Below are positions 1-37,835 of a stretch of DNA of 37,835 nucleotides, in pieces; position 1 is the stretch's first letter; every line of letters starts with the position of its first letter. Source of the DNA: Gemmatimonadota bacterium (GTDB lineage: Bacteria > Orphanbacterota > Orphanbacteria > Orphanbacterales > Orphanbacteraceae); NCBI GenBank assembly GCA_020061515.1, contig JAGUYC010000258.1:1-37835 (forward strand), read 5' to 3'. The notes below the pieces were generated by a model. The model did not search any database, had not been told where the DNA came from, and was given only the letters and a program-made list of their open reading frames with translations. The translations under genes and the position numbers were made by a program.

Positions 1-574
1 ATACCTCGCGGCTGAGGCCGGCTGGCCGGTTGTCGTGATCGGCCTTCTTTCGATCGCCTCGGCGATCGCGTACACCGGAGGTCCCTATCCGCTCGGCTAT
101 CACGGACTCGGCGATCTCTTTGTCTTCGTCTTCTTCGGGTTCGTCGCGGTCGCGGGGAGCGCGTTCGTGCAGGCGCACGCGGTTCCGCCCGTCGCGTGGA
201 TCGCGTCGATTCCCGTCGCCGCGCTCGCGACGGCGATCCTCGTCGTGAACAACGTGCGCGACGCCGACACCGATCGTCGGTCGGGGAAGAGGACGATCGC
301 CGCACGCTTCGGACGGCGCGCGGCGCGGATCGAGTACGGCGTTCTCCTTCTCGCCGCGTACGCGGTCCCCGCGGCCCTCGCCGCCGCTCCCGGCTTCTCC
401 GCATGGGTTCTTCTCCCGCTCGCGACGATCCCTCTCGCCGCACGAACGGCGCGGGTCGTCTTCACGTCGATCGAAGGACCCGCCCTCAACCGCGCCCTGA
501 AGAACACGGCGAGGCTTCTCTTCTTTCACGGCATTCTCTTCTCGATCGGAATCGCGGCGACGGCGCCGTCGTGA
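1..574 (+). CDS. menA: 1,4-dihydroxy-2-naphthoate polyprenyltransferase (MenA), C-terminal part; 5' end outside window
   Basis: Open frame runs from the window edge to TGA at 572-574. Multi-TM UbiA-like protein with [24 protein letters not shown] motif; followed directly by menC and menE. Confidence 0.85.
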
Positions 575-585
575 GGATGTGAACC

Positions 586-1671
586 GTGAAGGTCGTCGGG
601 AAGAAAGTCGAGCGCGTCGCGGGACCCGTGCGCGGAAAAGCGTGGAGCGCGCGCGCCGCCCACACCGAGAGAAAGGGCGTGCTCCTTCGTCTCTACGATG
701 ACGAAGGGAGGATCGGTCTCGGCGAGGCGAGCCCGCTCCCCGGGTTCTCGACCGACACGGTCGATCGTTGCGAGAAGACCCTCGCGGCTCTTTCCGCCGG
801 CGATCTTCCCGCGAGAGATCCGGAAGATCCTCTGGAGATCTGGCTCGAGTCCGCCGCGAGGCTCGTCGATCCGCGGGCGCCGGCGGCGCGATTCGCGCTC
901 GAGACGGCCCTTCTCGACCTGGCGGGCCAGGAGGAGCGGAAGCCGATTTCGGCCCTCTTCCGCGAGGAGGTTCCGGACCGCGCGATCCCTCTCGCGGCCC
1001 TCGCGCAAGAGGAGGAGTCGGACGCGCTCATCGAGGAGATCCGCGCGGCGAGGGCGCGCGGAATCTCCGTTGTGAAGCTGAAGATCGGAAAGCGGGGACG
1101 CTTCGACAAGGAGATCGAGCTTCTCCGAGGCGTCCGCCGCGCGTTCGGAGGCTCGCTTCGGATGCGGCTCGACGCGAACGGCTCCTGGGACCTCGTCGAG
1201 GCGAACGATCGGCTTCGCGCGCTCGCCGAGCTCGAGCCGGAGTTCGTCGAGCAGCCGGTCATTCCGTATCTCCTCCTCAAGATGGGGCCTTCGCCCGTTC
1301 CCCTCGCGGCGGACGAAACGCTCGCGCTTCCGGGCGCGGCCGAGCGGCTCTCCCTTGTCCCCGCGTGCCGCGTCTTTGTCTTGAAGCCGATGGTACTCGG
1401 CGGTTTCCTTCCGACCCTTCGCATCGCAAGGATCGGAAAGGCGAGAAAAGTCGGCCTCGTCGTGAGCCATCTCTTCGACGGGCCGGTCGCCCTCGCGGCC
1501 GCCGCGGAGCTCGCCCTCGCGCTCCCCGCGGAGCCGCTTGCGTGCGGCCTCGATCGGCACGCGGGTCTTTCGGCCTGGCCGGAGATTGCCGTGCCGCAGA
1601 TCCGCGAGAAGGAGATCCGCCGTTCTGGAGGCGCGGGGCTCGGCGTTCGCCTGGCGGAGGGAATTTCGTGA
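586..1671 (+). CDS. menC: o-succinylbenzoate synthase (enolase superfamily)
   Basis: GTG start at 586. Enolase-superfamily features: VVKLKIGKRG, RLDANGSWD, FVEQPV, ADET, VLKPMVLGG. Lies between menA and menE. Confidence 0.88.
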   Translation: MKVVGKKVERVAGPVRGKAWSARAAHTERKGVLLRLYDDEGRIGLGEASPLPGFSTDTVDRCEKTLAALSAGDLPARDPEDPLEIWLESAARLVDPRAPAARFALETALLDLAGQEERKPISALFREEVPDRAIPLAALAQEEESDALIEEIRAARARGISVVKLKIGKRGRFDKEIELLRGVRRAFGGSLRMRLDANGSWDLVEANDRLRALAELEPEFVEQPVIPYLLLKMGPSPVPLAADETLALPGAAERLSLVPACRVFVLKPMVLGGFLPTLRIARIGKARKVGLVVSHLFDGPVALAAAAELALALPAEPLACGLDRHAGLSAWPEIAVPQIREKEIRRSGGAGLGVRLAEGIS

Positions 1672-3062
1672 GCCTCTCGTTCTCTCGATCGGCGCGCGAG
1701 GCGCCGGAACGAACGGCGCTCGTTTCGGACGGAATCGCGTATACGTTCGAGGAGTTTCTTCCCTTCGTGAACGGCGCGCTCCATGCGCTCGCGGCGCGCG
1801 GGCTCCGGCCGGGAGACGCGCGACCGGTCGCGCTTCTTGCGTCGGCGCGAAAGGAGACGATCGCCTTTCTCTACGCGCTCTTCGATTGGGGGATTCCGGT
1901 CGTCCCCCTTCACGACACGCTCACGGAGCGCGAGCAGGGAAAGATTGTCGATCGGTGCGGGCCGATCGTTCAAATCGAAGGGACGCTCCCCGAGGCGCCT
2001 ACGGAGAGTGCCCCCTTCGAACCGCCGGAACCTCCGCCGGACGACGGGCGTCCTCTCGCGATCCTTCATACATCAGGGACCGGCGGAAAGCCGAAGGGGG
2101 TGATCCTGTCGCGGGCCGCCTTCGCGGCGAGCGCGGCGGCGAACGCGGAGAACCTCGGCTGGGAGAAAGAGGACCGCTGGGCGCTCGCGCTCCCTCTCGC
2201 GCACGTGGGCGGGTTCTCGATCGTGACGCGTTGTCTTCTCGCACGACGAGCGGTCGTTCTCGCCGGACCCTTCGCGGCCGACCGGCTCGCGCGAGCGATC
2301 GCGAAGGAACGCGCGACGCTCCTCTCCGCCGTGCCCGCGATGATCCGCCGACTTCTCGATCTCGAGCCGCGCTGGTCGCCTCCTTTCTGCCTGCGGGCGG
2401 TGCTCGTGGGAGGCGGTCCTCTATCCCCCGCGCTCCTCGACGAGGCGTGGGAGCGCGGGATTCCCGCGTATCCGACCTACGGGCTCACGGAAACTTGCTC
2501 GCAGGTCGCGGCCTGGCCCTATGGGACGAGACCGCCGCGTCCGGTCGCGCGTGCGCTCCCTGAAGCCGAGATCCGCGCGGCGGGCGAGCGGATTCAGGTT
2601 CGCGGGCCGATGCTCTTTACGTCGTATGTTTCCGCGGAGGGCGAGGCTTCTCCCTTCCTCGACGGAGGCTGGTTCGACACCGGGGATCTCGGGGCGATCG
2701 ACGAGGCGGGGTGCGTACATGTGTTCGGAAGATCGGACGAGATGCTCGTCACCGGCGGAGAGAACGTGAGCCCGCTCGAGGTGGAAGCGGAGATCGAGCG
2801 TTTCCCGGGAGTGCGCGCGGCGTGCGTGTTCGGAATTCCCGACGAAACGTGGGGGGACGTTCTCGCCGCGGCGATCGTCGTCGAGGGGGAAGGTCTCGAT
2901 TGCCCGACCCTCGCCGCGCATCTCGCCGCATCGCTGGCCCCGCACAAGCGTCCCAGAAGGATCGCGCGCCTCGACCGCCTTCCCCTCTCCCCGACCGGTA
3001 AGATCGACCGCGAAAAGGCGCGGTCTCTCGCCCTTCCTCTTCTCGAGCCGTTCCGGCCGTGA
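1668..3062 (+). CDS. menE: o-succinylbenzoate-CoA ligase (acyl-adenylate-forming enzyme)
   Basis: GTG at 1668 overlaps the menC TGA (GTGA). AMP-binding motifs ILHTSGTGGKPKGV, YGLTET, WFDTGDLG, C-terminal PTGKIDREK. Confidence 0.9.
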   Translation: MSLSFSRSAREAPERTALVSDGIAYTFEEFLPFVNGALHALAARGLRPGDARPVALLASARKETIAFLYALFDWGIPVVPLHDTLTEREQGKIVDRCGPIVQIEGTLPEAPTESAPFEPPEPPPDDGRPLAILHTSGTGGKPKGVILSRAAFAASAAANAENLGWEKEDRWALALPLAHVGGFSIVTRCLLARRAVVLAGPFAADRLARAIAKERATLLSAVPAMIRRLLDLEPRWSPPFCLRAVLVGGGPLSPALLDEAWERGIPAYPTYGLTETCSQVAAWPYGTRPPRPVARALPEAEIRAAGERIQVRGPMLFTSYVSAEGEASPFLDGGWFDTGDLGAIDEAGCVHVFGRSDEMLVTGGENVSPLEVEAEIERFPGVRAACVFGIPDETWGDVLAAAIVVEGEGLDCPTLAAHLAASLAPHKRPRRIARLDRLPLSPTGKIDREKARSLALPLLEPFRP

Positions 3063-3085
3063 GCGCGCCGAAGCGCCAAATGAAA

Positions 3086-3112
3086 ACCGGCGGAGCCGAT
3101 CGCCCCGCCGGT
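3086..3112. terminator. Bidirectional terminator-like hairpin between convergent genes
   Basis: Perfect 8-bp inverted repeat ACCGGCGG (3086-3093) / CCGCCGGT (3105-3112), with an A-rich run upstream and a T-rich run downstream, between menE (+) and the cytochrome gene (-). Confidence 0.6.
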
Positions 3113-3135
3113 CTCGTCTTTCTTCTCGCGCCGCC

Positions 3136-3777
3136 CTACTTCTCCGTCTCCTTGGCCTCCGCTTTCGGGACGGGGTGGGCGATCTTCGCGGAAAACGTCT
3201 TGAAGTCGAACGGTTTATACGTCGGCGATTTCTCGTTGTGGCAGGTTTTGCAGACCGCCTCGGTGGGCTCGATGAGGCCGACCGTGGCCGGCTCGATCTC
3301 CCCCGCGTAGAGCTGCTTCATGACGGTGAGCTTCTGGTATTCGCTCCCCGGGCCGTGGCACGCCTCGCAGCCGACTCCTTCGTCGTCCTTCACGCCCCCG
3401 CGGATCGCGGCCGGCTTCCCGTGAGCAGTCACGTGGCAGACGACGCACTCGGGCGCCTGCGCGGCGGGAACAGTGAGGCCTTTCTTCTTCGCGATCTCGT
3501 CCGCCTTCGGGGTCTTCAGCGTCTCGAACGCTTTGGCGTGCGCCGATTCCTGCCAAAGCTTGTACTGCGCGCCGCTCTTCGCGGTCTGGTGGCACATCTT
3601 GCATTTGGCGGAACCGATATGGGTGAAGGCCGGAGCGGCCTCCTTCTTCGCGATCTCCTTCGCCTCCGTTGATTTCCCCGCCTCTTGCGCCGTGAGCTGC
3701 GCGGCGAGGAAGAGGGTCGAAAGGCAGGCGGCGAGCCCGCCGAGCAGGATACCGTAGCGTCTGGATCTCCGGGTCAT
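3136..3777 (-). CDS. Exported tetraheme c-type cytochrome (cytochrome c-554/NapC-NrfB-like)
   Basis: Four CXXCH motifs (CKMCH, CVVCH, CEACH, CKTCH) after an N-terminal hydrophobic signal segment. Start chosen at MTRRSRRYG with GGAGG 6 nt upstream. Confidence 0.85.
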   Translation of the reverse strand: MTRRSRRYGILLGGLAACLSTLFLAAQLTAQEAGKSTEAKEIAKKEAAPAFTHIGSAKCKMCHQTAKSGAQYKLWQESAHAKAFETLKTPKADEIAKKKGLTVPAAQAPECVVCHVTAHGKPAAIRGGVKDDEGVGCEACHGPGSEYQKLTVMKQLYAGEIEPATVGLIEPTEAVCKTCHNEKSPTYKPFDFKTFSAKIAHPVPKAEAKETEK

Positions 3778-3957
3778 GCGCATCCTCCCTTTGTTGCCGG
3801 TCTTCCGGCGAATCTTGCCGCGGCGATTCCATCCACCGTCCCGATCGATTCTAGCGGGAACGGGCGGACCGCGCAACCGCTCGCCCCCGCCTCTTCTCCC
3901 GATGAAACGCCTCTCCTCCCGCCGCGGAGCTCGGCCCAGGCTCGCGCGCGCAAACTC

Positions 3958-5127
3958 TTATCGAAACGCCTCGAGGCCGGTCAGGTCGTTCCCCAGAATG
4001 AGCGTGTGGATGTCGTGCGTCCCCTCGTACGTCTTGACCCCCTCCAAGTTCAGCATGTGTCGGATCACGTGGTATTCGGACATGATCCCGTTGGCCGCGA
4101 GGATGTCGCGTGCGAGCCGCGCGCATTCGAGCGCCATGAACACGTTGTTCCGCTTCGCCATCGAGATCTGCGTGAAACGCGCCTTCCCCTCGTCCTGAAG
4201 ACGTCCGAGCCTGTGCGCGAGAAGCTGCGCTTTCGTGATCTCCGTCGCCATGTGCGCGAGCTTCTCCTGGACGAGCTGGAAAGAGGCGATCGGCTTCCCG
4301 AACTGCACGCGCTCCTTCGAGTACGCGAGCGCCCGATCGAGGCAGTCCGCTGCCGCTCCGACCGCGCCCCAGGCGATCCCGTAGCGCGCGCTGCTCAAAC
4401 ACTTGAGGGGCGAAGCGATTCCCTTCGACGCGGGAAGCAGGTTCTTCTCCGGAATCTCGCAGTTCTCGAAGATCAGCTCCGACGTGTCCGACGCGCGAAG
4501 CGAGAACTTTCCTCTTTGTTCGACCGCCCGGTAGCCGGGAGTTCCCTTCTCGACCAGGAAACCGCGGATCACGCCATCCAGCTTTGCCCAGACGATCGCG
4601 ATGTGCGCGGTCGACCCGTTCGTGATCCACATCTTCGCGCCGTTCAGGAGATAACCAGCGGATGTCTTCTCGGCGCGCGTGACGAGGCCGCCGGGATCCG
4701 AGCCGTAGTCCGGCTCCGTCAGGCCGAAGCACCCGATCGCCTCGCCGCGCGCCATTCGAGGGAGCCACTCCTTCTTCTGCTCCTCGCTTCCCGAGCCGTA
4801 GATCGCGAACATCGCGAGCGAACCCTGCACGGAGACGAAGCTCCGAAGCCCCGAATCGCCCCGCTCGAGCTCGCGGCAGATGACGCCGTACGCGGTCTTG
4901 CTCGTCCCCGCGCATCCGTACTCTTCCGGGAGGAAGCATCCGAAGAGGCCGAGAGACGCGAGCTCGGGGACGAGCTCCGCCGGAAAGGTGTGCTGTTCGA
5001 AGTGCTCGGCGATGATGGGAAGCACGCGATCGGTCACGAAGTCGCGGACGGTGTTCCGCACGAGGATCTCTTCATCGCTAAAGAGCTCGTCCACCTGGAA
5101 GTAGTCGATCGGTTGAAACTTGGGCAT
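3958..5127 (-). CDS. Acyl-CoA dehydrogenase, glutaryl-CoA dehydrogenase-like
   Basis: Full-length ACAD fold motifs: GCFGLTEPDYGSDPGG, LNGAKMWITNG, KERVQFGKPIASFQLVQ, C-terminal YEGTHDIHTLILGNDLTG typical of GCDH. Confidence 0.87.
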   Translation of the reverse strand: MPKFQPIDYFQVDELFSDEEILVRNTVRDFVTDRVLPIIAEHFEQHTFPAELVPELASLGLFGCFLPEEYGCAGTSKTAYGVICRELERGDSGLRSFVSVQGSLAMFAIYGSGSEEQKKEWLPRMARGEAIGCFGLTEPDYGSDPGGLVTRAEKTSAGYLLNGAKMWITNGSTAHIAIVWAKLDGVIRGFLVEKGTPGYRAVEQRGKFSLRASDTSELIFENCEIPEKNLLPASKGIASPLKCLSSARYGIAWGAVGAAADCLDRALAYSKERVQFGKPIASFQLVQEKLAHMATEITKAQLLAHRLGRLQDEGKARFTQISMAKRNNVFMALECARLARDILAANGIMSEYHVIRHMLNLEGVKTYEGTHDIHTLILGNDLTGLEAFR

Positions 5128-5361
5128 GGGCTTCCTCTCTCGGCGCGCGAAGGGGCGCTCGCCCGGAAGATTCGATTTCGATCGTCCCCGCGCCGCTGTC
5201 CCGCCGCGGGTATCCTCTTAAGGCTATCGTGCGTTCGCTCCTTCGTCAAACCGCCTCATAACCGGGGGACGCGCGGCATTCGTCGACCGGACGAGAACCC
5301 CCTGGTAGTATCTTCGAGGACCTCGCGGGAAGAGAAGCGGGCCGTGAACGGAGGAACGCGC

Positions 5362-7038
5362 ATGGGCCGGACGGTAATCCCCGTGACACTCGTCGTCCTC
5401 GCCGCGCTCTTCGTTCCCCTTCTCGGAATCCTTCCCCCCGCCCAATTCTTTCGCCTCGACGATTTCGCCTGGCTCACCTGGGCGAAGAGCCACGGTGTTT
5501 CCGATGCCTTCGATCCGGGAGAGGCGCCGGCGACGCCGGGCGGCCGCTTTCGCCCTGCTCACGCCCTCTTCTGGATCTTCGGGTCGCGCGCGTTCGGGCC
5601 GGAGTCGGCCGTCCCGTGGATGCTCCTCAGCTCGTCGTTCTTCGCGGCCGGTCTCGCGCTCATGCTTCTCTGGGGGGACCGGGTCGATCCCGGGAAGCCG
5701 CACGCGGGGAAATCCGCGGCGGCGATCTGGTTCGCCGGCTTCTTCCCGATGACCTATTTACTTCTCAATGTTTACAACAACGGGAAGACGATGGTTTTCC
5801 TTCTCGTCCCGCTCGCCGCGGCCTTCGGGATCTCGTTCTACGAGAGACGGCGGCCGCGCGATCTTCTCGTCTTCTTGTTCGCGTTCCTCGCCGGGGCGCT
5901 CGCCCGCGAATCGACGCTCGCGATCGTCCCCGCGGTTCTCTGCGTCTATGTTCTCGCCGATCGTTTCGAGCGAGGGAAGGCGTTTCTTCCGCTCGCGACG
6001 GCGGCGCTCCTCGCGGGAGGGGCGGTGATCGCGGGCGCCGCCGTTTTCTCCCCGCTCGTCCGCGAGACTCTCCGCGATCTCGGTGCGGGGAAGTCGTTCT
6101 CCCTCTGGAGCCGTAACCTGGCCTACTACGCGGAAACGCTCCTCTGGAACGGTCACGGGCGGTTCCTCTGGCTCGGCCTCGTCTTCGCGGCGTCTCTTCG
6201 GAGAACGAGGGCGCTCGCGATCGCGGCGGCCGCGGTGCTCGCGTCGGGTCTCGTCTTCCCGCGCCTCTCGCCGGTTCTCGTTCTCCTCGTTCTCCTCGCC
6301 TTCTGGTTCTCGCGAAGATCGAGAATCAACACCGCGCTTCTCGCGTGGTTCGCGGCGGCCTATCTCGTTCTTCTTCCGGCGCCGAACCCGACCGAATCCT
6401 ACTTCCTCGAGGCGTCTCTTCCCCTCGCGCTCTTCTTCGGCCTCGAGACGGGAGGCGCGCTCGCCGGGGTCGCCTCGCGTGCGGGAGGCGCGTTCCGACG
6501 GGGCGCGGGGCGAAAGTTCCGGACCTTCTTCGCGGCCTGGGGCGCGCTCGTTCTTCTCGCCGCGGTCTTCGCCGCCGGGGTCCACGCCGTCTACGCGCGC
6601 GAGCTTCTCCCGGTGAAGCGACACGGTCTCGATTTCGCCGAAGCGAATCGCTTCATGCGCAAAGAACTTCCCGAGGGGAGCGTCGTGTACGTCTTCCGCC
6701 AAGAGGAGATCTACGGAAAAGGGATGACCGAAACGATTCGCCGCTTCCGCCGTTTCTACCTCTGGAAGAACCATCCGGAGTGCTGGTTCGCCGCCTACAA
6801 CCGGCCGGACGTCCACGTCCTCTACTGGGACGGCGAACCCGAAGCCCGCCGGCCGGGGTTCTTCTTCGCCTCGAACCCGTTCGAGAAGGAAGTCTTCCGA
6901 AAGACGGATCCGGCGCCCGGCGCATCGCTCGTGTTCGAGAATCCGTCCTGCGCCGTTTACGACCTTCAGCCGGCGAGGGCGCGCCAGGGCGCGCCTTTGA
7001 CAGAAACGGCGGGAGATCCTATCCTTCCGGTGTCATGA
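5362..7038 (+). CDS. Multi-pass membrane protein, GT-C glycosyltransferase-like
   Basis: About a dozen hydrophobic segments. N-terminal FRLDDFAWLTWAKSHG loop resembles GT-C (PMT/ArnT-like) first loops. GGAGG upstream of ATG at 5362. The larger upstream open frame (3685-) is antisense to the dehydrogenase and not counted. Confidence 0.65.
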   Translation: MGRTVIPVTLVVLAALFVPLLGILPPAQFFRLDDFAWLTWAKSHGVSDAFDPGEAPATPGGRFRPAHALFWIFGSRAFGPESAVPWMLLSSSFFAAGLALMLLWGDRVDPGKPHAGKSAAAIWFAGFFPMTYLLLNVYNNGKTMVFLLVPLAAAFGISFYERRRPRDLLVFLFAFLAGALARESTLAIVPAVLCVYVLADRFERGKAFLPLATAALLAGGAVIAGAAVFSPLVRETLRDLGAGKSFSLWSRNLAYYAETLLWNGHGRFLWLGLVFAASLRRTRALAIAAAAVLASGLVFPRLSPVLVLLVLLAFWFSRRSRINTALLAWFAAAYLVLLPAPNPTESYFLEASLPLALFFGLETGGALAGVASRAGGAFRRGAGRKFRTFFAAWGALVLLAAVFAAGVHAVYARELLPVKRHGLDFAEANRFMRKELPEGSVVYVFRQEEIYGKGMTETIRRFRRFYLWKNHPECWFAAYNRPDVHVLYWDGEPEARRPGFFFASNPFEKEVFRKTDPAPGASLVFENPSCAVYDLQPARARQGAPLTETAGDPILPVS

Positions 7039-9776
7039 CGAAACCCGCGGCGAGCCTCCGGTTTCTCTTTTTGCTCCTTTCCGCCCTTTCGACGGCGATC
7101 TCTCCCGGCGCGGCGAGCGGCGCCGAACCGACTCTCGCGATCCTCGGGAACGGACTCGAGGTGATCCTCCTCGAGAACCGGTCGAGCCCGATGATCGCCG
7201 CCACGATGATCGTCGGCGCGGGGGCCGATCTCGAGACCGCGGAGACCTCCGGCGCGAGCCACATGATGGAGCACCTCCTCTTCAACGGCACCGAGAGGAG
7301 AACGCAGAAGCAGCTCTACGACGAGACCGATCTCTACGGCATCTACAACAACGCGACGACCCGGCGATTCCACACCGACTACTTCGTTCTCGTCTCGAAG
7401 GATCGAATCCGCGAGGCGATGGACATTCAGGCCGACATGCTCTTTCGCTCCGTCTTCCCGCCCGAGAACTTCGAAAAGGAAAAGGGGATCGTCCTCGAGG
7501 AGATGGGGAAGGACGAGCAGGATCCGGGAACCGTCGCCGAAGGGCTCTTTCGGAACATCGCTTTCGCAGGGACGCCGTACGCGCGGCCGATCCTCGGCAC
7601 CCGGAAGTCGATCGCCGCGCTCTCCCGAGACGACCTGATCGCTTACTATCGAGCGACCTACGTGCCGTCCAACATGACGCTCTTCGTGATGGGGGATTTC
7701 GACGCGGAAGCGCTCCTTCCCGCGATCGACTCGATCTACGGCGCCGCTCCGTCCCGTCCGAGCCCGCGCGCGAACCGTCCCCCGTTCCCGTATCTTCCGG
7801 AAGCAGGCGCGATCCGCGTCTTCCGCGGCAAAACGGAGAAGTCCTATCTCTTCGTGGCGCTCCCCCATCCCGAACGCTCGTCCGATTCCCCGTTCAACGA
7901 CATCCTCGCCGCGTACGTCGGAAAGCGCCTTCACGAGGACCTCGCGGAGGGCGCAGATCCTTTCGTCTTCTCTGTCGATGTTTCGTACGTGAAGAGAAGG
8001 ATCGAGAGCGAGGGAACCTGGCCTCCGGTGGATCCGGACATCGTTCGGGGGGGGAATTCGGGGCGCGTTCTCCTCTTTGCCGTCTTCGACCCCGCGCGTT
8101 CCCCGGAAGACGTGGAGTCGGCGATTCTCGCGTCGCTCGCGCGGATTGCCGCCGAGGAGCCGAACCCGGATGAAGTCGAGCGCTTTCAGGTGTCGATGAA
8201 AACCGCGGACATCTATCTTTCCGAGAAGCCGCACATGGTCGGGATGATGAAGGCGGAGAGCATCGCGCAAGGCGGGTATCCGGAAATCGCGAGAGCGCGC
8301 GCGACGCTGAACACGTTCGGCCCGCGCCACGTCGCTGAAAGAACCGCGTGGTTTGAGGCGAAGAGACGCATCTCGGTCGCCTTCGTGCCGGGCGAAAAGA
8401 GCTACGCCGACTCGGATCTCGAAACGGCGGTCTCTCGCGAAAAGCCGATCTGGGAGATGCCGCCGCGGGCGGCGCCGGAGAGCGGGGCTCTTCGAATCCT
8501 CCGCGCGCCCGAGAAAAAGACCGCCGCGGGCGCCGCGCGGAGCGAGCGGGCCGATACGACGCTCGCGAACGGGCTTCGCATCCGCGTGGAATCGAACGGC
8601 GATTCCGAGGTCTTCGCGCTCCATCTTCTCGTGAAGAATCGCTCGTGGCAGGAGCCGAACGGTCTCGACGGGATCGCCGACTGCCTGCACCGTCTTCTTC
8701 TCAAAGGGACCGAGAAGGACGACGGGGCGGCCCTTCGCGCGCGGCTCGAGAGGATCGGCGCCGACGTGAAGACGTGCGACGCGGCGTTCATTCCTTACGA
8801 CGACTACTACACGACCCCGTCGTATTCGTTCGTCCGTTTCGCGACGATCGACGAGCACGCGGAGGAGGGGATGGATCTCTTCGCCGACATGATCCGGCGG
8901 CCGCGCCTCGCCAAGGAGGATCTCGCCGCCGTGAAGTCGGAGATGCTCGCGCTCGCGCGCGGCCGTCGATCGAAGCCTTCGGCTCACTCGGAGCTTCTTC
9001 TCGCGCAGACTCTCCACGCGGACGGTCCTCTCTCCGCGGATCCGGAGGGGAACGAGGAATCGATCGCGGCGATCGCACGCGAGGATCTCGTCCGCTTCCA
9101 CGAAATGTACTTCGCGCCGGACAACCTGATCGTCACCGCCGCTACGTCGCTCCCCGCGGCGGAGGTTCTTCGCTCGATTGCGCGCCGATTCGAGGACGCC
9201 GCGCCGCTTACCAAGCGGAAGAGCGCGCCGCCCGATCCGAGACCCACCGAGCAATCGGTCCGCGTGGAGGAGACGCTCGGCGGAACGCAAGGAGCCCTGC
9301 GAATCGGGTATGTCGTCCCGGTGCCGCGAGAGGATCGAGCGGCGCTCTCCATCGCCGTTTCGATCCTTTCGGATGCGATCGCGTTCGACCTCCGCGAGAC
9401 GCGCGGGCTCGCGTACAGCGTCGGCGCGGGCGTTGTCTTTCGAGGGGAAACCGCGGCGATCTCCGCCTCGATCGGAACGAGCCCGGAGAACATCGAGGAA
9501 GCGGAGAAGGGGATCCGCGAGCATCTCGATCGCTTCGGCGCGATCGAGACGATTGAAGCGCGCGAGGCGGAGCGCGCGGTGAACGCGATCCTCGGGCGGA
9601 TGAACATGCGGCGCCTCTCGCGCCCGAATCAGACGTTTCGCGCCGGCCTGGCGCTCTTCAACGGAGAGGCCGAAGACTGGGTCGATCGTCTCCGCGGGGT
9701 CGCCGCGGAAGACGTCGTCCGCGCCGCGCGCTCCTATGTCCGAAGCTCCCCTTCCGCGACGATCCTGGTTCGCTGA
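7035..9776 (+). CDS. Two-domain M16 (insulinase/pitrilysin) family zinc protease, exported
   Basis: Signal peptide; inverted zinc motif HMMEH in ASHMMEHLLFNGT with downstream EKEKGIVLEEM; second M16 homologous half. ATGA overlap with the upstream gene. Confidence 0.92.
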   Translation: MTKPAASLRFLFLLLSALSTAISPGAASGAEPTLAILGNGLEVILLENRSSPMIAATMIVGAGADLETAETSGASHMMEHLLFNGTERRTQKQLYDETDLYGIYNNATTRRFHTDYFVLVSKDRIREAMDIQADMLFRSVFPPENFEKEKGIVLEEMGKDEQDPGTVAEGLFRNIAFAGTPYARPILGTRKSIAALSRDDLIAYYRATYVPSNMTLFVMGDFDAEALLPAIDSIYGAAPSRPSPRANRPPFPYLPEAGAIRVFRGKTEKSYLFVALPHPERSSDSPFNDILAAYVGKRLHEDLAEGADPFVFSVDVSYVKRRIESEGTWPPVDPDIVRGGNSGRVLLFAVFDPARSPEDVESAILASLARIAAEEPNPDEVERFQVSMKTADIYLSEKPHMVGMMKAESIAQGGYPEIARARATLNTFGPRHVAERTAWFEAKRRISVAFVPGEKSYADSDLETAVSREKPIWEMPPRAAPESGALRILRAPEKKTAAGAARSERADTTLANGLRIRVESNGDSEVFALHLLVKNRSWQEPNGLDGIADCLHRLLLKGTEKDDGAALRARLERIGADVKTCDAAFIPYDDYYTTPSYSFVRFATIDEHAEEGMDLFADMIRRPRLAKEDLAAVKSEMLALARGRRSKPSAHSELLLAQTLHADGPLSADPEGNEESIAAIAREDLVRFHEMYFAPDNLIVTAATSLPAAEVLRSIARRFEDAAPLTKRKSAPPDPRPTEQSVRVEETLGGTQGALRIGYVVPVPREDRAALSIAVSILSDAIAFDLRETRGLAYSVGAGVVFRGETAAISASIGTSPENIEEAEKGIREHLDRFGAIETIEAREAERAVNAILGRMNMRRLSRPNQTFRAGLALFNGEAEDWVDRLRGVAAEDVVRAARSYVRSSPSATILVR

Positions 9777-10422
9777 TCGCGAAAGCCCGCGCGGCGGACC
9801 GGCGAGCGATCCGCCGAAGAAGGGATTCGGCGTGTCCTCCGACAAGCTGTCCGAAACGATTCGCGAGCGAATCCGAACCCGGCCCGTTCCCGAGAGACCG
9901 GACGCGTACGATCATCTTCGCCAGGCGGTCTCGTTCTTTCTCCTCGTCGATCGCGACGAGACGCGCGCGCTTCTCGTGAAGAAGAAGGAGAGTCCCGGCT
10001 ACACGTGGAGCGGGCAAGTCGGGATGGTCGGCGGCATGATCGAAGAGGAGGACACGAGCGATCTCGAGACGGCGTTTCGCGAGTTCGAGGAGGAGCTCCG
10101 GATCGACCGCTCGGCGCTCGAGGTATTCGGCGACCTCGGTTATTTCCCGAGCCGCATCGCCGACGCGCTTCTTCACGTCTACGTCGCCCGCTGGAACGGC
10201 GAGGGAACGCCGGTTCCCGATCCGCGCGAGATCGACGATCTCGTCGAGGTTCCTTTCTCCGAGCTTGCGCGACTTCATGAGGAGCGCGGTCTCATGGGGG
10301 TCCGCCCCGATCCGGAAGGGAAAGGTCCGCATTATCCGGTGCTTCATCCGCGCAAAGGACCGCTCGTGATCTGGGGAGTTACGGCGCGGACGATCCACGC
10401 GCTTCTCGAGATGATCCGCTGA
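9736..10422 (+). CDS. Nudix hydrolase
   Basis: Nudix box GGMIEEEDTSDLETAFREFEEELRI. True start uncertain: ATG 9736, overlapping the M16 gene, or GTG 9832. Confidence 0.83.
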   Translation: MSEAPLPRRSWFADRESPRGGPASDPPKKGFGVSSDKLSETIRERIRTRPVPERPDAYDHLRQAVSFFLLVDRDETRALLVKKKESPGYTWSGQVGMVGGMIEEEDTSDLETAFREFEEELRIDRSALEVFGDLGYFPSRIADALLHVYVARWNGEGTPVPDPREIDDLVEVPFSELARLHEERGLMGVRPDPEGKGPHYPVLHPRKGPLVIWGVTARTIHALLEMIR

Positions 10423-12823
10423 TCGCGACGAACGCGGCGAGTCCGAGAGCGTATGCGCCGGCGCCGACGAGAAGCACCGCGCGAAAGCCGAAGCTGATCG
10501 CAAGAAACGTCGCGAGGACCGACGCCGCGACCGAAGTCGCCCCGTTCACCCCCCACACCCACGGAACCATCCCTTCTCTCTCCTTGCCGAGCGCGCGGAT
10601 CCCCGCGGGAAACGGCATCCCCATGAGAAACCCGACGGGGAAGAGAAGCGCCCACGAGAGGAAGACTCTCGCCGGGAACGAGGCCGCGAGCGAAACGGCG
10701 AAGAGCCGAGGAAGGAGAAACGCGAGAAGAATCGCCGCGCCGACCACGCCGACGAGAGGAATCCAGAGCGCCCGAAAAGAGAGTCTCTGCGCGACGACGC
10801 TCCCGAGCCCGCTTCCGACGAGAAGCGAGAGGAGCACCACCGAGAGTGCGTGCACCGGATGCCCGAGATAGAGGATGAACCGCTGCAAGAGCGGGATCTC
10901 CACGGTGAGAAAGCCGAAACCGAGCGCCGTGAAGTAGAGAAGGAAGAGAACGCTCGCGCGGTCGAGGGGAAATCGTTCGCCCTTTCGAAAAAGAGCGGGC
11001 AGAAGGAGGGTGAACCCGGCGAGAAGAAGGACCACGAAGAGAAGGGCGACGAGAACGAAAACGGCGCGGACGTTGTTCTGCATCACGCCCTGCTCGAACG
11101 CGCCGCGATTGAGCATGGCCCGAAGCGCGTCTCCCGGGCGGATCGTGTAGAAGAAGAAAGGCCGGTCGTCGGTCGGCGGTCGCAGATCCGCAGGATAGCT
11201 CGCAGCGAACGTGTCCGCGTCCTTACCCATCAACTTCGCGAATTCCGAGCGTCCCTCAAGCGACGGGCCGTACACGACGTCGAACCGGAGCTCCTCCGCG
11301 AGGCGCCGTACATGCTCGATCTCGTCCGGAAGCCACGGCGTCCGCTTCACGAGGAGCGTCGCGATTCCGTCTCGGAATTCGTTCAGACGATACGCCCAGT
11401 CCCAGACGGAACGCTTGACGATCAAAACATGAGCGCCCGGTTCGCCCTCTCCGAGATCGCGGAGCGCGGCGGCTGCGACGCCGGCGAGCCGGAGCGTCTC
11501 GATCGGCATCCCCTCGAAGTACCAGCGCGAAACCGCAAGGATCCCGTCGTCCGTCAGGTGCGAGAGGAAATCGACGAACGCCTCCCGGGTGTAGAGCCCG
11601 TTCTCGGAAAGGACGTACGCGCCGGCCGAGGTGGCGGCCCATGTGTCGATGAGCGAGGACTGAATGATTCCGTATTGCCGGCGCGATCGCCGAACCGCGC
11701 TCCGCGCTTCCGCGGCGACGAGCTGGACCTCGGGCCGCTCGTAAAGCCCGCCGGAGTAGGCGCCGAAGGGTCCGCGCACCGCATCGATGATCGCCGGATT
11801 GATCTCGACGGCGGTGATGTTCTTGTAGCCGAAGGAGAGCGCCGTGAGGACATCGCGCCCTCCTCCCGGACCGATCACGAGAACGGGAACGTCGCGGCGG
11901 AGCGTGTAGGCGATCGCGGTGATGTCGTATTGCAGAGCGCGCACCTTCTCGAAGTCGCCGTCGAACCGTACGATCGGCGTCCCCGCCTCGGCGTCGATCT
12001 TGAGCCAAAGCGTCTCCGGCTTCGGTCCCTTGTATGCTTCGCTCGTTCCCCAGTTCGGGGTCCCACGCTCGGCGACGGTGATGCGGGAAAGCGCATTCCA
12101 TTTCTCGTAGAGGATTCTCTCCTCGAGCTCGTCCTTGGCGAAATCAATGCGAAGGAGTCCGGTCGTCTCGTGCGCGAGAAGAAGCGCGCAAAGAGCGAGG
12201 AACGCGAGAATCGCACGGCGGAGAAGCGCGCGCGCGCCGGACGCCGCGAAGAGAACGGCGCCTACGGCCGCGATCATCCCGATCGCGACGACGCTCCCCG
12301 GCCCGGAGAGAAGGTTGAGCAAGGGAACGGCGAGCGCGCACCCGATTCCCGCGCCGAGAAGATCGAATCCGTACACGGTTCCGATCTTTTCCGGAAATCG
12401 GGAGAGTGCGATCCCGAGGACGATCCCGCCGAAAAGAAACGGAATCGCGGCGAAGACATAGATCAGGCCGAGCGAGACGAGCGCCGCGAAGGAGATCCGG
12501 TAGATGAAGGGGACGCCGAGAATGAGGATGAACGAGAGCGGAATCGAGAGAGCGAAGAGAATCGTGAATCGCGCGAGGTGAGAGCCGGTCCGATCTCTCG
12601 GAAAGCGTTCCGGGAAGAAGTGGAGCAGGAGGCCCGCCGCTCCAAGCCCGAAGAGCGCGAGCGAGATCGCGAGAAAGGCGAAATGGTACCAAAGGAGAAC
12701 GGAGAAAATCCGGGTGAGCGCGATCTCGAGCGCGAGGAGCGCGAGAGAGACGACGAGAACGCCGAGAAGCGTTGCTCGCGTCAGTTGCCTCGCGCCGCGC
12801 CCTTCCGCCGGTTCCGCTTGCAA
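10379..12823 (-). CDS. Polytopic membrane protein with central spermidine-synthase-like (SAM-fold) domain
   Basis: TM bundle, then VLVIGPGGGRDVLTALSFGYKNITAVEINPAIID (spermidine synthase/SAM-binding motif), then further TM bundle. TTG start at 12823 chosen because it is preceded by GGGAGGAAAGGA. Frame is open further upstream, to 13000. Confidence 0.8.
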   Translation of the reverse strand: MQAEPAEGRGARQLTRATLLGVLVVSLALLALEIALTRIFSVLLWYHFAFLAISLALFGLGAAGLLLHFFPERFPRDRTGSHLARFTILFALSIPLSFILILGVPFIYRISFAALVSLGLIYVFAAIPFLFGGIVLGIALSRFPEKIGTVYGFDLLGAGIGCALAVPLLNLLSGPGSVVAIGMIAAVGAVLFAASGARALLRRAILAFLALCALLLAHETTGLLRIDFAKDELEERILYEKWNALSRITVAERGTPNWGTSEAYKGPKPETLWLKIDAEAGTPIVRFDGDFEKVRALQYDITAIAYTLRRDVPVLVIGPGGGRDVLTALSFGYKNITAVEINPAIIDAVRGPFGAYSGGLYERPEVQLVAAEARSAVRRSRRQYGIIQSSLIDTWAATSAGAYVLSENGLYTREAFVDFLSHLTDDGILAVSRWYFEGMPIETLRLAGVAAAALRDLGEGEPGAHVLIVKRSVWDWAYRLNEFRDGIATLLVKRTPWLPDEIEHVRRLAEELRFDVVYGPSLEGRSEFAKLMGKDADTFAASYPADLRPPTDDRPFFFYTIRPGDALRAMLNRGAFEQGVMQNNVRAVFVLVALLFVVLLLAGFTLLLPALFRKGERFPLDRASVLFLLYFTALGFGFLTVEIPLLQRFILYLGHPVHALSVVLLSLLVGSGLGSVVAQRLSFRALWIPLVGVVGAAILLAFLLPRLFAVSLAASFPARVFLSWALLFPVGFLMGMPFPAGIRALGKEREGMVPWVWGVNGATSVAASVLATFLAISFGFRAVLLVGAGAYALGLAAFVAISGSSREARGSSAP

Positions 12824-12947
12824 GGCGTTTCCTTTCCTCCCGAGGGCGGGGTTCTTCGATCGCCCGACCCGCCCGGGAAGCGCTGCGGAGGCGAGCCGGA
12901 AGCTCCGCGCGGCATCTTTCTCCGTGGAAAGATCGGCCCAGACGGAG

Positions 12948-12953
12948 TATAAT
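12948..12953 (+). promoter_or_regulatory. Candidate -10 box TATAAT upstream of the deacetylase gene
   Basis: TATAAT in a GC-rich intergenic region, 22 nt before ATG 12975. No convincing -35; a perfect 7-nt inverted repeat (12914-12933) sits at that position. Confidence 0.4.
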
Positions 12954-12974
12954 TGTATCATCTCGCAGGGTGCC

Positions 12975-14663
12975 ATGAAGAAACTACGCGGGCTCGCCAT
13001 CTTGTACTTGCTTCTGTTCGGATCTTTCAGCCCGCGCTCTTGGGCGGTTCCTCCCGCCCCGGAGAACTTGCGAATCGTCGAATCCGACGATCAGAAGCTC
13101 GTCGTCGCGTGGGACTGTGAGGACACCGCCGGCGTCGCGTTCTTCCGAATCCGCGTCTCCGAAACATCCGGCGTCTACAGGGACATGCCGGATTGGAACG
13201 GCCGCGAGGCGGCGTTCACATTCACGACCGACGACGGGCGGCGCGACAACCTCGGATGGGCGGAGGTCTGTCGCGCGCTCGACGTCTCCGCCACGTTCTT
13301 CTGTGTCCCCGATTTCGTGGACGATCCGGGATTCCTCACCGCGGACGAAATTCGCCGGATCGATTCGCTCGGAATTGAAATCGGATGCCACTCGATGTCT
13401 CACGTCGCACTCTTGACCAACGAGGCCTTCCGCTTGCGTTACGAGGGGCCCGCCCCGTCCTGCAGCCTCCGCATCTGGGGCGGACGGCTTCAGATTTTCC
13501 TCGGGCCCGATTCGCTCGATCTCGATTGCGACCTGAACGCGACCGGCACGAACTTCCTCCATTCCCTCTGCGCGACGATCCGCAATCATCCGTGCTACGA
13601 CTGTTCGCTCGATTTCTATACGTGTATCGATGACTTCTGCCGGGCGCACTACCTCAAGTGGGTTCGCGGCGTGTCGGTCGGCCATGACTGGCACCAGACC
13701 TACACGACCAAGGGTATCGACTCGCTTCGGCTCGACGAGGAAACCGCGGGGGCGAAAGCATTCCTCGAGGCTCTCGTCTCCCGCCCGGACTACGAGTGCC
13801 GCTCCTTCGCCTACCCGATGCAGCTGCACGGGGAGCGCGAGATCGCGGCCTGCGTCCGAGCGGGATTTCTCGGCGCGCGGGACGGATACGCATATCCTCG
13901 TCCCTGGGGCTCGCCCAACGGCCCGGACGATCTTTCTAACGTGAATGTTTACGAGAAGGTCTCCGTGTCCAACACGTTCTCGAACGGTTGGGACGAAATC
14001 GCGACGCGCGATTGGGTTCGAGGCCTGGTTCAGGGCTGGAAAGCGGACAAGAGATGGGCGACGCTCCGCGTGGCCCACACGTACGCGGATATCGACTCGG
14101 CCCACCTCTTCTGGGTTCTGGACGAGATCGCGGCGGATGGAGACGTGTGGATCGGGGCGCTCGGCGATGTGGCGGAGTACGCGAGACGATACTCGATCAG
14201 CGTCGGCAAGCCTCCCCGCATGGAGGCGACTCTGGCCGGCTTAATGCCCGACCGGATCCACTACGCGGTGATCACGGCTCTCGACGCGGATCGAAACGAG
14301 AGCGCGCGGTCGAACGAAATCGCGTTCGTCTTGTCGAGCCCGACGGGGGTGAGGAGGACGGACCGCGTCGGCGAGGTTGGGCCGCGCGCGATCCGGTTCC
14401 TTGGGTCCTCTCCTGTTGTCGGGGGAGGCGGGGCGCGCATCTGGTTTTCGCTGGAAGAGCCCTCACTCCTTGAAGTGTTTATCTACGATGTTGCCGGGCG
14501 CGAGGTGTCCCGGCGGAAGGCGGACCGGCTGGAGCCGGGAAATCGGTCGGTCCTCTGGGACGGCCGATCTTCCGCGGACCGCAACGTCGCGCCGGGACGA
14601 TATCTCGTCCTTCTTCGCGGCGAATCCGGCGAGGCTTGCGGGTCCGTCCTTCTCGTTCGCTGA
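12975..14663 (+). CDS. Exported polysaccharide deacetylase-like (NodB-fold) protein with fibronectin-III-like segments and a C-terminal FlgD/Por-secretion-like domain
   Basis: Signal peptide; motif 1 FTFTTDDG and motif 2 HSMSH. C-terminal ARIWFSLEEPSLLEVFIYDVAGREVSRRKADRLEPGNRSVLWDGRSSADRNVAPGRYLVLL matches the FlgD-Ig/T9SS-tail pattern. Confidence 0.78.
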   Translation: MKKLRGLAILYLLLFGSFSPRSWAVPPAPENLRIVESDDQKLVVAWDCEDTAGVAFFRIRVSETSGVYRDMPDWNGREAAFTFTTDDGRRDNLGWAEVCRALDVSATFFCVPDFVDDPGFLTADEIRRIDSLGIEIGCHSMSHVALLTNEAFRLRYEGPAPSCSLRIWGGRLQIFLGPDSLDLDCDLNATGTNFLHSLCATIRNHPCYDCSLDFYTCIDDFCRAHYLKWVRGVSVGHDWHQTYTTKGIDSLRLDEETAGAKAFLEALVSRPDYECRSFAYPMQLHGEREIAACVRAGFLGARDGYAYPRPWGSPNGPDDLSNVNVYEKVSVSNTFSNGWDEIATRDWVRGLVQGWKADKRWATLRVAHTYADIDSAHLFWVLDEIAADGDVWIGALGDVAEYARRYSISVGKPPRMEATLAGLMPDRIHYAVITALDADRNESARSNEIAFVLSSPTGVRRTDRVGEVGPRAIRFLGSSPVVGGGGARIWFSLEEPSLLEVFIYDVAGREVSRRKADRLEPGNRSVLWDGRSSADRNVAPGRYLVLLRGESGEACGSVLLVR

Positions 14664-15095
14664 ACTTCTCGTTCATTCGAGACGCACAGCGGACCGCTCG
14701 ATCGCCCGCTCGCCGACCGGAGGAAGATGACCACCGAGTGGTCGGCGCGGCGGCGAGGGCGCGGTCTCTTCGCCGACGCGAGCGATTCGGCTTTTCCTGC
14801 GCGCTCGATCGGAGCCGCTCCCAACCTCTGGGCGTTCCGCGCCCTGCGCAATCTCCCCGACTCCGGACCCGATCGCGCCGGCCATCGTCCCCGGCGGAAC
14901 GAATCCTGCTTGCATCGGGCGCGGGCCGGGGTTCGTGCGGGGAGGGGGGGGGCGTGGGAAGGGCCCCGGCTCGCTTCTCTCGTTCTTTCCGAGTGCCTGT
15001 TCGCCCCTGCTCTCGTACAATGGGCTCGTGGGATGGACGACGCGGCCGCGAAGTCTCAGCGATCGCGCCGGAACCGATAGCCGGGAGGTGAGCCG

Positions 15096-15521
15096 ATGAA
15101 GGCCTGCGTTCTCTTCGTTCTTCTCGCCGTTCTTCTCGCCGGAGCGCCTGAGGAGTCCGCCGCTCAGGTCGTCGTGACCCGGCAAGGAGACGAAAACCCC
15201 GCGATCTCGATCACGAAGTCGATCTTCTGGGGAGGTCTCGGCGGGCTCATCCTCGGAAGCGCGATCGCTCTCGTCGCGGAGGAGGACGAGGGCGACATCA
15301 TCAAGTGGTCGTTCGTCGGAGGGACCTTCGCCGGGCTCGCGGTCGGGATCTGGCATGTCACGCGCCGACCGGAGCCGGAGGGCGCGCTTCTCGAGTTCAC
15401 GCCCGAAGGGACCCGCGTCGCGGCGCCGGGCTTCACGTTCGAAGTGGAGAAGGATCCGCTCCTCGCCGGATCCGAGTCGGATCGAACCGTGCGCGCGGCG
15501 CTCGTCTCGCTCCGGCGCTGA
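15096..15521 (+). CDS. Small exported/membrane protein of unknown function
   Basis: GGGAGG RBS, signal peptide MKACVLFVLLAVLLAGAPEESAA, two hydrophobic helices. Confidence 0.65.
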   Translation: MKACVLFVLLAVLLAGAPEESAAQVVVTRQGDENPAISITKSIFWGGLGGLILGSAIALVAEEDEGDIIKWSFVGGTFAGLAVGIWHVTRRPEPEGALLEFTPEGTRVAAPGFTFEVEKDPLLAGSESDRTVRAALVSLRR

Positions 15522-15552
15522 AGCCTGAAAACGAAGACCGCGCCGTTCGCGA

Positions 15553-16881
15553 TCAGGCGGTCGTCTCGGCTTCTTCAGTCTCCTGCGAGCGGATGAAGCG
15601 AACGCGCTGAATCCGGCGCTCCTTCACGATCTCGACGACCAACTCTCCCCCGCGGAACAGCATCCTCCATCCCACCTCGGGGAACTCGCCCGCCGTTTCG
15701 AGAAGGACGCCTGCGACGGTGTCCGCTTCCGTCTCGGGAAGCGCCACGCCGGTCGCCTCCTCGAAGTCGCCGACCGCGCAACCGCCGGCCAAGAGGAACT
15801 CGTCCGGTCCTACGCGGACGACCGGAGGCGCCTCGCGGTCGAACTCGTCCTGAATCTCCCCGACGAGCTCCTCGATCACGTCCTCGAGGGTCAGCATCCC
15901 GAGCGTTCCTCCGTGCTCATCCAAGACGATTCCGAGATGAACCTTCTTTCTACGAAATTCCTCGAGGATCGTCGGGAGCGGCGTGTGTTCGGGGAAGAAG
16001 AGGATTTCGCGTCTCAAGCTTCGGATGTCGACGGAGCGCCCCTTCGCCTCGCGCACCGCCCGAAAGAGATCCTTCGAGTGGACGAAGCCGATCACGCGGT
16101 CCACGCTCCTCTCGCAGAGCGGGAAGCGCGTGTGGCCGCAGGTCTCGGCGAGGCGGAGGTTCTTCTCGGCATCGCTGTCGACGGAGAGGAAGACGACGTC
16201 GGTCCGCGGGACCATCACTTGGTGGGCCTCCGCGCGATAGAAATCGAGAACCCGTTCGAGCATGCGCATCTCCGGGGCGGTGAGCATCCCATTCTCCGCG
16301 GAGCGGCTCAGCATCACGCGGATGTCCGCCTCGGTGAGGATGTGCTCGGTGGGCATGTTCGACTCGACGCCGAATAGCCGGAGCGTGAGAAGCGACGCGC
16401 CGTTCGTGAGCGCGATCACGGGGTAGAACGCGAGATAGAACAGACGGAGGAACGGAGAGAGGTTGAGCGCGAGACCGTACGGCCGGCGGATCGCCAGCGA
16501 CTTCGGCGCGATCTCGCCGAAGATGACGTGGAGCAGGGTGATGATCGAGAAGCCCACGATGAAGGACGCCGTGTGGAGCGTCGCGGCCGACTCGACCCCC
16601 GCGAGGCGGAAGAGCGGATGGAGGAGCCGCGCGACGAACGGTTCGCCGATCCAACCGAGGGCGAGGCTCGCGAGGGTGATGCCGAGCTGGCATGCGGTGA
16701 GGTACGCATCCAGATGGCGGATCACGAAGAGCGCGATTCGGGCGCGGCGGCCTCCCCGGCGGGCTCGCTCCTCGACGGGAGCCGTCGGCACTCGGACGAT
16801 GGCGAACTCGGCGGCGACGAAAAACGCATTCAGCAGGACGAAGAAGAGAACCGCGAGGATCTTGAATAACGGACCGTCCAT
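15553..16881 (-). CDS. CNNM/CorC-HlyC family membrane protein with CBS pair and C-terminal transporter-associated domain
   Basis: DUF21-type TM region (FVAAEFAIVRV, GEIAPKSLAIRRP), CBS domains (MVPRTDVVFLSVD, GIVLDEHGGTLGMLTLEDVIEELVGEIQDEFD), CorC_HlyC C-terminus. Confidence 0.9.
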   Translation of the reverse strand: MDGPLFKILAVLFFVLLNAFFVAAEFAIVRVPTAPVEERARRGGRRARIALFVIRHLDAYLTACQLGITLASLALGWIGEPFVARLLHPLFRLAGVESAATLHTASFIVGFSIITLLHVIFGEIAPKSLAIRRPYGLALNLSPFLRLFYLAFYPVIALTNGASLLTLRLFGVESNMPTEHILTEADIRVMLSRSAENGMLTAPEMRMLERVLDFYRAEAHQVMVPRTDVVFLSVDSDAEKNLRLAETCGHTRFPLCERSVDRVIGFVHSKDLFRAVREAKGRSVDIRSLRREILFFPEHTPLPTILEEFRRKKVHLGIVLDEHGGTLGMLTLEDVIEELVGEIQDEFDREAPPVVRVGPDEFLLAGGCAVGDFEEATGVALPETEADTVAGVLLETAGEFPEVGWRMLFRGGELVVEIVKERRIQRVRFIRSQETEEAETTA

Positions 16882-16902
16882 CGGCTCCGCCGCAACGAGC
16901 GG

Positions 16903-17280
16903 CTACACCTCCTCGGGAGTCATTCCGATCGCGAGAATGCTGCAAGCGATGATCGCGCGGAGGCCGAGCGCGCGCGCTCTCTCGATGAGCTCGTCGCTCT
17001 CCGCGCCGGGATTCACGAACACCTCGCGTACCTTCTTCGCGGCGATCTCGTCCAAAAGGCGGATGCCGACTTGCGGCGGAACGTACAGCGACGCGATCTC
17101 GACCTCGCCGGGGATGTCGCGAACGGACTTGTACGCGGGAAGCCCCTCGACCTCGGCCGCGTTCGGCGTGACCGGATAGACGCGATAGCCCTGCTTCGCG
17201 TACGCCCGCACCGCCTTGTTCCCGTATTTCTCCCGGTTGGTCGAGGCGCCGATGATGGCGATGGTCTTGCTTTCGCTCAT
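16903..17280 (-). CDS. CoA-binding domain protein (YccU-like)
   Basis: IAIIGASTNREKYGNKAVRAYAKQGYRVYPVTPNAAEVEG; compact Rossmann-like CoA-binding protein. Confidence 0.87.
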   Translation of the reverse strand: MSESKTIAIIGASTNREKYGNKAVRAYAKQGYRVYPVTPNAAEVEGLPAYKSVRDIPGEVEIASLYVPPQVGIRLLDEIAAKKVREVFVNPGAESDELIERARALGLRAIIACSILAIGMTPEEV

Positions 17281-17381
17281 GAACTTTCCCCCGAACCTTC
17301 GTTCCCGATCGACGGGGCAATCCTAGCACACCCGTCCCGAGGGCGAAAGACGCTTCTCGGCGCGGGGTCCTTCGCGCCGGG

Positions 17382-19982
17382 CTACCGCACGCCGAACCGA
17401 TCCCTCGTCGTCACGCGCTCCGCTCCGGGCGCGAGGCGGACATCGAGCACGCGGTTCTCCACGGGAAACTCCTCCGACGGGTTCCAGACCCCGACCGCCC
17501 CGCTGTTCGTGTACTTGTACTCGACACGCATCCCCTCGGGGAACGCGATCGTCGCCGACCAGATGCCGTCCCCCGCCTTCTCGTCTCCGTTCGTTCCGTC
17601 GTCGAACATGCGGACCTTGTTCGGCGTCCAGTCGGCGAGCTCCGGACGATCGCCGACGATGTAGATCGCGTCGGTCACGCGCTCCGCGCTCGCATCGCAC
17701 GTGAAGAGAACGGGGATCGTCCCGCCGCTCCCCATCGCCATCGTTCCTCCCGCTGCGGGCCGCGCCGGCGCGCTCCCGAGAAGCGAGCGGATCTCGGGCG
17801 GGTTCCCGATCTCGGCGCCGGCCTCGCGGGCGTAGCGATAGACGTTCTCGATGTGCGTGAGAAACGCGCGGTCGAACGGCTCGTCGCCTCCCGGCGCGTT
17901 CTGATCGGAGCCGTACCACCAGAACCAGTCGGAGCCCTCCGCCGCGTACATCCCTTCCCATGCCATCGCCGCGCTGCGCGAGGGATCGCCCGGCGGCGGG
18001 AGCGGAGCGGACGGATCGGGCGCCGGGATCCCCGATGCGGCGAGCGCCGCGCGCGTCTCCCCGAGGAGATTCCACGCGGCGTTCTCCTCCGGCTCGCCGA
18101 TCCATGTCGCGAAGGTCCCGTCGATCCAGCTTCCCGGCCAAAGCGTTTCGAGCGGGGTCATCCGAGCGATCGGGTGCGCCGGAACGCTTCGGCTCGGGTT
18201 CCCCTCGATGTACTCACTGACGGTGACCGTCACGATCTTCCTTTCGTCATAAAGCTTCGAGAGCTTCCGGTAGAGAGCGTGCAGGAACTCCTTCGCGTCG
18301 TTGTCGCGGACATACCACTCCCACGCGTTTTCGCCGTCGAGGATCACCGTGAGCAGGCGGTCCTCGCCCTCGCCCGGCTCCGGCGCGCGGCGGAGCGCCT
18401 CGCGGATGAAGTCGTCCGCCGCTTCCTCGCCGAACAGACGCTGATAGCGGAATCCGATCCGATCCGAAAGCTCCGTGTCGCGAAAGACGACCGCGACCGC
18501 GCCGCTTCGTCCCTCCTCGTCGACCTCGACGCGGTAGGGGCGTCCGAGCGGCATTCCGGCCGGGGTTGAGCGCTTCAAGACGTGATCCGCGGTCGCCATC
18601 CATCGGATCCCGCTTTCCGCGAGAAGAGGAACGATCGACTCGGAGACCGATCCCTCGCCCGGCCACATGCCGCGCGGCCTCGCGCCGAAGAGGTCCTCGT
18701 AGAAGCGAACCGCCTTGATCACCTGCGCGCGCGCGTCCTCGGGATACGAGAACCGCTTGGGGCTCGGGTCTCCCGGGCGGCTGATCTTGGCCGCGTCGGT
18801 GTCCTCGATGAGCGGAAGGATCGGGTGATAGTAAGGGGTCGTGAGAACCTCGATCTGCCCTTCCCGCCGCGCCGGATCGTAGAGCAGTTTCCTATGAATC
18901 GGAACAATCGACGCAAGAACTTTATAGGTTTCGGCGACGAGGCGGTTCACCGTCTCCTCGGCGACCGGTCCGCGGAGCCGGAAAGTTCCGTCCTCTTTCT
19001 CCGCGACGAGATCCGAGAGATCGACGATCCATCCCTCCGGAAGCTCGACCGGCCCGCGGAGGAAGTCCGGATCGAACCACGCGAGATAGAACCAGAAAAC
19101 GATCGCCCGCTTCTCGTCGGCCGTGTAGTTCCCGCCCTTCTCCCGAAGCGCGAGATACTCGGGGAACCTCTGGATCGCGACATCCGAGAAACCGAAGCAG
19201 TTCCACGCGTTCTTGAAGAGAAGACCGTCCTCGCGCTCTCCGAACTCCTCGGCGGGCGTGAGGGCGAGATCGATCCACGGATCGGTCTTCCCGCGCCACG
19301 CGGCGAAAAACGCGTCCGCGTCGATTCGGCTCGCGGTCGGATCGACGTACGGTCCGAGCCGCTCGACATAGTACCGCTGAAGTTGGAAGAGAAGGACCGA
19401 GGTCAGGTTCACGTTGTAGTGGATGTTCGGGTACTGCTCCAGGATCGCCGCCATGTCGTAGTAGTCCTTGGTTCCGTGCGCGCGGACCCACGGCCCCTGA
19501 AGCTCGTCCTTCGCCGGGTCGAGATAGAGCGGCTGGTGCTGGTGCCAGATGATGTTGAGATAAAGGGTCCCCCTGTCGCTCGGATAATCGTCGCCGATCC
19601 GGATCTCGCGGTCTTCTTCATTGAAGGAGATCGTCCCGTCCGATCGGACGACGAGGAGCGAGTTGAAGCCGCCGAAGTTGTCGTCCACTTTGGTCGGGTT
19701 CTCCGGGTCCTCTTTCCAGCTCGTTCCGTCGATCACGAACTTGTAGCGGTAGACGCCGGGAGAGAGGGGGACGACGACACTCCAGACGTCCCCTTCGCGC
19801 TGCATCGGCGTCGCGGTCGTTGACCACGCGTTCATCTCGCCGGCGAGGTTCACGCGCGAGGCCCCCGGCGCGCGGAACGTGAAACGGATGCCGTCCTCGA
19901 CCGGCTGCGGCTCCGCGGCCGCCGCGGCGAAAAGGCCGATGAGCGCGATGAGCGCGATCGCGCATCTCATGATCGTCTTCAT
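17382..19982 (-). CDS. Secreted glycoside hydrolase family 57 amylase-like enzyme with N-terminal CBM48/E-set-like and C-terminal starch-binding-like domains
   Basis: Signal peptide. N-term IRFTFRAPGASRVNLAGEMNAWS...YRYKFVIDG (CBM48-like). GH57 start NIIWHQHQPLYLDP and catalytic region VILDGENAWEWY. C-term YIVGDRPELADWTPNKVRMFDDGTNGDEKAGDGIWS. Confidence 0.87.
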   Translation of the reverse strand: MKTIMRCAIALIALIGLFAAAAAEPQPVEDGIRFTFRAPGASRVNLAGEMNAWSTTATPMQREGDVWSVVVPLSPGVYRYKFVIDGTSWKEDPENPTKVDDNFGGFNSLLVVRSDGTISFNEEDREIRIGDDYPSDRGTLYLNIIWHQHQPLYLDPAKDELQGPWVRAHGTKDYYDMAAILEQYPNIHYNVNLTSVLLFQLQRYYVERLGPYVDPTASRIDADAFFAAWRGKTDPWIDLALTPAEEFGEREDGLLFKNAWNCFGFSDVAIQRFPEYLALREKGGNYTADEKRAIVFWFYLAWFDPDFLRGPVELPEGWIVDLSDLVAEKEDGTFRLRGPVAEETVNRLVAETYKVLASIVPIHRKLLYDPARREGQIEVLTTPYYHPILPLIEDTDAAKISRPGDPSPKRFSYPEDARAQVIKAVRFYEDLFGARPRGMWPGEGSVSESIVPLLAESGIRWMATADHVLKRSTPAGMPLGRPYRVEVDEEGRSGAVAVVFRDTELSDRIGFRYQRLFGEEAADDFIREALRRAPEPGEGEDRLLTVILDGENAWEWYVRDNDAKEFLHALYRKLSKLYDERKIVTVTVSEYIEGNPSRSVPAHPIARMTPLETLWPGSWIDGTFATWIGEPEENAAWNLLGETRAALAASGIPAPDPSAPLPPPGDPSRSAAMAWEGMYAAEGSDWFWWYGSDQNAPGGDEPFDRAFLTHIENVYRYAREAGAEIGNPPEIRSLLGSAPARPAAGGTMAMGSGGTIPVLFTCDASAERVTDAIYIVGDRPELADWTPNKVRMFDDGTNGDEKAGDGIWSATIAFPEGMRVEYKYTNSGAVGVWNPSEEFPVENRVLDVRLAPGAERVTTRDRFGVR

Positions 19983-20240
19983 GTCGATCTCCTTCTTTGA
20001 AGTTTCGTCCGCCGCCGTGCGACGAAACGCGTCGCTTCATTGTAGCCCGGGAGGCCCCGGCGGACCACGCTTCCCGCCGGCGAGAGGGAGCGCGACTTTC
20101 CCGGCAAGTCGGCCGCGCTTTCGTCGCGCGAAAAAAATCATTTCCTCTTGCGCGTCGCGGGACGGACCGGTAAGATTTCCCTTGTCGACGATCCGCGCAG
20201 CAACGAGCGGGTCGTCCGGATCCAATCCGGGGTGGTTGTT

Positions 20241-20320
20241 CGGGGTGGTTGCCGGGCTGGTGGAATCGGGGCGCCTTCGGGCTCCCTCTTCACCCAGCGG
20301 GCGTAGCCCGGGCCACCCCG
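20241..20320 (+). other. Highly structured intergenic stem-loop element upstream of ornithine aminotransferase
   Basis: Nested arms CGGGGTGG/CCACCCCG and CCGGGC/GCCCGG, plus an inner hairpin GGGGCGCC-TTCG-GGCTCCC with a UUCG-type tetraloop. An 11-nt direct repeat CGGGGTGGTTG (20228-20238, 20241-20251) sits at the 5' side. Confidence 0.5.
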
Positions 20321-20450
20321 TTTTCGTTGGCAGCACCGTGCGGCTCGGTATCGCCCCTTTTCCCGTTTTCCAATTCTCCCGTTCGCGATAAGATCGAACG
20401 GTCGAGGCGACGATCCATCTTGCGGGGCCGTCCCGCCGGGAGCGCGAAGC

Positions 20451-21662
20451 ATGAAGAAGACGAAGGACTTTATCGAGCGGGAAGACCGATACGGCGCCCA
20501 CAACTATCATCCGCTCGACGTGGTGATCGAGAGGGCCGAAGGGGTCTGGGTCTACGACGTCGAGGGGAAGAAATACCTCGACTGCCTCGCCGCGTACTCG
20601 GCGGTGAATCAGGGGCATTGCCATCCGCGGATCCTCGGGGTTCTTCGCGAGCAGGCCGCGCGCGTCACGCTCACCTCGCGCGCGTTTCGGAACGATCAGC
20701 TCGGGCTTCTCTACAAGGATCTTGTCGAGATGACCGGCATGGAGAAGGTCCTCCCGATGAACAGCGGCGCCGAGGCGGTGGAGACCGCGATCAAGGCGGC
20801 GCGGAAGTGGGGCTACACGGTCAAAGGGATCCCGGAGGGGAAGGCGGAGATCGTCGTCTGCGAAAATAATTTTCACGGGCGAACGACCACGATCGTCGGC
20901 TTCTCGAGCGAAGAGCAATACAAGAAAGGCTTCGGGCCGTTCACGCCCGGCTTCACGATGATCCCCTACGGCGACGCGAAGGCGCTCCGCCGCGCGATCA
21001 CGCCGAACACGTGCGCGTTCCTCGTCGAGCCGATCCAAGGCGAGGCGGGGATCATCATCCCGCCCGACGGATATCTCAAGGAAGCGGCGGCGATCTGCCG
21101 CGACGAGAAAGCTCTCCTCATCCTCGACGAGATCCAGTCGGGGCTCGGCCGGACCGGGAAGCTCTTCGCGTACGAATGGGAGGGGATCCGGCCGGACGGC
21201 GTCATCGTCGGCAAGGCTCTCTCCGGCGGCTTCTACCCGGTGTCGGCGTTTCTTTCGAGCCGTGAAGTGATGGACGTGTTCCATCCCGGCGATCACGGGA
21301 GCACGTTCGGCGGGAACCCGCTCGCATGCGCGGTCGCGCGCGAGGCGCTCGCCGTCCTTCGCGAGGAGCGTCTCGTCGAGAACGCCGCGGCGCTCGGTCC
21401 CTACTTCATCGATAAACTCCGCTCGATCCGCTCGGACCGCCTGAAGGAGGTCCGCGGGCGCGGTCTCTGGATCGGCGTCGAGCTCGACCGACCGGCCCGT
21501 CCCGATTGTGAAGCCCTCAAGGAAAAGGGGATGCTCTGCAAGGAGACGCACGCCCACACGATCCGGATCGCGCCGCCTCTCGTCATCAAGAAGGAAGAGG
21601 TCGATTGGGCGTTCGAGCAAGTGAGGTCGGTGCTCGAAGCGCCCGCGCTCGCGAGGGCGTGA
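20451..21662 (+). CDS. rocD: Ornithine aminotransferase (class III PLP aminotransferase)
   Basis: [91 protein letters not shown]; all typical of OAT. Confidence 0.92.
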
Positions 21663-21762
21663 TCGGCGCCACCGCTCTCTTGCTGCGACCGGCTGCGAAG
21701 GCCGCCCCGGTAGTGAAATCGCGGGGGTGCGTCCGGCGGATCGCCGGGGAGGGAAGATTCTC

Positions 21763-22260
21763 ATGCAAGGCGGCATTCGAGTCTTCGTGACGGGCGGAAC
21801 GTTCGACAAGGAGTACAACAAGATCACGGGCGAGCTCTACTTCAAGGACTCGCACGTGCTTCGCGTTCTCGAGCTTGGGCGCTGCCGCCTCGAGATCAAC
21901 GTGCGCACGCTGATGATGATCGACAGCCGGTCGATGACCGACGAGGACCGAGCGGTCATCGCGAAGAACTGCCGCTCGGCCGTGGAGGAGAGAATCGTCG
22001 TCACGCACGGCACCGACACGATGGTGGAGACCGCGAAGGTCCTCGCGCGGGAGGTGCAAGAAAAGACGATCGTCCTCACGGGAGCGATGACTCCCTACAC
22101 GTTCGGAAGCTCCGACGGTCTCTTCAACATGGGGAGCGCGCTCGCCTTCGTTCAGGCCCTTCCCCACGGCGTCTACATCGCCATGAACGGCCGGTACTTC
22201 GATTGGAACAACGTGAAGAAGAACAAGAAGACCGGCGAGTTCGAGGAGGTCGAGGGGTGA
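21763..22260 (+). CDS. Short asparaginase-like protein (N-terminal asparaginase domain only)
   Basis: VFVTGGTFDKEYN and VVTHGTDTMVETAK asparaginase motifs; 165 aa with no C-terminal domain. GGGGAGGG upstream of ATG 21763. Confidence 0.8.
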   Translation: MQGGIRVFVTGGTFDKEYNKITGELYFKDSHVLRVLELGRCRLEINVRTLMMIDSRSMTDEDRAVIAKNCRSAVEERIVVTHGTDTMVETAKVLAREVQEKTIVLTGAMTPYTFGSSDGLFNMGSALAFVQALPHGVYIAMNGRYFDWNNVKKNKKTGEFEEVEG

Positions 22261-22334
22261 AGCTCCGCACGCGGCGCGCAAGAGCGGAGGGGTGGTGGCG
22301 GCGTGATTACCCCAACACTTGTGTCCAAGAAACC

Positions 22335-22528
22335 GGGTGCGGTACAGCACTCCGCACCCTTGCGACGAAAACGCGTGCCTCATCCGGGCTGGGACGCGAG
22401 CCGACCTGCCTGTGCAGGACACGCAGACAGGTTCCGGTTCGCACCGCCGATCTCGCCGTGCCCTTGGTCCGATAAGCTCTCGGTGACGACCCTCGATCGG
22501 TGCTCGGTGCGGAGCCCGATCTCCGCAC
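22335..22528. repeat. Palindrome-rich non-coding patch
   Basis: GGGTGCGG/CCGCACCC (22335-22342, 22352-22359), CCTGC-ctgt-GCAGG near 22405, GTGCGGAG/CTCCGCAC (22507-22514, 22521-22528). No credible coding frame. Confidence 0.5.
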
Positions 22529-22726
22529 TCACTTGGAAGCGAAGACAGACCGTCGAGATGGACCGGACATCCTCGACGCCTCTCTCAAGGACGGCGGCTC
22601 AGGGAAGTCTTTTCACTTGCGCCCGTGGGCCTTATAAGAGTTAGGCCACTGGCTGCATCAAGACCGATCTTCAGCAGGCTGCGTCACCAGTGCCGCCCAG
22701 CTGGAAAGCCGGACGAACCAGCCTTG

Positions 22727-23332
22727 TCACCTGTGGAGCGACTTGATGCGGCCCCAGCTGCACTGCTCCCAACTGACGGGAGACCCGGACCCATCAACGC
22801 CAGTGGGGAGTCCGGACCACTCAATCACGTACCCTCGCAGCGAGTTCGCGATAGGAGCATCGTTCCAAGTAGATCCCGGTGTCAGGGCACCAACGTTGGT
22901 GTTCGTGAAGAAGTGCAGCCGGTCCTCGTTCCCGCCGGAGTTGTTGGGTTCTGTCGCAGCCCAGTTCGTGAAGATCCAAGGTTCTTCGGTCACCCATCGC
23001 CAGTGCCCAGCCGGCTCCGCACCGCTGTCGAACTGGTATCCCCCAAGCCATGGCCCGAAGGAGTACTCAAAGGGCGCGATGCCGAGATACCAGAACTGCG
23101 GAGCAGCCACCAGGCTGAAGATGAAGCCGTTCTCGGCATCCGACGTCGACGTCGCCAAGTAGCCCCCGACAGCCTCCGCCGCAATGCTGGCGTCATCCCA
23201 GGTGATCCCAGCGGGGACATGTACTGCCTCGTACCAGTGGTCGTTCTCGCTCCACTGGATCGGTGCGGAGCGTCCTGCGGAAGGGACGGCGAGGGCGGAG
23301 ATGGTCAACAGGCACACAATCAAGCTTCTCAT
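22727..23332 (-). CDS. Secreted C-type-lectin-domain (CTLD) protein
   Basis: Signal peptide MRSLIVCLLTISALAVPSAGRSAP; CTLD signatures ITWDDASIAAEAVGGYLATSTSDAENGFIFSLV, WLGGYQ, WRWVTEEPWIFTNWAATEPNNSGGNEDRLHF. GAGAGG RBS. Confidence 0.8.
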   Translation of the reverse strand: MRSLIVCLLTISALAVPSAGRSAPIQWSENDHWYEAVHVPAGITWDDASIAAEAVGGYLATSTSDAENGFIFSLVAAPQFWYLGIAPFEYSFGPWLGGYQFDSGAEPAGHWRWVTEEPWIFTNWAATEPNNSGGNEDRLHFFTNTNVGALTPGSTWNDAPIANSLRGYVIEWSGLPTGVDGSGSPVSWEQCSWGRIKSLHR

Positions 23333-23443
23333 GGCACACCTCTCGTGAATCTGGTGAACCGTCGAGCTCCCGTGGTTCCAACGCACGCAGTACCCAAGCT
23401 CCCGGCTCGCCGCCCACGCGGGCGCTGGGGTAGTAGGCCAGTG

Positions 23444-23511
23444 GCCTAACGACAGCCATAACCCGCGGACGTAGCGAAGCGGAGTCCGACGGGTTCATGG
23501 CATTGTTATGC
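23444..23511 (-). other. Putative integron attC recombination site
   Basis: On the minus strand: GCATAAC (R'') - AAT - GCCAT(G)AACCCG(T)CGGAC - 13-nt loop - GTCCGCGGGTTATGGC - TGTC - GTTAGGC (R'). The 16-bp stem has two extrahelical bases separated by 6 nt on the R''-side arm. The upstream gene's TAA lies in R''. Confidence 0.72.
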
Positions 23512-24483
23512 CTCTAGTGTATCCCATGTGACTCCCAACAGCTTGGCGAGACGTACATCCCTTCGGTGTCGGCGAAAACTAACACCGAGGAGAACACAAG
23601 GGAGAACGACATACAGCAGCCCGACACTCACCATCAACACATAGTGAAGGGGACGTGCCACCTTCTTGCATCGTTCAGGACCCCCGAGGCTATTGACGAC
23701 AAACTCCCGAGCGGGAACCTCGCGCCGGTACTTCCCGTCAAGCGATCGTACTCGGACCGAGCCATCTTCGCGTGGTACGGCGGTTACCTCACGCACCGTG
23801 CCAGGCGGGTCCTCGTATTTGTACATCACCCGTGTGCCGACAAATGGAGATGGCGACACGAAGAAGAAGAACACAAACATCGCAGCACCACTGAGGCACA
23901 TTACCAGCGACATCAAGAGGCGCCTGCGCCATCGGCGCGGGTTGCCCAAGGCGGTTCTCCGAATGGGCTGCGTGTCGCGGATACGGTGCGCGAATGAGAG
24001 TGCTGCGCGAAAGCCGGCGTGGGTCCTCTTTTTCGCCTCCGGGGACATACTGGCGAGTGCCTGGAAACGAACGAACTCACCACAGCGTAGGAGATCGGGC
24101 TCCACGGCAAGCTCCGAAGTTCCCGGGTCCGAAACGCCTAGCACAACGTCTGGAGAGTGGCCGATAACAGAGCGCCCGAGCCACTTGCAGTCCTGGGGGA
24201 GGGAGAGTGTGATAGGCTTTGCGGTCATCACGCGGGTTAAGTCCACTCTTCCAGTGTTGACGACTGCACCGCGGATCAGAACGACGTCGGGGCTGATCGG
24301 CTTGTCCTGATACGTGATGGCAATGTCCGGCAAGTTCTCGACAATGTCGTCGAAGAGCCAGATCACCGACTCGGAAACAAAGGTGATCTCGCCGGGATAG
24401 CGGCGTTGAAGCGCGAGATACAGTCCCCATCCTCCGAGAATGACGGTCACGACGATTCCCGCGACTGTGAGCACAGTGTTCAT
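23506..24483 (-). CDS. Orphan membrane protein of unknown function (putative cassette gene)
   Basis: ATG 24483 with GGAGG upstream, 325 aa. N-terminal TM anchor, soluble domain (ITFVSESVIWLFDDIVENLPDIAITYQDKPISPDVVLIRGAVVNTG), then two further TM segments. No family recognised. Confidence 0.7.
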   Translation of the reverse strand: MNTVLTVAGIVVTVILGGWGLYLALQRRYPGEITFVSESVIWLFDDIVENLPDIAITYQDKPISPDVVLIRGAVVNTGRVDLTRVMTAKPITLSLPQDCKWLGRSVIGHSPDVVLGVSDPGTSELAVEPDLLRCGEFVRFQALASMSPEAKKRTHAGFRAALSFAHRIRDTQPIRRTALGNPRRWRRRLLMSLVMCLSGAAMFVFFFFVSPSPFVGTRVMYKYEDPPGTVREVTAVPREDGSVRVRSLDGKYRREVPAREFVVNSLGGPERCKKVARPLHYVLMVSVGLLYVVLPCVLLGVSFRRHRRDVRLAKLLGVTWDTLEA

Positions 24484-24508
24484 GAGTCGAACTCGCGCCT
24501 CCGTTGTG

Positions 24509-24626
24509 GCATAACTACTATTCGACAGTTCCACGATAATAGATCTCCATGCGACGGAATGCAAGATATCCGGGGACGCGGGCATGGGCTTGGCCGTGGA
24601 ACATACTGCGGAGCAGACAGTTACAT
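24509..24626 (-). other. Possible degenerate attC-like site upstream of the orphan membrane protein gene
   Basis: On the plus strand: GCATAAC (24509-24515), then nested arms GTTCCACG/CGTGGAAC (24528-24535, 24595-24602) and CCATGC/GCATGG (24547-24552, 24582-24587), then GTTACAT (24620-24626). Larger internal loops than a canonical site. Confidence 0.35.
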
Positions 24627-24890
24627 GTTCGGCCCCCCGCGGGCCTGGCGGGATCGACCGCGAGCTCCGCCCGCGTAGCTGGACAAACATGGGCGGGGCC
24701 GGCGGTTCGCATGTCGGATCGCCGCGGGGGGGTTCGGGGCGATCTTCTCGTGTCCGCGTCGGCCCATCCGATCGAGACGCCTCGGGACATCCGCAAGGCC
24801 GCTTCCGAGGACGGGGAAGAAGTCCTTGCGGGGCGGAGGTTGAAGATCCGAATGAGAGAGCCCCGGGCGCCGGTCCACGGCTCCACTCCC

Positions 24891-25415
24891 CTACTCGCAA
24901 TACTCCCGCCGGCCGCAGGAGTCGCAGAGGGCCCCGGACCAGATCTCTTCGAAGATCGATGCGTGAAGGCGGACGGTCGCCGGGTCGCTCGTCGCGAACC
25001 CGATCTCGAAGTTCCGCCGCTCCGGCTTCTTGACGCCGATCCCGGCCCCGGTGAAGTTCGCGCTTCCCGCGTAAAGAAACGCGGCGTCCACGAGAACCAT
25101 CTTGAGATGAGCGCGGGGGCAGAAGAGCATCTCGAAGCGCTCGCTCGACGAGAGAACGGGGCTTCCGCCGATCTCCTCGCGGAATCTCCGCGACGGGGGC
25201 GCGCCGTGCAGGATCCGGATCGACACGCCGCGCTCCGCCATCTCCTCGAAGGCGCGAACGATCGAGACGTAACGTTTCCCTTTCCGAATTCGGATCTCCT
25301 TGACGTTCGCCGTCGCGATCCGAACGGACTCCCGCGCCGCGAGGATCCCTTCCTCGACCACGGTCGCGTAGTGCTCGTCGTCTCGGATGAAGCGGATCGG
25401 CGGAGCTCCGGTCAT
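24891..25415 (-). CDS. Phospholipase D-like domain protein
   Basis: HLKMVLVDAAFLYAGSANFTGAG (HxK...GSxNF PLD motif); C-terminal CDSCGRREYC. ATGA overlap with the upstream phosphatase gene. Confidence 0.82.
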   Translation of the reverse strand: MTGAPPIRFIRDDEHYATVVEEGILAARESVRIATANVKEIRIRKGKRYVSIVRAFEEMAERGVSIRILHGAPPSRRFREEIGGSPVLSSSERFEMLFCPRAHLKMVLVDAAFLYAGSANFTGAGIGVKKPERRNFEIGFATSDPATVRLHASIFEEIWSGALCDSCGRREYCE

Positions 25416-26626
25416 TGCGAGGAGAGACGGCGGACGACGACGACCGTCGCGTCGTCCTCCCATCGGGAGCGGCTGTGGTCCTGCGCCGCGCGGAAAATGG
25501 CATCGAGAATCTCTTTCGCGGAGAGATCGCGGTTCTTGAGAATCACATCCTGGAGACGCTCCTCTCCGAACTCTTCCCCCTTCCGATTCGCCCGCTCGAT
25601 GATGCCGTCGGAGAACGCCACGAGAAGCCCGCCCTTGTCGAGATGCGCGAAGCCGCGCTTGAAGCGAATTCCCGGGAGAGGTCCGAGAACCGAGCCGCCC
25701 ACGTCGAGCCGGAACACGCCGCGTTCGAGGACGAGAAACGGCGGGTTGTGCCCCGCGTTCACGTACATGAAGTTCCCGTTTCGTTCGAGCTCCCCGTAGA
25801 AGAGAGAGACAAACTTCGTCGAGAGCGTGCTTCGGTGAATCACCGCGTTGAGCTTGCGAAGCGCCGGCGTGATCTTCATGTCCTTCTCGACGCCCATGCG
25901 GAGACCCGTAACGACGTCGCGCACGAGAAGCGCCGCGGGAAGCCCGTGGCCGCTCGCGTCGCCCACCGCGATCCCCATCACCTCCTCGTCGAGCGGAATG
26001 AAGTCGTAGAAGTCCCCACCGACGACTTCGGTCGTTTCCGCGCGCGCGGCGATCTCGTAGCCGGGAAACTCCGGGATGCGGTCGGGGAAGAGGCTTCGCT
26101 GGATCGTTCGGGTCTCCTCGAGATCCGCCCGAAGCCATTCGTGTTCGAGGCGATAGCTGAGCGCGTTCCGGATCGCGTTCAGCGAGAACTCGATCGTCTC
26201 CCGCTCCCACCCCTCGGCGAGGCCGAACGCGAGAACCCATTCTCTTTCGCCTCCGACGACGATCGCGGCGGAAGTCGTGCCCCCCACCACCTCTTGCTCG
26301 AAAGCCGGATCGATGCCGGGAGTCGCCGCGTCGAAGATGTAGCACCGGTGTTCGAGAAGGAGGCGGACGGGCGGATAGTCCATGGAAAGGCGGAAGCCCT
26401 GCGGGGTGGCGATCGGACTCTTCCGGTCGGAGATCAGCACGAGCTCGCCGCCCACGATTTCGTACGCGCGCCCGTTTCGAATCGAAAGCTCCTGGCCGAA
26501 CTCCTCCACGAGATCGCGGAGCACGGTGGAGATCAGCTCCTGATGCTTGACGCCCGAAGCGATTTGGATCTTCGAGAGCAGGGAATCGAGCTTGCGATAG
26601 AAGGTCTTCGGGTCGCTGATGGCCAT
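25412..26626 (-). CDS. PP2C/SpoIIE-family (RsbU-like) serine phosphatase with N-terminal GAF-like sensory region
   Basis: VVGGDFYDFIPLDEEVMGIAVGDASGHGLPAALLV, YVNAGHNPPFLV, FSDGIIERAN, DDATVVVVRR; the N-terminal ~200 aa resemble a GAF domain. Confidence 0.88.
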   Translation of the reverse strand: MAISDPKTFYRKLDSLLSKIQIASGVKHQELISTVLRDLVEEFGQELSIRNGRAYEIVGGELVLISDRKSPIATPQGFRLSMDYPPVRLLLEHRCYIFDAATPGIDPAFEQEVVGGTTSAAIVVGGEREWVLAFGLAEGWERETIEFSLNAIRNALSYRLEHEWLRADLEETRTIQRSLFPDRIPEFPGYEIAARAETTEVVGGDFYDFIPLDEEVMGIAVGDASGHGLPAALLVRDVVTGLRMGVEKDMKITPALRKLNAVIHRSTLSTKFVSLFYGELERNGNFMYVNAGHNPPFLVLERGVFRLDVGGSVLGPLPGIRFKRGFAHLDKGGLLVAFSDGIIERANRKGEEFGEERLQDVILKNRDLSAKEILDAIFRAAQDHSRSRWEDDATVVVVRRLSSQ

Positions 26627-26787
26627 CGAGTCTCTCCCGGTTCGCGGTGATGGTAGGCGATCGAACCCACGCGCGCAAGAGCCATTCCGCGGCCGGCGTC
26701 CGGAACGGCCCGGCCCGCGCGGTCCCGTTTTTCCCTTGCCGCGCGGCGGATCGTTAACTAAACTCACAGGTCTTCGGGTGAAAGGCG

Positions 26788-27060
26788 ATGGAAGGGGAAA
26801 AGGGGAAGGCGGGCCGTCTGAAGAAGAGTCTCGCCGCCCTCAAAGAGGCTCAGAAAACCGAAGCCGCGCTGGGACGCCACCTTCATCTGGGTCTCACGCT
26901 GGCCGCCTCGACTCTCCTGTTCTTCTACGCGGGCTACCGGTTGGATCGCTGGGCAGGAACCCTCCCGATCTTCACCCTCGCGGGGACTTTCCTCGGCGCT
27001 CTCGGAGGTTTCGTGTACCTCTATCGCGAGCTGACCGCCGGGGAGAAGAAGAAGAGGTAG
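26788..27060 (+). CDS. AtpZ/AtpQ-like small membrane protein at start of ATP synthase operon
   Basis: Two TM helices with GYRLDRWAGTLPIFTLAGTFLGALGGFVYLYRE, typical of AtpZ/AtpI-type proteins, immediately before atpB. Confidence 0.75.
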   Translation: MEGEKGKAGRLKKSLAALKEAQKTEAALGRHLHLGLTLAASTLLFFYAGYRLDRWAGTLPIFTLAGTFLGALGGFVYLYRELTAGEKKKR

Positions 27061-27067
27061 TGCGGCC

Positions 27068-27469
27068 GTGGGGCATCCTGAGCGGGTGTTCGTGATTGGA
27101 TCCGTCGCGATCAGCGCGATCGTATTCCTTTCTCTTCGCCCTCTCTTTCGCGCTTCGTTCGGCGCCGAGGCGTCCGCGACGCTCGCCTATGGGATCGCGG
27201 TCTCTCTCGCCGCCGTCGCGGCGAGCTTCTTTCTCCTGATGCGCGCGCTCCCCGCGTCGCATCGCTCTTTTCAGATCGTCTTTCTCGGAGGAATCCTGGG
27301 GCGGTTCGTTCTGTTCGGCGGAGCGGTGGGGGCGGCGTTCGCTCTTTCCGGACTGAACGGAAGGGGGGCGGCGCTCGCGATTGTCTCGGTCTTCGTTCCC
27401 CTCACCGCGCTCGAACTACTGTGCATCGTGCGGGGCCGCGCCGGTCGGGGCGCGAGCCGCCTGAAGTGA
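27068..27469 (+). CDS. AtpI-like/uncharacterised four-TM membrane protein in ATP synthase operon
   Basis: GTG start, about four TM segments, between the AtpZ-like gene and atpB. Confidence 0.6.
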   Translation: MGHPERVFVIGSVAISAIVFLSLRPLFRASFGAEASATLAYGIAVSLAAVAASFFLLMRALPASHRSFQIVFLGGILGRFVLFGGAVGAAFALSGLNGRGAALAIVSVFVPLTALELLCIVRGRAGRGASRLK

Positions 27470-27476
27470 TGAAACG

Positions 27477-28319
27477 ATGAGCGGAACCGAAGCGATCGCA
27501 GAAGGAACGCATGAGACGGCGGCTCACGCGGAGCACGCGACCGATCCATTCGATTTCGTCCATCTCTTCCATCACCTGCAGGATGAGGTTCTCATCCCGC
27601 TCCCCTCTTTCCGCGTCGGAGCGGCGACGTTCGATCTTTCGATCACGAAGGCGGTCCTGATGATGTGGATCGCCGGGGCGCTCGCGCTCTTTCTCTTCGG
27701 GGGGATCGCGAGACGATTGCGCCGCGAGGATGTCCCGCGCGGAACGGTGACCAACCTCTTCGAGGCGATCATCCTGTTCGTGCGGGACGACATGGTGTAC
27801 GAGATCATGGGGAAAGGTTCCGGGCGCCGCTTCGCGCCCTACTTCCTCACTCTCTTCTTCTTCATTCTTTTCTGCAATGTTCTCGGCCTTGTGCCGTTCA
27901 TGGCGACCGCGACCGGGAACCTCGCGGTCACCGGGGGACTCGCGTTCCTCACGTTTCTTCTCACGCAGGGGGCCGGCATCCGCGAGCAGGGGCTCATGAC
28001 GTATCTCCGGAGCCTCGTTCCGCCCGGCATGCCGATCTTTCTTCTTCCGATCATGATTCCGATCGAGATCGTCGGCCACCTCATCCGGCCGTTCGCCCTC
28101 ACGATCCGTTTGTTCGCGAACATGACCGCCGGCCACGTGGTCATTCTCTCCCTGCTCGGGCTCATCTTTCTTTTCCAGGCGGTCGCGGTCGCGATTCCCG
28201 CGATCGCCTTCGCGCTCTTCATCAACACGCTCGAGCTGTTCGTCGCGTTTCTTCAGGCATATATTTTCGTGTTCTTGTCGATCTTGTTCGTCAACGCCGC
28301 GATGCACCCGGATCATTGA
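27477..28319 (+). CDS. atpB: F1Fo ATP synthase subunit a
   Basis: Subunit a motifs LIRPFALTIRLFANMTAGHVV and VPAIAFALFINTLELFVAFLQAYIFVFLSILFVNAA-type C-terminus. Confidence 0.95.
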   Translation: MSGTEAIAEGTHETAAHAEHATDPFDFVHLFHHLQDEVLIPLPSFRVGAATFDLSITKAVLMMWIAGALALFLFGGIARRLRREDVPRGTVTNLFEAIILFVRDDMVYEIMGKGSGRRFAPYFLTLFFFILFCNVLGLVPFMATATGNLAVTGGLAFLTFLLTQGAGIREQGLMTYLRSLVPPGMPIFLLPIMIPIEIVGHLIRPFALTIRLFANMTAGHVVILSLLGLIFLFQAVAVAIPAIAFALFINTLELFVAFLQAYIFVFLSILFVNAAMHPDH

Positions 28320-28377
28320 TCGTCCGCCGGTCGCGGGACCGGCCGAGCGCGCCGCGGAAGGGAGTAAACGAGGAGGG

Positions 28378-28605
28378 ATGGCTGAAATGGAAATCGGAAA
28401 CATCGCCGCCGGGTTCGGGGCCGGCATCACGGTTTTGGCTGCGGGCATGGGGATTTCGAAGCTGGCGGCCGCGGCTCTCGAGAGTATGGGGCGGCAGCCG
28501 GAGGCCGCAGGGGATCTTCGCACCTCGATGATCATCGCGGCGGCTCTGATCGAGGGGGTCGCGTTCTTCTCTCTCGTGATTTGCATGCTTCTGGCGACCA
28601 AGTAG
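28378..28605 (+). CDS. atpE: F1Fo ATP synthase subunit c
   Basis: GAGITVLAAGMGISKLAAAALESMGRQPEAAGDLRTSMIIAAALIEGVAFFSLVICMLL: RQP loop and conserved Glu in helix 2. Confidence 0.96.
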   Translation: MAEMEIGNIAAGFGAGITVLAAGMGISKLAAAALESMGRQPEAAGDLRTSMIIAAALIEGVAFFSLVICMLLATK

Positions 28606-28630
28606 AGCCGCGGGCGATCAGGGAGCGGGA

Positions 28631-29143
28631 ATGGACAAACTTCTTAGCATCAGCCCGGGACTCGCGATCTGGACGATCGTGAGCTTTCTCGCCTTTTTCC
28701 TTCTCTTGCGGAAGATCGCCTGGGGGCCGGTCCTTCAGGCGCTCGAGCGACGCGAGAAGAGAATCTTCGACGCGATCGAGGCCGCGGAGCGCGCGAAGGA
28801 GGAAAGCGCGCGAGCCCTGGAGGAACAGGTCGAGGCTTTGAAGCGCGCTCGGGAGGAGGCCCGGAAGATCGTCGCCGAAGCCGCCTCGGAGGCCGGCGCG
28901 CGAGGGAAAGAGATCCTCGCCGACTCGCGGTGCGAGGCGGAAAAGCTCGTGGAGCGAGCGCGACTTGAGATCCGGAGCGAAGAAACGCAGGCGATCGACC
29001 GCGTCCGGCGGGAGGCGGTCGACCTGGCGCTCGACGCGGCGGCGAAGCTGATCGGCCGCGCGATGAGCGAGGCGGATCACCGGCGTCTCGTCGAGGAGTT
29101 TGTGGCGGAGGCGACGCGGTCCGCGGACGGGAAGCGGTCGTGA
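28631..29143 (+). CDS. atpF: F1Fo ATP synthase subunit b
   Basis: N-terminal TM followed by a long charged helix; position between atpE and atpH. Confidence 0.93.
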   Translation: MDKLLSISPGLAIWTIVSFLAFFLLLRKIAWGPVLQALERREKRIFDAIEAAERAKEESARALEEQVEALKRAREEARKIVAEAASEAGARGKEILADSRCEAEKLVERARLEIRSEETQAIDRVRREAVDLALDAAAKLIGRAMSEADHRRLVEEFVAEATRSADGKRS

Positions 29144-29694
29144 ACGCGGGGGCGGGACCTCTCCTCCGCGTCTACGCCGGCGCGCTCTTCGAGCTGGCTC
29201 GCGAGGCGGGGAAGCTCGAGGAGCGAAAGGCGGAAGCGCAGCTCTTTCTCGATGCTCTCGATCGAGAGAGGCGCATCGGGAAGATCCTCGTTTCTCCGAG
29301 GGTGACGGCGGCGCGCAAAACCGCCTTCATCCACGAGGTTCTCGGCGACCTTTTCTCGCGAGACCTTCGAAGCTTCGTTCTTCTCCTCGTCGAGAAGAAT
29401 CGGCAGGTCTTCCTGCGTGAAATGCTCGAGACGTTCGTCGAGCTGTGCGAAGAAGAATTGGGAGACCTGCGCGGACGCGTATCGACGGCCGTCCCGCTCG
29501 CGGAAGAGGACGCGGCCGTCCTCGCCGAGGAGCTTTCAAGGCGCGCCGGCAGACGCGTGCTTCTCGAGAAGACCGTGGACCCGAGGCTTCTCGGGGGCGC
29601 GGTTCTCCGAATCGGAGACCGCCTCGCGGACGGAAGCCTCCGAAGGCGTATTGGGGAGCTTAGAAGGAGACTTCTCGCTTCGTCCGGAACTTAG
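29140..29694 (+). CDS. atpH: F1 ATP synthase subunit delta
   Basis: GTG start overlapping the atpF stop; RVYAGALFELAREAGKLEE... and VDPRLLGGAVLRIGDRLADGSLRRRIGELRRRL. Confidence 0.93.
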   Translation: MNAGAGPLLRVYAGALFELAREAGKLEERKAEAQLFLDALDRERRIGKILVSPRVTAARKTAFIHEVLGDLFSRDLRSFVLLLVEKNRQVFLREMLETFVELCEEELGDLRGRVSTAVPLAEEDAAVLAEELSRRAGRRVLLEKTVDPRLLGGAVLRIGDRLADGSLRRRIGELRRRLLASSGT

Positions 29695-29875
29695 CCTAGA
29701 TGATGCACGCGTTTTCGTCGCGAGGATGCGGAGCGCGTGCCGAGAGGCCGACCTGGACGAGCCGCTCCCGGAATCGTAGTCTGGGCACTACGATGAGGAA
29801 GCGGCGAAGGAAGAGAGGCTTCGTAGGCCGCGAGCCGCAGCCGCAGTTGGAAACGCGTGCACAATCTAGGCTAAG
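29690..29875. mobile_element. MITE-like element with terminal inverted repeats between atpH and atpA
   Basis: Left CTTAGCCTAGATGATGCACGCGT (29690-29712) and right ACGCGTGCACAATCTAGGCTAAG (29853-29875) are inverted repeats matching at 21/23. Central hairpin GCCGCT...ATCGTAG-tctgggca-CTACGAT...AGCGGC (29761-29805). No credible ORF. Confidence 0.6.
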
Positions 29876-29890
29876 AGGAGCGGTTTGTTC

Positions 29891-31405
29891 ATGAAGATAC
29901 GACCCGAAGAGATTACTTCGGTAATCAAGCAAAAAATCAGGGCCTTCGAGCGGGATCTCGAGGTCGAGGAGGTCGGGACGGTCCTTGATGTCGGGGATGG
30001 GGTGGCGCGCGTGTACGGGCTTCGCTCGGCGATGGCGAGCGAAATGCTCGACTTCGGCAACGACGTATACGGAATCGCGCTGAACCTGGAGGAGGACTCG
30101 ATCGGCGCCGTGATCCTCGGGGACTACCTTCACATCGTGGAAGGCCAGGAGGTGCGGCGGACCGGCCGGATTCTCGATGTGCCGGTCGGCGAGGCGCTGA
30201 TCGGACGCGTTGTGAACCCGCTCGGTCAACCGCTCGACGACAAAGGTCCCATTGAGGCGAGGTCCCGGAGGCCGGTTGAGTTCCACGCGCCCGGTGTGGT
30301 GCATCGCCAGCCGGTGAAAAAGCCCCTGCAGACCGGCCTCAAGGCGATCGACTCGATGATCCCGATTGGAAGAGGCCAACGGGAGCTGATCATCGGCGAC
30401 CGGGGGACGGGAAAGACGGCCATCGCGGTCGACACGATCATCAACCAGAAGGGCCAGGGGGTGAAGTGCTTCTATGTGGCGATCGGCCTGAAAGCCTCGA
30501 CCGTGGCCGGCGTCGTCGAGAAGCTCACTTCCGCCCGCGCGATGGACTACACGACCGTCGTCTTCGCGGGCGCGAGCGATCCGGCCCCCCTCCAATACAT
30601 CGCACCCTACGCGGGCTGCGCGATGGCCGAGTATTTCATGTATGAGAAGAACGAGGACACGCTCTGCGTGTACGACGATCTCTCCAAACAGGCGAACGCG
30701 TACCGGCAGCTTTCCCTGGTTCTCCGGCGGCCGCCGGGGCGCGAGGCGTATCCGGGAGACATCTTCTATCTCCATTCGCGGCTTCTCGAACGCTCCGCGA
30801 AGCTGTCCGACGCCCAAGGAGGAGGTTCGCTCACGGCGCTTCCGATCATCGAGACGCAGGCGGGCGACGTCTCGGCGTACATTCCGACGAACGTCATTTC
30901 GATCACGGACGGGCAGATATTTCTGGTGAACGACCTCTTCTTCGCGGGTGTGCGTCCGGCGATCAGCGTGGGCATTTCGGTTTCCCGAGTCGGAGGAAAC
31001 GCGCAGGTCCGCGCCATGCGCCAGGTCGCCGGTTCGCTTCGGCTCGACCTCGCCCAATACCGGGAGTTGGAGGCGTTCGCGCAGCTCGGGACGGAGCTCG
31101 ACAAGACGACGCAGGCGCAGCTCGACCGAGGAGTTCGCCTGGTGGAGCTCCTGAAGCAGCCGCAGTACAAACCGATGCCGGTCGAGGAGCAGGTCGTGTC
31201 GATCTACGCGGGGACCAAGGGCTTTCTCGACGACGTTCCGGTCGCGAAGATCCGCGATTTCGAGGCGAAGTTCCTCGCGTTCATGCGGGAAGCGCACGTC
31301 GGAATTCTCCGGGACATTGGCGAGAAGAAAGAGATCACGAAAGAGAACGACACGGCTCTCGCGGCGGCGATCCGCGAGTTCAAGGACGGCTACGCGAAGG
31401 AGTAG
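29891..31405 (+). CDS. atpA: F1 ATP synthase subunit alpha
   Basis: [15 protein letters not shown] Walker [16 protein letters not shown] signature; ATG 29891 (TTG 29885 also possible). Confidence 0.97.
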
Positions 31406-31416
31406 GCGGACGCTCG

Positions 31417-33975
<2,559 letters not shown>

Positions 33976-34043
33976 GGGCGGGAATAGGAATCCGCTTCAC
34001 CGCCGCGGATGACGCGGCGCGGGCGGAAGGAAAGGAGACGGCG

Positions 34044-36014
34044 ATGCGGCGCTCGGCGATCCTCGTTCTCGCGATCGTGAGTGGTCTCTTCGTGTTCTGT
34101 TCGAAGCGGCCGGAACCGGCGGCTTTCTCCGTCTATCCCGCGAAGCCGGAGACGGATCACGAGCTGATGATCGATTACCGGCCGGTGCTCTCTCGCTCCC
34201 CTCTCCAACGAGCGGAGAAGATCGATCTTCGCGTCTCGTTTCTCTCCGCGAGCGGCGACATCCGCTCGGAGGAGATCCCGATGACGAGGCAAGAGGACGT
34301 GTGGACCGTTCGCTTCGTTCCCTCGGAGCGGATGCCGAAGGTGCCGGTCCTTCTCGTCGCGGCGTTCGTGAACGCGGACGACCGCGAGTCCTTCGACAAC
34401 AACCGCGGGAACCCTTGGGTGGTTCCTTTTTATGTAAAAGGACAGCCCGCTTCGAGCGCGCACCTTCAGCTTTCTCGACTGCAGTGGGGGGAAGCGCGTC
34501 TTGAAGGCCCGGTGGGCATGTCTTCCGACCGAAAGACCGCGGCCGCGAGTCTCGATGCGGCCCGCGCCGCCGATCCGAAGAACCCGTTGCTCGGGCCGGT
34601 CGACTGGACCCGAAAGATGAGAGAGTGGAGAGACGACCCGGTCCGCCTTGATTCCCTGAAGAGCGCCGTCCGGGAAGAGGCGGACGGGTTCTTCGCCGGC
34701 CGAGAAACGTGGGGCGAGCCGAAGACGGGGACGGTCGCATTTCTCGAGCTGCTCGGGGCGATGAACGAGAACGCGCTTCGCGACTCGCTCGCCGTGGAGC
34801 TCGCCGCGCGCTTTCCGAGGGACACGGTGATCGCGATGATCGCGGTCGAATCCCTAGTGAACAGGCGCGATTGGGAAGGCTCCGCCGCGCGCCTTCGCGC
34901 GTTCTTGGAGGCGCACTCGAACTCGCCCGCCGCTCCGCGCGCGCGCGGCACGCTCGTCTCGATCTATCTTCGTCGTATCGATGCTCCGGAGCTCGCGGGC
35001 GAGATCGTGCAAAGCGGAGAGCCGATGGAGACGGAGCAGGCGACGGCCTACGCCGAATGGCTCGCCGCCCAACCGGGCCGGCTCGATGAGGCCGAGAGTT
35101 TCTTCCGGCGCTGCGTGGAGGAGGCGCGCGCGGAGGAGTGGTCTCCGTCGGGACCGGAAGCGCGCTCCGAGTGGGCCGCGTCTCACGAGTGGACGATCGG
35201 TCGCGCGATGGCCGGTCTCGCCGATGTTCTCGAGAAGAAGGAGCGGCACGGTGAAGCGGCCGGCGTGCTCGCCGAGCTCGCTTCCGTGATGTCGCAGGCG
35301 GCCGAGGCGGGGGTGTTCGAGGATCTCGCGAGGCTCTGCGAGCGTGCGGGACGGCCCGCCGACGCTCTCGCGGCGTTGGAGCGTCTTGCGGCGCGCGCAA
35401 AGCCCTCCGAAGAAGCGCTCGCGGCGTGGCGGGATCTGTTCGCGAAGGCGCGGCCGAACGAGGATTTCGAGAAGCATGCGGCCGCATTCACGGATACGCG
35501 CCGCGCGCTCATGATGTCGAGGCTCGAGAACCGCGTGCTCGATTGGGAGGCGCCCGACATCCGTGTCGAGGATGCGGAGGGAGCGACGCGGGCGCTCTCC
35601 GATTTCCGAGGCAAGGTCGTTCTCGTCGACTTCTGGGCGACTTGGTGCGGGCCGTGCCGGCGCGCGCTCCCGCACGTGGAAGCGATCGCTCGCGAGATGC
35701 AGGATGCGGAGTTCGTCGTGCTCCCCGTCAACGTGTGGGAGAGGGAGACCGGAGACGAAAGGCGCCAAGCGGTCGCGGAGAAGTGGAAAGAGCTCGGGCT
35801 GGCGATGCCCTACTATCTCGATCCGGACACCGACTGGGACAGAGAAACTTCGGCTGCGGCCCGCTTTCAAGTGTCCGGGATCCCGACTTCCTTCTTGCTG
35901 GATCGCGAGGGGAGGATTCTCTTTCGGACTGTCGGCTTTGGAGGCGAATCGAGCGACGAGGATCTTCGCGCCAAGATCGAGTTCGCGCTCGCGCGCTCAT
36001 CGCCGGGCGCGTAG
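34044..36014 (+). CDS. Exported protein with helical/TPR-like region and C-terminal TlpA/thioredoxin-like domain
   Basis: N-terminal signal segment with Cys (possible lipoprotein); C-terminal FRGKVVLVDFWATWCGPCRRALPHVEAIA (CGPC) and VSGIPTSFLLDREGRI. Confidence 0.85.
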   Translation: MRRSAILVLAIVSGLFVFCSKRPEPAAFSVYPAKPETDHELMIDYRPVLSRSPLQRAEKIDLRVSFLSASGDIRSEEIPMTRQEDVWTVRFVPSERMPKVPVLLVAAFVNADDRESFDNNRGNPWVVPFYVKGQPASSAHLQLSRLQWGEARLEGPVGMSSDRKTAAASLDAARAADPKNPLLGPVDWTRKMREWRDDPVRLDSLKSAVREEADGFFAGRETWGEPKTGTVAFLELLGAMNENALRDSLAVELAARFPRDTVIAMIAVESLVNRRDWEGSAARLRAFLEAHSNSPAAPRARGTLVSIYLRRIDAPELAGEIVQSGEPMETEQATAYAEWLAAQPGRLDEAESFFRRCVEEARAEEWSPSGPEARSEWAASHEWTIGRAMAGLADVLEKKERHGEAAGVLAELASVMSQAAEAGVFEDLARLCERAGRPADALAALERLAARAKPSEEALAAWRDLFAKARPNEDFEKHAAAFTDTRRALMMSRLENRVLDWEAPDIRVEDAEGATRALSDFRGKVVLVDFWATWCGPCRRALPHVEAIAREMQDAEFVVLPVNVWERETGDERRQAVAEKWKELGLAMPYYLDPDTDWDRETSAAARFQVSGIPTSFLLDREGRILFRTVGFGGESSDEDLRAKIEFALARSSPGA

Positions 36015-36059
36015 CTTTCCGAGCTCCCCGTCGCCGCGCCGCCGTCGGAGAGGAAACCG

Positions 36060-36539
36060 ATGAAGATCGAGTTCGAGCCGATCGGCATGATCCGCACGCC
36101 GTTCACGAAGCCTGAGGGGATGCCGATCCAGCCGACGGGGGCGGCCGGCGTTCGGGGAACCGTCGAGGTCTTCCCCGATTTCGCCGAGGGCCTCGAGGAT
36201 CTCGACGGGTTCTCCCACATCGTTCTCATCTACCACTTCCATCGGGCGTCCGCGCCCAAGCTGACCGTGATCCCCTTTCTCGACTCGGAAAAGCGGGGGG
36301 TCTTCGCCACCCGGGCCCCGTCGAGGCCGAACCCGATCGGTCTCTCGGTCGTGCGCCTCGTCCGCGTCGAAGGCACGATCCTTTATGTCGAAAACGTCGA
36401 CATTCTCGACGGAACGCCGCTTCTCGACATCAAGCCGCACGTGCCGGACCTCGACGCTCCTCCGGCCGATCGCGTCGGGTGGCTGAAGCGCGCCAAGCGC
36501 CGAGCCACGAGGAAGAAGGCGGACGACCGCTTCGCGTGA
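36060..36539 (+). CDS. trmO: TrmO/TsaA-like tRNA (N6-threonylcarbamoyladenosine37-N6)-methyltransferase family
   Basis: FEPIGMIRTPF, RGTVEVFPDFAEGLEDLDGFSHIVLIYHFH, FATRAPSRPNPIGLSVVRLVRVEG, LDGTPLLDIKPHVP. Confidence 0.9.
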   Translation: MKIEFEPIGMIRTPFTKPEGMPIQPTGAAGVRGTVEVFPDFAEGLEDLDGFSHIVLIYHFHRASAPKLTVIPFLDSEKRGVFATRAPSRPNPIGLSVVRLVRVEGTILYVENVDILDGTPLLDIKPHVPDLDAPPADRVGWLKRAKRRATRKKADDRFA

Positions 36540-36651
36540 AAAGCCTTGCCCTTGCGCCCGCGGGGATCTCTGACTAGTTTCCGAGCAGGTCCATGGGGAA
36601 CGCGCGTCCCCGTCCCCCCGCCGAACTTGTTGGGTGAAAAGGAGACTGGAG

Positions 36652-37065
36652 ATGCACCGGGCGCTTCTCTTCGTTGCGCTTCTGTTCGCGGCCGCCGGTC
36701 CGGCGGACGCGGACACGACGATGGTCACGACTTCCGGAACGACTTTCGTCCCCGCTTCGGTCACGATTCAGCTCGGGGACACGGTGCGATGGGTGAACGG
36801 CTCGCTCTCCCACACGGCGACCAGCGGCTTCGGATCGGGGGATCCGAACGCGGGCGCCCTCTTCGACGCTCCACTCAGTGGACTCAATCCGGAATTCTTT
36901 TACACCTTCACCGATACGGCCGGCACGTACCCGTATTTCTGCAGGCCGCACGAGATCATGGGGATGACGGGGACGGTCGTCGTCGAGTCGAACCTCTCCG
37001 GAGTGCCGGAGGCGTGCTGCGACGTCTTCGCCTCGTGGGGGCAGGTGAAAGCTCTCTTCGATTGA
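36652..37065 (+). CDS. Exported cupredoxin (plastocyanin-like) copper protein
   Basis: Signal peptide; FVPASVTIQLGDTVRWVNGSLSHTATS and YPYFCRPHEIMGMTGTVVV (His...Cys-x2-His-x3-Met copper ligands). AAGGAG upstream of ATG 36652. Confidence 0.87.
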   Translation: MHRALLFVALLFAAAGPADADTTMVTTSGTTFVPASVTIQLGDTVRWVNGSLSHTATSGFGSGDPNAGALFDAPLSGLNPEFFYTFTDTAGTYPYFCRPHEIMGMTGTVVVESNLSGVPEACCDVFASWGQVKALFD

Positions 37066-37068
37066 AGC

Positions 37069-37094
37069 GGGGACGGCCGATGAAGACCGTCCCC
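37069..37094. terminator. Terminator-like hairpin between convergent cupredoxin gene and mscL
   Basis: Perfect 8-bp inverted repeat GGGGACGG (37069-37076) / CCGTCCCC (37087-37094) between convergent genes. Confidence 0.45.
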
Positions 37095-37124
37095 CCTCGC
37101 TCGAGCTGCGCGCTTCTCCTGCCG

Positions 37125-37568
37125 CTACTCGACCGCCGACGTGCAGAACGCGCACCGCTTCGCCTTGATCGGGATCGCGGAGAGGCAGTGCGGGCATTCC
37201 TTCGTCGTCGGCGCCGCGGGCGCCGTCGCTTCCTGCCGTTTCAGCCGGTTGATGTTCTTGATGAGAAGGAACACGGCGAACGCGACGATGAGGAAGTTGA
37301 TGACCATGTTGATGAAAATGCCGTAGTTCAAGGTGACCGCGCCGGCCTTCGTCGCTTCCTCCAAGGAGGCGAACTCCGCGCCTCCGCCCTTCAACACGAG
37401 ATAGAGGTTTGAAAAGTCCACGTTACCGAGAAGAAGGCCGATCGGCGGCATGAGAACATCCTTGACGAGCGAAGCGACGATCCCGCCAAACGCGCCGCCG
37501 ATGATGATCCCGACCGCCATGTCAACCACGTTCCCGCGCATCGCGAAATCCTTGAATTCCTTGAGCAC
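37125..37568 (-). CDS. mscL: Large-conductance mechanosensitive channel with C-terminal zinc ribbon
   Basis: [63 protein letters not shown]-terminal [18 protein letters not shown]. Confidence 0.94.
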
Positions 37569-37734
37569 GCGCGCCTCCTTTCGTTGCGAGCGACCCCGCT
37601 GGGAATCGCACGTTGATGGAAGCGATCTTCAGGGATGCGATCGCGGTCGGTCAAGGAGATCGTTCCCAAGCGGGGAACGACGCCTCCTGCAAAGGCGAGG
37701 AGGCCGAAAGGGGACAGCCGAATATTTGTGAACC

Positions 37735-37760
37735 AGGTTCCTTAACAAGGTTCCTTAACA
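37735..37760. repeat. Tandem duplication of 13-nt unit AGGTTCCTTAACA
   Basis: Two exact consecutive copies (37735-37747, 37748-37760), AT-rich against the GC-rich background, near the right window edge. Confidence 0.8.
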
Positions 37761-37835
37761 ATTGCAACGACCGAGCCACGCGCGGGTGGCGGCCACGGGC
37801 GCCTGCTCGTCCGACGACTCAGCCACGGCGGGTGA

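Follow-up and report, generated by a model that had tools for sequence, protein, structure and literature searches.

A probable integrase-less integron platform, with an attI copy and two cassettes, in the genome of a Gemmatimonadota bacterium

Introduction

How does a hairpin with the features of an integron attC site come to lie between two genes in a stretch of chromosome that carries no integrase gene? Integrons are described as one integrase, one adjacent attI site and an array of cassettes, and arrays that lack an integrase are regarded as remnants (CALINs). The integrase, IntI, acts at G|TT and recombines double-stranded attI with the bottom strand of an attC site in its folded form. 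The locus considered here was found in a window of 37,835 nt, meaning the whole stretch of DNA that was analysed, from the 3.32-Mb genome G000. A preliminary description, made from the letters of the window, had proposed an attC site, cassette capture and a CALIN-like arrangement. The comparisons reported below, all with draft, metagenome-type assemblies, lead to the reading, given a probability of roughly 0.8, that 22641-24709 on the minus strand would be an integrase-less integron platform composed of an attI copy and two cassettes, with a single IntI most likely acting on it in trans. The features of the locus are as follows.

24891..25412, minus strand: PLD-like flanking chromosomal gene, syntenic in contig C18 of the sister species G001
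24513..24709, minus strand: solo attI region, a repeat of about 197 bp resembling the intI-attI intergenic region of contig C261, without intI (blastn)
75 nt ending at the crossover G24515|T24514, minus strand: conserved attI, identical to the C261 attI at 71 of 75 positions
23450..24514, minus strand: cassette 1, from TTATGC through the G of R', starting at the attI crossover
23506..24483, minus strand: cassette 1 ORF, 325 aa, with its TAA stop within R''
23444..23511, minus strand: attC of cassette 1, with R'' GCATAAC (23511-23505), a 16-bp bulged stem and R' GTTAGGC (23450-23444) (covariance model, folding)
22641..23449, minus strand: cassette 2, with limits TTAGGCCACTGGC ... GCCAGTGGCCTAA
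22727..23332, minus strand: cassette 2 ORF, 201 aa, with a signal-peptide-like N-terminus
22347..22640, minus strand: dispersed 3' repeat, starting where the RYYYAAC of cassette 2, the last one, ends
21766..22260, plus strand: flanking chromosomal gene of the asparaginase N-terminal family, with an ortholog at the end of G001 contig C52

The hairpin as the attC site of cassette 1

Read on the minus strand from 23511 to 23444, the hairpin runs GCATAAC-AATGCCATgAACCCGtCGGAC...GTCCGCGGGTTATGGCTGTC-GTTAGGC, and the earlier account proved exact for the sequence, for the arms and the bulges, for R' and R'', and for the TAA stop within R''. As in attC sites, R'' and R' enclose an imperfect palindrome, one arm of which has extrahelical bases, R'' being off by one base. 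The site was scored with R1, a purpose-built covariance model of 24 aligned attC seeds from unrelated bacteria, which were chosen by a motif-and-stem scan of contigs that carry relatives of the G000 integrase in other bacteria; the attC scores given here come from R1, not from the IntegronFinder or HattCI models. With filters off, 23444-23511 on the minus strand reached 38.1 bits (E 3.4e-7) versus 12.1 bits for the next-best position in the window, and the suggestion that an attC covariance model would recover the hairpin was thus confirmed with R1. Because the opposite strand of the same interval scored 8.4 bits, the polarity of the hairpin is attC-like. It is also the top-scoring attC across G000, followed by C78:2174-2231 and then by C261:3053-3115.

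Folded as single-stranded DNA, the hairpin surpassed 200 of 200 shuffles on both strands (z of -3.9 for the top and -4.5 for the bottom), the bottom strand being slightly more stable. In a scan for RYYYAAC/GTTRRRY plus a stem of matched length, none of 150 simulated one-strand windows yielded a site of equal quality, and nothing in an Rfam search matched the hairpin. Two details of the preliminary description take on a different meaning. GCATAAC does depart from RYYYAAC by one base, but this is no defect, because R'' exactly complements the first bases of the cassette to which it belongs (G|TTATGC, 24515-24509), as it should in a cassette. The bulged C and A on the bottom strand, regarded earlier as unusual in place of G and T, are not so, since other attC sites in the comparison have G at the first bulge of the top strand. 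By its covariance score and predicted fold, 23444-23511 on the minus strand is a genuine integron attC site.

An attI copy upstream of the array

What had been missed is a copy of attI upstream of the array. By blastn, 24709-24513 on the minus strand shares 81% identity with C261 2042-2228, the interval from the intI stop to the first cassette, and 86% with 794-982 of contig C78. Both alignments end at ...GAATAGTAG|TT, within a base, and the cassettes beyond differ; the similarity of the window attI ends exactly at the G|TT crossover at which cassette 1 starts. The window site is a copy of the C261 attI, a conserved site ending in G|TT that lies next to intI in a complete integron, and the same motif adjoins intI in contigs C80 of G001 and C28 of G005. 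At the window locus, the repeat begins about 47 bp past the point equivalent to the intI end in C261. No integrase ORF was found in this region of the window, where the nearest gene upstream is the PLD-like gene, and the locus is thus not a complete integron, in which intI adjoins attI and cassettes.

The statement that there is no integrase holds for the window but not for the genome. The search for IntI that had been proposed found a full-length integron integrase on C261 (TIGR02249 of NCBIfam, 478.7 bits, cut-off 265), so that an integron-type integrase is present in the same genome. Among solved structures, Vibrio cholerae IntI (2a3v) is the nearest, aligning over residues 54-365, nearly the whole length. 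The G001 intI gene stands in the same context as that of G000, behind an EamA-type gene and a 101-aa gene and with syntenic flanks, and in G005, which belongs to the same family, the integron is canonical, with intI followed by an attI ending in AATAGTAG|TT and by attC-bearing cassettes. The sister species also has a second integron integrase gene, truncated by the contig (G001:C171 4-330). A second intI near some platform on other contigs could exist in principle, as this truncated gene illustrates, and the C261 integrase could be silent. Positions 3122-3134 of C261, at the contig end, are Illumina adapter sequence (AGATCGGAAGAGC), and the last attC end of C261 may therefore be an assembly artefact.

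Cassettes and the 3' repeat

The start of cassette 1 and its R'' share 8 complementary nt. The ORF has no family in Pfam, NCBIfam or PADLOC, and its product is a predicted membrane-type protein, judging from the two or three hydrophobic segments seen by eye. Cassette 2 starts with TTAGGCCACTGGC and ends with GCCAGTGGCCTAAC, which are perfectly complementary over 14 nt, and no attC hairpin follows its R''. Its ORF matches C-type lectin weakly (20.7 bits, under the 22.6 cut-off), and its product is predicted to be a secreted-type protein of no confident family. End complementarity of 7-14 nt was found in 13 of the 14 cassettes compared from G000, G001, G002, G004 and G005, C78 c1 having been re-read in register by one base.

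The 3' repeat behind cassette 2 has about 10 copies in G000, 7 in G001 and 2 in G004, and with few exceptions one end is fixed at AAC while the far end is ragged. In the arrays of G000 contig C312 and G001 contig C14, the repeat is followed by an apparent L'-R' half of an attC site, as if it had substituted for the L'' arm. It does not occur at the window locus in G001, within the assembled part, or in plasmids or integron contigs of other phyla. Nothing in Rfam matched it and no attC-like structure appeared when it was folded. Identification as a group II intron of class C-attC was rejected, as Rfam matched no intron, G000 has no reverse transcriptase and the RTs of G001 have no copy of the repeat beside them.

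The same locus in the sister species

The PLD-like gene has an ortholog in G001 (90% aa) whose flanking DNA is 89% identical over 4.9 kb, and behind this ortholog, at C18 49333-49351, lies an attI site orthologous to that of the window. It is followed by a 335-bp cassette, apparently without a gene, which has its own attC and is present in at least two tandem copies before the contig ends. The asparaginase ortholog at the end of C52 adjoins the same 335-bp cassette and attC, closing G|TTAGGC. The same PLD/asparaginase interval thus holds wholly different cassettes in G001, and turnover between the two species has therefore been complete. Together with the attC site and the attI junction, this difference in content bears out the proposal of cassette capture within a core chromosomal region, and it excludes the opposing case of a fixed two-gene operon with a terminator. 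The 335-bp cassette also stands first behind the integrase-linked attI of G001 (92 of 94 identical over the available part), so that an attI with intI beside it and an attI lacking intI share a cassette in this genome. In G004, which belongs to another genus, no attI lies behind the PLD gene.

Elsewhere in the window, an insertion of about 180 bp (29694-29874) is missing at the orthologous site of G001:C18; since it is 87% identical to G001:C14 5688-5876, it is a small dispersed repeat.

Other attI copies and their divergence

G000 contains three strong attI copies; the cassette behind each is different and always starts at the same G|TT. The attI pattern read backwards had no match in G000 or G001. 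At C78 of G000 an attI-like site precedes cassettes, and attI-like sites with cassettes are found also at G001:C127 and G002:C7. Contigs C312 and C177 are probably further attI platforms of G000, in a diverged form, and the copy at C269 is degenerate. The C78 array encodes a CAP12/Pycsar-type TIR-domain protein and a TmtA-like protein (1306-5594), cargo that looks like anti-phage defence.

Several features were observed beside these sites. The integrase-less array of C78 lies between 89-bp direct repeats (98.9%; 354-442 and 5830-5918) that match the end of an ORF. At about 8200-9100 of C312, an IS110-type element is seen by eye beside a possible attC, recalling IS1111-attC insertions. In G002:C7 (about 840-2104, minus strand), the attI-like site is followed by a cassette that is seemingly far richer in A+T than its surroundings and has a long attC, which suggests recent capture from a distant donor.

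Of 75 attI positions, 67-71 are shared between copies within G000 and 64 between the two copies within G001, compared with only 53 between the window attI and its G001 ortholog, in spite of 89% identity in the DNA around them. The simplest reading of this pattern would be homogenisation of attI within each genome, or selection to match the local integrase.

Interpretation and alternative explanations

An attI copy held at an orthologous place, with other cassettes, in G001 points to an integrase-less attI platform. The IntI encoded on C261 would act in trans on the dispersed attI copies, for which the common cassette in G001 is indirect support, and the folded bottom strand of an incoming attC would recombine with double-stranded attI in the window as at the C261 attI. 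Recombination, gene conversion or selection to match the integrase may keep the attI copies of one genome alike. A broader proposal, to which slightly less than an even chance is given, is a one-to-many integron: a single chromosomal IntI would serve several scattered integrase-free attI platforms, with attI evolving in concert within a genome and co-diverging with the integrase, and the oppositely facing 3' repeat, with its fixed RYYYAA|C, may be a boundary or acceptor at the far end of many arrays.

The best surviving alternative, unlikely as it is, holds that the locus is a formerly complete integron that lost intI and is now a decaying remnant, an ordinary CALIN that has retained its attI. 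Chromosomal integrons, those of Xanthomonas among them, commonly lose intI (PMC12444791), and both the lack of an attC behind cassette 2 and the degenerate C269 copy fit with decay. However, no trace of intI is present at this locus in either species, the PLD gene lying directly upstream and the repeat beginning beyond the position of the intI stop; an intact-looking intI is retained in the same genome; and the G001 copy has a cassette in common with the integrase-linked attI.

It is very improbable that IntI placed the cassettes at a non-classical genomic attG site with no attI (Loot et al., 2024). IntI1 is said to insert cassettes at many genomic sites, as relayed in PMC12444791 and PMC12901181, but homology to the integrase-linked attI extends over some 190 bp before the crossover, far beyond an attG core, and this long homology refutes attG at the window locus; attG insertion may have been a route for the first spread of attI copies. 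Still less credence is due to an assembly or binning artefact that joined a foreign integron fragment to the contig: the assembly is a draft and C261 ends in adapter, but the PLD-attI junction recurs at the orthologous place, with other cassettes, in the independent G001 assembly, and the intI flanks are likewise syntenic between G000 and G001. A hairpin due to chance, or an intrinsic terminator separating two ordinary genes, which the position of the hairpin after a stop codon might suggest, is refuted by the covariance score and its strand polarity, the complementary cassette ends, the crossover-precise attI junction and the content of the G001 locus, and the hairpin has no T-run and is absent from the terminator scan output.

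Significance and comparison with known systems

An integrase-less platform of this kind would mean that the acceptor site itself has been multiplied and that its copies stay in orthologous positions on the chromosome even as the cassettes behind them are replaced. Should several platforms be supplied by a single IntI, such genomes would capture cassettes at more than one locus. Standard tools would overlook these platforms, since they depend on at least two attC sites or on an attI of known class. Co-evolution of attI with the integrase becomes testable. In the open-access literature, no description was found of a genome with several scattered attI copies that lack intI.

The system resembles a sedentary chromosomal integron in having an IntI of the integron subfamily, an attI with a G|TT crossover, and attC cassettes with complementary ends, but differs in that the window attI and cassettes lie on a contig other than that of intI and that several attI copies are scattered in the genome. 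Integrase-less arrays at conserved loci are already known as CALINs, and the window locus is like those of Xanthomonas in its attC-bearing cassettes without a neighbouring intI at a conserved chromosomal position (PMC12444791). The term CALIN-like was apt insofar as no integrase gene is nearby; however, CALINs are defined by attC alone, with a default threshold of two sites in IntegronFinder (PMC12444791), whereas the window array has one attC and is anchored at attI. As in attG insertion (Loot et al., 2024), the cassettes lie outside the integrase-linked integron, but the window acceptor has long attI homology instead of a short degenerate core. Finally, cassette 2 keeps R'' and has no attC hairpin, as in cassettes with truncated attC or delta-attI (Partridge 2009 types; PMC12901181), but here the hairpin is replaced by a dispersed repeat that is present after many last cassettes in the family.
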